Below, piece by piece: positions 1-64,000 of a stretch of DNA of 64,000 bases (the stretch's first letter is position 1; each line of letters opens with the position of its first letter). Under the pieces are notes generated by a model. The model was not told the DNA's origin. It did not search any database and was given only the letters and a program-made list of their open reading frames with translations. The position numbers were made by a program, and so were the translations under genes. The stretch is taken from the NCBI RefSeq assembly GCF_900109705.1, contig NZ_FOAI01000013.1:1-64000 (forward strand), read 5' to 3'. This DNA is from Roseivivax marinus. Its GTDB lineage: Bacteria; Pseudomonadota; Alphaproteobacteria; Rhodobacterales; Rhodobacteraceae.

Positions 1-11
1 GAAACTCTCAT
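1..11 (-). CDS. start of an unidentified gene leaving the left edge
   Basis: An ATG at 11 reads leftward (M-R-V...) and is preceded by GAGAGGAG six bases upstream, a good ribosome binding site. Only three codons are visible, so no function can be given. It follows the integrase fragment on the same strand and is probably part of the same element. Confidence 0.3.
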
Positions 12-34
12 GGGTGGCTCCTCTCACATGCAGA

Positions 35-208
35 TCATGACACCTGCACTATGGCGCATCGCGACGCCGGGGAGCAGGAGCCATCCACCCCATCGTCTTC
101 CCAGAACTTGGGGCCACCACGCCACGCGTAAAAGTGAAAGCGGCTCTTGCCGTTCGCCAGCTTTCGCCGAATGCGATGGACACCTTTAGGCAGATCACCT
201 TGCCGCAC
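35..208 (-). pseudogene. N-terminal fragment of a phage-type integrase
   Basis: This 57-residue frame begins at a GTG (206-208) with GGAGG seven bases upstream (216-220), a better start than the TTG further out. Residues about 5-34 (L-P-K-G-V-H-R-I-R-R-K-L ... Y-A-W-R-G-G-P-K-F-W) match the SAM-like N-terminus of tyrosine recombinases found in rhodobacterial prophages. After W-E-D-D the likeness stops, and the frame ends about 300 residues short of a normal integrase. No continuation was found in the other two frames inside the window. It overlaps the end of the upstream small gene by 14 bases, as expected in a prophage operon. I infer a truncated integrase; a short functional DNA-binding peptide is the alternative. 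Confidence 0.5.
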
Positions 209-401
209 GGTTGGTCCTCCACTTTTCAAGCGGGGTCATGTGTGGCTTGGCAGCATCGCCACCGGTCCCGGCCGTGATTTCGAACCGCTTGCCCTCGGCG
301 GTCTCCACGACGATCGACACATGTTCATAGCCCGCAGCCTTGGCGGCCTCAAACACCGGCGACAGATCGGACTTGCGAAACTCTGCAGAGCGACGCTCCA
401 T
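195..401 (-). CDS. small conserved-type prophage protein, function unknown
   Basis: This 68-residue protein has an N-terminal amphipathic helix (A-A-K-A-A-G) followed by a short strand-rich part (V-S-I-V-V-E-T ... F-E-I-T-A-G). Small proteins of this design often sit just upstream of integrase genes in rhodobacterial prophages. Its ATG overlaps the stop of the preceding gene as TAATG, and its 3' end overlaps the integrase fragment. The three genes therefore look translationally coupled and belong to the integration and regulation module. No enzymatic motif is visible. Confidence 0.6.
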   Translation of the reverse strand: MERRSAEFRKSDLSPVFEAAKAAGYEHVSIVVETAEGKRFEITAGTGGDAAKPHMTPLEKWRTNRAAR

Positions 402-991
402 TAGTTTGCCCCTACATCAAGAATGCGGACAGCCGCTCTCGGTAATTTATCTACCACTTTCTTTGCGAAGAACGGCAAATCCAACGAAACCACGGGCTGA
501 CCGATCCGAGGATCATTTTGTTCGACGCTATCCCGCCATTCATCGAGCGAACCGCCAAACCAGCTAGAACCATCACCCCAGAAGAACGCAGATCGTTTAA
601 AAATAATATTTCCATACCAACCGAGATCATTCGCTCGCTCTTGGTAAACCTGCCGAACGGTATAGAGGTTAATGTCTTCTTGCGAAGGCTCGGGGATGGT
701 GCAGGAAGCGGTCAAGTCACCTTTTATGCAGCCATTGCAATGGAGAGCGAAATAAAGAGCGGCTTGAGAAACGATTTCGCTGTCATGCCAAGCTCTTTTC
801 GGACCGATATTCAGCCCAGCAACCTCCTTAACGAAGCTCATTTGGAGCAACACGTCGATCTCGTAACTTGGTTTTGGTCCCATAGGAGGAAGAAACTCTG
901 GGAACCGCCGTCTATGGTCGCGCTGCGTGACCAGGTCCATGGCAGTTATGCGTGCTGCCTCTCTGGCAGTGAAAGATTCAAACTTGATCAT
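401..991 (-). CDS. putative HTH regulator with unknown C-terminal domain (mobile element)
   Basis: This 196-residue protein starts at the ATG at 991, behind GAGGGG. Residues 6-30 (F-T-A-R-E-A-A-R-I ... Q-R-D-H-R-R-R-F) look like the first part of a MerR/excisionase-type winged helix, in which a T-x-x-E-A-A-x-I segment precedes Q-R-D-x-R-R-R. The remainder (about 40-196) has several aromatic residues and no motif I recognise. It heads the short operon that ends in the integrase fragment, so a repressor, activator or excision role is the natural guess. The region is visibly less GC-rich than the chromosome to the right. HTH identity is moderate; function is inferred from position. Confidence 0.55.
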   Translation of the reverse strand: MIKFESFTAREAARITAMDLVTQRDHRRRFPEFLPPMGPKPSYEIDVLLQMSFVKEVAGLNIGPKRAWHDSEIVSQAALYFALHCNGCIKGDLTASCTIPEPSQEDINLYTVRQVYQERANDLGWYGNIIFKRSAFFWGDGSSWFGGSLDEWRDSVEQNDPRIGQPVVSLDLPFFAKKVVDKLPRAAVRILDVGAN

Positions 992-1214
992 GCGCACCCC
1001 TCTTGGCGTGAGAGACACCACGCAGATGACGGCGTGGCAACCACCACGCAAAAATTTCTCGAAGCATAGTCACTTACTGCGAGGATGCATCATCAACAGC
1101 TGCAGCACTCAGAACAGCGACCATGCAGAAGAGCTCCGCGACAGTCTTGTCGATGTGTCGCCTAGAGTTTATCCCTGCCAACGGTGCTAGTAATGGTGCG
1201 AGACGCAAAGATAG

Positions 1215-1793
1215 ATGAACTTATTTTTAGACCACACCTCTCTTAGAAAATCGGCTCGAGCAGCTTTTATTTCGTCGATAACGCTAATAATCGTTCATGG
1301 CTGTGTAGCAGAATTCTCCAGTATCGGCCTTTTAGGCCTCCCTGTAAGGTTCTCGCTTCAAGACTTACAGAGACTGGCACTGTTTGTTCAGATTTTTTAC
1401 TCTGTTATATTTTTCTTCCGCGCTTATGAGCTCAATTTCCGACACCATATAGATGAGCTACAGGAGAAGGCTGATGAACGCAAAAAAAAGAGAAGTGAAC
1501 TACATGGCGCTAAATACCGCGAACGAACGCCTCCTTTAGAAATTATTCTCAAAGACCAAAAGGCACCTCCAGAAAAGCGTGAAGAGGCACAAGAGTTGCG
1601 GAAGAAACAGAGCGCTTTTCGCAACGCGGCGGTCGAAAAGGACACTAGGCGCATTACAATCCTCCTATATTGGCAAATTGCGTTATTTTTTCTCATTGAA
1701 ATAATAGCCCCGGCAATCACGATCGTGGCTGCATGGTCCTCCCTTTGGCTTGAATGCGTGGCCGCAGTGATATGCGCCTCTAACTTTCCTTAG
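1215..1793 (+). CDS. membrane protein with charged central helix, element cargo gene
   Basis: I do not recognise this 192-residue protein. It has hydrophobic segments at about 16-36, 52-70 and 149-186, separated by a highly charged K/E/R-rich stretch (about 75-145) likely to be a cytoplasmic coiled coil. It is the only plus-strand gene in the element, lies between the convergent portal gene and the divergent HTH gene, and is clearly more AT-rich than its neighbours. A hairpin with a T-run follows it, so it is probably its own transcription unit. Autonomous genes like this in phages and satellites (morons) often encode superinfection exclusion or defence proteins. That role is inference only. 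Confidence 0.7.
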   Translation: MNLFLDHTSLRKSARAAFISSITLIIVHGCVAEFSSIGLLGLPVRFSLQDLQRLALFVQIFYSVIFFFRAYELNFRHHIDELQEKADERKKKRSELHGAKYRERTPPLEIILKDQKAPPEKREEAQELRKKQSAFRNAAVEKDTRRITILLYWQIALFFLIEIIAPAITIVAAWSSLWLECVAAVICASNFP

Positions 1794-1811
1794 GCTTGTA
1801 CATATTCATGA

Positions 1812-1857
1812 CCGCCGCTTATACCTGAGGGGCATAGGCGGCGCGCTTCAATTTTTT
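1812..1857 (+). terminator. rho-independent terminator after the cargo membrane gene
   Basis: An imperfect stem (CCGCC... paired with ...GGCGG, 1812-1843, with a TATACC/GGCATA inner part) is followed by ATTTTTT at 1850-1856. It lies 19 bases after the stop of the plus-strand membrane gene and separates it from the convergent portal gene. Confidence 0.6.
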
Positions 1858-1913
1858 GACTGAAGTCACCAGTTGTCGGTGACTCTTCGGGCTCATGCCG
1901 AGGCGCGTCCCGC

Positions 1914-2978
1914 CTATTCCTTCCAATCGACCATGCGCATGGCCCCGGACACATCGCCCCGCGGAATGCCCGCCTCTTTCGCCTCGGCCATCGTCTTGAT
2001 GATCGTGGACAAAGCGCGGGCGCGTCCGCCTGCATCGAAGGCTTGCAGTGGGCGGATGGTGTCAATTTCCACCAACCCACCGAGCTTGGTTGATGCCTCA
2101 TCGGCCAGCAGCGCAGCGATGGGTTGTAGCGCCCAGATTGCGAGCTGTCGTTGCGCTTCCCTGACCGCCGGGCCGGTGGTGGCGCGGTTCACCAATGACG
2201 GTAGGACGCCATAGGCCATTAGGATGCCTTCGCGGGCCGCTGCCAGCGTCTCGGCCGTCATGCTTTTGGACAGGTCTGGCGAGAGCTGGTCGGGCTTCTG
2301 TCCGATCTGGGGGTTCATGCCCGCCGCAGTCGCCTGCGCGACACCCTCGATCACCAGCGTGGAGCCGCGCCGCCCTCGGAACGCACCGCGCATCGAGGCC
2401 ATGTCCTCAGCCCCAGTGTCCGGCAGGGGCACGATCTGAGAGCCGAGCGGGGCATTCTCAAAGGTCTCGCCGAGGGCCGATTCCACCGCGTGGAGCATGG
2501 CCCCGGTGAGGCTGGACCGGCGCAGCGGGGCCGTTCCGATCCACGGGGTCAGGTTGTCAGAGCCGATTCGAAGGTGCAGAACCTCTGCCGCAAGCGCGGT
2601 GACCGTTCGTCCGCCGCCCGCCTCTGGGATGGACAGGCGGTAGGCGCGCGGCTTGCCATCGCGGGTGGTCACGTCCCAATCCGTCGCCGGGACAAGCCCC
2701 AGCTCAGTGATCAGGTAGACCGCCTCGCCGTTGAGCGCGGCCGAACGGGCAATCATCGCCATCATCTGGCGGGTTAGCAGTTCGGTGCCGGACACGTCCG
2801 CCATAGCGAACCCGCCTTCCCAAAGGCTGACACAGCTCTGCACCGTCGCCGTAAGCTCGGCCACGCCGCGCCGCCCGCTGATGAAGCTGTCCCGCGCCAC
2901 CATGACCTGGGCGGTATAGCCGGACCCGCTGGACCTTGCCTCGATCGGGCGCAGCTTGTTCATGAGCCATCCGAGCAT
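1914..2978 (-). CDS. phage portal protein (HK97 family)
   Basis: This 354-residue protein matches HK97-family portals, which form the dodecameric ring at the capsid vertex through which DNA is pumped. Recognisable parts are the N-terminal M-L-G-W-L segment, a central beta-rich wing region, and the helical stem and crown with the Q-K-P-D-Q-L and G-V-L-P-S-L-V-N signatures near residues 245-280. The start at 2978 is chosen over a GTG at 2990 because GGAGGTGACC sits immediately before it. It is about 50-70 residues shorter than typical HK97 portals. It is the last gene of the head operon, two bases after the protease stop. Placing portal after protease and capsid reverses the lambda/HK97 order. 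Confidence 0.88.
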   Translation of the reverse strand: MLGWLMNKLRPIEARSSGSGYTAQVMVARDSFISGRRGVAELTATVQSCVSLWEGGFAMADVSGTELLTRQMMAMIARSAALNGEAVYLITELGLVPATDWDVTTRDGKPRAYRLSIPEAGGGRTVTALAAEVLHLRIGSDNLTPWIGTAPLRRSSLTGAMLHAVESALGETFENAPLGSQIVPLPDTGAEDMASMRGAFRGRRGSTLVIEGVAQATAAGMNPQIGQKPDQLSPDLSKSMTAETLAAAREGILMAYGVLPSLVNRATTGPAVREAQRQLAIWALQPIAALLADEASTKLGGLVEIDTIRPLQAFDAGGRARALSTIIKTMAEAKEAGIPRGDVSGAMRMVDWKE

Positions 2979-2980
2979 GG

Positions 2981-3559
2981 TCACCTCCACCGGATCGCGG
3001 CGGGGCGGTACGTCAGGCGCTTCGCCACCTCACCAATGGGTTGCCAGTTTCGAGCCTCGATCTGGGCTTGCGGATAGGCGGGTTTCGTGACGGCGCTTAT
3101 CTCGATCAGGTCTGCCGCCTTGATGGTCCGCAGGATCGCGGTGCCACGTTCCTCGACCGTCTCGCCGCCCGGCCGGACGCGGAAGTCGGGAGACAGGCCC
3201 CGCACCAGCCCGGCCGAATGGGCCGAGAGGAAGTCCCGGACATAGCTTACCTGGCCCATATCGGCGCTGATTGTCGCTTCCACGGTTAGGGCATCGTCGG
3301 TTTCGGTAAGGGTCAGGGTGCCGGCCGAACGCGAGGCCAGTGGCTTGTTGAAGTCATGGCCGGACAGAAAGTGCACGTCCTCGCCGCGCTCGATCCGATC
3401 TGCGAAGGCACGGGCTGCGATCATCTCACGACGCTCACGGCCCATGCCCACGCGCTCGGCAAGCACGGTTTCCCGGCCATAGGGGAAGGTTGCCCGAAGG
3501 CGGGTTTCCCCGCCCTCGGTGCGCAGCTCAAGGCTGCCGACATGAGCGCCCCAGAGCAT
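2981..3559 (-). CDS. HK97-family prohead protease
   Basis: This 192-residue serine protease would mature the procapsid by removing the capsid scaffold (delta) domain. Visible family features are G-H-D-F-N-K-P-L-A-S-R-S-A-G-T-L around residues 68-83 (catalytic His and nearby Ser), G-L-S-P-D-F-R-V around 128, and I-S-A-V-T-K-P-A-Y-P around 161. The start is the ATG at 3559, which shares its A with the capsid stop codon (TAATG); the longer upstream reading frame is a shadow of the capsid gene. This coupling suggests co-translation with its substrate. Confidence 0.88.
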   Translation of the reverse strand: MLWGAHVGSLELRTEGGETRLRATFPYGRETVLAERVGMGRERREMIAARAFADRIERGEDVHFLSGHDFNKPLASRSAGTLTLTETDDALTVEATISADMGQVSYVRDFLSAHSAGLVRGLSPDFRVRPGGETVEERGTAILRTIKAADLIEISAVTKPAYPQAQIEARNWQPIGEVAKRLTYRPAAIRWR

Positions 3560-4833
3560 TACGCCCCCGCGTCCAGTTCGAGGTCGGTCAGCAGTTCGAG
3601 CTGGGCCGGGCGCGCCACGGTCACGTCCATCGTCGCCAGCGCCGTGATCCGAAGCCCGCCGGACTGCGCATCGCTGTAGGGGTCGCGGATCATGTCCACC
3701 GCTCCCCATGCGCCGATAAAGATCGGGGCCACGCCGCCTGCCGCGGTGGTCAGCAACGCCGAGGTGGCAAGCGGATTGCCGGCCGGCGCAGCAAGCGCAT
3801 TGTTCGTCATGGCGATGTTTGCCGAGGGCAGGTTCTTCACCAGGCGGTCCCACTCGGACACCGCCGTGCCGTCTATCAGCGCGCTATCCAGGAAGTCCCA
3901 CAGCTCCGGACGGATCAGCGCCCGCACTGCGTCCGGGGACGCGGCGGCGTTGGAAGTCATGAACCGGGTGACAGCCGAGCGGAACGCACCCCAACTCGCC
4001 AGCGCGGTCACGGCCGTGGAGGTGATGCCGTAGGTGGCCGCGCCCGCGATGACGCCGAGCGGCTGGCCGTTGGCCCCGGTTCCCAGGAACGCCGCCTGAT
4101 CCATCGCCGCGCCCATGGCCCCGCTCATGTCTCGGCGCACCGCCTGTTCCAGCGCCGCGCCAGACTGTTTGAGCGTCTTGCGCGTGATGCGCATCTGAAT
4201 GCCGAGGTTGTGGTCTGGCGACATGGCCCGATCAGTCGTGGCATAGGTCGACGGCCCGGCCACGTTGGCCGTCTCGCCATCCGCCCAGCCCGCTGTGACG
4301 GCCGAGGTGGTCACCGGCCATTCCACTGCGCCCGCGTCGATGCTGATCATCTGCGCCCCCATGCGTGCCGCAACGCTGTCCGGGAACAGGCGCTCGATGA
4401 TCGGACGTGTCTGGACCGGGTTCGGGGTGCCGCTGGCGACGGTTTCACCGGCCCGGACTTCCAGAGCCTGCCACGGCACGGGAATGCCCCGGAAGCCGCC
4501 CGCGCTGCGCAGCTCGGACACGATCTCGGCCGTCTGACCGTCGAGCTGGCGCCCCTCATCGAGAGCCAGCGCGACCTGACGCATCTCGAAACCGGCCATG
4601 AGGTCGGCCCATTCCTGAGCCGTCCGGGTTTCCAGTTCGCTGCCTGCGTCCCGGCGTTCGGCATCTTCCGCGATCAGGGCAGCGCGATACCGCGTTTCGT
4701 TGGATCGATATTCACAATCCATCGTGTCCATCTGGCGGATTTCGTCCTCGGATGGTGTTTCCTTACCGGCCAGCTCGGAAAGGTTCTGGCGGATTTCGCT
4801 TTGCCGCCTGGCGATATTCACAGACTCGAGCAT
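3559..4833 (-). CDS. major capsid protein (HK97 family)
   Basis: This 424-residue protein has the HK97 layout. Residues 1 to about 105 are charged and helical, a delta/scaffold domain expected to be cut off by the adjacent protease. The mature shell domain follows, with the typical P-I-I-E-R-L-F, G-W-A-D-G-E, L-G-T-G-A-N-G-Q-P-L-G-V and R-P-E-L-W-D-F-L segments. The last part (about residues 360-420) has the strand pattern of the A domain. AAGGA precedes the ATG. It lies three bases downstream of the HNH gene and overlaps the protease start, so it is mid-operon. Confidence 0.92.
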   Translation of the reverse strand: MLESVNIARRQSEIRQNLSELAGKETPSEDEIRQMDTMDCEYRSNETRYRAALIAEDAERRDAGSELETRTAQEWADLMAGFEMRQVALALDEGRQLDGQTAEIVSELRSAGGFRGIPVPWQALEVRAGETVASGTPNPVQTRPIIERLFPDSVAARMGAQMISIDAGAVEWPVTTSAVTAGWADGETANVAGPSTYATTDRAMSPDHNLGIQMRITRKTLKQSGAALEQAVRRDMSGAMGAAMDQAAFLGTGANGQPLGVIAGAATYGITSTAVTALASWGAFRSAVTRFMTSNAAASPDAVRALIRPELWDFLDSALIDGTAVSEWDRLVKNLPSANIAMTNNALAAPAGNPLATSALLTTAAGGVAPIFIGAWGAVDMIRDPYSDAQSGGLRITALATMDVTVARPAQLELLTDLELDAGA

Positions 4834-4836
4834 CGG

Positions 4837-5175
4837 TTATCCTTTCTGCTCAAAAGGGGTTTTGCCGGGTCGCGAAAGCGACTCGACGGCTTGCCGCCAA
4901 TCTCGGCGGTCCTCTCGGGGCGGGGGGTGCCCGCACTCGATCCTCGTTTTTCGGGTGTGGCAGCCGGGGCAAAGCGCCTGGAGGTTGCCGGTCTCATACG
5001 ACAGCTCGGGGTGCGTCCTGACCGGCTTGATATGGTCGACCTCGAGCCGGCCCCCGCAGCCGCAGGAGCGGCAGCGGTAGTGGTCGCGTTCAAGGATCTC
5101 CGCGCGAAGCGCCTTCCAGCGTTTGGTGCGCGTGACATGCCTAGAGTGGCGCTGATGTTCCTTGCGGATGCTCAT
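4837..5175 (-). CDS. HNH endonuclease (packaging-associated)
   Basis: This 112-residue protein carries a zinc-type HNH domain: C35-x-x-C38, the D-H pair at 47-48, Asn64 in E-T-G-N-L-Q-A-L-C, and C69-x-x-C72-H73. Small HNH proteins next to terminase genes (HK97 gp74 type) assist terminase in cutting DNA at the packaging site. Its ATG overlaps the stop of the head closure gene (ATGA), and it ends three bases before the capsid gene. A homing endonuclease is the alternative, but its position inside a tight head operon favours packaging. Confidence 0.9.
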   Translation of the reverse strand: MSIRKEHQRHSRHVTRTKRWKALRAEILERDHYRCRSCGCGGRLEVDHIKPVRTHPELSYETGNLQALCPGCHTRKTRIECGHPPPREDRRDWRQAVESLSRPGKTPFEQKG

Positions 5176-5516
5176 GCCACGCCACCACTCTGAGCGGTGA
5201 CCTCAAGAAAGCCCCGTTCACCCGGAACCTCTTTAATGCCATCGATCTCATAGCTGACGCCCTCATGGACCAAGCGATCGGTTCGAGCGATGCTGCGCCC
5301 GAAAGCCGTCGCGCGGATGATGAAACGGCTGACCAGCTTGTTGTCCCAAGCGCCCGCGCTAACGCGCTCGGCATCGGATACGTCCCGCCGCCGAGCGAAG
5401 ATCGCGGAGCCGTAATCCGTCCAATCGCCAATGGCACCGCCAAGGCCATCGGTGTCGGTCTGGACGTAGCGGCGGATTTGAATGCGCCGGTCTAGGCTTC
5501 CAGAGTTCAGAACCAT
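5172..5516 (-). CDS. head closure / head-tail adaptor protein
   Basis: This 114-residue protein starts M-V-L-N-S-G-S-L-D-R-R-I-Q-I, the usual opening of SPP1 gp16-like head closure proteins. It continues with D-G-L-G-G ... W-T-D-Y and R-F-I-I-R, and ends in a beta-rich segment with G-V-S-Y-E-I-D-G-I-K-E-V. The family forms a ring below the connector, seals packaged DNA and provides the tail docking surface. The start at 5516 overlaps the end of the terminase gene by 10 bases; a longer frame upstream is a terminase shadow. In a tailless element this protein would be the interface to a borrowed tail. Confidence 0.82.
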   Translation of the reverse strand: MVLNSGSLDRRIQIRRYVQTDTDGLGGAIGDWTDYGSAIFARRRDVSDAERVSAGAWDNKLVSRFIIRATAFGRSIARTDRLVHEGVSYEIDGIKEVPGERGFLEVTAQSGGVA

Positions 5517-7222
5517 GCCATCCTCGCTTTCGTCTGGGGTTGAGCTGCGATCCGCGCGCCTTGCGCGACGGCCAGAACGGAAGCCGCTGCCGCGTCGATC
5601 CGGCCAGTGGCACGAGCTTTCGCGAGCTTGAGATTGTTGGCCGGGTCGCGCAGGCACACCGCGTCCGCGAAGGCCGAGCGCAACAACAGTGACGGCCGGG
5701 CCTTAACCAAGCCGTCAAAGGCGGCGCGGCGGAACCGCTCGCAGTCTTCGCCACCGTCCCGGAATCCCTGCCCGCGCCAGACGCATGGGGCGCGGACACC
5801 TGCCCGGGTCAGTGCCTCGGACAGCTCGGCCTGTTTGTAGCGGTCCATCGTGATCGCAGTGACGTGCTCGCCTTCGACGTTGCGCATCACCTCGGCCAGC
5901 CAAGGCGCAACCGGCACCGTCTTGTCACCGAGCACGGTCAGCTCACCACGCTCCTGCATTTCGACGTATCGCCCGGCCACGCCGTCCGACTGCCCCCTGT
6001 CCAAAAGGCCGGGCATGGACGGGAAAGTGCCGAGGCATTCGAGCCGCCCGGTCTGGGGCCAGTAGAACGCTGCCGCCGTCATCGAGGCCGAGCCGCCGAG
6101 GTCGATGCCGATCACAACCCCGCCCTCGCGGGGCGGCAAGGCATCCGTTTCGCAGGCCAGCCACTCATCGAGCGTGATCAGCAGATCGCGGGACTCGCCG
6201 GACACGCGCTCATTCCAATTGTAGAGGCGGAAAGATGTGAGGCTGGACCCGCCGCGCGCAATCGCCCGCTTGGCTTGGGCTTCCAGCCATTCCAGAGAAC
6301 CGCCGATGCCGTGCGGTGCACCGGGGTTGGCGATCAGCAGGCTTTCGGGGTCATCGGCGGGCCGGCCTGGCGCAGGCCGATGCTCTTGAACGTATGACCC
6401 AGGCACAGGATCGTCGATCCACCGAGAAAATGGGTGGGTGTCGTCGCTGGCTGATGTGCTGATCAGGAACGAACGTCCGCCGCGCTTGCCGAGCCCGGAC
6501 AGCAGGGCATGTTCGAGTTCATCGCCGCGGTCGAGCGCCCAGTGCCCACGCTCATCAAGGATCGCCATTGTCGGCGCACCGCCGAGGGCGGACTTTCCGT
6601 CGGCAGCGATCACGCGCAGGACATGCCCGCCGCAGTCGCCTTCATACTCGATCTCAAGACGCGGAGCCCGGCGGTAGATCAGGCGACGCCGCAGCTCGGA
6701 CGGCAGGCTGGCCGCAAACCCGGCCACGAAGTCCCAAATGATGCGGCCCTGATCGCGCGTCCGAGCGGCCGCGATAATTTCCCGCCGAGGCTGGCGATCC
6801 CACACACCGAGCAGGCCGCCGAGCGCGAGGCCTGCCGTGATCGCAGATTTGCCGTTGCCGCGGCCAATGCTGAGAACGGCGGCTGCCGTGTCTGAGGCAA
6901 GCGCGCCCTCGATGAAATGGCTTTGAAACGGCGCGAGTTGAACCGGCTTGCCCGCATTCGGACCTTCGGGAATAGCAAGTCCATGCAGGAAATGCATAGC
7001 TCGATCGGCCGGGGCCGTCAGGCGCTCATCCAACTCGGGCGCGAAAAGAGAAAACTCACACACACGGTTTCCCGCATGCCCAGGAATTGCGGCATTGGGA
7101 CCATCTGAGAAAAGGTTGCGCTGACGCGGATCGTTTGCCGGCAGAATGGCTGCTTCGGCGATGGGGTCGAGCTTCGATCCATCTGCCTTTCGCCACTGCC
7201 TCGCTTTCGCCTTCTCGCTCAT
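5507..7222 (-). CDS. terL: terminase large subunit
   Basis: This 571-residue packaging motor and nuclease has a Walker A loop G-R-G-N-G-K-S at about 120-126 and Walker B with catalytic Glu at 221-224 (I-L-D-E). A coupling motif I-S-T-S-A follows at about 254. The C-terminal RNase H-like nuclease begins at V-I-G-I-D-L-G-G (Asp374), with further acidic residues in I-T-M-D (about 455). Length and order fit lambda/HK97-like TerL. It precedes the head closure gene with a short overlap. Upstream is a 371-base stretch without a convincing gene but with a strong hairpin. Confidence 0.92.
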   Translation of the reverse strand: MSEKAKARQWRKADGSKLDPIAEAAILPANDPRQRNLFSDGPNAAIPGHAGNRVCEFSLFAPELDERLTAPADRAMHFLHGLAIPEGPNAGKPVQLAPFQSHFIEGALASDTAAAVLSIGRGNGKSAITAGLALGGLLGVWDRQPRREIIAAARTRDQGRIIWDFVAGFAASLPSELRRRLIYRRAPRLEIEYEGDCGGHVLRVIAADGKSALGGAPTMAILDERGHWALDRGDELEHALLSGLGKRGGRSFLISTSASDDTHPFSRWIDDPVPGSYVQEHRPAPGRPADDPESLLIANPGAPHGIGGSLEWLEAQAKRAIARGGSSLTSFRLYNWNERVSGESRDLLITLDEWLACETDALPPREGGVVIGIDLGGSASMTAAAFYWPQTGRLECLGTFPSMPGLLDRGQSDGVAGRYVEMQERGELTVLGDKTVPVAPWLAEVMRNVEGEHVTAITMDRYKQAELSEALTRAGVRAPCVWRGQGFRDGGEDCERFRRAAFDGLVKARPSLLLRSAFADAVCLRDPANNLKLAKARATGRIDAAAASVLAVAQGARIAAQPQTKARMAWF

Positions 7223-7593
7223 CTTCTCGCGCCTGTCTCTATATTCAACCGTTACTCAGTTCCCACCTGCTCAATGGTGAGGTTCGGAGCGAAGGGCATA
7301 GGTCGACTGCCCACAGCGCGCGGCTGTGGCAGTCCCTACGCCCTCCGCGTGAAGTCCTGCTCAACGGAGCCGGTCCATCGCTTTGGGCCCGTCCGGTCAT
7401 GCGCTCCTGCCGGTCGGTCGGTTGCTGCTTGCGACACCGTGAGCGCGGTGCCGGGGATCGGGCCTCAACCTTTCGGACTGCCCTTCGCCTGTGATCCCGC
7501 CCGTGGTAGGCTTTTCCTTGTGGTGCCACCGTTGCTGACCCGAACCACCACTTCGGCCCTGCGCATCGAGTGGCGCGCAGGGTCGCCGTTTGC
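7223..7593. other. 371-base stretch upstream of terL without a clear gene
   Basis: This is the only sizeable break in an otherwise overlapping head operon. Frames on both strands read as Arg/Pro/Ser-rich peptides without protein character, except for one 66-codon candidate at 7397-7597 listed separately. It contains the 12-bp hairpin at 7305-7333. A packaging recognition site or RNA element is plausible by position. Confidence 0.4.
7305..7333. repeat. 12-bp-stem hairpin upstream of terL
   Basis: GACTG(C)CCACAGC and GCTGTGGCAGTC pair over 12 bases with one bulged C and a GCGC loop. No T-run follows on either strand, so it is not a standard intrinsic terminator. It is about 80 bases upstream of terL in transcription order. 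Candidate roles are a cos/pac recognition element or a structured leader in the operon mRNA. Confidence 0.55.
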
Positions 7594-7597
7594 TCAT
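7397..7597 (-). CDS. doubtful 66-residue open frame between unknown gene and terL
   Basis: The ATG at 7597 overlaps the stop of the upstream gene (ATGA), matching the coupling seen in the rest of the operon, and the frame runs 66 codons. The peptide is rich in Arg, Gly, Ser, Gln and Pro, with no hydrophobic core and no resemblance to a known small terminase. It could be a diverged, disordered accessory protein or chance. The overlap is its only support. Confidence 0.22.
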   Translation of the reverse strand: MSKRRPCAPLDAQGRSGGSGQQRWHHKEKPTTGGITGEGQSERLRPDPRHRAHGVASSNRPTGRSA

Positions 7598-8031
7598 TCC
7601 TCGATCAGTTGAAGCTCTGGGCCGTCGAACATTTCGGCCACCAGGCGAAGCATGACGTCTCGCTGACGCTTGGTAGGGCGCCAGCCTCGCTGCTTCGCTC
7701 TTTGAGCCATGCCGGCCGCAAAGCGTTGATCCCACTCGGTCGAACCGTGGCGAGAGAGAAAATCCATGTGTGCGAGGAGCTCGTCATCGCAGCGTCGTGG
7801 AAGCGTTTCATCGCTCTTATGCGTAGCGATCTTGGCTCTCGGGAAGCTCCGTCTCGCGAGGACGAGAATGCGCGCTTCGCAGAATTGCTGCGCTGCCTTG
7901 CGATCCGCCCTTCGAATTTCGGTTTGCTTTTGCAAAGGAAAGGTTCTGAGAATTGCCTCTGGCAGAAACACAGGTTCGGCCAAGGCGAACGCTTCTTCGA
8001 TCGAGTGCGGCGCGACCATGCAATCCGTCAC
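7594..8031 (-). CDS. phage protein of unknown function (small terminase by position?)
   Basis: This 145-residue protein starts with an ATGA overlap on the end of the connector gene. The middle is helical and basic (residues about 45-75, R-A-D-R-K-A-A-Q-Q-F-C). The C-terminal W-R-P-T-K-R-Q-R-D-V-M-L-R-L segment resembles the DNA-proximal helix of many small phage proteins. It lies two positions before terL, where a small terminase subunit would be expected, but I see no clear HTH of the usual TerS type. I call it unknown, with TerS as a positional hypothesis. Confidence 0.6.
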   Translation of the reverse strand: MTDCMVAPHSIEEAFALAEPVFLPEAILRTFPLQKQTEIRRADRKAAQQFCEARILVLARRSFPRAKIATHKSDETLPRRCDDELLAHMDFLSRHGSTEWDQRFAAGMAQRAKQRGWRPTKRQRDVMLRLVAEMFDGPELQLIEE

Positions 8032-8576
8032 AACTGCACCCCACGATATCTGGCGCTCACGCGCGCCATGTGCGGCGACGTGGTGAGGCTCTTTGCGTCC
8101 ATCGGGGACCGGCCATCATAGTGCAGCGCGGCCTGATCCATGAGCGCTTGTGCGAGGTCTGACGGGACGTCCGCAGCCGCGTTCCCGAACCCGGCCTGAT
8201 ACTCGATTGTCAATCGGCCTGGGCTCAGATCGTGATAGCCCGCTAGCCAACGGATGCAGGGCCGATTGCCCCCAACCAATTCAAATGCAGTGAACAGCTC
8301 GCCATCGACGGTCACGGTCGGAACCGCATCGAAACTGACGGGGCCAATCGGTAGGTTGAGCCAGCTCGACCTTTCCGGATCGAAAACCGTCACCCTGATT
8401 GTCTGGGTCAAAAGCGCGATCTGTGCGAATTGCTCGATCTCTGCCGCGGCTGTCTCCCCCATGTTCCGAATCGCGTCGTCTTCCGCGTCATCGAGCACCC
8501 TCAGGTGTGTCTTGAGATCATTAAGGACGAAGGGCAGCGCGGCGCCGCCGGCAGTCCGGTGCACAAGCATTTTCAT
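8028..8576 (-). CDS. gp6-like head-tail connector protein
   Basis: This 182-residue protein has the HK97 gp6/YqbG pattern: an N-terminal L-N-D-L-K-T-H-L-R-V-L with acidic D-D-A-E-D-D, then I-E-Q-F-A-Q-I-A-L-L-T-Q-T, a central R-V-T-V-F and P-V-x-F-D-A strand set, and a C-terminal helix P-S-D-L-A-Q-A-L-M-D-Q-A-A-L-H-Y before a proline-containing tail. The family forms the ring attached to the portal. It overlaps both neighbours by ATGA junctions. Placing the connector at the front of the operon, far from the portal, is unusual. Confidence 0.85.
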   Translation of the reverse strand: MKMLVHRTAGGAALPFVLNDLKTHLRVLDDAEDDAIRNMGETAAAEIEQFAQIALLTQTIRVTVFDPERSSWLNLPIGPVSFDAVPTVTVDGELFTAFELVGGNRPCIRWLAGYHDLSPGRLTIEYQAGFGNAAADVPSDLAQALMDQAALHYDGRSPMDAKSLTTSPHMARVSARYRGVQL

Positions 8577-8902
8577 GCCGCCGTCTCCATTTCGCTGATG
8601 TGCCGGAAGAACGCCGCCTGATTCTCCGCGCTCATGGCCTCGAAAGATGCGAGCGCGTATGCCTTGAGCTCGCAGCGGCTGGCATAGGAAGCCCAGAGTC
8701 TGGCTTCCTCCATGCCGCCGAGAAAGGAAGGCAGTGGCGGGCCAGCCGAACCGATGGACACTGCCGCGGTCAATTCGGCGTCGTCGGGCTTGAGCGAATT
8801 CAAGGCAGAGAATGCAAGCGCGGCGCGTTCGGTCTCGGTTAAGCGAACCGCGGCGACGAAGCTGCCGAGCATTCGCGACATGCGCTTGTGCTCGGGCTTC
8901 AT
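8573..8902 (-). CDS. first gene of head operon, function unknown
   Basis: This 109-residue protein is largely alpha-helical (A-A-V-R-L-T-E-T-E-R-A-A-L-A-F-S-A-L-N and A-R-L-W-A-S-Y-A-S-R-C-E-L-K-A-Y-A). A Gly/Pro hinge (about residues 51-64) lies between two helical parts. Its stop overlaps the gp6-like gene start. No Shine-Dalgarno stands out before the ATG at 8902; an ATG at 8881 is possible. Its position at the operon head next to the attachment site fits a packaging or regulatory accessory factor, but there is no motif to assign it. Confidence 0.6.
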   Translation of the reverse strand: MKPEHKRMSRMLGSFVAAVRLTETERAALAFSALNSLKPDDAELTAAVSIGSAGPPLPSFLGGMEEARLWASYASRCELKAYALASFEAMSAENQAAFFRHISEMETAA

Positions 8903-8932
8903 GAAGCGGCCGAGGCTAGACCCGCCCTTTCG

Positions 8933-8993
8933 GTTTACAGTAAGCGCGTAACCGTTTGATTTCTGACACCCCTCAACAGGGGGTCGTTTACAG
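8933..8993. repeat. two GTTTACAG direct repeats flanking a GC hairpin near the att site
   Basis: GTTTACAG occurs at 8933-8940 and 8986-8993. Between them GAC(A)CCCCT and AGGGGGTC (8965-8985) can form a hairpin with a CAAC loop. The repeats lie 31-84 bases from the tRNA-Cys remnant, inside the element. This is where arm-type integrase or excisionase sites, and the promoter of the leftward head operon, would be expected. The repeats are visible; the role is inferred. Confidence 0.35.
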
Positions 8994-9023
8994 CTTTGTG
9001 CAGTGTTGTCAGAGGCGTCCGGA

Positions 9024-9070
9024 GGATTGCAAATCCGTGTACACCGGTTCGATTCCGGTACTCGCCTCCA
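9024..9070 (+). other. tRNA-Cys 3' half, probable attR of the integrated element
   Basis: These 47 bases match the 3' half of a tRNA-Cys(GCA): anticodon loop T-T-GCA-A-A between GGA and TCC, variable region, T-arm CCGGTTCGATTCCGG, the 3' acceptor strand ACTCGCC, then T-CCA. No matching 5' acceptor strand (GGCGAGT) or D-arm lies at the right distance upstream; that side is element sequence. A tRNA broken at the anticodon stem, with phage genes on one side and chromosomal genes on the other, is typical of tyrosine-recombinase integration. An intact tRNA-Cys should lie at the other end, outside the window. Confidence 0.8.
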
Positions 9071-9214
9071 GACACCCTCCCATCTTCAAACCAGCATATG
9101 CGCGTCTCTTCCGGTCTTGCGCGGTGGCCGGTGCGCGCCCACATCGTCGTGATCGGGGAACACTCGGAACCGGCACGGGTTTCTGACGCGACCGGAACGG
9201 ATATCGAGGGACGC

Positions 9215-9814
9215 ATGAGACGCAGAGAACTGATCGCGGGCGGCGCGGCATTGGCGGGTCTTCCGCTGGCGGCACGGGCTCAGAACGCCACGGACACGAC
9301 CGAGGCGGCGGCGGGCATGCTCGACGGGACCGGTCAGCCGATGATGGCGCCGCACATCGTGCAGCTGGTCGAGCCGTTTCCGCCGGGCGAGGTTCACGTC
9401 TTTCCCGGACCGTTCCGTCTCTACTGGACGCTCGAGGATGCCTACGCCTGGGTCTACCCGATCCGGATCGGTCGCGACAATCTCTACGAAGCCGGGGAAT
9501 ATTATGTCGGCGCCAAGAAGGAATGGCCGTCCTGGACGCCCACTCCCGACATGATCGAGCGCGAGCCGGAGAAGTACAAGCAGTACGAGGACGGGATGCC
9601 GGGCGGGCCGAACAACCCGCTGGGGGCGCGGGCGCTCTACCTGTTCACGGAAGAGCGCGGCGACACGTTCCTGCGCATCCACGGAACCAACGATCCGAAC
9701 ACCATCGGCCGCGCCGTGTCGAACGGATGCGCGGGGCTCATTAACGAGCACATGATCAACCTCTACGACAAGGTGCCGATGGGCGCGCGTGTCGTGCTCT
9801 ATCCCAAGGCGTGA
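9215..9814 (+). CDS. L,D-transpeptidase (YkuD family), exported
   Basis: This 199-residue periplasmic protein has the N-terminal signal M-R-R-R-E-L-I-A-G-G followed by A-A-R-A-Q, consistent with Tat or Sec export and cleavage after about residue 22. The YkuD catalytic region is H156-G-T and S169-N-G-C172, with Cys172 the nucleophile that forms 3-3 peptidoglycan cross-links or attaches proteins to meso-diaminopimelate. The usual S-x-G-C-[IV]-R ending is altered to S-N-G-C-A-G-L. The ATG at 9215 is used because the frame upstream runs through the tRNA remnant. It is the first chromosomal gene right of the island. Confidence 0.85.
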   Translation: MRRRELIAGGAALAGLPLAARAQNATDTTEAAAGMLDGTGQPMMAPHIVQLVEPFPPGEVHVFPGPFRLYWTLEDAYAWVYPIRIGRDNLYEAGEYYVGAKKEWPSWTPTPDMIEREPEKYKQYEDGMPGGPNNPLGARALYLFTEERGDTFLRIHGTNDPNTIGRAVSNGCAGLINEHMINLYDKVPMGARVVLYPKA

Positions 9815-9853
9815 CGGTCGGCCCGTAACATCGAGGCGCGTCGCGACGGCCGG

Positions 9854-10582
9854 TCAGACGCCCTCGATCTTCTGGAACGCGTCGCGCAGGGCATCCGACC
9901 ATGCGTGGCTCATGCGGGCAAAGTGCGGGTCCGACGCCTCGATCCGGCGTCGGCGCGCGATCTCGAGCCCGCCCTCCTCGATAACCGCGAGGTCGAGAGG
10001 CATTCCGACCGAAAGGTTCGAGCGCAGCGTGGAGTCCATGGACAGAAGGACAGCCTTCTCGGCATCCGCAAGCGTGGTCTCGGGCGTGATGACGCGATCC
10101 AGGATCGGCTTACCGTACTTGTGTTCGCCGATCTGAAGGTAAGGCGTGTCCTCGGTCGCCTCGATGAAGTTGCCCTCGGGATAGACGAGGAACATCCGCA
10201 TCGGCCGGCCCTTGCGCTGGCCGGCGACGATGAGCGAGGCGGAGGCTGACTGGTGCATCCGCTCCATCTTCTCGGAGATCTCGGCGGTCACATCCGCAAG
10301 CGTCGCGCCCACCATCTCGGCCACGGCCAGCATCGACGGCGCGCGCAGGATCGAACGGGTCTCGTCCGCGTCCGGGTCCTCGGCCGCCTCGGTCAGACGC
10401 GCGAGCGCGGTCTGCGTCACCGACAGGCTGCCCGCGGTCATGATGACGATGGCCCGTTCACCCGGCGTGACGAAGGTGAACATCTTTCGATAGGTTGCGA
10501 TGTTGTCGAGCCCCGCATTGGTGCGGGTGTCCGACAGAAGCACCATGCCCGCCTTCAGCAGCAGGCCCACGCAATAGGTCAT
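9854..10582 (-). CDS. Anbu (proteasome-like) protease
   Basis: This 242-residue Ntn-hydrolase begins M-T-Y-C-V-G-L-L, so removal of Met would expose Thr2 as the nucleophile, as in bacterial proteasome homologues of the Anbu type. L-L-S-D-T-R-T-N-A-G (residues about 15-24) and M-T-A-G-S-L-S-V-T-Q (about 48-57) match conserved active-site and structural segments. The start at 10582 is required by this N-terminus; a longer frame adds 38 Arg-rich residues. It ends an operon with transglutaminase, alpha-E and ATP-grasp genes, a known association thought to act on a short peptide or amide product that is still poorly defined. Confidence 0.85.
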   Translation of the reverse strand: MTYCVGLLLKAGMVLLSDTRTNAGLDNIATYRKMFTFVTPGERAIVIMTAGSLSVTQTALARLTEAAEDPDADETRSILRAPSMLAVAEMVGATLADVTAEISEKMERMHQSASASLIVAGQRKGRPMRMFLVYPEGNFIEATEDTPYLQIGEHKYGKPILDRVITPETTLADAEKAVLLSMDSTLRSNLSVGMPLDLAVIEEGGLEIARRRRIEASDPHFARMSHAWSDALRDAFQKIEGV

Positions 10583-10746
10583 CGCCGTCCCCGTGAGTCG
10601 CGCCGCACCGGCGCCCGCCGGCGGCCCCTGCCCCGACCCGCGAGAGCTAGCTTGCCGGCGCGGATCACGCAATGCCGCCGCACGTCGCAGGGCCATGCCG
10701 GCTCCGAAAGCGTGACCGACGGGTTATCGCGTGGGCGCCGGGAGGC

Positions 10747-11646
10747 TCATTGCTGCTGGCGCTGCGACTGGGAAGCGCCGTCGGAGGATTGCGACTGCTC
10801 CTGACCCCCGCCCGATTGCGACTGCGACTGGCGCGCGCCATCGACCACGCCCACCGAGACGTCGAGCGTCTCGGTGGCGGCGCCGTCGACCACACCCCGG
10901 ATCGGTGCCGCATCGCCCGCGTCGAAGCCCGAACCGAGCCGGATGTAGGCATCGTTCGGACAGCAGGCGTTGGCCGCGTCGAAGCCCACCCAGCCCAGAC
11001 CGTCGACCCAGAGCTCGGCCCAGGCATGGCTCGCCTCGGCGCCGACGCTGTCCTCGGTCGACATCAGGTAGCCGGTGACGTAGCGCGCCGGGATGTCCAC
11101 CGCGTGCGCCAGTGCGATCAGAACGTGAGTGTGGTCCTGACAGACGCCCTGCCCGCCCGCGAGCGCCTCGGCCGCGGTGGTATGGGGCTCCGTCTCGTTC
11201 GGGACGAACTCGATCGCCTCGTTGACCGCGCGGCACAGGGCATGGGCCCGATCGAGCACGGTCGCCCCGTCCATCCCCTCCAGCGCATCGGCGGCCAGCG
11301 CGCGCAGTTCCGCGGTGCCGGCGGTGCTGCGTGTCGCGGTCAGGTAGGCCGATGGCGGCACCCGTTCGCGATGTCCGCGCAGCACGCCGGCCAGATCGCT
11401 GGTCTCGACCGTGCCGGTGACGGTGATTTCCTGCACCTCCACCGGACCGCGCAGGCTGGCGGTCTGGGTCCAGTCGCCTGCGCCGTCCCGGAAGCCTGCG
11501 CCGTCGATCGCCGAGCCGGTATCGACGGTCCAGTCCAGCACGGTCTGTCCCTCGAACTGGCTGGGCCAGAGGCGCAGCGACTGCACCAGGCGGCGCACCG
11601 GCGTGTCGAAGCCGTAGCGGGTGACGTGGCGAACGGCCAGTTTCAT
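10747..11646 (-). CDS. transglutaminase-like cysteine protease (Anbu operon)
   Basis: This 299-residue protein has an N-terminal bacterial transglutaminase beta domain (residues 1 to about 90). The catalytic core has Cys169 in G-Q-G-V-C-Q-D-H-T-H, His207 in A-S-H-A-W-A-E-L-W, and Asp223 in V-G-F-D-A-A-N. The family hydrolyses or transfers amide bonds, often on isopeptide products. Residues from about 270 to the end are a Gln/Ser/Gly-rich low-complexity tail (Q-S-Q-S-Q-S, S-Q-R-Q-Q-Q), unlike most homologues. The ATG overlaps the alpha-E stop (ATGA). It is cytoplasmic, with no signal peptide. Confidence 0.85.
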   Translation of the reverse strand: MKLAVRHVTRYGFDTPVRRLVQSLRLWPSQFEGQTVLDWTVDTGSAIDGAGFRDGAGDWTQTASLRGPVEVQEITVTGTVETSDLAGVLRGHRERVPPSAYLTATRSTAGTAELRALAADALEGMDGATVLDRAHALCRAVNEAIEFVPNETEPHTTAAEALAGGQGVCQDHTHVLIALAHAVDIPARYVTGYLMSTEDSVGAEASHAWAELWVDGLGWVGFDAANACCPNDAYIRLGSGFDAGDAAPIRGVVDGAATETLDVSVGVVDGARQSQSQSGGGQEQSQSSDGASQSQRQQQ

Positions 11647-12596
11647 GCGGGTTCTCCCGTCAGGTAGGTGTCCTGCACCACGTGCGCGATGCCGGCGTTG
11701 AGGCCCATGAACCGCGTCAGGAACTCGTGCAGGCCTTCGTCGAAGATATCCTCGACCTGCGCCTCGGCGAGTTCAGCCAGGAGCGCCCGCGCGGTGGACT
11801 GGGCCTGGCTCGGCCGTTTGTATCCCCGTGCGAGGTGGTCGAGGTGATCGCATGTGCCCTGCACCGCCGTCAGAAGCGAGCGCGGGAACTGACGGTTGAG
11901 GATCAGGAAGTGCGCGATGCGCCCTGCGGTGATCTCGCCACGATAGGTCCAGTTGTAGGCCCGGTGCGCCGACATCGACCGCAAAAGCGTGACCCACTGG
12001 GTCTGGTCGAGCCCCGAGCCCACGTAGCTCAGCGACGGCAGCAGCACGTAATACTTCACGTCGAGGAGCCGGGCGGTGTTGTCCGCCCGCTCGATCGAGA
12101 AGCCGACGCCCATGAAGTGGTAGCCGTCATTGCGCAGCTGGGTGTTGTCGATGGCGCCGCGCACGAGCGCGCAGACATTCGTCGTCCACTCGGCCAGATC
12201 GGTGAGGGACATCTTCGAACGCTCGGTCCGGCGCATCTCGCGCAGCTCCTGGTAGGCGGTGTTGAGCGCGTCCCAGGTCTGCGAGGTCAGCGCGGTCCGC
12301 ACCACACGGGCGTTTTCGCGCGCGCTGGCGATGCAGGAATAGACCGAGGCCGGGTTGTCGGTGTCGAAGAACAGGAACGTCTCGATGTTGCGCTGCTTCG
12401 GCTCGCTGTACTTCTCGCGGAAGGTCTCGAGCGAGCCCGAGGCGCGCAGGATCGCGTCCCAGTCGTTGCGGTAGCCGCCGCCGATATCCGGCAGCAGCGC
12501 GTTGCGGGCGCCCACCTGGAGCAGGCGCGCGGTGGTCTCGGCGCGCTCGATGTAGCGGGCCATCCAGTAAAGGTGCGATGCGGTGCGGCTCAGCAT
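11643..12596 (-). CDS. alpha-E domain protein (Anbu operon)
   Basis: This 317-residue, almost entirely alpha-helical protein begins M-L-S-R-T-A-S-H-L-Y-W-M-A-R-Y-I-E-R-A-E-T, the signature opening of alpha-E proteins, with a second copy of the pattern near residue 160 (F-S-I-E-R-A-D-N-T-A-R-L-L). The family always accompanies circularly permuted ATP-grasp enzymes and transglutaminases. Its biochemical role is unknown; it may serve as scaffold or substrate carrier. It lies seven bases after the ATP-grasp stop and overlaps the transglutaminase start. Confidence 0.88.
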   Translation of the reverse strand: MLSRTASHLYWMARYIERAETTARLLQVGARNALLPDIGGGYRNDWDAILRASGSLETFREKYSEPKQRNIETFLFFDTDNPASVYSCIASARENARVVRTALTSQTWDALNTAYQELREMRRTERSKMSLTDLAEWTTNVCALVRGAIDNTQLRNDGYHFMGVGFSIERADNTARLLDVKYYVLLPSLSYVGSGLDQTQWVTLLRSMSAHRAYNWTYRGEITAGRIAHFLILNRQFPRSLLTAVQGTCDHLDHLARGYKRPSQAQSTARALLAELAEAQVEDIFDEGLHEFLTRFMGLNAGIAHVVQDTYLTGEPA

Positions 12597-12603
12597 GGTT
12601 CTG

Positions 12604-14028
12604 TCACTCCGCCAGGACCCAGGTGTCTTTCACGCCCCCGCCCTGCGAGGAATTGACCACGAGCGAGCCCTCCTTCAGTGCCACCCGCGTCAGCCCGCCG
12701 GGCACCAGCTCGATCTTCTCGCCGACGAGGCAATAGGGCCGGAGGTCCACGTGGCGCGGGGCCACGCCCTCCTCCACGAAGGTCGGAACCGTCGACAGGG
12801 CCAGTGTCGGCTGGGCGATGTAGTTCTCGGGCCTGGCTTCGATCTTGGCGCGGAAAAGCTCGATCGTCGCCTTGTCCGCCTTGGGGCCCACGAGCATCCC
12901 GTAGCCGCCCGAGCCGTGCACTTCCTTGACCACCAGTTCCGAGAGGTTCTCGAGCACGTACTTGCAGTCGTCACGCTTGGCGCATTGCCACGTCGGCACG
13001 TTCTCGAGGATCGGCGCCTCGCCAAGGTAGAAGCGCACCATCTCGGGCACGAAGGTGTAGATCGCCTTGTCGTCGGCCACGCCCGCGCCGGGCGCGGAGC
13101 AGATCGAGACGCCGCCCGAGCGATAGACGTTCATCAGGCCCGGCACGCCCAGCATGGAATCGGGCCGGAAGCACAGCGGGTCGAGGAACGCATCGTCGAT
13201 CCGGCGATAGATCACGTCCACCTTCTGCGGGCCCTCGGTGGTCTTCATCCAGACGAAATCGCCCTCGACGAAGAGGTCCTGCCCTTCCACCAGCTCCACG
13301 CCCATCAGATCGGCGAGGAAGGAGTGCTCGTAATAGGCCGAATTGAACTGACCGGGCGTGAGGATGACCACGTTCGGATCGCCCTCGCACTTGGGTGGTG
13401 CGACCGAGGCGAGCGTCTTGCGCAGGAGCCCCGCGTAGCCATCCACCGGCGCGATGCGGTTCTCGACGAAAAGCTGCGGGAACATCCGCATCATGATCTC
13501 GCGGTTCTGCAGCATGTAGCTGACGCCCGACGGCGTGCGGCAGTTGTCCTCGAGAACGTAGAACTGGTCGCGGCCCGTCCGCACGAGGTCGATGCCGACG
13601 ATATGCGACCAGACATTCTTGGGCGGGCGCATCCCCACCACGGCCTTCTCGAAGGCCTCGTTGTGGGTCACGAGATGTTCCGGGATCACGCCCGCGCGGA
13701 TGATCTCGCGCCGGTCGTAGACGTCCGCGAGGAACGCGTTCAGCGCCGCGGCCCGCTGGCGGATGCCTCGGTCCAGCTTGCGCCATTCCTCGGAGGTGAA
13801 CACCCGCGGGAACATGTCGAACGGGATCAGTCGCTCGGGGTCGCCGCCCTCGCCATAGACCGCGAAGGTAATACCCACCCGGCGGAAAAGCTGTTCGGCC
13901 TCGCTTTGCTTGAGCGAGCGCAGGTCGGCCGGCATCTCTGCCTGCCACCGGCCGAGATTCTCGTAGGCTGCCCGAACATCGCTGCCGGTCAGCATCTCGT
14001 TGAAATAGGTCGGATCGTCCTGTGCCAT
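12604..14028 (-). CDS. circularly permuted ATP-grasp protein (Anbu operon)
   Basis: This 474-residue protein is the first gene of the Anbu operon. Family segments include N-E-M-L near the start, V-I-P-E-H-L-V-T-H-N-E-A-F, V-L-E-D-N-C-R-T-P-S-G-V-S-Y, N-V-V-I-L-T-P-G, V-H-G-S-G-G-Y-G-M-L-V-G-P and Y-I-A-Q-P-T. These are the ATP- and metal-binding parts of type 2 circularly permuted ATP-grasp ligases, which join amino acids or peptides through an acyl phosphate. With alpha-E, transglutaminase and Anbu this forms a synthesis and cleavage module proposed to make and process a small peptide. The substrate is unknown. Confidence 0.88.
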   Translation of the reverse strand: MAQDDPTYFNEMLTGSDVRAAYENLGRWQAEMPADLRSLKQSEAEQLFRRVGITFAVYGEGGDPERLIPFDMFPRVFTSEEWRKLDRGIRQRAAALNAFLADVYDRREIIRAGVIPEHLVTHNEAFEKAVVGMRPPKNVWSHIVGIDLVRTGRDQFYVLEDNCRTPSGVSYMLQNREIMMRMFPQLFVENRIAPVDGYAGLLRKTLASVAPPKCEGDPNVVILTPGQFNSAYYEHSFLADLMGVELVEGQDLFVEGDFVWMKTTEGPQKVDVIYRRIDDAFLDPLCFRPDSMLGVPGLMNVYRSGGVSICSAPGAGVADDKAIYTFVPEMVRFYLGEAPILENVPTWQCAKRDDCKYVLENLSELVVKEVHGSGGYGMLVGPKADKATIELFRAKIEARPENYIAQPTLALSTVPTFVEEGVAPRHVDLRPYCLVGEKIELVPGGLTRVALKEGSLVVNSSQGGGVKDTWVLAE

Positions 14029-14253
14029 GGGCCCCCGTTTCCCGCTGCGTCAGACAACAAAGCACCGGGACCGCGCGAACTGCAACGCCCGGGTCCCTGA
14101 AAAGGCGCGCTTTCTCCGATGGTACACCTATGCTGACGTCGCGTGCATCGCCGTGGCTGCATGTTTTGTAAGCGTTCGGGATGCTCGGCCATCCCCCCCG
14201 CCCTTGTGACCGGCGCGGTCCGTGCTAAGCCCTTTTCCGGAGCCAGGAGACAG

Positions 14254-16422
14254 ATGATGCACGCCCCAGCCCCGCTTCCCCTTACCCGAGACCTCGTCCT
14301 CGTCGGCGGTGGGCACACCCACGCACTGATCCTCAAGGCGTGGGGGATGAAGCCGTTGCCGGGCGTGCGGCTCACGGTGATCGATCCGGGCCCGACAACC
14401 GCCTATTCGGGCATGCTGCCGGGGCACGTCGCGGGCCATTATGACCGAACGGACCTCGATATCGACCTCGTGCGGCTCGCGCGCTTCGCCGGCGCGCGGC
14501 TTGTGCAGGGCGCGGCCGAGGGGCTGGACCTCCCGCGGCAGGAAATCCGCGTCTCGGGCCGCCCGGCCGTGGGGTTCGACGTGACCTCCCTCGATATCGG
14601 GGTCACGTCGGAGGTGCCCGACCTCATGGGCTTTGCCGCGCACGGCGTTCCCGCCAAGCCGTTGGGGCCTTTTGCGGCGCGCTGGCAGGCATTCGTGGCG
14701 GACGACCGGACCGGCGATGCCGCGGTGATCGGCGCAGGCATCGCCGGAACCGAGCTGGCCCTGGCCATGGCGCATCGGCTCCGCGGGACTGGCCGCCGGG
14801 TGCATCTGGTGGAGGCGCGCGAGGCACTGTCGGACGTGCCGAACGCGGTGCGGCAGAAGCTGTTGTCCGAAGTGCTTTCCGCCGGGATCATCCTGACCGA
14901 GGGCGCCGAGATCGCCCGCGTGGACGCGCACGGGCTGGTCCTGTCGACGGGCCGGCGCATCCCCACGCGCTTTGTCACCGGGGCGGCCGGGGCGCGGCCG
15001 CAGCCTTGGCTCGAACGCTCGGGGCTCGACCTCGTGGACGGGTTCGTCGCGGTGAACGCCCGGCTCGAATCGAGTTTCCGGCAGGTCTTTGCCGCCGGTG
15101 ACTGCGCGCATTACCGCCACGCGCCGCGCCCCAAGGCCGGGGTCTACGCGGTACGCGCCGCGCCGGTCCTGCTGAACAACCTGCGCACGGCGGTCGGCCA
15201 CGGCGGCTTCCGCCGGTTCCGGCCGCAGGGCGATTACCTCAAGCTCGTCTCGCTCGGCCGAAAGGACGCCATCGGCACCCGCGGGCCGCTACGAGTGTCG
15301 GGGCCGTGGGTCTGGCGCTGGAAGGACCGCATCGACCGGCGCTTCATGGAAAAGCTGTCGAAGCTGCCGGCAATGCCGCCCACCCCCCTGCCCTGGCCGC
15401 GCGCCCAGGACATGCGCGCGGCGATGGGTCCGAAACCGCTCTGCGGCGGCTGCGGCGCCAAGGTCGGCCGCGCGACGCTGCAACGGGCCCTGTCCCGGCT
15501 GGGCCCGCACGAGCGCGACGACGTGGTACCCGTACCCGGCGATGACGCCGCCATCCTGAAGACCGGCGGCGCGCGTCAGGTTCTGTCGAGCGATCACCTG
15601 CGCGCACTTGTGGACGACCCGGTCACCATGACCAGGATCGCGGCGGTTCACGCGCTTGGCGACATCTGGTCGATGGGCGCGGCGCCGCAGGCCGCGACGG
15701 TGAACCTCGTCCTGCCACGGCTCGCCGACACGCTCGCCGCGCGGACGCTCAGCGAAATTCTGGAGGCGGCCGAAGCGGTGCTGCGCGCCGAGGGCGCCGA
15801 GATCGTCGGCGGCCACAGTTCGGTCGGGGACGAGCTGACCATCGGCTTCTCGCTCACCGGCCTGTGCGAGCGCGACCCGATCACCCATGCCGGGGGCAAG
15901 CCCGGAGACGCGCTGATCCTGACCAAGCCCGTCGGCTCGGGAACCGTGCTGGCCGCCGAGATGGCCCTGGATGCCCGGGGCGGCGACGTGGCCGCGGCGC
16001 TGACCCTCATGACCCGGTCGGAGGGTGCGGCCGCGCGGATCCTCGGCGCGGCGCATGCCATGACCGACGTCACCGGCTTCGGCCTGGCCGGGCACCTCAC
16101 CAATATCGCCGAGGCATCCGGCACAGGCGTCGAGCTCTGGCTTCACGCGATTCCTCATCTGCCCGGCGCGCGCAGCCTCGCCGCGCGCGGCGTCCGCTCG
16201 ACCCTCTATCCGCAGAACCGGATGGTGGCGCCCGATCTGCCCGAAACGCCGGACGTGGCGCTGCTCTTCGACCCGCAGACCGCCGGTGGTCTCGTCGCGG
16301 CGGTGGCACCGGAGGACGCTTCGCGCCTACTGCAGGAGCTGCACGACGCCGGCTATCCCGAGGCCGCGCAGATCGGCTGGCTGACGGCGTCGCTACCCGG
16401 TCAGATCGACGTGACGGACTGA
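14254..16422 (+). CDS. selD: fused NAD(P)H/FAD oxidoreductase - selenide, water dikinase
   Basis: This is a two-domain protein of 722 residues. The N-terminal half (about 10-385) is a NDH-2/sulfide:quinone reductase-like flavoprotein: G-G-G-H-T-H dinucleotide loop at 18-23, G-A-G-I-A-G-T-E at about 163, and F-A-A-G-D-C-A-H (about 283). The C-terminal half is SelD, which makes selenophosphate from selenide and ATP. Its catalytic region is L-C-G-G-C-G-A-K-V with Cys397 and Cys400, followed by G-D-D-A-A-I, V-H-A-L-G-D-I and a C-terminal D-P-Q-T-A-G-G-L. The fusion may couple selenium reduction to activation. The first of two adjacent ATGs follows AGGAG. The 3' end overlaps mnmH, a selenophosphate user, by 22 bases. 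Confidence 0.88.
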   Translation: MMHAPAPLPLTRDLVLVGGGHTHALILKAWGMKPLPGVRLTVIDPGPTTAYSGMLPGHVAGHYDRTDLDIDLVRLARFAGARLVQGAAEGLDLPRQEIRVSGRPAVGFDVTSLDIGVTSEVPDLMGFAAHGVPAKPLGPFAARWQAFVADDRTGDAAVIGAGIAGTELALAMAHRLRGTGRRVHLVEAREALSDVPNAVRQKLLSEVLSAGIILTEGAEIARVDAHGLVLSTGRRIPTRFVTGAAGARPQPWLERSGLDLVDGFVAVNARLESSFRQVFAAGDCAHYRHAPRPKAGVYAVRAAPVLLNNLRTAVGHGGFRRFRPQGDYLKLVSLGRKDAIGTRGPLRVSGPWVWRWKDRIDRRFMEKLSKLPAMPPTPLPWPRAQDMRAAMGPKPLCGGCGAKVGRATLQRALSRLGPHERDDVVPVPGDDAAILKTGGARQVLSSDHLRALVDDPVTMTRIAAVHALGDIWSMGAAPQAATVNLVLPRLADTLAARTLSEILEAAEAVLRAEGAEIVGGHSSVGDELTIGFSLTGLCERDPITHAGGKPGDALILTKPVGSGTVLAAEMALDARGGDVAAALTLMTRSEGAAARILGAAHAMTDVTGFGLAGHLTNIAEASGTGVELWLHAIPHLPGARSLAARGVRSTLYPQNRMVAPDLPETPDVALLFDPQTAGGLVAAVAPEDASRLLQELHDAGYPEAAQIGWLTASLPGQIDVTD

Positions 16423-17462
16423 AGCGCGGCCTCGATCCGTGCCGCCGTGGCGTCGAGCGCCTTCGGGTCCAACGCGTCGGCCTCGACCCGTGCCGCGACG
16501 TCCGGGGCGACGGCGCGCATCGAGGTCTCGTAGGCGGGGTCGTAATGCTCGGCCGCCAGCGCCGCGCAAAGCGCGCGCTTCTCGCCCTGGTCGATCAGGT
16601 CGAACCAGCGATCCACGGTGTCGTGTCCCCGGAAGCGCCGCAGCGGCGTGAGCTGAGCCTTCAGCCGTTCGGGGTCCGCGAGAATGTCGGCATAAGCCTC
16701 GGCAAGGTAGCGCGCCCGCGCCTCAAGGGGCGCCGAGACCTCGATCCAGCGCGCGCGCTTCATCGCGTCCCAGAGCTGCGGCGGCAGGTTCAGCCTGCCG
16801 ATCTTTGAGGATTCGGCCTCCACCAGCACCGGCCGCGCCGGATCGAACCGATAGAGCTTCTGAGCCAGTTCCGTCTCGAACCCCTTCTGAGCCGGCTGCC
16901 CGCCGGGCATCTCGCCCAGCAGAGACCCGCGGTGCCGCGCCAGCCCCTCGAGGTCGAGGACCTGAACGCCGCGCGCCTCGAGCAGATGCAGAAGGTCGGT
17001 CTTTGCCGTGCCGGTATAGCCACCCAGCTGCACGAGCGTCAGGTCCAGCGGCGTGTCGTAGAGTGCCTCTGTCACCAGCCGGCGATAGGTGCGGTAACCG
17101 CCTTCGATCGACTCGGCGCGCCAGCCGATCTCTCCCAGCATCCAGCGGAACGCCCCGGAGCGCTGACCGCCCCGCCAGCAATAGACCAACGGTCGCCAGC
17201 CGCCTTCCTTGAGCGCCAGCGACGTCTCGATATGCGAGGCCGCGTTGCGGAAGACCAGCGCCGCACCGATCTTCCGCGCGAGGAACGGCGATTCCTGCTT
17301 GTAGATTGTGCCGACCCGCGCGCGCTCCTCGTTGTCGAGCACCGGCAGCGAGATCGCGCCCGGGACGTGATCCTCCTCGAACTCCGCCGGCGAGCGGACA
17401 TCGATGACGGTGTCGAAGTCATGGTCGAAGAGGTCGCGGAGCGCGGTCGCCGAGTAAGCCAT
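16401..17462 (-). CDS. mnmH: tRNA 2-selenouridine synthase
   Basis: This 353-residue enzyme (also called SelU) replaces sulfur by selenium at the wobble 2-thiouridine of certain tRNAs, using selenophosphate. The N-terminal rhodanese domain has V-I-D-V-R-S-P-A-E-F at about 19-28 and catalytic Cys95 in Y-C-W-R-G-G-Q-R-S-G. A P-loop G-G-Y-T-G-T-A-K-T (147-155) and the H-R-G-S-L-L-G segment mark the geranyl/selenation domain. It is convergent with, and overlaps the end of, the SelD fusion gene. No selA, selB or selC is visible, so selenophosphate may serve mainly this modification. The ATG at 17462 was chosen because the frame upstream runs through tRNA-Phe. Confidence 0.92.
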   Translation of the reverse strand: MAYSATALRDLFDHDFDTVIDVRSPAEFEEDHVPGAISLPVLDNEERARVGTIYKQESPFLARKIGAALVFRNAASHIETSLALKEGGWRPLVYCWRGGQRSGAFRWMLGEIGWRAESIEGGYRTYRRLVTEALYDTPLDLTLVQLGGYTGTAKTDLLHLLEARGVQVLDLEGLARHRGSLLGEMPGGQPAQKGFETELAQKLYRFDPARPVLVEAESSKIGRLNLPPQLWDAMKRARWIEVSAPLEARARYLAEAYADILADPERLKAQLTPLRRFRGHDTVDRWFDLIDQGEKRALCAALAAEHYDPAYETSMRAVAPDVAARVEADALDPKALDATAARIEAALQSVTSI

Positions 17463-17600
17463 GCGCCCCGATCTATCCCGCCACGGGGCCGTCGGAAAGA
17501 CCCCGCGTCGCCGGTGTTTTTTCTGCCCCCGGACCTCTGGACACCGCCCGCCGGAGGGGCTATCCCCTGCGCCACCCGAAGGGCCGCGCCCTTCCCCGGT

Positions 17601-17675
17601 GCCCGGGTAGCTCAGGGGTAGAGCAGTGGATTGAAAATCCTCGTGTCGGTGGTTCGATTCCGCCCCCGGGCACCA
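17601..17675 (+). tRNA. tRNA-Phe (GAA)
   Basis: This is a 75-base cloverleaf: acceptor GCCCGGG/CCCGGGC, D-arm AGCTCAGGGGTAGAGC, anticodon loop TTGAAAA with GAA, T-arm GGTGGTTCGATTCCGCC, discriminator A and encoded CCA at 17673-17675. The anticodon stem has one T-T mismatch. It lies upstream of mnmH on the opposite strand and appears intact. Confidence 0.95.
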
Positions 17676-17872
17676 TTTAATGACCATCATCATGTTGGGT
17701 CACGGCCTAAGCCCCGCCTTTCAGTGTGTCCGATCCAACGCCAGCGGGGCGACATGGACCGGGCAGCGGATCGTGGCGGCGCCTAGGCGTGATTTAGGGA
17801 CGATGCCGCGTCTGTGCTGGCGTTCTTGGCGAGACCGTCGCCGCACGACAGACAGGACTCTCAAGCAAGATA

Positions 17873-17902
17873 GAAAAGGCCGCCCCGAATACCGGGACGG
17901 CC
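17873..17902 (-). terminator. intrinsic terminator of the first RTX gene
   Basis: Read on the minus strand, GGCCGTCCCG and CGGGGCGGCC pair around a GTATT loop and are followed by TTTTC. It sits 26 bases after the stop of the 812-residue RTX gene. Confidence 0.75.
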
Positions 17903-17927
17903 AGAAAGGCTCCGGAGCGGTGTGCGC

Positions 17928-20366
17928 TCAGAGGAAGTTGATATCGTCCAGCGACACGTCCGCTGCGGTAACACCCACGAGGACGATGGTCTGGCCGTCG
18001 TAGCTGAGCGCCGCCGACGCCTCGCCGTCGAAGGTGGTGTCCGCGATCTCCAGCGCCGCTAGCTTGCCCCCGAGGCCGGTACCGGGCGCGTTCTCCACGC
18101 CGACGAGCAGGAGTGAATCCAGCCCGTCCTCGAAGTCGCCGACCACATCCACGGCCCCGGCCTCGCCCGCGTTCCACACGAAGACGTCCGCACCCGTGCC
18201 GCCGAGCAGCACATCGTTGCCGTCACCGCCATTGATGGCGTCGGCGCCGGCGCCCCCGGTGACCACGTCGTCGCGACCGCCGCCGGCCAGGAAATCGTTG
18301 CCGGTGCCGCCGTTCACGGTGTCGTCGCCCTCTCCGCCGCCGATGGCGTCGTTGCCGTCGTCGCCAGAAAGCTCGTCCTGTCCGAAACCGCCGCCGAGGC
18401 TGTCGTTCCCGGCCCCGCCCGACACGGTGTCGAAGCCGAAGGACCCGCCGATGGTATCGGCGCCGGCACCGCCGGTGATGGCGTCGTCGCCGGGACCGCC
18501 GGCGATCACGTCGTCGCCGCCGTTGCCGAGAACGGTGTCGTCACCCTGCCCGCCGCCGAGCGTGTCGTCGCCCGGTCCGCCAAGGAGGCTGTCATTGCCG
18601 AGACCGCCGCCGATGAAGTCGTCGCCGGTCCCGCCATCGACCACATCGTTCCCGTCCGCGGCCGCGATGTTGTCGTTGCCGCCTCCGCCCAGCAGCGTGT
18701 CGTTGCCGGACTGGCCTAGGACGCCGTCGGCGCCCGCGCCCGCGTCGATGTCGTCGTTGCCGGCACCGCCCTCGACCCGGTCGTCGTTCTCGGTGCCGGT
18801 CAGAACGTCGTCACCAGCCGTGCCGGTCACCAGCTCGCCCGGGGTTCCGCCGGTGTCGCCGCCGCCCTGCGCCGCGATCAGTGCCTCGCCCGAGAAGCTC
18901 GCATCGGTGAACGCGAAGGTCTCGATGTCGATGAACAGGTCGTCGCCACGCGAGGAGGCGACGAGGATCCCGTCCTCGGTCTCTGTCGCGACCACTTCGG
19001 TGCTGGCGAAGCCGAAGATCGCAGTGTCGGTGCCCGAGCCACCGTCGAGGGTATCGTCGCCGAAGCCGCCTGCCAGCGTATCGTCACCATCCCGGCCCTG
19101 CAGCAGTTCGGACTCGGCGCCGCCGTAAATCACGTCGCCTTCGCGGCTGCCGCGGACGTACTCGATGCTGCTCAGGGTGTCGGTGAAGGCCACCCCGTCG
19201 TGGGTGCCCGACGCGGTCCCGGCGCCAAGGTCGATCTCCATCGCGCCTATGCCCGAGCGGTCGTAGCGCACACGGTCGAACCCGGCACCGCCGGACACGG
19301 TGTCGTCGCCGCCGAGCGGGATGAAGCTTTCGCGGAAGGCGCTACCGACGAGCGTGTCCGCCCCGGCCGTGGCCGCGATCTCGATCCGGCCGGTCTCGGC
19401 GCCGGAGACGTTGATCCGATCGGTGAAGCCGAAGCCGTCCTGCGCGACGCCGGTCGCGATGTTCACGTTGATCGGGCCGGCCTCCTCGCCCGAGCCTTCA
19501 CGGGTGAAGAACAGCCGTGCGTTGTCGCCCGCGAGCGTGATGTTGTAGGTGTCGTTGCCGAAGCTCGATCCAAGCACCAGCCACTCGCCCGCCGAATGGA
19601 CGGTGTCGAAGGTGTCATCGCCGTCGCTGCCGAAGATCGCGAGGCCGCCGTCGGCCGCACCGGTCGCCTCGACAAAGTTCACCAGCGTGTCGGTGCCGCT
19701 GTCCTTCTCGATGCTGCCGGTGCCGCGCGAGGTGTCCACGTTCACCGAGACCGGGCCGTCCACCTCGAAGTAGACAAGATCGTAGAAGGACTGCGAGGTG
19801 GCGCCTGCGAAGTCGTAGATGTCCGAGCCCTCGCTGCCGCGCAGCTCGTCCGCGCCGTCGTTGGCGCCCGGCGCGATGTCGTCGTCGCCCGCGCCGCCGG
19901 TCACCCGCTCGGAGAACTCCGAGCCGGTCACCACGACGGGGTCCGTCACCAGTTCCAGCACGTCGGCGATCTCGCGCATGTCGAGGCCGGTCACCGCGGT
20001 CGAAGCATCGACCCGCACCTCGTCGCCCTGCGAGAAGAGCACCGCCAGCGGGCCTGCTTCGTCACCCTCGATAATCGCGTCGAGCGCCGCGACGAAGTCG
20101 GTCAGCGGCCAGGAGATGTCGGTGAGCGTGGCGGTCTGCGTGCCGTCCGAGAAGAAAAGGATGTCGGAGATCGTGCCGTCCGTTGGCTCGCCGCTCGAGT
20201 CGGTCGCGAAGCCTGACCCGAGAAGAACCGTTTCGTCCTCTGTGTCCGGGTTGAGAAGGTCGATGCGTGTCGAGGTCTCATCGGTCACGTCAGGCGAGAA
20301 AGAGCCGTCCGTGACGAAGGCCTCTCCGAAGATCTCCTGCGTCGGTCCGAAGTAATTCAGTCTCAT
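17928..20366 (-). CDS. RTX calcium-binding secreted protein 1
   Basis: This 812-residue acidic protein has no N-terminal signal, as expected for a type I secretion substrate. Residues 1 to about 150 are unique. Scattered G-G-x-G-x-D units start near 155, and a dense block of nonapeptide repeats (G-G-x-G-N-D-x-L/I) runs from about 518 to 725, forming a calcium beta-roll. The last 85 residues (G-A-D-V-F-V-W-N ... D-D-I-N-F-L) are shared with the two other RTX genes nearby and are the probable secretion signal. The ATG at 20366 is preferred to a TTG two codons upstream. No ABC exporter or acyltransferase gene lies in the window. Adhesin, S-layer or biofilm function is a guess. Confidence 0.85.
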   Translation of the reverse strand: MRLNYFGPTQEIFGEAFVTDGSFSPDVTDETSTRIDLLNPDTEDETVLLGSGFATDSSGEPTDGTISDILFFSDGTQTATLTDISWPLTDFVAALDAIIEGDEAGPLAVLFSQGDEVRVDASTAVTGLDMREIADVLELVTDPVVVTGSEFSERVTGGAGDDDIAPGANDGADELRGSEGSDIYDFAGATSQSFYDLVYFEVDGPVSVNVDTSRGTGSIEKDSGTDTLVNFVEATGAADGGLAIFGSDGDDTFDTVHSAGEWLVLGSSFGNDTYNITLAGDNARLFFTREGSGEEAGPINVNIATGVAQDGFGFTDRINVSGAETGRIEIAATAGADTLVGSAFRESFIPLGGDDTVSGGAGFDRVRYDRSGIGAMEIDLGAGTASGTHDGVAFTDTLSSIEYVRGSREGDVIYGGAESELLQGRDGDDTLAGGFGDDTLDGGSGTDTAIFGFASTEVVATETEDGILVASSRGDDLFIDIETFAFTDASFSGEALIAAQGGGDTGGTPGELVTGTAGDDVLTGTENDDRVEGGAGNDDIDAGAGADGVLGQSGNDTLLGGGGNDNIAAADGNDVVDGGTGDDFIGGGLGNDSLLGGPGDDTLGGGQGDDTVLGNGGDDVIAGGPGDDAITGGAGADTIGGSFGFDTVSGGAGNDSLGGGFGQDELSGDDGNDAIGGGEGDDTVNGGTGNDFLAGGGRDDVVTGGAGADAINGGDGNDVLLGGTGADVFVWNAGEAGAVDVVGDFEDGLDSLLLVGVENAPGTGLGGKLAALEIADTTFDGEASAALSYDGQTIVLVGVTAADVSLDDINFL

Positions 20367-21608
20367 GTTCAAAACCCGGCATTACATACACATTTCACGC
20401 TCGCGGCGCGCAGTTTCGATGCGGATCCCGGAATATATGTCCAGAAATTTCCGTTCCCGCTGACGCGGAAGACGGTGAATAGCCCTCAGAATACATCCGA
20501 AAGGTGTCCATGGCGGTCATTGTTTCGCCCTAAGATTACGAAAGGGTTCTCGGAGGAGAGCTGAGCACCAGAAACCTCGGATCATCGTGGGATATGATCC
20601 GCGCTGGAGGGCTCTTCACGGGTAAGCGACGCCATCTCGATGTACCAAGTAACGGGACACGCTCAAGGCGTGGCTTATTCGCATGCATTCGGACTCAAGA
20701 TCAAAACAGGGCACGATAGCACCGGTTGCTTAATCGCGTCTGGAAGATTGCGCTCACGCCAGCTTATAACTCTTACCAACAAGACCAAACAAACGCGTTC
20801 CCAGAATACGCAACACCCGAGATCCGAATGTGCCGCGGAAACTCAGGCCCTTCACATCCGGAATGCTTGCGCGCAAATAAAACATGCCTTGGTGAACAAT
20901 AAATCGGTACGTCCGCCTTGCCGCGCGCGGGCTCCGTCCATGTCGGTTTGTTCGGTCAAATATCTCGGCGCGCCGCCCTCGGGTGGATGGCATTGGGACC
21001 GAGGGCCTGCGCCGACCACGGGTTACAAGGTGATACAGAGCCATTCGCGCCCACCTCATCTAGTAGCACCATACCCTAAGCGTCGCCGATATGGAACCTT
21101 GCGCGGTTGTCGCGAAGACGCAAGGGCAGTCGGGCGTCCCAGCAGCAGCACGCGGCCCACGCGCATCTGACCATTACCCCCCGGCCGAGAAAGTCGCGTG
21201 CAGCGTACCGTCAGGACAATCCCGAAAGCGATACCCATATCCAGCAAGCCGCGCGCGACCGATGTCCACATCTGGGTCCGAAACAGGGTATTGTTTGTTA
21301 TACAATTAAATACTTCAGCGAAGAGTCACGAATTGAGTCGGAGAAACAAAATCTGGTGCTAACCTATCCAGAGTAGGTGGCCGAATCGAATTGCGCGTGG
21401 GGGCGCTTCGGTCGCCTCGAACCGAATTGGGTGCAAACAAACACCGTATGACGTGGCGACGCTCGGGGAAATCGTTTCCGGGCGAACGACAGTCTCGTGC
21501 GCGATACATTTGAGGATACCGGCACATATGCAGCTATGCCGGTCGCTCACGGGACATTTTGCGGCGGTGCGCATCCGAGGTGCACAAACGAATTGAGGAG
21601 ATCTCCCC
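20367..21608. other. 1.24-kb divergent intergenic region between two RTX genes
   Basis: No reading frame here has protein-like composition; the longest frames are Arg/Ser/His-rich peptides without motifs. Visible structures are a perfect 7-bp inverted repeat GGATCAT...ATGATCC (20579-20600) and an AT-rich patch around 21287-21312 (ATTGT...ACAAT, TATACAAT) that could hold a promoter for the plus-strand gene. Base composition is more even than in the flanking genes. I see no tRNA, transposase or remnant that I can identify. Confidence 0.45.
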
Positions 21609-23741
21609 ATGCCGACCCAGACCATCAGTGTCACACCGTATAACGGCTCGCTGCTCGCGCTCGATCTGCTGCAGGAGGGCGAAACAGTCCTGTTGACCTC
21701 TATCGGCGACGAGACGACCGCGACACTCGCCGACAACGACGGCACGCTGTCGCAGGATGATAACGGTGTCGCCACGCTCGACGGCGAGCCGATCACCTAT
21801 ATCGGCAGCGGCACGTTCGAGTTCGGGCTTCTCGGCATCGGTCTCGGCGGCCTGACCGGCGGTTCGAGCCGCGTGGTCGCCTTCCAGACGGACTCGGGCG
21901 AAGACGGGCAGATCTACTTCCACTTTCCCGACGGCCCGGGCGACGATCTCCTGTCCTTGGTCAGCGCGAACCTCAGCCTCGACGCCGACGCCGGGTTCCA
22001 GTTCTTCGAGAATCCCTACCTGGGCACACCGAACTCGGACGACTTCGTCGGGGATGCCTTCGACAACATCATGACCGGCGAAGGCGATGCGGACACGATC
22101 GCGGGCGGGTCCCGAGACGACACGATCTCGGGCGGCGGCGCGGCCGACGTTCTTTCCGGCGACGCCGGTGACGACGAGATCGATGGCGGCCTCGGCAACG
22201 ACACCATCTCGGGTGGCACGGGCAACGACAGCATCGACGGCGGCGATGGCGACGACACCGTGGTGACCGGTGTGGCCTTCGCCGACGCGGGCGTCTCCGG
22301 CGACACGAGCGAGCTTGTGCTGAACACCTCCACCGGGAGCGACACCATCGCGGGCGTGGAGTTCTTCGAATTCACCGATGGGACCGTGACGGCCGGCGAC
22401 CTGCTGGCCGGAACCGGGCCCGACAATGGTGACGACGGCACCGGCGGTGGTGACGATGGCACCGGTGGTGGCGACGATGGCACCGGCGGCGGTGACGACG
22501 GCACCGGTGGTGGCGACGATGGCGCCGGCGGCGGTGATGACGGCACTGGCGGTGGTGACGACGGTACCGGTGGTGGCGATGACCTCTCCGGCGGTGACGA
22601 TGACGGCTCCGGCGGCGGGGACGACGGCACTGGCGGTGGCGATGACGGCACCGGCGGCGGCGATGACGGCACCGGAGGTGGCGATGACGGCACCGGCGGT
22701 GGCGGTGACGGTACCGGCGGCGGTGATGACGGCACCGGTGGTGGTGATGACGGCACAGGCGGCGGTGACGATGGCACCGGCGGTGGCGACGATCGCTCCG
22801 ACGATGGGGACGACGACAGCACCGCACGAGAAAAAATCATCTCGGGCACGGCCGGCGGCGATATCCTGATCGGCACGCCGCAGGAGGATCGCATCGAGGG
22901 CTTCGGCGGCGACGACAGCATCCGCGGCCTGGAAAGCGATGACGGCATCCTTGGCGGGACCGGGAACGACACCATCGACGGCGAGGCCGGCAACGACAAC
23001 ATCGCGGCGGCAGATGGCGACGATGTCGTCATGGGCGGCAGCGGCGACGACGACATCGGCGGCGGCACCGGCAACGACAGGCTCGACGGCCAGGGTGGCG
23101 CAGACACGATCGGCGGCGGCGACGATGACGATACCATCGACGGGGGATCCGGCGACGACGTTCTGGCCGGCGGCGACGGCGACGACATCATCGAAGGCGG
23201 CACCGGCGACGATACCGCCGGCGGCTCGTTCGGAGATGACGTGGTCCGCGGCGGCGACGGTGCCGACAGCCTCGGCGGCGGCAGCGGGCGGGACCTGCTG
23301 AGCGGCGGCGAGGGCAACGACTCCCTCGGTGGTGGCATCGGGGACGACACGGTCTCCGGCGGCGCGGGTGACGACTTCGTCGCGGGCGGTGGCCGCAACG
23401 ACGTGCTGCGCGGCGGCGCCGGGGAGGACACGCTGAACGGCGGCTCCGGCGAAGACCTGCTGACCGGTGGCGCCGATGCCGACGTGTTCCTCTGGAACGA
23501 GGGCGTCGCCGGCGAGGTCGACCGGATCACCGACTTCCAGGACGGGATCGACACGATCTTCCTCGTGGGCGTCGATAACCCGGCGGGCTCCGGTCTCGCG
23601 GGCAAGGTCGAGGCGCTGGACATCACGGATGTCAGCATCGGAGGCCAGCAGGCGGTCGAACTGACCTACCAGGGTCAGACGATCGAGGTGGTCGGAGTGA
23701 CGGCGGCGGACCTCACGGTCGACGACTTCGACTTCCTCTGA
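21609..23741 (+). CDS. RTX calcium-binding secreted protein 2 with GGGDDGT spacer
   Basis: This 710-residue protein starts behind GAGGAG. Residues 1 to about 140 form a unique N-terminal domain. A first short RTX block lies at about 141-222. Residues 275-394 are about 17 near-identical seven-residue units (D-D-G-T-G-G-G), a flexible, strongly acidic spacer. A second, long RTX block spans about 408-620. The last 85 residues (D-A-D-V-F-L-W-N ... D-D-F-D-F-L) match the C-termini of the two neighbouring RTX proteins, the presumed type I secretion signal. It is extracellular by family. It is transcribed away from the 812-residue RTX gene and ends before a strong terminator. Confidence 0.87.
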   Translation: MPTQTISVTPYNGSLLALDLLQEGETVLLTSIGDETTATLADNDGTLSQDDNGVATLDGEPITYIGSGTFEFGLLGIGLGGLTGGSSRVVAFQTDSGEDGQIYFHFPDGPGDDLLSLVSANLSLDADAGFQFFENPYLGTPNSDDFVGDAFDNIMTGEGDADTIAGGSRDDTISGGGAADVLSGDAGDDEIDGGLGNDTISGGTGNDSIDGGDGDDTVVTGVAFADAGVSGDTSELVLNTSTGSDTIAGVEFFEFTDGTVTAGDLLAGTGPDNGDDGTGGGDDGTGGGDDGTGGGDDGTGGGDDGAGGGDDGTGGGDDGTGGGDDLSGGDDDGSGGGDDGTGGGDDGTGGGDDGTGGGDDGTGGGGDGTGGGDDGTGGGDDGTGGGDDGTGGGDDRSDDGDDDSTAREKIISGTAGGDILIGTPQEDRIEGFGGDDSIRGLESDDGILGGTGNDTIDGEAGNDNIAAADGDDVVMGGSGDDDIGGGTGNDRLDGQGGADTIGGGDDDDTIDGGSGDDVLAGGDGDDIIEGGTGDDTAGGSFGDDVVRGGDGADSLGGGSGRDLLSGGEGNDSLGGGIGDDTVSGGAGDDFVAGGGRNDVLRGGAGEDTLNGGSGEDLLTGGADADVFLWNEGVAGEVDRITDFQDGIDTIFLVGVDNPAGSGLAGKVEALDITDVSIGGQQAVELTYQGQTIEVVGVTAADLTVDDFDFL
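22431..22790 (+). repeat. 21-bp coding minisatellite (DDGTGGG units)
   Basis: About 17 tandem copies of a 21-base unit close to GACGACGGCACCGGCGGTGGC lie in frame within the RTX2 gene. Copies differ mainly at third codon positions, with a few replacements (DDGAGGG, DDGSGGG, GDGTGGG and a DDLSGGD unit in the middle). Such an array can change copy number in 7-residue steps without breaking the frame. Confidence 0.9.
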
Positions 23742-23799
23742 TCCGGGAAAAAAGACGGCGCGGCCTCACACCACCGTGCCGTCGCCTCCCGGACCCCTT

Positions 23800-23832
23800 G
23801 GCCTGCCCCCTCCCCCGGGGGCAGGCCTTTTT
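23800..23832 (+). terminator. strong intrinsic terminator after RTX2
   Basis: GGCCTGCCCC and GGGGCAGGCC form a 10-bp GC stem around CTCCCCCG, followed directly by TTTTT. It lies 59 bases after the stop of the 710-residue RTX gene. Confidence 0.88.
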
Positions 23833-24025
23833 CAGGATGCGGCATATTGCACGCGAGCATGCAATCCGCACCGGCCCGGAGCCGTGAAGCTGCACGCTCG
23901 ATGACGCCAGCAGGCCCTACGCAGCCCGGCGCCGACCGGCCCAGCCTCACTACCGGCGCAAGCGACGGCACTACCTCCCGACCAAGACACCCCGGCTGGC
24001 ACCGCGGCCGGGGTATCGGGGGGCG

Positions 24026-27000
24026 TCAGAGGAACACGAAGTCCTCCACGCCGAGGTCCGCTGCGGAGACGCCGCGCACCTGGATGGTCTGGTCGAGATA
24101 GCTCATCTCCACCCCTGCCACGCCTCCCAGATCGGTATCGGTGATCGAGAGCGCATCGACCCTACCCTGCAGGCCCGTGCCCGGCGCGTTCTGGACGCCC
24201 GAGAGGCGGAAGGTGTCGACCCCGTCCTCGAAGTCGAGCACGAGGTCGACCGCCCCGGCCTCGGCGTCGGTCCACACGAAGACGTCGGCGCCCGCCCCGC
24301 CCTCGAGCGTGTCGTTGCCGTCGCCGCCATTGATGGTGTCGTTTCCGGCACCACCGCGCACCACGTCGTTGCGGCCGCCGCCGGCAAGGAAGTCGCTGCC
24401 GTTCTGACCGAGAACGGTGTCATCGCCCTCGCCGCCGCCGATCGAATCCGACCCACCGCCGCCCGAGATGCGGTCGGTTCCGGTCCCGCCGCCGAGGCTG
24501 TCGTTGCCGGCCTGGCCGTCCACGGTGTCCGAGCCGAAAGACGCGCCCATGGTGTCGTCGCCCGCGCCGCCGCACAGCAGGTCGTCACCGGGACCGCCGG
24601 CGGCCACGTCGTCACCGGTGCCGCCGTCAATCTCATCGTCGCCGAAGCCACCGCCGAGCGTGTCGTTGCCGTCGTCGCCGTTCAGGGTGTCGTTGCCCTC
24701 GCCGCCGCCGATGAAGTCGTTGCCAGTCCCGCCGGAAATGGAATCGTTGCCCGAGGAACCGGCGATGTTGTCGTCGCCGCCACCGCCGAGCAGGACGTCG
24801 TTGCCGCCCTCGCCGAGAACGCCGTCGTCCCCACCCAGACCCTGCAAGGTGTCATTGCCCTCGCCGCCTTCGATCCGGTCGTCCAGCGCACCGCCGACGA
24901 TGGAGTCATTGCCCGATGTAGGTGGTGCGACATCGATGGTGCCGGTCTCTGCCGTCACCGCTTCGGCTCCGCCGAGACCGTCGATGAAGCTAACCTCGGC
25001 CGAGACGCGCCGTCCGATATCCGACTGGCCGAGCGTGTAGCTGCTGCCGGTCGCGCCCGCGATATCCGTCCCGTCCCGCATCCACTGGTAGGAGAAGGGC
25101 CCGAGTCCGTTCGGGTCGCTCAGGTCGCTGGTGTCGAGCGTCAGCGTCTGGCCGTCGCGCTCGGTCCCGACGATCCGCAGTTCGCCGGTAGGCGGCAACT
25201 GCAGCTCGGCGTCGTAGATCGTCGCCTCGCCCCGGACTCCAGCCCCCGAACTCGCGAGAGTGGACGGAAGGCCCGACAGGGACAGCGAGAAAGCTTCGAC
25301 CTCCTCGTTGGCGACACCAGCCAAGGACCGGCACCACGACAGCCGCTTCGGTCTGCCCGGGACGGAAGGTGATCGAACCCGACGTCGCGGTGAAATCGCT
25401 ACCCGCCGTCGCGGTCCCGGCCACGGTTTCGTAGTTGATCGTGGTCGCCGTCTCGAAGGGGCGCGACAACCTGATCTCGAAGACTGCGCCGGTGCTGCCC
25501 GAGGTCGGCTCCTCGACGTCGACGTTCGAGACGACGATCGCGCGGTTCAGACCGACCCCGTCGTCGTCGAGAATGAAGACCGCCTTCTGCAAGGTGGGCG
25601 CTCCGCCGGCCAGCACGGCGCCCGAAGGCTCGTAGAGCTCGAGCGCCACGGACTCGTCGGCCTCGTCGTCCCCATCCCGGTTTGCGCGGATACTGATGGT
25701 CTTGGAGGTTTCGCCCGGCGCGAAGGTCAGCTCGCCCACGGTCGAGGGGAAGTCGGTGTCGACCGTGGCCGAGCGGCCGATCGTGCGGTAGGACACCGTG
25801 ACTTCGTCGTCGGCCGGCTCGGACAGCGTCACCACCCAGTCGAGCATGCCCCCGAAGCCGTAATTCTCCTGGGCATCGCTTCCACGCAGCGACAGGGTCG
25901 GCAGACCGTCCTTGCCGTCGTTGTCGACGATCGTCGCGCGGGCAACCGATCCCCGACCGCCATCGCCCAGCGCCGAGGTCGGCGTGACCACGAGCGAGAA
26001 GAACTTGGTGACCTCCGACGCGGTATCGCCGTTCACCGGCACGTCTACCACCGCCTGTGTCTAGCCCGGTTCGAAGGTCAGCGTTCCCGACCGGGCGGCG
26101 TAGTCCTGCCCAGCCACCGCGCTTTCGTTGCGGGTGGCGTAGTCGAAGTTCAGCGTGGCGGTCGAGGGTCGCGACAGCGTCACCTCGAAACGCGCGATCT
26201 GTGCGCCGCTGTCGCCCTCGATCACCACCGGCTCGGTCACGAACAGCGCCCGGTCGAGGCCGACACCGTCATCGTCCAGGATGATGCCGGTCTCGCGCAG
26301 TACGGGCTTGCCGCCCTCGAACGTCGCGTTCTCGACATCGAAGAACTCGAGGAAGAAGGCTTCGTCGTCCTCGTCCGCGCCGTCCCGCGCCGCGCGGAAT
26401 ACGATTTCCTTGACCGTTTCACCTGGGGCGAAGGTCAGGGTGCCGAGTGTGCGGGTGTAATCGACCTCGCTCGTCGCGGTGGCCGGGAGGGTCCGGTAAT
26501 CGACCGTGACCGCTTCGGTCGAGGTCTGGGACAGGCGCGCAGTAAAGCTGAGGTTCCCGCCGAAGCCGATGTTCTCGCCGATCTTGGTCGGCTCGACCGT
26601 CAGCGTGGGTTGTGCGCCACCGGTGTCGTCATCGAGGATCAGGGCGGTGCCGACGGCGCCGAGCCCGCCGTCCGCCAGAGCGGATGTGGGCGTGACCACC
26701 AGGTTGAAGGCCTCGGACATCTCGGACGCGGTGTCGCCGGACACCCGCACCGGCACGACCGCCGTGGTCTGACCCGGCGCGAACGTGACCGTGCCCGACG
26801 TGGCGGTGTAGTCCTGGCCCGCCCTGGCGCCTGCGTTCTGCGTCTCGTAATCGAAGCTGATCGGGGTGGTCTGCGGACGCGAGATCGAGATCTCGAACAG
26901 CACGGTGGAGGTGCCGCTGTCGCCCTCCAGGACGGTATGGGAGGACACCGAGAGCCCGAGATTGTTGCCCGCGCCGTCATCGTCGAGGACGAAGGCGGTG

Positions 27001-27958
27001 GTCCGCAGCGAATGGCCACCCCCGGCCAGTACGCCGCCCGTCGCATCGAACAGCTCGAACTGCAGCGCCTCGTCCGCTTCGTCGGCGCCGTCGCGCTGCA
27101 CGCGGATGCCTTTTCCGCGGTGCCGGGCACGGTCCGGTAGTCCACCGTCACCGCGTCGTTCGATGGCTCGGACAGGCGCACGGTGAACACAAGCTCGCCG
27201 CCGAACCCGATATTCTCGCCGACGGATTGTCCCTCGAGCGTGATCGTCGGCGCGCCGGTGTCGTCGTCGAGGATGGTTGCAATGCCGGTCGCCCCGATGC
27301 CGCCGTCCGCGATGGTGCCGTCGGTTTCGACCACGAGGCGAAACTGCTCGCTGGTCTCGACGGCGGTATCTCCGCTGACGTCGATCCGGATTTGGCGCGT
27401 GGTCTCGCCCGCGGCGAACCGCACCTGGCCGGAATTGGCGGTGTAATCCGATCCGGCCGTCGCGCTGGCATTCTCGGTACGCCAGTCGAACAGCTTGGTC
27501 GCGCCGTAGGGCTCGGAAATGGTCACGTCGAACACGGCCTGCCGTGTGCCGCCATCCCCCTCGACGATGACCGGCGACGACACGAAGAGCGCCCGGTCGT
27601 TGCCGGTGCCGTCGTCGTCCAGAATGAAGTTCGTGACCTTCAGGGTCTCGGAATTGCCGGAAAGAGTCGCGCCCACCGGGTCGTAGAACTCCATGACCAC
27701 CGACTCGTCCGGCTCTTCGATGCCGTCGCGTGTCGCGCGCACCTCGATGGTCTGGGACAGGACGCCGGGGGCAAAGGTCACCGTGCCCTTGGCATCAGCG
27801 ATATCGCGCTGCGCGTCCGCCGTTCCGGCCAAGAGCCTGTAATCTACGGTGATGGCATCCGTTCCGGCCTCGGAGAGGGACACATCGAAACGAAGGAGCC
27901 CGCCGAACCCGGTATTCTCGACGGCAGACGTGGGCGTGACGGAAATGACGCTGGCCAT
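24026..27958 (-). pseudogene. degenerate long Calx-beta/RTX adhesin gene
   Basis: One former gene of about 3.9 kb, starting at the ATG at 27958 behind GGAG, is now broken in three places. (1) Near 27105-27120 about 20 codons of a Calx-beta domain are missing and the frame changes. (2) At 26061-26063 an amber TAG stands where sibling domains have Gln in F-x-P-G-Q-T. (3) Near 25320 a small indel in V-P-V-L-G-(D)-G-V-A-N-E-E restores the first frame. The intact design was about eight Calx-beta domains in alternating A/B pairs, an Ig-like repeat, then about 20 RTX nonapeptides and the same C-terminal secretion domain as the two neighbouring RTX proteins. The 3' 432-codon piece remains open but lacks an evident start signal. 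Confidence 0.85.
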
Positions 27959-28251
27959 AAAAATCTCCGCGAAACAATAAATGAAAAGTTAACGAATTAT
28001 TGAGGCCACGGAGCCAAAGTCAGTTCAAGGGTCAAAGAAGCTCCGCAATCTTGCCTTTTTGACGCTGGGTAAGGTCGGACGCGTGACTTCGATCACGGTT
28101 TCAACGGACTGGGGCAATCTCTTCGCGCAGAGTGGCGCCCGAAAATTCTTCAAACCTGTCAGTTCGTACCGGTCGGCCGGCGCCCGGCTCGGCCGATCGG
28201 GGCGATTTTCGACGGCAAATCGCTTCACTCAGAACCGGCACGCGGGATGCA
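27959..28251. other. AT-richer leader region upstream of the Calx-beta gene
   Basis: Just upstream of the degenerate Calx-beta gene (27959-28005) the sequence is AT-rich (AATAATTCGTTAACTTTTCATTTATTG on its coding strand would suit a promoter). The rest, up to the GMC terminator, shows no convincing gene. Confidence 0.35.
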
Positions 28252-28278
28252 GAAAACCCCGCCGGTGTCCCGGCGGGG
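28252..28278 (-). terminator. intrinsic terminator of the GMC oxidoreductase operon
   Basis: On the minus strand CCCCGCCGG-GACA-CCGGCGGGG is followed by TTTTC, 28 bases after the GMC gene stop. The 9-bp perfect GC stem makes this a confident terminator. Confidence 0.9.
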
Positions 28279-28306
28279 CGTGGTGTACGGGGCTGCTGCG
28301 ACCGCG

Positions 28307-29875
28307 TCACAGGTTGCCGCGGTTGAGCTCCCCGGCGATGTGCTCGGCCTGCCGGATCGCCAGCGCGACGATCGTCAGGGTCGGGTTCTCGGCGGCGCCC
28401 GTCGTGAACTGCGAGCCGTCCGAGACGTATAGGTTCGGCACGTCGTGGGCGCGGCCATTGGCGTTCACAACTCCGTCCTCGGGCCGCTCGGACATGCGGT
28501 TGGTGCCGAGGTTGTGGGTCGAAGGATAGGGCGGCGTCGGCATCGTCCGCGTGGCGCCCATCGCGTCGTAGATCGCCATGCCCTGCTGGTAGGCGTGATT
28601 GCGCATGGCGGTGTCGTTGGGGTGGTCGGTGAAGTTCACGTTGGCGACCTTCAGGCCGAAGCCGTCCTCGGCATCCGACAGGGTGACGCGGTTGGCCTCC
28701 TGCGGCATGTCCTCGCCCACGATCCACATGCCGGCCATGTTCTCGTAGGAATCGAGCGCCGTGGTGAACGACCGCCCCCACGAGCCCGGATCGAGGAACG
28801 CCGCCATGAACGGCAGGCCCAGCGACAGGGTCTCGAGCTCGTAGCCGCCGACGAAACCGCGCGACGGATCGTGCTTGGCTTCGTCCTGGATGATCCCGGC
28901 CATGGTGGTGCCGCGATACATGTGCACCGGCTGTTCGAAGATGCCGTAGACCGACCCGGTGGTGTGACGCATGTAGTTGCGGCCCACCTGCCCCGAGGAG
29001 TTCGCGAGACCGTCGGGGAACATGGACGAGCTGGAGTTCAGCAGGAGCCGCGGGCTTTCGAACGAGTTGCCGGCCACGCAGACCACGCGGGCCTTCTGCA
29101 TCTGCAGGTCGCCGTTCTCGTCGAAATACTCCACACCGGTCACCCGGCCCGCGTCGTCGTGCAGGATGCGCGCGGCATGGGCCTTGGTGCGAACCTCGAG
29201 ATTGCCCGTGGCCTCGCCGGCGGGGATGTCGGTGTAGGCCGCCGACCACTTGGCCCCCCACTTGCAGCCCTGGAAACAGAAGCCGGTCTGCTGGCAGGCC
29301 ATCCGTCCGTCCCGCTCGACCGAGTTGATCGCCATGCGGCCGGTATGGACCTCCTTGTAGCCGATCTTCTTCGCGCCGGCTTCGAACACCTTGTAGTTGT
29401 TGCTTCCAGGCAGTCCGGGAATGTCGTTGGTGCGGGTCACGCCCAGCTTCTTCTCGGCGCGGTCGTAGAAGGGCGCCATCTCGGTGCCGTCTATCGGCCA
29501 GTCGAGCAGGTTCGCGCCCTCGACCTCGCCATAGGTCGTGCGGGCCTTCCACTCATGGTCCTGAAAGCGCAGCGATGCGCCGGCCCAGTGGGTGGACGTG
29601 CCGCCCACCGCCTTCACGATCCACGCGGGCAGGTTCGGGAAGTCCTCGCTCACCCGCCATTCGCCGGAGGTGGTGCGGGTGTCGGTCCAGGCCAACTGGC
29701 CGAAGCTGTCCCACTCGTCGTTGATGTAGTCCTCGGGCAGGTAGCGCCCGCCTGCCTCCAGCGCGACCACCGAGATGCCTTTCTGGGCAAGCTCGTTGGC
29801 CAGGACGCCGCCGCCGGCGCCGGTGCCGATGATGACGACGACGCTGTCGTCGTTCATGTCGAAAGGTGCAGCCAT
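28307..29875 (-). CDS. GMC family oxidoreductase (gluconate/sugar dehydrogenase large subunit type)
   Basis: This 522-residue flavoprotein has the FAD-binding loop I-G-T-G-A-G-G-G at about 16-23 with E-A-G-G further on, a G-G-T-S-x-H-W-A-G segment near 90 typical of GMC enzymes, and the C-terminal active-site region H-N-L-G-T-N-R-M-S and T-G-A-A-E-N-P-T-L-T-I. It belongs to the branch paired with a gluconate 2-dehydrogenase subunit 3 protein, which is the next gene upstream, 19 bases away. It oxidises a polyol or sugar alcohol. It lacks its own signal peptide and is probably exported with the Tat-tagged partner. No cytochrome c subunit gene is adjacent. Confidence 0.88.
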   Translation of the reverse strand: MAAPFDMNDDSVVVIIGTGAGGGVLANELAQKGISVVALEAGGRYLPEDYINDEWDSFGQLAWTDTRTTSGEWRVSEDFPNLPAWIVKAVGGTSTHWAGASLRFQDHEWKARTTYGEVEGANLLDWPIDGTEMAPFYDRAEKKLGVTRTNDIPGLPGSNNYKVFEAGAKKIGYKEVHTGRMAINSVERDGRMACQQTGFCFQGCKWGAKWSAAYTDIPAGEATGNLEVRTKAHAARILHDDAGRVTGVEYFDENGDLQMQKARVVCVAGNSFESPRLLLNSSSSMFPDGLANSSGQVGRNYMRHTTGSVYGIFEQPVHMYRGTTMAGIIQDEAKHDPSRGFVGGYELETLSLGLPFMAAFLDPGSWGRSFTTALDSYENMAGMWIVGEDMPQEANRVTLSDAEDGFGLKVANVNFTDHPNDTAMRNHAYQQGMAIYDAMGATRTMPTPPYPSTHNLGTNRMSERPEDGVVNANGRAHDVPNLYVSDGSQFTTGAAENPTLTIVALAIRQAEHIAGELNRGNL

Positions 29876-29894
29876 TGTTCGGTCCTCCCCTGCC

Positions 29895-30419
29895 TCAGAT
29901 CCACGAGATGTCGTCGAAGCCGCGGTAGAGATAACCGCCCTTCGAGTACGACTCGCCCTCGTAGCCGAAGATCGGCCACACCTCTTTCTGGTTGTAGAGG
30001 CCGGTCACGAGGCCACCGCGGATGCGCTGGAAGAAGTCCGTCCCCTCGATCTCGCGCAGGATGGCGACGCGGTCGTCTTCCCAGCCGGCGTCGAGATACG
30101 TGCCGAAGCCTTTCTGCGACGCGGTGTCGTTCAGCATGTCGATCCCCGCCTGCACGAAGTCGACCTCCTGCGGGACGTCGTAGCCTTTGACGGCGGCCGC
30201 GTAATACTGGTCGCCGACCTTGTCGTGGGGGTAGATGTCGCGCGCCATCTGGATCAGCGTCGCCATCGTTTCGGGCTTGAGCGCGTCCATCTCGGTCGCC
30301 CAGGCCGCGTCCCGGCCGGCCACGAAGCCCGTGCCGATCACGAAGCTCGCCCCCGCCGCGGCACCGCGCGTCAGAAGCTGGCGCCGGGTCAGCGCCTTCA
30401 GAGACATGGTCTCCGTCAT
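29895..30419 (-). CDS. gluconate 2-dehydrogenase subunit 3-like protein, Tat-exported
   Basis: This 174-residue small subunit has a Tat signal: T-R-R-Q-L-L-T-R-G followed by A-A-A-G-A-S-F-V-I-G and a cleavage-like A-W-A-T near residue 41. The mature part has M-A-R-D-I-Y-P-H-D near 70, a helical bundle, and the typical ending W-P-x-F-G-Y-E-G-x-S-Y-S-K-G-G-Y. In this family the small subunit carries the folded catalytic GMC subunit through the Tat pathway. GGAGGAGGACCCC before the ATG at 30419 supports the start. It is the first gene of the two-gene operon. Confidence 0.88.
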   Translation of the reverse strand: MTETMSLKALTRRQLLTRGAAAGASFVIGTGFVAGRDAAWATEMDALKPETMATLIQMARDIYPHDKVGDQYYAAAVKGYDVPQEVDFVQAGIDMLNDTASQKGFGTYLDAGWEDDRVAILREIEGTDFFQRIRGGLVTGLYNQKEVWPIFGYEGESYSKGGYLYRGFDDISWI

Positions 30420-30484
30420 GGGGTCCTCCTCCCTATTTTGTGCGCCCGGATCGCGGCTCCGGACGGGCCGTCGTCAAAGTCGTG

Positions 30485-30880
30485 TCACTTGAAGCGCCCG
30501 CTCCTCTCGAGCACCTCGATCTCGTAGCCGTCAGGGTCGGCCACGAAGAAGAAGCGGCCCACGAGCTTCCCGTCGGGCGCGAATTCCACGAGCTTGCGGG
30601 GGGACAGGCCCTCGGCCTCGAACCGGGCATGTTCGGCGTCGAGGTCCTCGACCGAAACGGCAAGGTGGCCGTAGCCGTCGCCCAGGTCGTAGGGCTCGGT
30701 CCGGCCCTTGTTGACCGTGAACTCAACTTCGAAGTCGGACTCCGCGTTCGACATGTAGACGAGCGTGAAGTTCTCGAAGTCGAGCCGGTCCGCGATTTCG
30801 AGCCCGAAGGCCTTGCGGTAGAACTCGACCGAGCGGTCCTCGTCCAGGACCCGGATCATGCTGTGGATGGCCTTGGCCAT
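30485..30880 (-). CDS. gloA: lactoylglutathione lyase (glyoxalase I), VOC family
   Basis: This 131-residue VOC protein has the metal ligand set of glyoxalase I: His6 (I-H-S-M-I-R-V), a Glu in F-E-V-E-F-T (about 52), His72 in Y-G-H-L-A-V-S-V and a Glu in Y-E-I-E-V-L-E near 122. It converts the methylglyoxal-glutathione hemithioacetal to S-lactoylglutathione in the cytoplasm. R-S-V-E-F-Y-R-K-A-F-G-L near the N-terminus is standard for GloA. AGGAGGG precedes the ATG. It is a single gene between the dehydrogenase operon and the ribbon-helix-helix gene. Confidence 0.85.
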   Translation of the reverse strand: MAKAIHSMIRVLDEDRSVEFYRKAFGLEIADRLDFENFTLVYMSNAESDFEVEFTVNKGRTEPYDLGDGYGHLAVSVEDLDAEHARFEAEGLSPRKLVEFAPDGKLVGRFFFVADPDGYEIEVLERSGRFK

Positions 30881-30978
30881 GCGCCCTCCTGTGAGTTGTG
30901 TCGCTCACAGGATACGCCGGGACGGGGCGGTCGCGGGTAGTAGCGCGATACTACACCGTCATCGCCAAAGGTCGTAGA

Positions 30979-31266
30979 TCACTCGGCCGCCATCAGCGGC
31001 TCGGGCGCGCGCTGGCCGAGATAGATCAGGCAGGTGGTGCGCAGCAGGGACGAGAAGTTCTCGGGCTCACCCTTGAGGGTAAGCACCTCGTCGTGCAGCG
31101 TGGACAGGAAGGCCGGCGTCGACACGCCCTCACCCGCAGCAATCTCGTCAAGCGTGGCCCAGAAGGCGTTCTCGAGCCGGATGCTGGTGCTGAGGCCGTT
31201 GAGGCGCAGCCGCCGCGTGGTCGAGCTGTAGCGGTCGGGGTCCTGTCCTGCGAAGACCTGGCACAT
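30979..31266 (-). CDS. ribbon-helix-helix domain protein
   Basis: This 95-residue protein starts at the ATG at 31266 because GGGAGGG lies seven bases upstream; further codons exist upstream but lack a signal. Residues about 16-60 (R-R-L-R-L-N-G-L-S-T-S-I-R-L-E-N-A-F-W-A-T-L-D-E-I-A) fit a ribbon-helix-helix fold with strand R-L-x-L-x-G and R-L-E-x-x-F-W. Members of this alphaproteobacterial family are annotated as RHH proteins of unknown target. DNA binding is inferred. It is monocistronic. Confidence 0.75.
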   Translation of the reverse strand: MCQVFAGQDPDRYSSTTRRLRLNGLSTSIRLENAFWATLDEIAAGEGVSTPAFLSTLHDEVLTLKGEPENFSSLLRTTCLIYLGQRAPEPLMAAE

Positions 31267-31422
31267 ATCGATCCCTCCCTTGGGGCCGCGTCGCCTGAAC
31301 GGGCCGATCATCGATTTGCTGGGTCGCACGATCATGGCACCGCCGCCCGAAGCTGTCAAAGCGCGAGCGGCCCGGTCGCCGGAACGTGAGGCGGCGTCCG
31401 ACGCGACGGACGGTGCGGTCCG

Positions 31423-33843
31423 TCAGTCGTCCCGGGCCTTTTCGAGCGCCTGTTCGAGCCGCTCCACCCGGTCCTCCGAGATGCCCACGGCGGCCGGGAT
31501 GTCTGCCACGCTCCAGTCCCGTTCGCGCGCGGAGGAAATGTCGAAGGCCTGCGCGCTATCGAGGCGCGCCAGCTCCTTCCACGACACCGGCACCGCGACC
31601 GGCGCACCGGGCCGCGCGCGCAGAGAGAACGGCGCGATGGCGGTCGCGCCGCGTTCGTTGCGCAACCAGTCGATGAAGATGCGGCCCTTGCGCTTTGCCT
31701 TGGACATCTGCGCCACGTAGCGGTCCGGAGCGCGGGTCGCCATCAGGGTCGCCACGAGCCGCGAGAACAGCTTGACCGTATCCCACCCGGCGCTGCGCCT
31801 GAGCGGCACGACGACATGTACGCCCTTGCCCCCGGTCAGAAGCGGCCACGACGGCAGGCCGAGGTCGTCCAGAACCTCGCGCATCTCCGCCGCCGCGTCG
31901 CGCACCTCGTCGAAGCCCAACCCCTCGTCGGGGTCGAGATCGAAGACCATGCGATCGGGCCGCTCCAGCCGGTCTCGGCGGCTGCCCCAGATGTGCAGCT
32001 CCAATGCCCCCATCTGCGCCGCGCCGACGAGACCGGCAGCATCCATCACGTACATGTAGTCGGCGCGGTCGCCGTCGGATTCCTCGATCTCCATCCGCTC
32101 GATCGCGTAGGGGAAGCCCTTGCCCGCATGCTTCTGAAAGAACCGCTCACCCTCCAGACCTTCCGGCAGCCGCACCAGCGACAGCGGACGGTCGGCCGCC
32201 GTTTCGAGAATCCGGTCGGCCATGTCCTCGTAGTAGCGCGCGACGTCGAGCTTGGTGCAGCCCGCGCCGGGAAAGACCTCGCGGTCGGGCGACGAGACCG
32301 AGATCCCCGCCACGTCGATACGCTTGTCGCCATCGCTCATTCGATCCTCCTCCAGCCGGACACTGCCCGCCGGCTTGTCCTCGCGCCGGCCCTCGTGAAC
32401 GGCGTGGCGCAGATGGCCGTCGTCGGTGCGCTCGGAATAGCTCACCTCCACCACGATGCGCGGGGTGACCCAGTGCACGCCCCGGGCCTCGCTGCGCGGC
32501 ACCTCGGCCGGCGGGGTCTTGCGCGCGAGGGGGCGCATCGCGCTGGCATAGTCGTCCATCTGGTCGCCGTCGAAGCCGGTGCCGACCTTGCCCACGTAGC
32601 ACCAGCCTTCGCCGTCGCGCGCGCCAAGGGCGAGGGACGCGAAGGGACGGCCCTTCTTGTCGCTCTCCTGCCAGCCCAGCACGACGAACTCGTCGCGGCG
32701 GGTGCACTTGATCTTGCGCCAGGCTTTCGTGCGGGTGCCGCGATAGGGAGCATCGGTGCGTTTGGCGACGAGACCCTCGCCCCCGGCCGCGCAGACCCGT
32801 TCAAGGACCTCGTCCGCGTCCTCCTCGATCACGGGGGATAGCTGAACCGGCCCGAGCAGCGGCACCGGGGCGAACATCTCCTCGAGAGCGTCGCGGCGTT
32901 CATGCAGCGGCTTGCCGGTCAGGTCGGTACCATCGCGCGAGAGCACGTCGAAACCGTAGAACCGGAACGGCCCGCCTGCCGAAAGCGCCTTCTGCAGGGA
33001 GGAAAAGCCGTCGAGGCCTGCCCCCGCCACGATCTCTCCGTCCAGCAGCGCGGAGCCGCAGTCGATCTCGGCGAAAGCGGGAAGCAGGCTCTCGAACCGG
33101 TCGGTCCAGTCCTTGCCGTTTCGGGTGAAGATGCGCGGGCCGCCCTGCCCCAGCGCCACCAGCGCGCGGTAGCCATCGAATTTCAGCTCGTGCCACCAGC
33201 CGTCGCCGTCCGGACTTTCGTCAACCAGAGTGGCGAGCTGCGGCTTCGACGATTTCGGACGGGCGCCCTCGTGCGCGTCGACCGCCTGGGCGTCCGAGGC
33301 GATCTCGCGCATGGTGCGTTGCGTCGCAACGCTACGCCGGTAGCGCCGCACCGGCTCGCGCGCGCCCGCGGCATCATCGTCGCTCTTGATGAGCAGCCAG
33401 TTTTCGCGCTTCTCTTTCGTTTTCATCCGCACGAGGTGCCAGTCGCCGGACAGGCGCGCCCCGTGAAGGCGCATCTCGAGATGCCCCTTCTTCAGCGCCT
33501 TCTCGACCGGGATCAGCGGTTCCCAGTGACCGATGTCCCACAACATCACGGTGCCTGCGCCGTAGTTGCCCTTGGGAATGGTCCCCTCGAAATCGACGTA
33601 GGACAGCGGGTGGTCCTCGGTGCGCACCGCCAGTCTCTTTTCCGAGGTTTGGAAGGACGGCCCCTTGGTGACTGCCCAGCTCAGCAACACGCCGTCCCAT
33701 TCGAGACGCAGATCGAAATGCGTGGCCGTGGCGTCGTGCTTCTGGATCGAGTAACGCGGCGCGAGGTGGGCGGCGCCCCCGTCCCGCGGCTCGGGCGTCC
33801 GGTCGAAGTCGCGCTTCTCGATATAGCGGTAGAGCCGGTCCAT
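31423..33843 (-). CDS. ligD: multifunctional DNA ligase D (NHEJ)
   Basis: This 806-residue protein carries the three LigD activities in the order phosphoesterase - ligase - polymerase. The phosphoesterase has H-F-D-L-R-L-E-W-D-G at 42-51. The ligase has E-L-K-F-D-G-Y-R-A at 219-227, where Lys221 is adenylated, and a later E-G-L-V-A-K-R. The primase-polymerase domain has F-D-L-D-P near 630 and G-G-K-G-V-H-V-V-V-P. It repairs double-strand breaks by end joining with Ku. Its ATG shares a base with the ku stop codon (TAATG), giving tight coupling to ku. Confidence 0.95.
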   Translation of the reverse strand: MDRLYRYIEKRDFDRTPEPRDGGAAHLAPRYSIQKHDATATHFDLRLEWDGVLLSWAVTKGPSFQTSEKRLAVRTEDHPLSYVDFEGTIPKGNYGAGTVMLWDIGHWEPLIPVEKALKKGHLEMRLHGARLSGDWHLVRMKTKEKRENWLLIKSDDDAAGAREPVRRYRRSVATQRTMREIASDAQAVDAHEGARPKSSKPQLATLVDESPDGDGWWHELKFDGYRALVALGQGGPRIFTRNGKDWTDRFESLLPAFAEIDCGSALLDGEIVAGAGLDGFSSLQKALSAGGPFRFYGFDVLSRDGTDLTGKPLHERRDALEEMFAPVPLLGPVQLSPVIEEDADEVLERVCAAGGEGLVAKRTDAPYRGTRTKAWRKIKCTRRDEFVVLGWQESDKKGRPFASLALGARDGEGWCYVGKVGTGFDGDQMDDYASAMRPLARKTPPAEVPRSEARGVHWVTPRIVVEVSYSERTDDGHLRHAVHEGRREDKPAGSVRLEEDRMSDGDKRIDVAGISVSSPDREVFPGAGCTKLDVARYYEDMADRILETAADRPLSLVRLPEGLEGERFFQKHAGKGFPYAIERMEIEESDGDRADYMYVMDAAGLVGAAQMGALELHIWGSRRDRLERPDRMVFDLDPDEGLGFDEVRDAAAEMREVLDDLGLPSWPLLTGGKGVHVVVPLRRSAGWDTVKLFSRLVATLMATRAPDRYVAQMSKAKRKGRIFIDWLRNERGATAIAPFSLRARPGAPVAVPVSWKELARLDSAQAFDISSARERDWSVADIPAAVGISEDRVERLEQALEKARDD

Positions 33844-34811
33844 TACGCGGATTTCTTGGTTCCACCCGAGGACGAGGAGCTTGACTTCGAGCCCGAGGAT
33901 TTCGCCTTCGAGGACGACTTGGACCCGGACGATTTTGAACCCGACGACTTCGACCGAGACGACGACGACCCGGAGGACTTGGAGCCCGAGGAACTCCGCT
34001 TGCGCCCTGACTTGCCGTCGGAGTCGAGGCTTTTCTTCAGCGCCGACATCAGGTCGACCACGTTGTCGTCGCCTTTCGCGCCGCCGCTGTCGTCACCGCC
34101 GGTCCTGGCGCGGGGCGACTTGCGGTCCTTGCGCTTGGTGTCGATCAATTCGCGCAGCGCCTGATCGTAGCGATCCTCGAAGGCCTCCGGGTCGAACGTA
34201 TCGCTCTTGCGCTCGATCAGCTCTGTCGCAACGTCGAGAAGCTCGTCGTCTGCGGCGTCATCCTCGATGTCAGAGAACAGCGGATCGGCCTCTCGGATCT
34301 CGTCCGCGTAATGCAGCGTCTCCAGCAGGATGCCGTCCCCACAGGGCCGAAGCGCGCAGAGGTATTCTTTGCCCCGCATGGTCAGTTGGCCGAGCCCGAC
34401 CTTCTTCGTCTGCCGCAGCGCATCGCGCACGACGCGGTAGGCGTCCTCGGCCAAATCGTCGGTCGGTACCACATAGTACGGCTTGTCGTAGTAAAGCGGC
34501 GGGATTTCGTCCGTGCCGACGAACTGCACCAACTCCAACGTCTTCTTCGTCTCGAGCTTGATCGCGTCGATCTCGTCAGGCTCCAGCAGCAGGTATTCGT
34601 CGTCGCCCAGCTCGTAGCCCTTGAGAATGTCGTCCGCCTTGACCGGGCCGACGCCGGGCACGGTCTTTTCGTAGCGCACCCTCTTGCCCGAGGGGCCGTG
34701 AATCTGCCGGAACCGCACCCGCGCCCCGCTGCGGGTCGCGGAATGGATTTCGACCGGAATTGAGACGAGCGAAAGGCGGATTTGCCCTTTCCAGACGGCA
34801 CGCGAAGCCAT
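33843..34811 (-). CDS. ku: Ku protein (NHEJ end-binding)
   Basis: This 322-residue protein begins M-A-S-R-A-V-W-K-G-Q-I-R-L-S-L-V-S-I-P-V, the standard bacterial Ku opening. The beta-barrel core contains the E-Y-L-L-L and Y-Y-D-K-P-Y-Y segments and spans to about residue 235. The homodimeric ring threads onto broken DNA ends and recruits LigD, encoded immediately downstream. Residues from about 265 are a striking Ser/Lys tail of repeating K-S-S-G-S units with a few Arg, longer than in many homologues and probably disordered and DNA-binding. Confidence 0.95.
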   Translation of the reverse strand: MASRAVWKGQIRLSLVSIPVEIHSATRSGARVRFRQIHGPSGKRVRYEKTVPGVGPVKADDILKGYELGDDEYLLLEPDEIDAIKLETKKTLELVQFVGTDEIPPLYYDKPYYVVPTDDLAEDAYRVVRDALRQTKKVGLGQLTMRGKEYLCALRPCGDGILLETLHYADEIREADPLFSDIEDDAADDELLDVATELIERKSDTFDPEAFEDRYDQALRELIDTKRKDRKSPRARTGGDDSGGAKGDDNVVDLMSALKKSLDSDGKSGRKRSSSGSKSSGSSSSRSKSSGSKSSGSKSSSKAKSSGSKSSSSSSGGTKKSA

Positions 34812-35207
34812 GACGGTCCTCCTGAAGTCAAAGGATCAACGCAGATTGCCGGGAAACGGTTGCGCGGGCCCGCGCGAGGTGGAGGACCACGAGCGACACC
34901 CCCGATGCGAAAAAAGCTGACCCCACATCCAGAGCGGCATTCCGAGACCACTGCGGTCAGGGCGTCCAGCACGGGAACTTCGTGTCGTAGGCGCCCCGGA
35001 CCGTACGGGGCGGAACTGCTTGCTGATCACCGGCGCAGTTGGCCGATGCGCTTCGACTCCGGGACAGGTCGCCGCGAACGCGGCCCGTATCGCGCCCAGA
35101 TCAGGGCCCCGGCGCAGCCTTCGAGACGCGCGCCCTTCGGGTCACGAAAAAGACGTCGCGGATAGCGGCTTGCGCGACGCCTCTGGGCGCAGCCGGGACC
35201 AGGTGGA
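34812..35207. other. 396-base intergenic region upstream of ku
   Basis: It presumably holds the promoter of the leftward ku-ligD operon and the end region of the YedE operon. Frames on both strands are Arg/Pro-rich without domain character. No repeat, tRNA or clear terminator was seen. Confidence 0.4.
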
Positions 35208-35645
35208 TCAGGCGGGCCGCGCCGAGCCGCGCAATCCGCCCGCGCTCAGCCACCCGCCAAGCCAGAGCCCCACGAGCATCGCCGGAATGAAGAGCAGCGT
35301 GCCCGGTGCCATCATCGGCAGCGCGGTCCACGCCGGTCCGGGGCAGAAGCCGCCGATCCCCCAACCGAGTCCGAACAGCGCGGCCCCGGTCAGGAGCTTG
35401 GCGTCGATGGTTCGGTTCGTCGGTATCTGGAAGCCCTCGGTCAGCACCGGCGCGGGGCGCTTCCACACCAGCCGGTAGCCGATATAGGTGGTCACCGTGG
35501 CGCCCCCCATGACGAAGGCGAGGCTCGGGTCCCACGTGCCGAACACGTCGAGGAAATTCAGAACCTTGGCCGGGTTCGACATGCCGGATATCACCAGCCC
35601 GAGGCCGAAGACGAGCCCGGCGGCGAAGCCTGCGATCAATTTCAT
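35208..35645 (-). CDS. YeeE/YedE-family (DUF6691-type) transporter half
   Basis: This 145-residue inner-membrane protein has about four hydrophobic helices. The signature cysteine motif is G-I-G-G-F-C-P-G-P-A at about 95-104. It is the second half of a split YeeE/YedE transporter. The family moves thiosulfate or related sulfur compounds by passing them along cysteines. It follows the first half with a 13-base gap on the same strand, so the two probably act as one complex. Confidence 0.85.
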   Translation of the reverse strand: MKLIAGFAAGLVFGLGLVISGMSNPAKVLNFLDVFGTWDPSLAFVMGGATVTTYIGYRLVWKRPAPVLTEGFQIPTNRTIDAKLLTGAALFGLGWGIGGFCPGPAWTALPMMAPGTLLFIPAMLVGLWLGGWLSAGGLRGSARPA

Positions 35646-35658
35646 GGCCCTTCCCTCC

Positions 35659-36111
35659 TCAGATCACGTGACGCAGGACGAAGACGGTGATGGCCGCCGT
35701 CGCCATGAATGTGACCACGGCCGCGAGAGAGCGCGGCGAAAGACGTGCGAGGCCGCAGACACCGTGGCCGGACGTGCACCCCGAGCCGAGCGCGGTACCC
35801 ACGCCGACGATCAGGCCGGCCGCGATCATGCCGAGCGGCGCAGACGGCACCGTCTGCTCGGGCCAGCCGCCCGTCACAATGGCGTAGAGGATCGGCGCGG
35901 TCACAAGGCCCACCACGAAGGCGATACGCCAGTCGCGGTCCGAGGCCGAGCTCTGCATGGGCACAACCGCGCCCATGACGCCGGTGGTGATGCCCGAGAT
36001 GCCAGCGATGCGGCCGAAAAGCGCCATCACGATAACGGCGCTCAGCCCGATCAGGATGCCGCCGCCCAGCGACAGCCACGGGGTGAACTCGGTGGGTGTG
36101 GACAATTCCAT
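35659..36111 (-). CDS. YeeE/YedE-family sulfur compound transporter half
   Basis: This 150-residue membrane protein has helices at about 13-35, 60-80, 88-110 and 126-146. The G-S-G-C-T-S-G-H-G-V-C-G-L motif at about 108-120 is the cysteine-containing signature of the YeeE/YedE family. It is paired with the DUF6691-type half immediately downstream. It starts 113 bases from the divergent lexA promoter. Thiosulfate or sulfide-related import is inferred from the family. No sulfur regulator gene is adjacent. Confidence 0.88.
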   Translation of the reverse strand: MELSTPTEFTPWLSLGGGILIGLSAVIVMALFGRIAGISGITTGVMGAVVPMQSSASDRDWRIAFVVGLVTAPILYAIVTGGWPEQTVPSAPLGMIAAGLIVGVGTALGSGCTSGHGVCGLARLSPRSLAAVVTFMATAAITVFVLRHVI

Positions 36112-36224
36112 CTCTGGCCTCCGTTCCTTGCGGCGTCCTGCGCCGGGATGCGAAACTCATGTCGCGTCACGCGGCCGAACGCCAGAGGACAGGGCGCCGC
36201 AATCCGGAAGAATAGCAGAACGCC

Positions 36225-36253
36225 TTGACACAAATAGTGAACATGAATAGAAC
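36225..36253 (+). promoter_or_regulatory. lexA promoter with overlapping SOS box
   Basis: TTGACA (36225-36230), a 17-base spacer and TAGAAC (36248-36253) form a sigma-70 type promoter. GAAC-ATGAATA-GAAC (36239-36253) is an exact alphaproteobacterial LexA box (GAAC-N7-GAAC, reverse complement of GTTC-N7-GTTC) and covers the -10 element. LexA should therefore repress its own gene, 33 bases downstream. Confidence 0.88.
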
Positions 36254-36286
36254 ACGGAGTGACAGACCCAGGACGGGGCGGCGGAC

Positions 36287-36982
36287 ATGCTGACCAAGAA
36301 GCAACTCGATCTTCTCGACTTCATCAACAGGCGCGTCTCGCGCGACGGCGTGCCGCCCTCGTTCGACGAAATGAAGGAGGCGCTGGACCTGCGGTCGAAA
36401 TCCGGCATCCACCGTCTCATCACCGCGCTCGAGGAGCGGGGCTTCATCCGGCGCCTCGCCCACCGCGCCCGCGCCATCGAGATCGTCAAGCTGCCCGAAA
36501 GCCTTGGGGGCGAACCTGCTGGCTTCTCTCCCCGTGTCGTTGACGGCGGCCGCCCGGACGCGCGCCCGGCGAACGCCCAACCGGTCGAGGCCCTTCATGC
36601 CAGCGAACTCCCGGTCCTCGGCCGCATCGCCGCGGGCCGTCCGATCGAGGCGATCGACGACAATCCGCCGGGCATCGCGGTGCCGGGGCAGATGCTGTCG
36701 GGCCGCGGGCGTCACTACGCGCTCGAGGTGCAAGGTGACTCGATGATCGATGCAGGCATCAACGACGGTGACGTCGTGGTGATCCGCGAGACCGGCGATG
36801 CCGGCGACGGCGACATCGTTGTCGCTCAGGTCGACGGCTACGAGGCTACGCTCAAGCGGTTCCGCCAGCGCGGCGACGCCATCGTGCTCGAAGCCGCGAA
36901 CCCCGCCTACGAGCCGCGGGTTCTTCCCAAGGGCTCGGTGAAGGTGCAGGGACGACTGGTCGGCCTGATCCGCACGTACTGA
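36287..36982 (+). CDS. lexA: LexA SOS repressor
   Basis: This 231-residue protein has the N-terminal winged helix (residues 1 to about 65, beginning [13 protein letters not shown], with S-K-S-G-I-H-R as recognition region). The self-cleavage site is A116-G117 in R-I-A-A-G-R-P. The catalytic dyad is Ser152 in G-D-S-M-I and Lys190 in A-T-L-K-R. RecA-stimulated autocleavage derepresses the SOS regulon. An exact SOS box overlaps its promoter. It is single-gene and convergent with comEC. Confidence 0.97.
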
Positions 36983-37235
36983 GTGGCTGGCGGGCGAACC
37001 GGCGCGGCGACGTCGGGTGACTGCGCTGCCGGGTCGGTCTTCGCCGCGTTCTTGAGAGCTCCCCCCCCCGCGCGCCGGACAACTGTGCAAGGCGCGGCTC
37101 GCGCGTTGGACCGATCGCGACGCATGCCCCTCCTTCACTGGTCGGCGCCGTCGCGGTGCTCGCACGATCCAACAGAGGGTATGCCGCGTCGGTCACCGCG
37201 CGGCGGCCCAGCACCGGTGACTCCGAGCTGCACGC

Positions 37236-39368
37236 TTACCGACCTGTCGCTTGACGGATCATACCTGGCGACAGCCGTGCCTCCTCCAGCACGGCACAGA
37301 GTTCGGTATCCGCATCGAACCTGCTCCGTTCGGCGCCATACGCCGTGTTTTGCGGCCACGCGCTCCACAGGCGGTCGCCAGTGCGATCGCGCACGCCGAC
37401 ACGGCGCAGTCCCGATCCCTCGCGAAATAACGCCACCGCCCCGCTCCGGCGAAGCGAGGCGCCGCAGATCACCGCGCAGGACCAATCGGCGCGGCGGGCA
37501 TCGGTGACCACGATGTCCCCTTGGTCACATCCCCCGAAGGCTGCGGTCTCGCGCTTGCCCCGAACGTGGAAAATCCGTCCGCCGTCCGTCTGAACCGGCA
37601 TCCCGGACGGGTTCCAGCGTGCCGCCGCCCTCTCCTGCGGCACCGGCGCACCGTCATTCTCGAGCCAGATGCCGGCAACGAAGCCTTCGCCCCACTCGCG
37701 GCTGAGCGCCCGTCCCGCGTCCGACAGGACGCCGACGAGACGACCCGTGTCCGAGATCAGAACCATCGGTCGCTCGGCCCCGGCCCAAAGCGCGACTGCC
37801 ACGCCCACAGGGACCAGACCCGCGAGCCGTCCCGCCCCCCGCCAGAGCAGGCAAACGAGCCCGCCCGCCGCCATCAGCGGCAGCACCGTGGCCGGGGGTG
37901 CAGGCACGTGCCCCACGGCACCCGGCAGGCCCGCGACTTCCTCGGCGATGCGCAGGATCGCCTCGAGACCCGCGCCCATGACCCCGAACCCGATCCAGCC
38001 GAGACCGAGAGGCATCAGCGCCAGACCCGCCACGCCCGCCGGCATCACCACCGTGCCCATGAGGGGCACCGCCAGTAGGTTCGCGACCAGCCCGTAATGC
38101 GACACCATGTTGAAGTGCGCCATCGCCACCGGCGCCGTGGCCGCACCGGCGACGGCCGAGGATACGACCAGCGACACCGGCCCCCGCGTCCAGGCGGGCC
38201 AGCGCGCCTGCAGACCTGCGTCGCGCAGGACTCCGAAGGCCGCGACGAGGGCCGTGGTTGCGGCGAAGGACATCTGGAAACCGGGGCCAAGCAACGCCTC
38301 CGGCCGCAGAACGAGGACGACCAGCGCCGCCAGCGCGACGCCCCGCAGCGACAGCGCCCGACGGTCGCAAAGAACCGCGCCGAGCGCCACGGCGACCATG
38401 ACGAACGCGCGCTCGGTCGCGACGTTGCCGCCCGAGAGGACGAGGTAGCCCGCGGCGGCCACGAGTGCTATTGCGGCCGCGATCTTCTTTGCCGGGGCCC
38501 GCAATGCGGCGGCGGGCCAGAGCGCCAGCGCGAAGCGCAGACCGCCGAACACGACGCCCGCCAGCAGGCCCATGTGCAATCCGGAGATCGCAAGGAGGTG
38601 CGCGAGGTTGGCCGCCCGGAGATCCTCTTGCGTGCCGCGCGCGACCGCGCTCCGGTCGCCGGTCAGGATCGCCGCCGCCACCGCGCCCGTCTGCCCCGGC
38701 AGAAGGTCCTGCACCCGCGCCGCCAGCGCGCGCCGCGCCGCGAAGACGACAAGCGCGCCGTCCGGCAGCTCGAGCAGCAAGGCCGGCGTGCGCGTGTAAC
38801 CCACCGCGCCCAGCCCGAGAAACCACGCATGACGCTGGAAATCGAAGCCCCCCGGCTCGGCCGGACCCGCGGGCCCCGAGAGGTGGCCCGTCAGGATGAC
38901 CGTCTGTCCGGGCGCGGGATCAAGCCAGCGCTGCGCGCCGTGAAGGGACACCCGCACCCGGCGCGGCGTCTCAGACGGGGCCACCCTGTCGAGCCGCACC
39001 CGGTCGAGCGTCAACCGGACCGCGTCGGAGGCCGAGCGATCGATGCCCACCACCCGGCCCTCCACCGGGCCGTAATGCCGGAAATCGAGCACCGGCCCCG
39101 CCACGAGATGCGCCCGCGCGCCCGCGAGTGCAGTGCCCGCCGTCACCAGCGCCAGCGCTGTCAGCCCGATCCGCAGCCAGCCGTGCGCGAAACGCGCAAG
39201 GACGAGGCCGACAGCGCCCGCGAGGCCAAGCGCTGCCAGTGCCCAGACCGGCGGCTCGACCCGCAGACCGAAATACAACCCGATCCCTGTCGCGAGGCAG
39301 ACCGGAACCCACGGAAACAGGTGTCCCTCCTGCCGCGAGAGAGCGAAGAGCCGCCACGCGCCGCCCAT
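37236..39368 (-). CDS. comEC: ComEC/Rec2-family DNA uptake membrane protein
   Basis: This 710-residue polytopic membrane protein has a DUF4131-like N-terminal part (about 20-190) and the competence domain with H-L-L-A-I-S-G-L-H-M-G-L near 265. About ten hydrophobic helices follow to about 545. The C-terminal 150 residues (L-I-S-D-T-G-R, G-D-I-V-V-T-D) look like a reduced remnant of the metallo-beta-lactamase domain without its H-x-H-x-D-H motif, as in other alphaproteobacterial ComEC proteins. The family forms the inner-membrane channel for single-stranded DNA. It is divergent from gltX, with 80 bases between them. Confidence 0.88.
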   Translation of the reverse strand: MGGAWRLFALSRQEGHLFPWVPVCLATGIGLYFGLRVEPPVWALAALGLAGAVGLVLARFAHGWLRIGLTALALVTAGTALAGARAHLVAGPVLDFRHYGPVEGRVVGIDRSASDAVRLTLDRVRLDRVAPSETPRRVRVSLHGAQRWLDPAPGQTVILTGHLSGPAGPAEPGGFDFQRHAWFLGLGAVGYTRTPALLLELPDGALVVFAARRALAARVQDLLPGQTGAVAAAILTGDRSAVARGTQEDLRAANLAHLLAISGLHMGLLAGVVFGGLRFALALWPAAALRAPAKKIAAAIALVAAAGYLVLSGGNVATERAFVMVAVALGAVLCDRRALSLRGVALAALVVLVLRPEALLGPGFQMSFAATTALVAAFGVLRDAGLQARWPAWTRGPVSLVVSSAVAGAATAPVAMAHFNMVSHYGLVANLLAVPLMGTVVMPAGVAGLALMPLGLGWIGFGVMGAGLEAILRIAEEVAGLPGAVGHVPAPPATVLPLMAAGGLVCLLWRGAGRLAGLVPVGVAVALWAGAERPMVLISDTGRLVGVLSDAGRALSREWGEGFVAGIWLENDGAPVPQERAAARWNPSGMPVQTDGGRIFHVRGKRETAAFGGCDQGDIVVTDARRADWSCAVICGASLRRSGAVALFREGSGLRRVGVRDRTGDRLWSAWPQNTAYGAERSRFDADTELCAVLEEARLSPGMIRQATGR

Positions 39369-39448
39369 GCTTGTCCTTCCCTGCCCGCGTCGCTAAGGGT
39401 GCGCCATTCCTCTCCGACCGCGGTTAGAAAAAGGTTAACACCGGCTTC

Positions 39449-40858
39449 ATGTCCCAGGACGTCGTCACCCGTTTCGCCCCCTCGCCCACGGGCTACCTGC
39501 ACATCGGCGGCGCGCGGACGGCGCTGTTCAACTGGCTCTACGCGCGCGGCCGCGGCGGCAAGTTCCTGCTGCGGATCGAGGACACGGACCGGGCGCGTTC
39601 CACCCAGGCGGCGACGGACGCGATCCTCAAGGGACTGTCGTGGCTCGGCCTCGACCATGACGGCGAGGTTGTCAGCCAGGCCGCCCGCGCCGACCGCCAC
39701 GCCGAGGTCGCGCGCGAGATGCTGGCCGCGGGCCACGCCTTCAAGTGTTTCTCCACGCAGGAGGAAATCGAGGCGTTCCGCGAGACCGCGCGGGCCGAGG
39801 GCCGCTCCACGCTCTTCCGGTCGCCCTGGCGCGACGCCGATCCGGCGACGCATCCCGACGCGCCCTACGTGATCCGGCTGAAGGCCCCGCAGGAGGGCGA
39901 GACGGTGATCCCGGACGCCGTGCAGGGCGACGTGAAAATCGGCAACGACCAGCTGGACGACATGATCCTGCTGCGCTCGGACGGCACCCCGGTCTACATG
40001 CTGGCCGTGGTGGTCGACGACCACGACATGGGCGTGACCCATGTGATCCGCGGCGACGACCACCTCAACAATGGCGCGCGGCAGATGCAGATCTACCTGG
40101 CGATGGGCTGGCCGGTTCCGGTTTACGCGCATATCCCGCTGATCCACGGCCCCGACGGCAAGAAGCTGTCGAAGCGTCACGGCGCGGTGGGACTCGAGGA
40201 ATACCAGGTCATGGGCTATCCCTCCGCAGGGATGCGCAACTACCTGGCGCGGCTTGGCTGGAGCCATGGCGACGACGAGGTTTTCTCGGACGAGGACGCC
40301 AAAGCCTGGTTCGACCTCGACGGCATCGGCCGCAGCCCGGCCCGGCTCGACTTCAAGAAGCTCGACAACATCTCGGGCCAGCAGATCGCGCGCGCCGAGG
40401 ATGCTGCGCTGCTGCATGAAATCGACGCATTCTTGGAGGCCGCCGAAAAAAATCCGCTGACCGAGCGTCAGCGGGACGGCCTTGCACGCGCCATGTACTG
40501 CCTCAAGGGCCGCGCGAAGACGCTGCCGGAACTCCTTGAAAAGGCGCACTTCGTTCTGGCCGAGCCCTACCCCGTTCCGGACGAGAAGGCGCAGAAGGCC
40601 CTCGATCCGGTATCCCAAGGTATACTGTCAGAATTGACGCCGCAGCTGCATAATGCTAGCTGGTCGCGTGACGCACTGGAGGCGGTCGCCACCGCCGTCG
40701 CCGAGGCGCACGGACTGAAGTTCGGCAAGCTCGCAGGGCCCCTCCGGGCTGCCCTCGCCGGCCGGACGACCTGCCCGAGCGTCTTCGACATGATGCTCGT
40801 CCTGGGCCGCGACGAGACGATCGCGCGGCTCGAGCGGGCAGCGAGCGGGGAGAGTTGA
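39449..40858 (+). CDS. gltX: glutamyl-tRNA synthetase
   Basis: This 469-residue class I aminoacyl-tRNA synthetase has the HIGH-type motif in [12 protein letters not shown] (about 10-21) and the KMSKS-type motif K-K-L-S-K-R at about 238-243. D-V-V-T-R-F at the start and L-N-W-L-Y (39-) are typical. It attaches glutamate to tRNA-Glu, and possibly tRNA-Gln for later amidation, which is usual in alphaproteobacteria. It is followed 100 bases later by gltA, an arrangement common in Rhodobacteraceae. The Shine-Dalgarno is weak. Confidence 0.97.
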
Positions 40859-40958
40859 TCCGCCTTTCGGTCATACTCTCTTAATCGCTCGATGGTTTTG
40901 ACGGATGGGCGCCGGGGTCTTGCCTCGCGCCCTTTCAGAGACGAAAGGGACCACGACC

Positions 40959-42260
40959 ATGGCTGACAGCTCTTCCTCGAAAACGGCGACGCTGAGTATC
41001 GACGGGCAGTCCTACGACCTCCCGATGTATTCGCCCACGGCCGGCCCGGACGTCATCGACATCCGCAAGCTCTACGCGCAGGCCGGCGTCTTCACCTACG
41101 ACCCGGGCTACACGTCGACCGCGTCGTGCGACTCGACCATCACCTTCATCGACGGTGACAAGGGCGAGCTGCTGCACCGCGGCTACCCGATCGACCAGCT
41201 GGCGTCGAAGTCGCACTACCTCGAGGTCTGCTACCTCCTGCTCTACGGCGAACTGCCGTCGGCGGCCCAGCTCGAGACCTTCGAGAACACGATCACCCGC
41301 CACACGATGATCCACGAGCAGATGCACAACTTCTTCCGGGGCTTCCGGCGGGACGCGCATCCGATGGCGACAATGGTGGGTGTCGTGGGCGCGATGTCGG
41401 CCTTCTACCACGACTCGACCGACATCACCGACGCGCACGAGCGCGAGGTGGCCTCGCATCGCCTGATCGCCAAGATGCCGACGATCGCGGCGATGGCCTA
41501 CAAGTACTCGATCGGCCAGCCGTTCGTGTATCCGCGCAACGACCTGCCCTACGCGGCGAACTTCCTGCACATGTGTTTTGCCGTGCCGGCCGAGGAATAC
41601 GTGGTCGACCCGATCCTCAGCCGCGCGATGGACCGTATCTTCACGCTGCACGCGGACCACGAGCAGAACGCCTCGACCTCGACGGTGCGCCTGGCGTCGT
41701 CCTCGGGGGCAAACCCGTTCGCCTGCATTGCCGCAGGCATCGCCTGCCTTTGGGGCCCTGCCCACGGCGGCGCCAACCAGGCGTGCCTGCAGATGCTCCG
41801 CGAGATCGGCACACCCGACCGCATCCCCGAGTTCCTGGCCCGCGCCAAGGACAAGGACGACCCGTTCCGCCTCATGGGCTTCGGGCACCGGGTCTACAAG
41901 AACTTCGACCCGCGCGCGAAGGTGATGAAGCAGTCCGCGGACGAGGTGCTCGACCTGCTCGGCATCGAGGACAACCCGACGCTCCAGGTCGCCAAGGAAC
42001 TCGAGAAGCAGGCGCTGGACGACGACTATTTCGTCGACCGCAAGCTGTTCCCGAACGTGGACTTCTACTCGGGCATCATCCTCGAGGCGATGCAGTTCCC
42101 GATGTCGATGTTCACGCCGATCTTCGCCGTGGGTCGCACCGTGGGCTGGATCTCGCAGTGGAAGGAAATGCTGGGCGATCCGCAGAACAAGATCGGCCGT
42201 CCGCGCCAGCTCTACCTCGGGTCCACGCAACGCGACTACGTGGATATCGAGAACCGCTGA
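40959..42260 (+). CDS. gltA: citrate synthase (type II)
   Basis: This 433-residue enzyme condenses acetyl-CoA and oxaloacetate in the TCA cycle. Family features are D-P-G-Y-x-S-T-A-S-C-D-S near 47, G-Y-P-I-D-Q-L-A at about 83, the catalytic histidines in H-E-Q-N-A-S-T-S-T and G-F-G-H-R-V-Y-K, and a late catalytic Asp in the N-V-D-F-Y-S-G segment. The ATG at 40959 follows AAAGGGA; an in-frame extension upstream has no signal. A strong terminator follows 22 bases after the stop. Confidence 0.97.
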
Positions 42261-42282
42261 TCCGCGAGAGAGCGCCGTTTCT

Positions 42283-42308
42283 GGCCCCGGCATTGCCGGG
42301 GCCTTTTT
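42283..42308 (+). terminator. intrinsic terminator of gltA
   Basis: GGCCCCGGC-ATT-GCCGGGGCC is a perfect 9-bp GC stem followed by TTTTT. Confidence 0.95.
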
Positions 42309-42532
42309 CGTTTTGGCCCTACGCCACAAAAAACATGGCCTCTGGCCACCGGAGACGATCCAGCCGGAACGTTGCTACCGTTTCCAGATCTCACCACTAA
42401 AGACGCGAACGCGGCACTCTTGAGGCGGAAACGTAGTGTTTCCGGCGCTTTGGCCGCAAATCGGGAAAATATGCGGTATCTCCGGGACGACGCGGCCTTC
42501 TTTCGCCGCCCGGCCCCAGACGGAGACGCTCC

Positions 42533-44161
42533 ATGACCACCGGCGCAGTTCGCGAAGTCACCATCGGTGAGAACCCGCAGATGACGGTCCGCATCGAGGA
42601 AGACGACGGAAACCTCTTCATCCAGTTTCTCGCGAGCGAACCCGAGAAGATCGACATCGACGGAGCCTTCTTCAATCTGACCGACGACACAGTGATCCCG
42701 AACCTGATGATCTCGCCCACTGTCGATCAGCTGACTGCCGGCAACGTCACCGGCTTTTCCGCCGAGGCGGGCGCGCTCAACAGCCTGCCGAACGGGGCGG
42801 TGGTCGAGGGCGGCTACGACGTGTTGGTCTCCTTCGGGACAAGCCCATCCTCCACCGAGGGCGACGTGGACGACGGCAAGTTCACCTTCTGGCTCGACGG
42901 CGAAGCGCCGCTGTCGGTGGACGACATCGACCTTTCGTCACTGACCGCGGTGGTCAACTCGGACGACGGCCGGGGTCTGGTGCTCAAGACCGGCGACGCA
43001 CCCCACGAGGGCACCACCGTCACCGCCTTCACCGAGGACTTCTCGTGCCTCTGGAGCCCCGATCACAGCGAGAACATCGTCCGCGACGACGGCTGGGACA
43101 GCTACTGGGGCAAGCTCGTCACCAGCGGCTGCAATGACGGCGTGCTGCAGTTCGACGCGGTCGAGACCGACGGCCCGGTGGGGATCACCTTCGAGGCGCA
43201 CGCCAACGATCCGTCGCGCTTCGAGGCCGGCGGCTGGCACGGCGACAGCCTGACGCTGGAAGTGCGGCTGGACGACGGCTCGTGGCAGACGCTCGACACC
43301 TTCACCGTGGACCACGACCGCGGGCTTTTCGTGGGCTCCGAGACCGGTCAGACCTTCGGCGCGCACCCCTCCCAGCTCGAGTATTCCGGCGGCGTGCTGG
43401 ACGACGCGTCCGGGCAGGCCGAGTTCCGCTTCGTTTCGGATATCAGCAGCTGGGATGAACGGATCTACATCGACGACGTGTCGGTGACGGCGACCGAGGC
43501 GCCCGCAGAGGAATCCTCCGCCCCTGCCGAGGACACCGTCGTGCAGTCGGAGGACTTCGATCACCTCTGGTGGGCCGAGCAGTCCGACGCAGTCGAAGGC
43601 CATACCGACTGGGATGTGCAATGGGGCAAGCTCAACACCGACGGCAATGACGACGGCGAACTGCGCTTCGACGAGGTGCAGACCGACGGCGACGTGCGCT
43701 TCGCCTTCGACGCCAAGGCCCCCGCCGCCCACCGCTTCGAGCAGGACGGTCACGCCGCCGACAGCCTGCGCGTCGAGGTTCAGGTCGACGGCAGCGACGA
43801 CTGGCAGACCCTCGACACCTTCGCGGTGAACGACGAGGGCACAGCGCTGCTGGGCTCGGAAACCGGCCAGGAGATCGGCCGCGACTTCTCCAACATCGCC
43901 TACGAGGGTGGCGTGCTGGAGGGCGCGTCCAAGGTCCAGTTCCGCTTCGTGTCCGACATCAGCGCGCATGACGAGGACATCTGGATCGACAATGTCGAGG
44001 TCACGGTGCTGGGCGAGGACGCCGGAAGTGACGGTGGCGCGGGTGACGGAGGCTCGCAATACGAGATCCTGTTCGATCCGTTCCGGCAGGCGCTGGAAGA
44101 GACCGAGGACGAGGCCGACGACACCGGGGGCGAGATCGAGGAGCCTCTCCTCGCAGGATGA
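42533..44161 (+). CDS. acidic protein with two homologous ~165-residue domains, function unknown
   Basis: This 542-residue, strongly acidic protein has no signal peptide or membrane segment. Residues 1 to about 165 form a unique N-terminal domain. Two homologous units follow (about 165-322 and 340-490). Each has E-D-F-x-x-L-W, W-x-x-x-W-G-K-L, a D-G-x-L-x-F-D-x-V-x-T-D-G core, D-S-L-x-x-E-V, W-Q-T-L-D-T-F, G-S-E-T-G-Q, Y-x-G-G-V-L and F-R-F-V-S-D-I-S...I-x-I-D-(D/N)-V. The pattern suggests carbohydrate-binding jelly-roll folds. Residues from about 505 are a Gly- and acid-rich tail. Composition resembles type I secretion substrates, but there are no RTX repeats. Confidence 0.75.
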   Translation: MTTGAVREVTIGENPQMTVRIEEDDGNLFIQFLASEPEKIDIDGAFFNLTDDTVIPNLMISPTVDQLTAGNVTGFSAEAGALNSLPNGAVVEGGYDVLVSFGTSPSSTEGDVDDGKFTFWLDGEAPLSVDDIDLSSLTAVVNSDDGRGLVLKTGDAPHEGTTVTAFTEDFSCLWSPDHSENIVRDDGWDSYWGKLVTSGCNDGVLQFDAVETDGPVGITFEAHANDPSRFEAGGWHGDSLTLEVRLDDGSWQTLDTFTVDHDRGLFVGSETGQTFGAHPSQLEYSGGVLDDASGQAEFRFVSDISSWDERIYIDDVSVTATEAPAEESSAPAEDTVVQSEDFDHLWWAEQSDAVEGHTDWDVQWGKLNTDGNDDGELRFDEVQTDGDVRFAFDAKAPAAHRFEQDGHAADSLRVEVQVDGSDDWQTLDTFAVNDEGTALLGSETGQEIGRDFSNIAYEGGVLEGASKVQFRFVSDISAHDEDIWIDNVEVTVLGEDAGSDGGAGDGGSQYEILFDPFRQALEETEDEADDTGGEIEEPLLAG

Positions 44162-44497
44162 TCGCTCGATACCTTGGCGGAGGGGCCGGTCTGTCCCGAT
44201 GACCTGCGCCGAGGCAGCGCGAGCAGTCGCTCCTGCGAAAGCCGCGTGCGTGCAGGACCGTAGTCCGGCACCAACACCCTTAGGGGTCTTCGCTCGATCC
44301 CTGTCATGTCTGCCCGAGCTTCGATCTCCGCGCTGCCATGACCAAGGCGCCAGATTCCGGGGATGGTTCGGCGCGCGCCCGGCGGGGGTGACGCCTCTCG
44401 TCCCGGGCCGGCGCCTCTAGGAAGCCGAGAGCATGCGGCATGACTGCACACTCGCGCGCGTCGAGGACGAGGCGCCGTTATGCAGCCGTCCCGACCC
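44162..44497. other. 336-base region between convergent genes
   Basis: Between the 542-residue gene and the convergent enoyl-CoA hydratase gene I see no convincing gene, repeat or clear terminator. Open frames here are short and of chance composition. Confidence 0.4.
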
Positions 44498-45274
44498 TCA
44501 GCGCCCCTCGTAACGCGGCGGACGTTTTTCGAGAAAGGCGACCACGCCCTCGCGGAAGTCGCGGGTCTGGCCGCACTCGCCCTGCAGCCTGGCCTCGACG
44601 GCCAATTGCTCTTCGAGGGTGTTGCCGAAAGAGGTGCGCATGGCCTCCTTCACCCGCTTGAAAGCCTCCGTCGGGCCGGTGGCGAGGTGCTGAGCGCGGG
44701 CCTGCCAGCCGGTTTCGAACTCGGCGTCCGGCAGCGCCTCCCAGATCATGCCCCAGCGCTCGGCCTGCGCCGCGGTGATCTTGTCGGCGAAAAGCGCCGC
44801 GCCCATGGCCTTGGCTAGCCCCACCTGCCGCGGCAGCAGCCATGTTCCGCCCGCATCGGGGATCAGGCCGATCCGGGTGAAGGCCTGGCTGAACGCCGCG
44901 CTCTCGGTCGCGATCACAACGTCGGCGCACAGCGCGAGGTTTGCCCCGGCCCCTGCCGCCGCACCGTTCACCGCCGCGATGGTCGGCACCGGGCAGTCGG
45001 CGATGGCCATGAGCATCGGCACGTATTCGTCGCGCAGGGTGCGCTCGAGGTCGAGCGAGGCCGCGTTGCCTCCGTCGCCCAGGTCCTGCCCCGAGCAGAA
45101 CGCCCGCCCCGTGCCGGTCAGCACCACCACGCGCGCCTCGCGCGCGCCTCGGGTCACCGCGTCGGTGATCTCGGCCCGCATCCGGGTGTTGAGCGCGTTC
45201 ATCACGTCCGGCCGGTTCAGGCGGACCACGGCGACGCCGTCGGTGACCTCGTAGGCGATGGTATCGTACTGCAT
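44498..45274 (-). CDS. enoyl-CoA hydratase/isomerase (PaaG-like)
   Basis: This 258-residue crotonase-fold enzyme has R-A-F-C-S-G-Q-D-L near residues 59-67 and A-A-V-N-G-A-A-A-G-A-G (oxyanion loop) near 100. P-D-A-G-G-T-W with an Asp in the active region lies near 135, rather than the usual G-G-T after a Glu pair. F-C-S-G-Q-D-L resembles PaaG, the ring 1,2-epoxyphenylacetyl-CoA isomerase, but no paa genes surround it, so generic fatty acyl-CoA hydratase/isomerase is equally possible. The start is the ATG at 45274. It lies downstream of ccmF-ccmH on the same strand. Confidence 0.85.
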   Translation of the reverse strand: MQYDTIAYEVTDGVAVVRLNRPDVMNALNTRMRAEITDAVTRGAREARVVVLTGTGRAFCSGQDLGDGGNAASLDLERTLRDEYVPMLMAIADCPVPTIAAVNGAAAGAGANLALCADVVIATESAAFSQAFTRIGLIPDAGGTWLLPRQVGLAKAMGAALFADKITAAQAERWGMIWEALPDAEFETGWQARAQHLATGPTEAFKRVKEAMRTSFGNTLEEQLAVEARLQGECGQTRDFREGVVAFLEKRPPRYEGR

Positions 45275-45381
45275 GGCGTGGCCCCCTCCCGGCATGTGGC
45301 GCGTGTCGGGAGGCATCAAACACCGCCGTCGGCGGCGCGCCAAGCTCAACGCGGCGTCATGGCCCCGGCCAACATGCCACG

Positions 45382-45858
45382 TCAGTCGCGCAGGAGTTCC
45401 CGCAGGCGCGCCTGTTCCTCGGGCGACAGTCCCTCGTCGCGCTCGGGCGCCGTGGCCCGCCCCCGCAGGTAGACGGCACCGGTCCCGAGCGCCAGGAGCA
45501 GCATGATCGGCCCCGCAGCCCAGAGCAGCCAGTTCCAGCCAGCGGTAGTGGGCTGCAAGAGGACGAACTCGCCGTAGCGGTCGACGATGAAGTCGACCAC
45601 TTCCTCGTCGCTGTCGCCCTCGGTCAGACGGTCGCGCACGAGGATCCTCAGATCGCGGGCCAGCGACGCGTTGGACTCGTCGATGCTCTCGTTCTGACAG
45701 ACGAGACACCGCAGGCCTTCCGAGATCTCCCGCGCTCGCGACTCGAGGCCGGGATCGTCGAGCATCTCGTCCGGCTGCACGGCGAGCAGCGGTACAGGTG
45801 CGGTCAGAACCGCAAACGCGATCATGGCCGCACGCATGACGTGGCGCACCCGGCTCAT
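45382..45858 (-). CDS. ccmH: cytochrome c maturation protein CcmH
   Basis: This 158-residue protein has a signal anchor at residues 8-27, the periplasmic thiol-redox motif L-R-C51-L-V-C54-Q-N, and a C-terminal membrane helix (about 110-130). It keeps the apocytochrome c haem-binding cysteines reduced for haem ligation by CcmF. It overlaps the ccmF stop by an ATGA junction. Its cytoplasmic tail is short, so it is the CcmH/CycL form without a TPR CcmI domain. Confidence 0.94.
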   Translation of the reverse strand: MSRVRHVMRAAMIAFAVLTAPVPLLAVQPDEMLDDPGLESRAREISEGLRCLVCQNESIDESNASLARDLRILVRDRLTEGDSDEEVVDFIVDRYGEFVLLQPTTAGWNWLLWAAGPIMLLLALGTGAVYLRGRATAPERDEGLSPEEQARLRELLRD

Positions 45859-47819
45859 TCCGCGGGCACCGGCTGGGCCGGCGTGCGGCTTGCCCCCGTG
45901 GCGACCCGGAAGCGGCGGTCCGACAGCGACAGCCCGCCGCCCAAGGCCATGATGATGCAGCCGGCCCAGATCCAGTTGGCCAGCGGCTTGATGTAGGTCC
46001 GCACGACCCAGCCGCCGTCCGTCTGCGCGTCCCCGATCACCACGTAGAGGTCGCGCAGGAAGCGGTAGTCGATGGCGGCCTCGGTGGTGGGCATCCCGGC
46101 GACGGGGTAGTTGCGCTTCTCGGGATGCATCGTGGCGATCTGCTCGCCGTTCCGGCGGACCACCACCTCGCCCACTATCGAGATGTAGTTCGGACCGCGC
46201 AGACGCTCGACATCGGTGAGTGTCAGTTCGAAGCCGCCGACTTCGAAGCTCTCACCGATATTGGCGACACGAATATCCTCCTGCTGCCACGCGGTCAGGC
46301 CCGCGACGCCCAGCATGGTGATGCCGAGCCCCGCATGTGCGACGGCCTTGCCCCACTCGGCCCGCGGCAAGCGGAAGAGACGCTTCAGGTCCCGGCTCTT
46401 GCCCGTGCGGGAGATCAAGTCGGTCACGGCGCCTGCGACCAGCCAGGCGCCGAGGAAGACACCCACGGGGCCCAGCATGCTGCGCCCGGTCTGCATCGCC
46501 CAGACGAGACCCGCGAGCGCGAAGGCCAGGACCAGCGCCGGCACCAGCGACTTGAGCGCCCGGCCCGCCCGTCCGCGCTTCCACGACATCATCGCCCCGA
46601 CCGGCAGGATCAGCCCGAGGATCAGCATGAACGGCGTGAACGCCATGTCGAAGAACGGCGGACCGACCGACAGCTTCCGGTCGAAGAACATCTCGGCCAC
46701 GAGCGGCCACATGGTGCCCACGAAGACCACGAAGGACGACACCGCCAGCAGGATATTGTTGGCGACGAGCGCGGATTCGCGGCTGACCACGCCGAACACG
46801 CCCTTCGCCTGCATCGCGCCGGCCCGCGCGGCAAAGAGCGTCAGCGCCCCGCCGGTGAACACCACGAGGATCATCAGGATGAACACGCCGCGTTCGGGGT
46901 CGTTGGCGAAGGCGTGCACGCTGGTCAGCAGGCCAGAGCGGACGATGAACGTCCCGATGAGCGAGAAGCCGAAGGCGAGGATGGCAAGCAGGATCGTCCA
47001 TGCCTTCAGCGCCTCGCGCTTCTCGACCACGATGGCCGAGTGCAAAAGCGCGGCGGCGAAGAGCCACGGCATGAAGGACGCGTTCTCCACCGGGTCCCAG
47101 AACCAGAAGCCGCCCCAGCCGAGCTCGTAGTAGGCCCACCAGGAGCCGAGGCCGATGCCGATGGTCAGGAACGCCCAGGACGCCAGCGTCCACGGCCGCA
47201 CCCAGCGGCCCCAGGCGGCGTCCACGCGGCCCTCGATCAGTGCGGCCACGGCAAACGAGAAGCAGATCGAGAGCCCGACGTAGCCGAGGTAGAGAAACGG
47301 CGGGTGGAAGGCGAGGCCCGGGTCCTGCAGCAGCGGGTTCAGGTCCTGCCCGTCGAAGGGCGGTGTCGCGAGGCGTGCGAACGGGTTCGACGTGAACAAT
47401 ATGAAGGCGAAGAACGCCACCGCGATGGACGACTGCACCGCGAGAACCCGCGACCGCAGCGTCGGCGGAAGATTGGTGCCGAACCACGCCGCCATCGCGC
47501 CGAACAGAGTGAGAATCAGAACCCACAGCAGCATCGAGCCCTCGTGGTTCCCCCATGTGCCGGTGATCTTGTAGAGCAGCGGCTTGGCCGAGTGCGAGTT
47601 CGCGACCACCACCGCCAGCGAGAAGTCCGACGTCACGAAGGCATGGACGAGCGCGGCGAAGGCCGTCGCGGTCAGCAGGAACTGCGCCGTGGCGGCGGGC
47701 TCGGCGACGGCCATCCAGCCGGGCCAGCGTTTGTGCGCGCCGACGAGCGGCACGACCGCCTGCACGATGGCGACGAGGAACGCGAGGATGAGGGCGAAGT
47801 GGCCGAGCTCTGTAATCAT
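45855..47819 (-). CDS. ccmF: cytochrome c haem lyase subunit CcmF
   Basis: This 654-residue protein has about 15 transmembrane helices. The haem-handling tryptophan-rich segment G-S-W-W-A-Y-Y-E-L-G-W-G-G-F-W-F-W-D-P-V-E-N lies near 232-253 and identifies the family, with conserved histidines in flanking loops. The ATG at 47819 (M-I-T-E-L-G-H) is the usual CcmF start; 20 codons upstream are extraneous. With CcmH it attaches haem to apocytochromes in the periplasm. ccmE, usually directly upstream, lies 16 kb away at the right edge. Confidence 0.96.
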   Translation of the reverse strand: MITELGHFALILAFLVAIVQAVVPLVGAHKRWPGWMAVAEPAATAQFLLTATAFAALVHAFVTSDFSLAVVVANSHSAKPLLYKITGTWGNHEGSMLLWVLILTLFGAMAAWFGTNLPPTLRSRVLAVQSSIAVAFFAFILFTSNPFARLATPPFDGQDLNPLLQDPGLAFHPPFLYLGYVGLSICFSFAVAALIEGRVDAAWGRWVRPWTLASWAFLTIGIGLGSWWAYYELGWGGFWFWDPVENASFMPWLFAAALLHSAIVVEKREALKAWTILLAILAFGFSLIGTFIVRSGLLTSVHAFANDPERGVFILMILVVFTGGALTLFAARAGAMQAKGVFGVVSRESALVANNILLAVSSFVVFVGTMWPLVAEMFFDRKLSVGPPFFDMAFTPFMLILGLILPVGAMMSWKRGRAGRALKSLVPALVLAFALAGLVWAMQTGRSMLGPVGVFLGAWLVAGAVTDLISRTGKSRDLKRLFRLPRAEWGKAVAHAGLGITMLGVAGLTAWQQEDIRVANIGESFEVGGFELTLTDVERLRGPNYISIVGEVVVRRNGEQIATMHPEKRNYPVAGMPTTEAAIDYRFLRDLYVVIGDAQTDGGWVVRTYIKPLANWIWAGCIIMALGGGLSLSDRRFRVATGASRTPAQPVPAE

Positions 47820-47975
47820 GCCGCGACTATAGAAGTGCGCGGGCCCCGCGTCCAAGCCCTGCCAGCGCCGACTCGTCACAATGTCGCGGGTGGTCGGACC
47901 GAGGGGGCGTTCGTGAAGGACGCAGGCCGCCCCCGCCCGCCCCGGACACGGGCGGGCGGGAGAGGTATCGCTCCG

Positions 47976-48563
47976 TCAGCCGCTGCGCCGCCACTCCACC
48001 AGCGCGGCGTTCTCTTCTTCGGTCGTCGTGGACCCGAACACCGCCATCTCGCGCGGCGGGGCAACCGGCTCCTCGGCTGCAGTCTCTGGCACTTTGCCAC
48101 GCAGGGCCTCGATGTCGCGCAGCCGGGCGGCGACCTCGGGCGCCGCGGCCATGGTCGCCGCGATCTCGCGCCGGAAATCCTGCCCTTTCGCTTGGTGCCG
48201 CGCCCCGAAATAGAAGCTCACGACGGCGCCGAGCAGCCACCAGAGCGGTTCCGGCACCAGCGCGATGCCGGTCATGCGCGCCGCGAACCAGGTCGGATCG
48301 ATCATCGCCGCGACGAAAAGCGCGAGGGTCCCGAGCGCCATCGCCGGACGCGGCAGCCGGTTCAGCCCGTCGATGCAACGGTCGAACCACGACCGGCGCC
48401 CTTGCGCGAATTCCTGCGCCATCTGCGCCAGCGCGGCGCCCTGCGCCTGGGCCTCGCGCCCCGCCTGCGCCTCGGCGTTCACGCGGAAGACCTCGGCGGT
48501 TTCGGCCACCACGTTCCGCCCCGACCCGAAGACAAGGCCCAGCGCCCGTTCGATCAGCCCCAT
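47976..48563 (-). CDS. 3TM-type holin, possible GTA lysis gene
   Basis: This 195-residue protein has hydrophobic segments at about 74-90 and 103-120, charged N- and C-terminal regions and R-S-W-F-D-R-C-I-D-G-L-N-R before the first helix, matching the holin family (DUF3154) found next to muramidases in Rhodobacteraceae. Its ATG at 48563 lies inside the end of the muramidase gene (10-base overlap). From family knowledge, this holin/endolysin pair is used to release gene transfer agent particles in Rhodobacter and lies apart from the GTA structural cluster. That use here is inferred. Confidence 0.8.
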   Translation of the reverse strand: MGLIERALGLVFGSGRNVVAETAEVFRVNAEAQAGREAQAQGAALAQMAQEFAQGRRSWFDRCIDGLNRLPRPAMALGTLALFVAAMIDPTWFAARMTGIALVPEPLWWLLGAVVSFYFGARHQAKGQDFRREIAATMAAAPEVAARLRDIEALRGKVPETAAEEPVAPPREMAVFGSTTTEEENAALVEWRRSG

Positions 48564-49171
48564 GACGCCACCCGCGCGCGGAACTGCGCGTCCGTCAGGT
48601 GATAGCGGGGAGCGATGAACTCTTCCGCCCGTCGGATCCATCCGCCCTTGCCGCCGGCGCGGGTGCGGGCGTACTTGCGCGACGCGGCACGGCGATCGGC
48701 CAGCGCGAAGTAGTAGTTGCGCCGCGCGATGCCGTAGGCGTCGGTGAGGTGATCCGGCGCGGCGCGCTGCGCGGCGTCGGCCGCACCAACGGTCTGCGGT
48801 CCGATCAGGCCATCCACCGCGACCTCCCATCCCATCCGCCGCAGCAGCCGCTGAAGGATTTTCACCGCGTTCGTGCCCGCGTTCACGTACATGTCGAAGA
48901 CCGTCGCCTGAAGCGGCTCGGGCAACGCCGCGATCCGCGGCCGGGCAAAGTAATGGGTGAGGAAGATCTCGACAGCCTGATCCCGGGTAAGGCGCTTCAC
49001 ATCCGTGCGCGTGACACGGCCATCTCCGTCGAGATCGATGCCGAGGCGCGTCATCGTGCCGATGGTCACCCCGAAATTCGTCGCTCCGCCGGGATCGTCG
49101 GGATCGTCCACGTATCCGCCCTCTCGGGCCACGATCTCCTTAGCGATCGCTCGTACGTCCGGTCCAGCCAT
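48554..49171 (-). CDS. holin-associated N-acetylmuramidase (GH108 type), possible GTA endolysin
   Basis: This 205-residue peptidoglycan hydrolase has catalytic Glu17 in E-G-G-Y-V-D-D-P-D-D-P-G-G-A-T-N-F-G-V-T, the GH108 signature. Residues 46-57 (D-L-D-G-D-G-R-V-T-R-T-D) form a textbook EF-hand loop with Asp at positions 1, 3, 5 and 12, inserted between catalytic segments. A-A-V-D-G-L-I-G-P-Q-T-style peptidoglycan-binding sequence follows near 125. The ATG at 49171 is chosen over one six codons upstream. It overlaps the holin gene. No phage structural genes adjoin it, consistent with a dispersed gene transfer agent lysis cassette. Confidence 0.86.
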   Translation of the reverse strand: MAGPDVRAIAKEIVAREGGYVDDPDDPGGATNFGVTIGTMTRLGIDLDGDGRVTRTDVKRLTRDQAVEIFLTHYFARPRIAALPEPLQATVFDMYVNAGTNAVKILQRLLRRMGWEVAVDGLIGPQTVGAADAAQRAAPDHLTDAYGIARRNYYFALADRRAASRKYARTRAGGKGGWIRRAEEFIAPRYHLTDAQFRARVASWG

Positions 49172-49258
49172 CCGTTGCCTCCGTATCACCGTGATGAACG
49201 GTCTCGGGATAGGCGACGAAGTGCTAAGGTCGCCACTGCGCCCCGCGCGTTGCGGTCC

Positions 49259-50845
<1,587 letters not shown>

Positions 50846-50953
50846 GGTCTTGCTCCGTCGATTGGTCGTGCCCCCGCCGCGGGCCGGTCTTGGTTGCGGC
50901 GCGCGGACTGCGCGCCATGTCTCGGGCGGACGCCAACCGGGCGCCCGCGAAAG

Positions 50954-51631
50954 TCAGGGGGCCCAGTGCACCTCGGCGCCATCGAGGATCGCGTTCACCG
51001 GCGCCTCCTCGCGGCTCTTGCCCTTGGCGCTCTCCAGCGCCGCGCGCTTCTCGTCGCCGAATATCAGGACATGCTTGGACAGCGCCCCGTCGAGCACGGG
51101 TGCGGTCAGCGTCACCCGCGGTTCATCGGCGCCCGGCGCGCGCATCGGCATCAGGATCGGTGCATTCCGCGACAGCGCAGCCTCGAGATTGTCGGCGCCG
51201 GGAAAGAGCGACGCCGTGTGCATGTCGGACCCCATGCCCAGAAGCACGATGGACAGCGGCAGGTTCGGGCGAATGTGCTCGGCCAGTTCGTCCAGGCGTT
51301 CCTCGGGGTCCTGGCAGGGCAGGAACATCGGCAGCAGCCGGGCCGCCTCGGCCTTGCCCACCAGCAGCCGCTCGCGCAGCAGCCGGGTGTTCGAGCGGTC
51401 GTGATCCTCGGGCACCCAGCGCTCGTCTGTCAGCATCACGTCGACCCGGTCCCAGTCGAGTTCCACCTCGCAGAGATCGTCGAAGATCGGCCCCGGCGAC
51501 GTGCCGCCCGGCACCGCCATCGTCACCCGCTCGGCCCGCGCCAGCGCGCCGCGCAGCTCGCCCGCGATGCGGTTGGCGAGCGCGATGCTCAGCATCTCGC
51601 GGTCGGCATACTCGTTGAAATGGTAGGACAT
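50954..51631 (-). CDS. pgl: 6-phosphogluconolactonase
   Basis: This 225-residue DevB-type lactonase has V-P-G-G-T-S-P near 42-48, L-T-D-E-R-W-V at about 67-73 and L-G-M-G-S-D-M-H-T-A-S-L-F-P at about 134-147. The last holds the catalytic His; the usual G-x-D-G-H is here G-S-D-M-H. It hydrolyses 6-phosphogluconolactone from Zwf. It lies eight bases after zwf. The start is the ATG at 51631 (M-S-Y-H-F); the longer frame is antisense shadow. Confidence 0.95.
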   Translation of the reverse strand: MSYHFNEYADREMLSIALANRIAGELRGALARAERVTMAVPGGTSPGPIFDDLCEVELDWDRVDVMLTDERWVPEDHDRSNTRLLRERLLVGKAEAARLLPMFLPCQDPEERLDELAEHIRPNLPLSIVLLGMGSDMHTASLFPGADNLEAALSRNAPILMPMRAPGADEPRVTLTAPVLDGALSKHVLIFGDEKRAALESAKGKSREEAPVNAILDGAEVHWAP

Positions 51632-51639
51632 GCTTTCCC

Positions 51640-53094
51640 TCAGGCCTTGATGTCGCGCCAGCGGCGCCCGTCTCGGTGCATCAGCATCAACGCATCCTCC
51701 GGCCCGGACGATCCCGGGTCGTAAGGCTTGGGCACTTCTCCGCGCCGTTCCCAGCCGTCGATAATGGGATCGGTCCAGGCCCAGGCCGCCTCTACCTCGT
51801 CGCCGCGCATGAACAGCGTCTGGTTGCCCCGGATCACGTCCATGATGAGCCGCTCGTAGGCGTCCGGCATCTCGGCCCCGTCGGGCCCCAGCGCATCGGC
51901 GAACGTCATGTCCAGAGGCACGTCCAGAAGGCGCATGCCCCCCGGCCCCGGTTCCTTGATGGTGACGTCCAGCGTCATCCCCTCGTTCGGCTGAAGGCGG
52001 ATCACAAGCACGTTGCGGTGCCGCCCGGCCTCGGCCCCGAAGATCGAGTGGGGCGCATCCTTGAACGTGACCACGATCTCCGAGGTCCGGCCCCGCAGCA
52101 TCTTGCCGGTGCGCAGGTAGAACGGCGTGCCCGCCCAGCGCCAGTTCGAGATCGCCGCTCGCAGCGCCACGAAGCTCTCGGTGCGCGAGCGCGGGTTCTC
52201 CACGTGCGCGCGGTAGCCCGGCTGCTTGTCGTCGGCGTCGTACTGGCCGCGGACGATATGGTGCGGTTCGACCGGATCGAGCGCGCGGATCACCTTGAGC
52301 TTTTCGTCGCGCACGGCGTCGGGCTCGAACCGCGCGGGCGGCTCCATGGCGATCAGGCACAAAAGCTGCATCAGGTGGTTCTGCACCATGTCCCGCATGG
52401 CGCCAGATTCGTCGTAATAGCCGCCGCGCCCGCCGACCCCAACGGTCTCGGCCACGGTGATCTGGATGTGGTCCACGAACTGCGCGTTCCAGAGCGGCTC
52501 GAACAGGACGTTGCCGAAGCGCACGGCCATCAGGTTCTGCACCGTCTCCTTCCCGAGGTAGTGGTCGATCCGGTAGATCTGCGTCTCGTCGAAATACTGC
52601 GCCAGTTCGCGGTTGAGCGCGCGTGCGCTCTCGAGGTCGTGGCCGAAGGGCTTCTCTACCACGATCCGGCTCTCGGGAGAGGCCAGCCCGAACTTGCGCA
52701 GCCGCTCGGCGAGATCACCAAAGAGGCCCGGCCCGACCGAGAAGTAGAAGGCGCGCACGTTCTCGTCGCGCAGGCGCCCGCGCAGGGCTTCCCAGCCGCT
52801 GTCGCCCTTGGCGTCCACGGCCTCGTAGGCCACGCGTTCCAGAAAGGCATCCACCTGCCCCGGCTCGCGCGGGGTGCCGCCGCCGAATTCCTCGATCGCC
52901 TCGCGCACGAGATCGCGGAAGCCGGTGTCGTCCATCTCGGAGCGCGCGGCGCCGACGATCTGCGCCTCGGCGGGCATCTGGCCCGCGCAGAACCGGCGGA
53001 AGAGGCCGGGCAGGATCTTGCGCCGGGCCAGGTCGCCGGTGGCGCCGAAGATCACGAGGTCGAAGCTCTCGACGGGAATGACGCGCGAAACCAT
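51640..53094 (-). CDS. zwf: glucose-6-phosphate dehydrogenase
   Basis: This 484-residue enzyme has the NADP-binding G-A-T-G-D-L-A at 17-23 and the active-site R-I-D-H-Y-L-G-K-E near 180, with V-V-E-K-P-F-G-H-D before it. It is the first step into the Entner-Doudoroff/pentose phosphate route, followed by pgl and pgi in one operon. The ATG at 53094 begins the conserved sequence. A perfect 10-bp palindrome with a GTTA..CG..TAAC core lies 67 bases upstream (53161-53184), a probable operator. Confidence 0.97.
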   Translation of the reverse strand: MVSRVIPVESFDLVIFGATGDLARRKILPGLFRRFCAGQMPAEAQIVGAARSEMDDTGFRDLVREAIEEFGGGTPREPGQVDAFLERVAYEAVDAKGDSGWEALRGRLRDENVRAFYFSVGPGLFGDLAERLRKFGLASPESRIVVEKPFGHDLESARALNRELAQYFDETQIYRIDHYLGKETVQNLMAVRFGNVLFEPLWNAQFVDHIQITVAETVGVGGRGGYYDESGAMRDMVQNHLMQLLCLIAMEPPARFEPDAVRDEKLKVIRALDPVEPHHIVRGQYDADDKQPGYRAHVENPRSRTESFVALRAAISNWRWAGTPFYLRTGKMLRGRTSEIVVTFKDAPHSIFGAEAGRHRNVLVIRLQPNEGMTLDVTIKEPGPGGMRLLDVPLDMTFADALGPDGAEMPDAYERLIMDVIRGNQTLFMRGDEVEAAWAWTDPIIDGWERRGEVPKPYDPGSSGPEDALMLMHRDGRRWRDIKA

Positions 53095-53160
53095 GGACGT
53101 CTCCGTAATGCCTTTTGCGGATGCCGCCTCTGCGGGCGGGCCGGTCCGATCCCTGTTCCT

Positions 53161-53184
53161 GCGCCCGTTAGCGGTAACGGGCGC
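53161..53184 (-). promoter_or_regulatory. palindromic operator candidate upstream of zwf
   Basis: GCGCCCGTTA-GCGG-TAACGGGCGC is a perfect 10-bp inverted repeat whose centre, GTTAGCGGTAAC, resembles the recognition core of LacI-family regulators of sugar metabolism in alphaproteobacteria (CceR type). A second inverted pair, GTTAGAC (53197-53203) and GTCTAAC (53219-53225), lies just upstream. Both are in the divergent zwf/nucleoside hydrolase region. Confidence 0.6.
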
Positions 53185-53373
53185 TCTCGCCGGATCGTTA
53201 GACGAGCCGCGCGGCAAAGTCTAACACTCGTCGCCGGTCCGGCAACGCGCGAGACGGAAAACCCGCGATCCGTGGACCGCGCGGCACAGCGTCGGCCCGC
53301 CGAGCCGCTCCGTGGTCTCTTGCAGGAACGCGCGCCCCGTGCGACGCGGAAGCACGCAGTCCGGAGTTCCGCC

Positions 53374-54315
53374 ATGCCCCCGCGCAAGATCATCATCGAC
53401 ACCGATCCCGGACAGGACGACGCCGTGGCGATCCTGCTGGCGCTCGCGTCCCCGGAGGACATCGAGGTCGCCGCGATCACCGCCGTCGCCGGAAACGTGC
53501 CGCTGGAACTGACCGTCAGGAACGCCCGCATCGTCTGCGAACTGGCGGGCCGCACCGACGTGCCGGTCCATGCCGGCTGCGACCGGCCGCTGGAACGCGC
53601 CCCGGTGACCGCCGAGCATGTCCACGGCAAGACCGGCCTCGACGGTCCCGACCTGCCCGATCCGACCATGCCGATTGCCGAGGGGCACGGCGTGGACGCC
53701 ATCATCGACATCGTCCGCCGCGAACCGGCGGGCACGGTGACGCTCTGCCCGCTCGGGCCGCTCACCAACGTGGCCCGGGCGCTGGAGAAAGCCCCCGACA
53801 TCGCCGGACGCCTGAAGGAGATCGTGCTGATGGGCGGCGCCTATTTCGAGGTCGGCAACATCACTCCCACGGCAGAGTTCAACATCTATGCCGATCCCCA
53901 CGCCGCCGCGCGCGTCTTTGCCTGTGGTGCCAAGATTACCGTCATGCCGCTCGACGTGACGCACAAGGCGCTGGTCACCAAGACGCGCAACGACGCGTTC
54001 CGCGCGCTCGGCACGCCGGTGGGCGTCGCAGTCGCCGAGATGACCGATTTCTTCGAGCGGTTCGACAAGGAGAAGTACGGCTCGCTCGGCGCGCCGCTGC
54101 ACGACCCTTGCGTGACCGCCTACCTGATCGACCCGGAGATTTTCTCGGGCCGCTTCGTCAACGTCGAGATCGAGACGGTGTCGGAGCTGTGCATGGGAAT
54201 GACCGTCGCCGACTGGTGGGGGGTGTCGGGCCGCGCGCCCAACGCCACCTTCATGGGCGACCTCGACGCCGACCGTTTCTTCTCGCTGCTGACCGAGCGC
54301 CTCGCGCGCCTCTGA
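53374..54315 (+). CDS. nucleoside hydrolase
   Basis: This 313-residue IU-NH type enzyme opens I-I-I-D-T-D-P-G-Q-D-D-A (6-17), the calcium- and ribose-binding aspartate cluster. P-L-G-P-L-T-N-V-A-R-A near 128, M-G-G-A-Y near 153, and a late H-D-P-C-V-T-A complete the active site. It cleaves the N-glycosidic bond of purine or pyrimidine nucleosides for salvage. The ATG at 53374 is preceded by GGAG. It is divergent from zwf and shares its regulatory region. Confidence 0.93.
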   Translation: MPPRKIIIDTDPGQDDAVAILLALASPEDIEVAAITAVAGNVPLELTVRNARIVCELAGRTDVPVHAGCDRPLERAPVTAEHVHGKTGLDGPDLPDPTMPIAEGHGVDAIIDIVRREPAGTVTLCPLGPLTNVARALEKAPDIAGRLKEIVLMGGAYFEVGNITPTAEFNIYADPHAAARVFACGAKITVMPLDVTHKALVTKTRNDAFRALGTPVGVAVAEMTDFFERFDKEKYGSLGAPLHDPCVTAYLIDPEIFSGRFVNVEIETVSELCMGMTVADWWGVSGRAPNATFMGDLDADRFFSLLTERLARL

Positions 54316-54345
54316 TCGCCGCGCCCGCCCGAAGGGAGATTGCCC

Positions 54346-54393
54346 ATGACCATCGCCGTCCGCCCCCTCCGGCCCGCCCCGGGGAGCCTGTGA
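54346..54393 (+). CDS. 15-codon upstream open frame overlapping the GNAT start
   Basis: ATG at 54346 behind GGGAGA reads M-T-I-A-V-R-P-L-R-P-A-P-G-S-L and stops at TGA, which overlaps the next ATG (TGATG). The peptide resembles the first residues of many GNAT proteins (V-R-P-L-R-P-A-D). It may be a leader that couples translation, or the remnant of a former N-terminus. Confidence 0.3.
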   Translation: MTIAVRPLRPAPGSL

Positions 54394-54842
54394 TGAAATC
54401 GCTGCACCTTGCCGGCATCGACGATGCCGAGAAACTGTTGCTGCTGGTCGCCGCGTTCCACGCCGAGCAGGGATTTGGCACAGACGAAGACCACCAGCGG
54501 GCCGCGCTTGCGCCGCTGCTCGAGGGCTCGCCTCACGGCGCGGTCTGGCTGATCGGCCCGCGCAAGGCGCCCGTGGGCTACGTCGTGGTGACGTTCGGAT
54601 GGTCGGTCGAGTTCGGCGGCCTCGATGCGATCGTGGACGAGATCTACGTCCGCCGCGCCGTTCGGGGCCGCGGCATGGGGGGCGATGCGCTCGACGGCAT
54701 CGCCAAGGCGCTGCGGGAAGCGGGCGTAAGGGCGCTGCACCTCGAGGTGGACAGGTCCGAGGAGCGCACGATCGGGTTCTACGAGCGCGCCCGCTTCAAG
54801 GTCCGCGACAGCTACGCCCTGATGTCGCGGGTGCTGAACTAA
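54393..54842 (+). CDS. GNAT family N-acetyltransferase
   Basis: This 149-residue protein has the acetyl-CoA binding core: V-D-E-I-Y-V-R-R-A-V-R-G-R-G-M-G near 84-99 (motif A, R-x-x-G-x-G/A) and a final R-T-I-G-F-Y-E-R-A-R-F (motif B) near 128. The substrate is unknown. Its ATG overlaps the stop of a 15-codon upstream frame. It follows the nucleoside hydrolase gene on the same strand and may be cotranscribed. Confidence 0.82.
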   Translation: MKSLHLAGIDDAEKLLLLVAAFHAEQGFGTDEDHQRAALAPLLEGSPHGAVWLIGPRKAPVGYVVVTFGWSVEFGGLDAIVDEIYVRRAVRGRGMGGDALDGIAKALREAGVRALHLEVDRSEERTIGFYERARFKVRDSYALMSRVLN

Positions 54843-54855
54843 GCCTGCCCTGCGG

Positions 54856-55394
54856 TCACGACATCGACGCGACCACGATCACCATGATGACCGAGTAGAG
54901 CATGATGCCACCGCCGATCATCCAGACGGCATAGCTGCGGCCAAAGCTCGCCCGTGCCATCTGGCCGGCCTGGTAGATCAGGTCCGGCCACGTGTAGCTG
55001 ACGAAATCGCCTTGCGTGAACACCATCTTGACGCGGTTCTCGGCGTCCACCACCGGCAGGCGCCGAAAGCGTTCGTTCGACATGATCCGCAACCAGTCGA
55101 CCACGTCGTCGGTCTCACGCGCGACGCGGGGATCGCGGGTCATGATCTCGGCCAGTGTCACATCGGCGGCGTTTCGACGCTCGCCAACGATCTTGCGCAT
55201 CACGTCGCGCTCGGTCGCGACGCCGATCACCTTCTCGTCGTCGTCCACCACGATCACCGAGCCGTAGTTGCGGGCGTTCATGGCTTCCACGGCCTCCAGC
55301 ACGTGGCGGTCTCGCGGAATGTCAGGGGCTTTGGCTTTGACTTGAATTCCGGGCGGTCGCGCAGCGCCATGCCCGGGCGGTCGGTCGCGGTCAT
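54856..55394 (-). pseudogene. CBS-domain protein gene with a single frameshift
   Basis: The natural start is the ATG at 55394 behind GGAGG, giving M-T-A-T-D-R-P-G-M-A-L-R-D-R-P-E-F-K and then F-R-E-T. The frame then derails at about 55299-55303; inserting one G there restores V-L-E-A-V-E-A-M-N-A-R-N-Y-G-S-V. What follows is a normal CBS pair (about 35-150) with V-V-D-D-D-E-K-V-I-G-V-A-T-E-R-D-V-M and R-R-L-P-V-V-D-A-E-N-R-V, then a C-terminal membrane helix (about 160-178). CBS pairs bind adenosyl ligands. The result is either a recent inactivating deletion or a sequence error; initiation at an internal GTG or ATG could still give a shorter protein. Confidence 0.75.
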
Positions 55395-55496
55395 GAGGGG
55401 CCTCCGTCTCTGGTTGCCGTAGGGGAAACGTAGCCCGGGAAACACGGCCGCCCACCGATGGTGGCAGCGTGTCGCGGCACTGCCTATATCGAGGCC

Positions 55497-56918
55497 ATGA
55501 CCCTCACGATCCCGTTCGACAACAGCTACGCCGCCCTCCCCGAGGGCTTCTACACCAAGCTCGCGCCGACCCCGGTGGCGCGCCCATCGCTGGTGGCCTT
55601 CAACCGTGATCTCGCGGATATGCTGGGGATCGAGGCGCCCGCCGACGACGCCGAGGCCGCACGGGTCTTTTCAGGCTCGTCCGTCCCGCGCGGGGCCGAT
55701 CCGCTGGCACAGCTCTATGCCGGCCATCAATTCGGCCAGTTCAACCCGCAACTCGGCGATGGCCGCGCGCACCTGCTGGGCGAGGTCGTGGGCCGCGACG
55801 GCGTGCGCCGCGACATCCAGCTCAAGGGCTCCGGTCCCACGCCGTATTCGCGGATGGGCGACGGCCGGGCTTGGCTCGGGCCGGTCCTGCGCGAATACGT
55901 GGTTTCGGAGGCGATGCACGCGATGGGTGTGCCGACGACCCGCGCGCTGGCCGCGGTCCGCACCGGCGAAGAGGTGATCCGCGAAGCCCCCCTGCCCGGC
56001 GCCGTGCTGACCCGCGTGGCGCGCAGTCACATCCGCGTCGGCACCTTCCAGGTCTTCGCCGCCCGCCGCGACGGACCGGCGCTCGAGCGGCTCTATGACT
56101 ATACCGTGGCGCGGCACTACCCGGAGGTCACCGACCCGGGCGACCTTCTGGCGCGCGTGATCGACGCGCAGGCGGAACTCGTGGCTCACTGGATGAGCCT
56201 CGGCTTCATCCACGGCGTGATGAATACGGACAACTGCACGCTCTCGGGCGAGACCATCGACTACGGCCCCTGCGCCTTCATGGACGCCTACCACCCCGAG
56301 ACGGTGTTCTCGTCGATCGACCGTTACGGACGCTACGGCTACGCCAACCAGGCCGACATCATCGTGTGGAACATGGCGCAACTGGCGACTGCGCTGCTGC
56401 CGCTGATGCCCGATCCCGAGGCGGCAGTGGAGCCCTTCACCGCGCAGGTCCACGCCATGCCCGAGCGCATCCGCGCCGCGTGGGAGCGGCGTTTTGCCGC
56501 CAAGATCGGCATCTCCGACCCGCGCCCAGAGGACCGCACGCTAGTCGCCGACCTGCTGACACGCATGGCCGCAAATCAGGCCGACTTCACCAACACCTTC
56601 CGTGGCCTCGCCCGCGGCACCGCCCGCGACGAATTCACCAACCGCGCGGATTTCGACGAGTGGGAGACGCGCTGGCGCGCCCGCATCGAGGACGAAGCCG
56701 AGCCGGACGCGCTGATGAACCGCTCCAACCCGGCCTTCATCCCCCGCAACCACCGGGTGGAGCAGATGATCGACGCGGCGGTCGACGGCGACGATGCGCC
56801 CTTCCACCGGCTGCTCGACGTGCTTTCGCGTCCGTTCGAGGATCAGCCCGAGGCCGCGGATCTCGCCCGCGCGCCGCTTCCCGAAGAGCGCGTGCCCGCC
56901 ACCTTCTGCGGGACCTGA
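55497..56918 (+). CDS. selO: protein adenylyltransferase SelO (YdiU)
   Basis: This 473-residue pseudokinase transfers AMP to Ser, Thr or Tyr of target proteins in redox stress. Family sequence includes [10 protein letters not shown] near 77, [12 protein letters not shown] at about 115-126, and H-G-V-M-N-T-D-N near 240 (Asn and Asp for metal and nucleotide). It ends T-F-C-G-T: the penultimate-region Cys replaces the selenocysteine of eukaryotic SelO. The ATG at 55497 is used; 13 extra upstream codons lack support. Confidence 0.95.
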
Positions 56919-56985
56919 GCCCACACCGGCTGGCCGGCGTCGCGGGATGCCCCATGTAGTGCGGCCCACGACGTCCGAGGCCCGC

Positions 56986-57939
56986 ATGACCCCGCTTTTC
57001 GCCTACGATATTCCCACCGAGGGCACGCCCCGGGCCGTCTCGGACCTCGATCACCCGCTGCCGGAGGACGGCTATCGCTGGGTGCACTGCGACTTCACCC
57101 ATCCGGGCGTCGAGGACTGGCTTTTCGCCAACCTGCCCGAGCGCGCCGCCGAGATCCTGTCGCTGCCGGAGACCCGGCCGCGCAGCCTGGGGCACGAGGG
57201 CGGCGTCATCGTGATCTTGCGTGGCCTGAACCTGGACCCCGAAGCCGACGATCCCGAGGACATGGTGGCCTTGCGGCTCTGGGCCGGGCCGCGCCTCGTG
57301 GTGTCGGTTCGCCGCCGCATGGTGCGCTCGGCACAGGAGGTCGGCGCCGAGGTGGCCAGCGGTGACGCGCCACGCTCGCCGCAGATGCTGCTCGTACGCC
57401 TCGCCGCGAACTTCACCGACCGGATCGAGCACCACGGCGTGGCGATCGAGGACAAGGTCGACGATCTCGAGGATCTGCTCTTCGCCGACGCCCGCCAGCC
57501 CGAACGCCGCGACCTGCCCGAGCTTCGCACCGCCTCGATCCGCCTGCACCGGTTCCTCACGCCGCAGGCGGTGGCCCTGCAACAGCTGACCGATCCGCGG
57601 ATGCCGCTGATCGACGCCGAGGCGCGCGAGGACCTGTCGGAGCTTGCCGACCGCGCCCAGCGCGCCGTCGAGGAGATGAACGCGATCCGCGAGCGGCTCG
57701 CCGCGCTGGCAGACCACGTGGACATGAAGCAGAACACCCGCCTCGCCCGGAATTCCTACGCTCTGTCGATCGTCGCGGCGATCTTCCTGCCGATGAGCTT
57801 CGTCACCGGGCTGTTCGGCGTGAACGTCGCCGGAATGCCCGGCATCGACTGGGCCCCGGCCTTCGCGGTGCTCACGTTGGCCAGCATCGGCCTCGGCGCG
57901 GTGGTCTACATCGTGCTGCGGGCCATGCGCCTGTTCTGA
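56986..57939 (+). CDS. CorA/ZntB-family divalent cation transporter
   Basis: This 317-residue protein has a large cytoplasmic N-terminal domain with a long helix (about 190-255) and two C-terminal membrane helices (about 262-282 and 292-313). The pore loop is F-G-V-N at 281-284, where Mg2+ CorA has G-M-N. G-V-N favours the ZntB-like zinc efflux branch. It is a pentamer by family. It starts 67 bases after selO on the same strand. Confidence 0.88.
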   Translation: MTPLFAYDIPTEGTPRAVSDLDHPLPEDGYRWVHCDFTHPGVEDWLFANLPERAAEILSLPETRPRSLGHEGGVIVILRGLNLDPEADDPEDMVALRLWAGPRLVVSVRRRMVRSAQEVGAEVASGDAPRSPQMLLVRLAANFTDRIEHHGVAIEDKVDDLEDLLFADARQPERRDLPELRTASIRLHRFLTPQAVALQQLTDPRMPLIDAEAREDLSELADRAQRAVEEMNAIRERLAALADHVDMKQNTRLARNSYALSIVAAIFLPMSFVTGLFGVNVAGMPGIDWAPAFAVLTLASIGLGAVVYIVLRAMRLF

Positions 57940-58022
57940 GAGGCCACGCGCGGGGCTGCAAGGACCGGTCCGATGTGCCACTCTGACCGCGTTGTCCGAA
58001 ACCTGACCGGGGGAGAAGAGCG

Positions 58023-58832
58023 ATGGGCATGATGAAGACGCTGGCCAAGGTGGCGATCGGCTACGCGGCCGCGCGCGGGGTGGACCGGATGTCGAAGGGC
58101 GGCGGGTTGCAGGGCCTCTTCGGCGGCGGCGCACAGGTCAAGGGGAGCCACCCGATGACCAAGGCCGGCAGCCAGATGAGCAGCGCGCTGCAGGGTGGCG
58201 CCAGCCAGGCGACCCAGCCTTTGCAGGGGATGCTCGACCGGATGCGGGCGAGTGGGCTGGACCTCGGCGCGTTGATGGGCGGCGCCGGCGCGGCGCCGGC
58301 CGGGGCCGGGTCGAAGCGCGGCCTGCTGTCCTCGATGCCGTCAGGCACCGCGGCCGGACCGGGCGGCGGCATGGCCGGGATGATGGCCGCGGCCGGGGGC
58401 GCCGCCGCAACGGCCGGCGGCCAGGGCGTCGGTGCCCTTCTCGACCAGTTCAACACGCAGGAGACCGCCCCCGAGATGGAGAAGGGCGCGGGCCTCATGC
58501 TGCGTGCGATGATCCAGGCGGCCAAGGCGGATGGCGAGATCGACAAGGACGAGAAGGCGAAGATCATGGAGCTGGTGGGCGACGATGCCGACCCCGCGGA
58601 TGTGGCCTTCGTGCGCGAACAGCTCGAAGCGCCGGTGGACGTGGCGGGGCTCGCGCGGGACACGCCGCCCGCCCAGCGGGTTCCCGTCTACTCGGCGTCG
58701 CTGATGACGATCCGCGTCGACACCGATGCCGAGGCCCAGTATCTCGACGCGCTTGCCAAGGCGCTCGACCTCGACGAGCCGACGGTGAACGCGCTTCATG
58801 TCCAGCAGGGTGTCCACCCGCTTTATACCTGA
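58023..58832 (+). CDS. DUF533 (YebE-like) protein
   Basis: This 269-residue protein has an N-terminal Gly/Ala/Met-rich low-complexity part (about 20-140) with weak hydrophobic stretches. A C-terminal TerB-like helical domain follows (about 150-265), containing M-I-Q-A-A-K-A-D-G-E-I-D-K-D-E-K, the acidic metal-binding pattern of the family. The role is unknown; E. coli YebE is an inner-membrane protein under envelope stress control. GGGGGAGAAG before the ATG supports the start. Confidence 0.85.
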   Translation: MGMMKTLAKVAIGYAAARGVDRMSKGGGLQGLFGGGAQVKGSHPMTKAGSQMSSALQGGASQATQPLQGMLDRMRASGLDLGALMGGAGAAPAGAGSKRGLLSSMPSGTAAGPGGGMAGMMAAAGGAAATAGGQGVGALLDQFNTQETAPEMEKGAGLMLRAMIQAAKADGEIDKDEKAKIMELVGDDADPADVAFVREQLEAPVDVAGLARDTPPAQRVPVYSASLMTIRVDTDAEAQYLDALAKALDLDEPTVNALHVQQGVHPLYT

Positions 58833-58851
58833 CGACTGGACCGGTCCGATC

Positions 58852-59787
58852 ATGACGTCACCCAGATTGTCCGGGCCGGTCATCGCCTGCCTGGCCGCGC
58901 TCCTTCTCAGTCCCGACGCGCTGTTCATGCGCCTGTCGGGCATGGGCGGGGCCCAGATGTTGGCCTGGCGCGCGCCAAGCATGGCACTGATCTTTCTGTT
59001 CGCCTGGGCGCTGACGTCGCGCCGCCGCGCGGCCGACCGCGCAAGCCTGCTGACCGGCGCAGGTGCCACGGTCATGATCTGCCAGTTCGGGAACAACGTG
59101 CTTTTCCCCACCGGCATCGCACTAGCGCCCGTGGCGGTCATGCTCATGGGCGTCGCGACCGTGCCGGTCTGGGCGGCGGTCCTGAGCCGCGTCCTGTATG
59201 GCGAGGCCACGAGCCGCGCCACGTGGGTCACCATCGTCGCGGTGCTGGCGGGCATCGCGCTGGCCGTGACCGGAGACACGCCCGTGGGGCTCGACGGGTC
59301 GTCCCTTCTGGGGGCGCTGTGCGGCCTGTGCACCGCCGCGGCGCTGGCGCTGAACTTTGTCACCCTGCGCCACAACCCCGAGCTGCCGTTGCTACTTGCC
59401 ATGGGCGTGGGCGGGCTGGCGGCCGGTCTCCTCGGCATCGGGTTGACCGGCCCCGCGCAGATGGGTGACGGCGCGGTCTGGGCGATCCTCGTGACCGGTC
59501 TCTTCATCTTGCCGGTGTCGTTCTTCTCGTTGTCCTATGCGTCCCGCCATACCCCGGCGGCGGTGGTCAGCCTGTTCATGTTGCTCGAGACGGTGCTCGG
59601 TCCCCTCTGGGTGTGGCTCGGCATCGGAGAGGCCCCGACCCCGCGCATGCTCGCCGGCGGCGTGATTGTGATCGGCGCGCTGGCGCTCTATCTGCGGCAC
59701 GGCGCGCGCGAGAAAGCCCGTGGCCTCCGCGGGCGCGAGGCGCTAGAACCGGGCCCCCAGCGACCCGAGCCCGCCCGAGGCCCATGA
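58852..59787 (+). CDS. EamA/DMT-family transporter
   Basis: This 311-residue drug/metabolite transporter has ten predicted membrane helices in two EamA repeats (about 8-130 and 145-288). Repeat features include W-R-A-P-S near 39 and a late S-L-F-M-L-L-E-T-V-L-G-P. An alternative start at 58798, inside the end of the DUF533 gene, would add 18 polar residues. The stop overlaps the fur start (ATGA), so the two are probably cotranscribed. The substrate is unknown; exporters of amino acids or metabolites are usual. Confidence 0.85.
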   Translation: MTSPRLSGPVIACLAALLLSPDALFMRLSGMGGAQMLAWRAPSMALIFLFAWALTSRRRAADRASLLTGAGATVMICQFGNNVLFPTGIALAPVAVMLMGVATVPVWAAVLSRVLYGEATSRATWVTIVAVLAGIALAVTGDTPVGLDGSSLLGALCGLCTAAALALNFVTLRHNPELPLLLAMGVGGLAAGLLGIGLTGPAQMGDGAVWAILVTGLFILPVSFFSLSYASRHTPAAVVSLFMLLETVLGPLWVWLGIGEAPTPRMLAGGVIVIGALALYLRHGAREKARGLRGREALEPGPQRPEPARGP

Positions 59788-60206
59788 CCGACCGAATCGC
59801 AGATCGTTGCAGCCAAAAGGGGCTGCGCATGACCGGGCAGCGCCGGACCATCGCGCAGGTTCTGGACGATGCCCGCGACCACCCCGACGTCGAGGAACTG
59901 CACGCCCGCGCCGCCCGGCGCGACCCTCGCATCTCGCTCGCCACGGTCTACCGCACCGTCAAGCTGTTCGAGGAAACCGGCATTCTCGAGCGCGTCGAGT
60001 TCGGCGACGGCCGCGCCCGCTACGAGGACGCCCGCCGCGCCCATCACGATCACCTCATCGATCTCGACACCGGAAAGGTGATCGAGTTCTGCGACCCCGA
60101 GATCGAGGCCCTTCAGGAAAAGATCGCCGAGCGGCTGGGCTATCGCCTGGAAGGGCACCGGATGGAGCTCTATGGCGTGCCGGTGAAGCGCCGAGGCGAG
60201 GACTGA
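59784..60206 (+). CDS. fur: Fur-family metal-responsive regulator (Fur/Mur)
   Basis: This 140-residue protein has the N-terminal winged helix with R-M-T-G-Q-R-R-T-I and I-S-L-A-T-V-Y-R-T-V-K (recognition helix, about 49-60). The metal-binding and dimer domain has H-H-D-H at about 87-90 and I-E-F-C-D-P-E-I-E. In Rhodobacteraceae the closest relatives often respond to manganese (Mur) rather than iron; sequence alone cannot decide. It overlaps the upstream EamA gene by an ATGA junction, and a second EamA gene follows. Confidence 0.9.
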   Translation: MTDRIADRCSQKGLRMTGQRRTIAQVLDDARDHPDVEELHARAARRDPRISLATVYRTVKLFEETGILERVEFGDGRARYEDARRAHHDHLIDLDTGKVIEFCDPEIEALQEKIAERLGYRLEGHRMELYGVPVKRRGED

Positions 60207-60268
60207 CGCCTCCGGCGCAACGGCGGGCCATCGCGGCAAGGCTCTGGCATGACGCCGCTATTCCGCCT

Positions 60269-61201
60269 ATGGCGCCACACATGGACAATCTCCGCGGCAT
60301 CATCCTGATGGTTCTGGCGATGGCGGGCTTCGCCGTCGAGGACGCCTTCATCAAGGCCTCTTCGGCCACCGTGCCCACGGGGCAGATCCTGCTCTTCATC
60401 GGCATCGTCGGCGGCGGCGCCTTCGCGCTGGCGGCGCGTCGCGGCGGCGTACGCCTGATGGCGCCCACATTCCGGCACCGCGCCATCGTCGCGCGCAATG
60501 TGGCCGAGATCATCGGCACGATCGGCTTCGTAACCGCGATCACCACGATCCCGCTCGCCACCGCGTCGGCCATCGCGCAGGCCATGCCGCTGGTCATCAC
60601 CGCCGGCGCCGCGCTGCTTTTCGCCGAACCGGTGGGGTGGCGGCGCTGGAGCGCCATCGCCGTGGGCCTTGTCGGCGTTCTCATCATCATCCGCCCCGGT
60701 ACTTCCGGTTTCGATCCGAACGCGCTCTGGGCGGTTCTCGCGGTTTTCGGCCTCGCGGCACGCGACCTTGCCGCGCGGGCTGTCCCGTCCACCGTCAGCC
60801 ACAGCCAGCTTGCCGTCTGGGGCATGTTCATGCTGGTCCCGACGGGGCTGATCCTGACGCCGTTCACCGGCGCTCCGGTAGTGCCCGCGCCGCTGACCCT
60901 CGTGCTGCTGACCGGCGCGGCGGCGGTCGGGTGCCTGGCCTACTACGCGATCACCAGCGCCTCGCGCACCGGCGCCGTCGCCGTGGTCACCCCGTTTCGC
61001 TACACCCGGATCCTCTTCGCGCTGGTTCTCGGTGCGCTGCTCTTCGGCGAGAGTCCCGATGGCCCCACGCTCATCGGCGCGGCGCTCGTGATCGCCTCGG
61101 GGGTCTACACCCTGCTGCGCGAGCGGCGGCTGGCCCGCGCCGGCGCCACCGGCATCGCGCCGAAGCCCGCGCGCGTTTACACCTCGACCGCGCGCCGCTA
61201 G
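60269..61201 (+). CDS. EamA/DMT-family transporter
   Basis: This 310-residue membrane protein has ten hydrophobic helices in two EamA repeats. It opens with R-G-I-I-L-M-V-L-A-M-A-G-F-A near 8, and V-T-P-F-R-Y-T-R near 245 begins the final helices typical of the RhaT/EamA exporters. The start may be the ATG at 60269 or one four codons later. It is distinct from the EamA gene before fur, with little visible identity. The substrate is unknown. Confidence 0.86.
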   Translation: MAPHMDNLRGIILMVLAMAGFAVEDAFIKASSATVPTGQILLFIGIVGGGAFALAARRGGVRLMAPTFRHRAIVARNVAEIIGTIGFVTAITTIPLATASAIAQAMPLVITAGAALLFAEPVGWRRWSAIAVGLVGVLIIIRPGTSGFDPNALWAVLAVFGLAARDLAARAVPSTVSHSQLAVWGMFMLVPTGLILTPFTGAPVVPAPLTLVLLTGAAAVGCLAYYAITSASRTGAVAVVTPFRYTRILFALVLGALLFGESPDGPTLIGAALVIASGVYTLLRERRLARAGATGIAPKPARVYTSTARR

Positions 61202-61208
61202 ACCCTGA

Positions 61209-63195
<1,987 letters not shown>

Positions 63196-63199
<4 letters not shown>

Positions 63200-63837
63200 C
63201 CGGCTGGATCACTTCGTTGATGGAACAGGGCAGCTATGCCGCGGCCGCGTTCCTGATGTTTTTCGAGAACGTCTTTCCCCCGGTCCCCTCGGAGATCGTC
63301 ATGCCGCTCGCCGGGTTCATCGCGAACCGCGACGGGATGAGCCTGATCCTGATGATCGCGGCCGGCAGCATCGGGTCGCTCGCAGGCGCGGTGCTCTGGT
63401 ATTACCTCGGCGCGTGGATCGGGCTGGAACGGCTCAAGACCTTCGCGCGCAAGTACGGCCGCTGGCTGACGCTCACCCCGGGAGAGATCGACGCCGCGGA
63501 CGCGTGGTTCGACAAGCACGGCGGCAAGGCGGTGTTCATCGGGCGCCTCGTGCCGGGCGTGCGGACGTTCATCTCGGTGCCCGCCGGGCTGTCGGGGATG
63601 CCACTGGGCAAGTTCATGGTCTACACGACCGCCGGCACCGTCATCTGGACCGCGTTCCTGACCATCGCCGGATGGTTCCTCGGCCGCAACTACGAGGCGG
63701 TCTCGGGCTGGCTCGCGCCGGTGTCGAACGTCGTGATCGTGTTGCTTGTCGGCTGGTATCTCTACCGGGTGGCCACCTTCCGCCGGACCGTCCGGAAAGA
63801 GGACGCCAAGCGGGACAACTCCAGCAAGGCGGGCTAG
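63196..63837 (+). CDS. DedA-family membrane protein
   Basis: This 213-residue SNARE-associated/VTT-type membrane protein opens with E-N-V-F-P-P-V-P-S-E near 24-33, the hallmark acidic and proline loop of DedA. F-I-G-R-L-V-P-G-V-R-T-F-I-S-V-P-A-G near 113-130 contains the conserved arginines. About five hydrophobic segments are present. DedA proteins are lipid-carrier (undecaprenyl phosphate) or phospholipid flippases. It overlaps the preceding gene by ATGA and ends the eno operon. Confidence 0.93.
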
Positions 63838-63856
63838 GACCGATGCGCGTCCGGAC

Positions 63857-64000
63857 TTAGCTGCCCGGCGCGCTTTCCTGATAAACGCCCTGCTCCTTCA
63901 GCGCGTCGACGACCTCCTTCGGCATGTAGGTCTCGTCGTGCTTGGCAAGGATCTCGGTCGCGACAAAGCGGCCGTCCACGTAGCGGCCGGTGCCGACCAT
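63857..64000 (-). CDS. ccmE: cytochrome c maturation haem chaperone CcmE (C-terminal part)
   Basis: The last 47 codons of a gene entering from the right edge read [25 protein letters not shown], ending near A-L-K-E-Q-G. This is the end of CcmE, including the K-H-D-E-x-Y-M-P segment after the haem-binding strand. CcmE carries haem covalently in the periplasm to CcmF. It is on the same strand as ccmF-ccmH but 16 kb away. Confidence 0.88.

Follow-up and report, generated by a model that had tools for sequence, protein, structure and literature searches.

Phage head and packaging genes occupy the first 9 kb of a Roseivivax marinus contig (NZ_FOAI01000013.1), next to a partial tRNA-Cys gene and without a recognised tail gene, which raises the question of what kind of element this is. 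A sequence-only reading had proposed a rhodobacterial capsid-forming phage satellite. We analyzed the first 64,000 nucleotides of this contig (the window) together with related loci. The features that the argument uses are the following:

1..92, no strand: insertion sequence (IS) end that splits the integrase, common to the start of contig C21 (window 1-102 = C21:1-102, 99%)
97..229, minus: tyrosine integrase, N-terminal piece of about 45 aa that abuts the C39 piece in the frame of relatives
C39, about 95-1028: integrase remainder, itself frame-broken, with phrog_216 and phrog_1 integrase matches
C39:1103-1176: intact tRNA-Cys(gca), left att site
195..401, minus: orf68, small protein adjoining the integrase (homologs in 5/100 first-round loci)
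401..1051, minus: orf216, variable-slot gene (homologs in 4/100 loci)
1215..1793, plus: orf192, oppositely oriented cargo ORF (in 1/100 loci only, the near-identical L043)
1914..2990, minus: portal protein (PF04860, E = 2.1e-13)
2981..3559, minus: head maturation protease, whose open frame runs on to 3853 (phrog_80, 7.7e-23)
3559..4833, minus: HK97-type major capsid protein (PF05065, 6.6e-17)
4837..5175, minus: HNH endonuclease (PF01844, 6e-10; phrog_144, 1.1e-21)
5172..5657, minus: head closure protein Hc1, conserved part about 5172-5519 (PF05521, 1.7e-13; phrog_25, 1.4e-14)
5507..7222, minus: terminase large subunit, TerL (phrog_9, 2.9e-59; PF20441, PF03354)
7223..7593, minus: noncoding element, conserved and structured, that may be an RNA or a structured origin (nhmmer, covariation)
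7594..8031, minus: orf145, conserved in its C-terminal ~75 aa (aligned query ranges)
8028..8576, minus: gp6/gp8-like head-tail connector (TIGR02215, 6.7e-20; phrog_442, 4.6e-20)
8573..8902, minus: orf109, first gene of the cassette (30/66 bounded elements by gene calls)
9024..9070, plus: right att site, 47 bp that repeat the 3' end of the tRNA-Cys

The first base of the contig is the start of the window, and an IS at this assembly break cuts the island. We located its left end on contig C39, where about 1 kb holds the remainder of the integrase and then the intact tRNA-Cys, giving an island of approximately 9,982 bp between att copies identical at 46 of 47 bases. The tRNA-Cys 3' half and the integrase fragment that had been noticed from the window alone are thus both real, and the 2 integrase pieces join exactly in the intact 359-aa frame of relatives such as L051. 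The IS has left further traces: C39 begins with a similar terminal motif, and a 4-bp direct duplication spans C27/C39. The window copy of the island is probably immobile because the IS interrupts its integrase, which also has a frame break. Apart from the unassembled IS, the stretch up to the left-hand tRNA-Cys contains nothing beyond the rest of the integrase and the tRNA itself, and so no tail genes, and the idea of a full prophage truncated by the assembly was dropped once this end had been found.

Reading on the minus strand from the right, the cassette runs orf109, gp6, orf145, TerL, Hc1, HNH, capsid, protease, and portal. Its earlier description as a head and packaging operon was confirmed by Pfam profiles for the portal, capsid, HNH, head completion, TerL, and gp6-like connector proteins and by PHROGs for the protease. 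With NCBIfam, the connector scored 71.6 bits against TIGR02215 (cut-off 39) and the protease 57 bits against TIGR01543 (2.3e-15), just below the curated cut-off of 59. Searches with Pfam, PHROG, and NCBIfam recognised no small terminase (TerS) in the window, where TerL and HNH are present; orf109 is predicted to be helical, and its model (pLDDT 69.7) is too weak to back it as a small terminase. To the left of the cassette, the ORF that had been taken for an HTH gene (orf68, 68 aa) matched no family in Pfam, PHROG, or NCBIfam, and this assignment was not confirmed; orf216 and orf192 gave no match in Pfam or PHROG. Neither AlpA nor another regulator nor replication genes were recognised in the window copy. 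A PADLOC search of 120 ORFs for defence cargo returned five weak families (best E 3.5e-06).

The claim that head and packaging genes come without a tail also stood: no tail gene was recognised by Pfam, PHROG, or NCBIfam in the whole island. Across the family, no tail module appeared among the matches listed (for PHROG, 25 families out of 78 and 25 out of 57; for Pfam, 25 out of 34 in a first list and all 20 at E<=1e-5 in a second). There were 2 tail-named matches. One was to an 86-position 'tail fiber' profile and, placed by genome position, appears to belong to an ORF of 87 aa within the L152 island; in the other, a 243-aa ORF of L242 aligned with about 120 of the 752 positions of a tape-measure profile. 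That the island is a self-sufficient minimal agent, forming helper-free tail-less particles or encoding an unrecognised tail among its ORFs, would agree with the several cargo ORFs that lack a family match and with a host genome in which PF10145 finds no tape measure. We consider this improbable, since the conserved connector and closure proteins suggest tail attachment and an element of approximately 10 kb leaves scant space for the tail module of a siphophage.

If tails are borrowed, who might lend them? The sequence-only reading named head proteins nearest to complete tailed prophages of the same gene order as a ground for its refutation. No annotated tailed phage is close to the island in these proteins: none of 50,697 phage records has a near capsid (best 27%), and the best TerL matches are at 26-27%. 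For Hc1, the closest phage protein is that of Paracoccus phage vB_PthS_Pthi1 (42%), and Hc1 of Paracoccus phage Shpa is 37% identical; both are complete tailed phages of 38-40 kb, and their capsids are not near that of the island. Three single-family tests found no candidate helper in the host genome. Gene transfer agents (GTAs) have tails and are not known to carry an integrase or att sites; the island has its own integrase (broken here, with frames intact in relatives) and att copies, and no recognised tail. A satellite that takes its tails from a resident GTA instead of a phage is very improbable. TIGR02215 and PF05521 are the families of g6 and g7 of the Rhodobacter capsulatus GTA (RcGTA), whose connector and closure proteins would thus belong to the same broad families as those of the island, and one member of the family sits in R. 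capsulatus DSM 1710. However, PF09343, a GTA tail family, has no match in the genome of the window and does match Caulobacter among the controls, and the closest closure proteins of annotated phages are from Paracoccus and Agrobacterium phages (a comparison made in a phage collection, where GTA loci are not expected).

Relatives of the capsid were found in 42 of 394 genomes of the same family and in 241 stretches of the genome collection, with carrier records titled Rhodobacteraceae, Ponticaulis, Erythrobacter, Jiella, Chelativorans, and others; named carriers include, besides R. capsulatus DSM 1710, Ruegeria pomeroyi SZCCDBG043 and Phaeobacter marinintestinus UB-M7. Among 80 relatives with full flanks, 61 are bounded by a tRNA att repeat and 8 by another repeat (>=25 bp, 9-12.5 kb), and 11 have no att repeat by these criteria; the cross-locus control gave 22/1217. 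The 55 unique tRNA-bounded islands occupy 13 kinds of tRNA gene and have a median length of 10,209 bp (SD 462), with 54 of them between 9.3 and 11.2 kb. Even capsids only 27-28% identical sit in repeat-bounded islands of 10.4-10.8 kb, the level down to which island context was compared; capsids farther off (24-31%) also exist. TerL, protease, portal, and HNH were each detected by tblastn in all 66 unique bounded elements (the capsid is also in 66/66, being the means by which the elements were found), and the integrase in 63/66 by gene calls. Counts by the gene caller are too low; its 32/66 for HNH is an artefact. Relatives carry primase/helicase genes, replication initiators, excisionase, and AlpA; among the matches listed for 120 of their ORFs were 1 AlpA, 4 excisionases, and 6 phrog_906 primases. 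The island belongs to a large alphaproteobacterial group of probable virus parasites that has been little described.

This distribution bears on the proposal that the locus is what is left of a complete tailed prophage after local loss of the tail and lysis genes. The IS-split and frame-broken integrase would fit such decay, but 66 unique bounded elements from several taxa, 55 of which sit at tRNA genes, share this layout and size, relatives keep intact 359-aa integrase frames, and no annotated tailed phage has a near capsid; we give the proposal very little chance. One relative, L244 from Gemmobacter serpentinus, carries head genes on a contig whose ends overlap by 96 bp and is probably a 10,340-bp circle, judging from this overlap. 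Neither a homolog of the window's integrase nor a match to a tRNA or to the long att repeats was found in it, which leaves its reading as an excised attP circle unsupported, although it may have an integrase of another type; a PDB search identified no replication protein in it. A domesticated, non-mobile head locus serving its host is scarcely credible: the head genes are strongly conserved, but their spread is patchy, they occupy many different tRNA sites, and one member is probably this circle.

The genes at the head-tail interface vary across the family. In the 66 elements, tblastn found gp6 in 28, X179 in 34, neither in 4, and never both; it found Hc1 in 19, Hc161 in 17, neither in 30, and again never both. 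No element combines gp6 with Hc161. On the capsid tree, the pairs gp6/X179 and Hc1/Hc161 require at least 7 and 6 switches, respectively, and the first six PDB matches of the X179 model (best E=1.7e-3) all come from phage necks or portal complexes. By gene content and phylogeny, the interface is repeatedly exchanged.

A subset of elements carries the structured element beside TerL, where covariation supports it; nhmmer returned 75 rows for it over the fetched loci, duplicates counted. Among phage records, blastn finds it in Shpa only, and the Shpa version keeps 59 of 60 type-1 consensus pairs. Rfam gave no match in the first 12 kb of the window or in the L184 element, and on Shpa a single microRNA model match far below its gathering score. 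Within the 66 bounded elements, orf145 and the helicase/primase gene never co-occur. We considered that the structured element might be a packaging RNA tied to TerL. This is weakened by L277, which has orf109, orf145, and the element together without head genes, and by L156, which has a second such stretch away from its capsid. Because they are present without head genes in L277, orf145 and the element are not specific to head-forming islands.

Altogether, the anatomy, boundaries, narrow size class, family-wide conservation, absence of a recognised tail module, and interface exchange are established at the level of genome comparison, and they support the rhodobacterial satellite proposed earlier: the window island is probably one copy of a phage satellite of the capsid-forming kind, which would use its own heads and the borrowed tails of a helper. 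An active member would be excised on cue from its tRNA gene by its own integrase and would replicate. Its capsid, protease, and portal would build a small head that its own terminase would fill, and its connector and closure proteins would seal this head so that the tails of a co-infecting phage could attach. The helper of window-type members may resemble Shpa or Pthi1; those that have orf145 together with the structured element would rely on it for replication, and others would bring a helicase-primase. We tentatively suggest, as a possibility that is less than even, that these satellites are an independent, old alphaproteobacterial radiation in one branch of which orf109, orf145, and a ~350-nt structured RNA or origin, shared with a Shpa-like phage, replaced the element's own replication genes and tied it to its helper, the interface being exchanged as the tails change.

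Roseobacters and related bacteria serve as one of the principal test systems for marine phages and GTAs. If the satellite reading is true, tail capture could be tested in tractable strains, given the named carriers, and two swappable interface sets on one capsid core would be a natural experiment on which tail fits which head. In a survey of prophages in Rhodobacteraceae, the taller length peak lies at 10-15 kbp; the survey itself reassigned 22 of its calls to GTAs, and its main text does not use the word 'satellite' (PMC8224337). A 10-kb family of head-only satellites could account for part of this peak.

Our literature searches found nothing on Rhodobacteraceae phage satellites with capsid and terminase or on tailless capsid prophages at tRNA genes in Roseobacter. 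The match to cf-PICIs (capsid-forming PICIs) with Rhodobacter concerns a Pseudomonas phage only, and that to capsid-forming satellites with Alphaproteobacteria, in the relevant text, Streptomyces only (PMC10690885). The cf-PICIs are there termed widely distributed across Bacteria (PMC10690885), and the alphaproteobacterial family may already form part of the published cf-PICI sets, one study of which used 900 capsids (PMC13230959). As described in the relevant sections, EcCIEDL933 and its relatives likewise carry capsid, protease, portal, connectors, HNH, and terminase, and no tail (PMC10690885, PMC13230959). They are stated to average 14 kb (PMC10803314), compared with approximately 10.2 kb in the present family. 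Further differences are the lack of a recognised small terminase in the window and, in a subset, the structured element beside TerL. A structure-based tree is reported to group the capsids of an E. coli cf-PICI and of RcGTA together (PMC12846349). The Streptomyces satellites MulchRoom and MiniFlayer also encode capsid and packaging genes; they differ from the island in having virulent actinophage helpers and direct terminal repeats, and the likeness is one of gene content (PMC10690885). The cf-PISP satellite-plasmids of Vibrio carry head genes on an episome with no recognised tail, and similar elements are reported in other Vibrio species, with none outside the genus in the sections concerned (PMC13230959). 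L244, with head genes on a probable circle and no tail recognised, follows the same logic; its head genes, unlike those of the Vibrio cf-PISPs, belong to the alphaproteobacterial family.

The cassette in the first 9,070 bases of the window, which begins at base 1 of contig C27, lies on the minus strand and encodes orf109, a gp6-like connector, orf145, the terminase large subunit (TerL), the closure protein Hc1, HNH, capsid, protease and portal, with small genes and then the start of an integrase beyond the portal. The sequence-only reading had set the right boundary at a tRNA-Cys 3' half, and this boundary was confirmed by a 47-bp copy at window 9024-9070, identical at 46 of 47 positions to tRNA-Cys(gca) on C39, another contig of the same genome. 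Extension to the left, which that reading had proposed as a check, led to the other tRNA-Cys copy: C39 carries the remainder of the integrase, followed by the intact tRNA-Cys(gca) at 1103-1176. The first 102 bases of the window are also the beginning of a third contig (C21) and a similar terminal motif is present at the start of C39; together with a 4-bp direct duplication on either side of the integrase break, this is as an insertion sequence (IS) would leave. Because the two integrase pieces abut at one base when compared with the intact 359-aa frame of relatives, and because both att copies were located, the island can be estimated at ~9,982 bp, IS excluded. Besides being interrupted, this copy's integrase has a frame break on C39; the frames of the head genes are open. 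Outside the att copies, on either side, the genes seem by eye to be ordinary chromosomal ones. An 8.7-kb IMG/VR viral contig (L043:1-8708) is near-identical to the island.

Capsid matches were found in 42 of 394 genomes of the same family (E<=1e-20). Among pattern matches to the capsid, 95 of 98 IMG/VR contigs and 241 of 294 genome contigs (the latter searched with a 22-row alignment) were confirmed, and 80 of each were kept. By record title, with some records being metagenome bins, carriers include Roseovarius, Ruegeria, Phaeobacter, Thioclava, Rhodobacter capsulatus, Hyphomonas, Ponticaulis, Erythrobacter, Sphingobium, Aurantimonas, Jiella and Chelativorans. Wider draws gave capsid matches in 7/385 genomes at class level and 12/398 at phylum level (both E<=1e-15); ten contexts from these draws comprised three with the cassette (L268, L269, L273), one fragment at 47% (L271) and six with capsids at 24-31%. 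More distant capsids (24-27%), which may belong to further satellites or to tailed prophages, occur with protease matches in L265, L266 and L267, with TerL matches in L265 and L266 and tRNA genes nearby in L265 and L267. Two or three members can occupy different sites of one genome, as in Roseovarius sp. SP300 (L221, L223, L258) and genome G330 (L123, L137).

Gene content was compared in the 66 unique bounded elements, including the plasmid-like L244. Gene calls gave capsid in 66, TerL in 65, portal in 65, protease in 64 and integrase in 63, and tblastn, which is independent of gene calls, found TerL, protease, portal and HNH each in 66/66. The scan of other ORFs covered 120 of the 130 present in 20 loci and, of 197 additional cluster representatives, 128; most of the remainder were short or had been part of the first set. 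Among the matches listed (the best 25 families in three of the four family scans) were integrases, helicase/primase, replication initiators, excisionase, AlpA, MerR, an IS66 copy and closure proteins, and two tail-named matches, in L152 and L242. The former is an 86-position profile placed by genome position on an 87-aa ORF inside the island; this profile has matches in 17 of 44 genomes searched, and its two other best loci lie outside the islands compared. The latter is a 243-aa cargo ORF (L242:13590-14321) that covers ~120 positions of tape-measure profiles (phrog_8892, phrog_19914). Neither ORF is a tail module.

In 66 of 114 context loci, a set that includes some genomes twice, from two collections, a tRNA 3' end overlaps an exact repeat. 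The 80 loci with full flanks divided into 61 with the tRNA repeat, 8 with another repeat (>=25 bp, spaced 9-12.5 kb) and 11 with neither. As a control, loci with different tRNAs were paired, and 22 of 1217 trials found a piece (>=14 bp) of one locus's repeat in the left flank of the other. Once duplicates were merged, 55 islands bounded by tRNA repeats remained; at 13 tRNA kinds, they had a median length of 10,209 bp (SD 462), with 54 of them measuring 9.3-11.2 kb. Three capsids only 27-28% identical to that of the window also lie within islands of 10.4-10.8 kb that have repeats at both ends. A size range this tight is expected if, as we infer, the head sets genome length. The longest island of the set (L156, 12.1 kb) contains IS66-type transposon genes (L156:4176-6566).

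The interface genes were retested on DNA in the 66 bounded elements. Two connector types were found, gp6 in 28 and X179 in 34, with both in none and neither in four.

L138:11258-11797 and homologs: X179, a protein of ~179 aa encoded between protease and portal, in 34/66 elements, all lacking gp6

The closure proteins likewise exclude each other: 19 elements have Hc1, 17 have Hc161 and none has both, and neither type was recognised in 30 of the 66. The pairings were gp6 with Hc1 (18), X179 with Hc161 (17), X179 with Hc1 (1) and gp6 with Hc161 (0). A sequence search of annotated phages gave no match to X179. Phage neck or portal-complex chains took the first six places in a PDB search with its model (pLDDT 87.6), the best at E=1.7e-3 and TM about 0.42 and none at E<=0.001, a weak but consistent indication that X179 may be phage-neck-like. 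The nearest phage proteins to Hc1 are in Paracoccus phages Pthi1 (42%) and Shpa (37%) and Agrobacterium phage Rivra (41%), and those to Hc161 in Stenotrophomonas and Pseudomonas phages (36-38%). If tails are captured from different helpers, the plug on one kind of head should be exchanged repeatedly. In a quick tree of the capsids labelled from gene calls, connector type switches at least 7 times and closure type at least 6 times, against averages of 20.2 and 12.2 with shuffled labels; two old sublineages with a few exchanges would produce a similar pattern.

A conserved element lies beside TerL in the window and recurs in Paracoccus phage Shpa (L274):

Window 7223-7593, minus strand: structured noncoding element of ~350 nt between orf145 and TerL
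L274:5501-5765: the same element in Shpa

Its alignment falls into two types. Type 1 (21 rows) has 58 pairs, 19 of them changed on both sides, with 16 of 1218 cells unpaired and an energy of -76.8 (shuffled columns: -20.9, SD 4.0). For type 2 (27 rows), the figures are 83 pairs, 37 double-changed, with 73 of 2241 cells unpaired and -110.0 (shuffled columns: -23.5, SD 6.0). Both types score less well on the reverse strand (-68.8 and -81.3, respectively), and the joint alignment shows covariation in 14 of 27 pairs. Against a strong claim, however, the window element alone is just 1.7 SD below shuffles, for single sequences the median lies 2.6 SD below mononucleotide shuffles on the forward strand and 2.0 SD below on the reverse, with the forward strand lower in 36 of 48, and the joint-alignment energies are close (-17.9 forward, -16.8 reverse). 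The Shpa stretch, located after the phage's helicase and primase genes, is 68.5% identical to the element. Shpa was absent from the original consensus; with type 1 recomputed on an alignment including it, it retains 59 of 60 consensus pairs, 12 double-changed. By sequence and predicted pairing, the element is common to satellites and one complete tailed phage. Type 2 had no match in phage records, and Rfam 15 had no family match in the window or in the L184 element.

The element is present in 20 of the 66 bounded elements: 19 of 23 with orf145, 0 of 21 with helicase/primase and one with neither (Fisher test of 19/4 vs 0/20 as counted by gene calls, relatedness ignored: 1.7e-8). By blastn, type 2 matched 6 of 388 family genomes. 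One of the six, G065, falls outside the 42 capsid carriers and holds orf109 (49%), orf145 (60%) and the element together (L277:9174-10151), with no head gene found in the 20 kb of this locus; the stretch may represent a different type of satellite or a relic. We read orf109, orf145 and the element as a replication-linked module common to the satellite and its helper line, and consider a packaging RNA or cohesive-end region less likely. A further stretch with orf109, orf145 and the element occurs in L156 at about 18900-19715, apart from its island.

In the genome of the window, single-family tests, which a helper of another type could escape, found no match to PF10145 (tape measure) or PF09343, and neither gp6 nor PF05135 revealed a second connector. 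The island probably works like a capsid-forming phage satellite (cf-PICI), which makes its own head and borrows the tail of a helper. For one such satellite, EcCIEDL933, PMC11389934 recounts mobilisation at detectable frequency by 0 of 17 resident prophages.

The plasmid-like member L244, a 10,436-bp contig of Gemmobacter serpentinus HB-1, carries the family's head genes; neither a homolog of the window integrase nor a tRNA piece was found in it. Because its ends repeat 96 bp, it is probably a 10,340-bp circle, and its record title states a length of 10340 and a coverage of 941, a figure for this contig alone. Vibrio cf-PISPs are described in PMC13230959 as head-forming satellite plasmids. L244 is alike in having head genes on a probable circle, and is possibly a satellite plasmid outside Vibrio.
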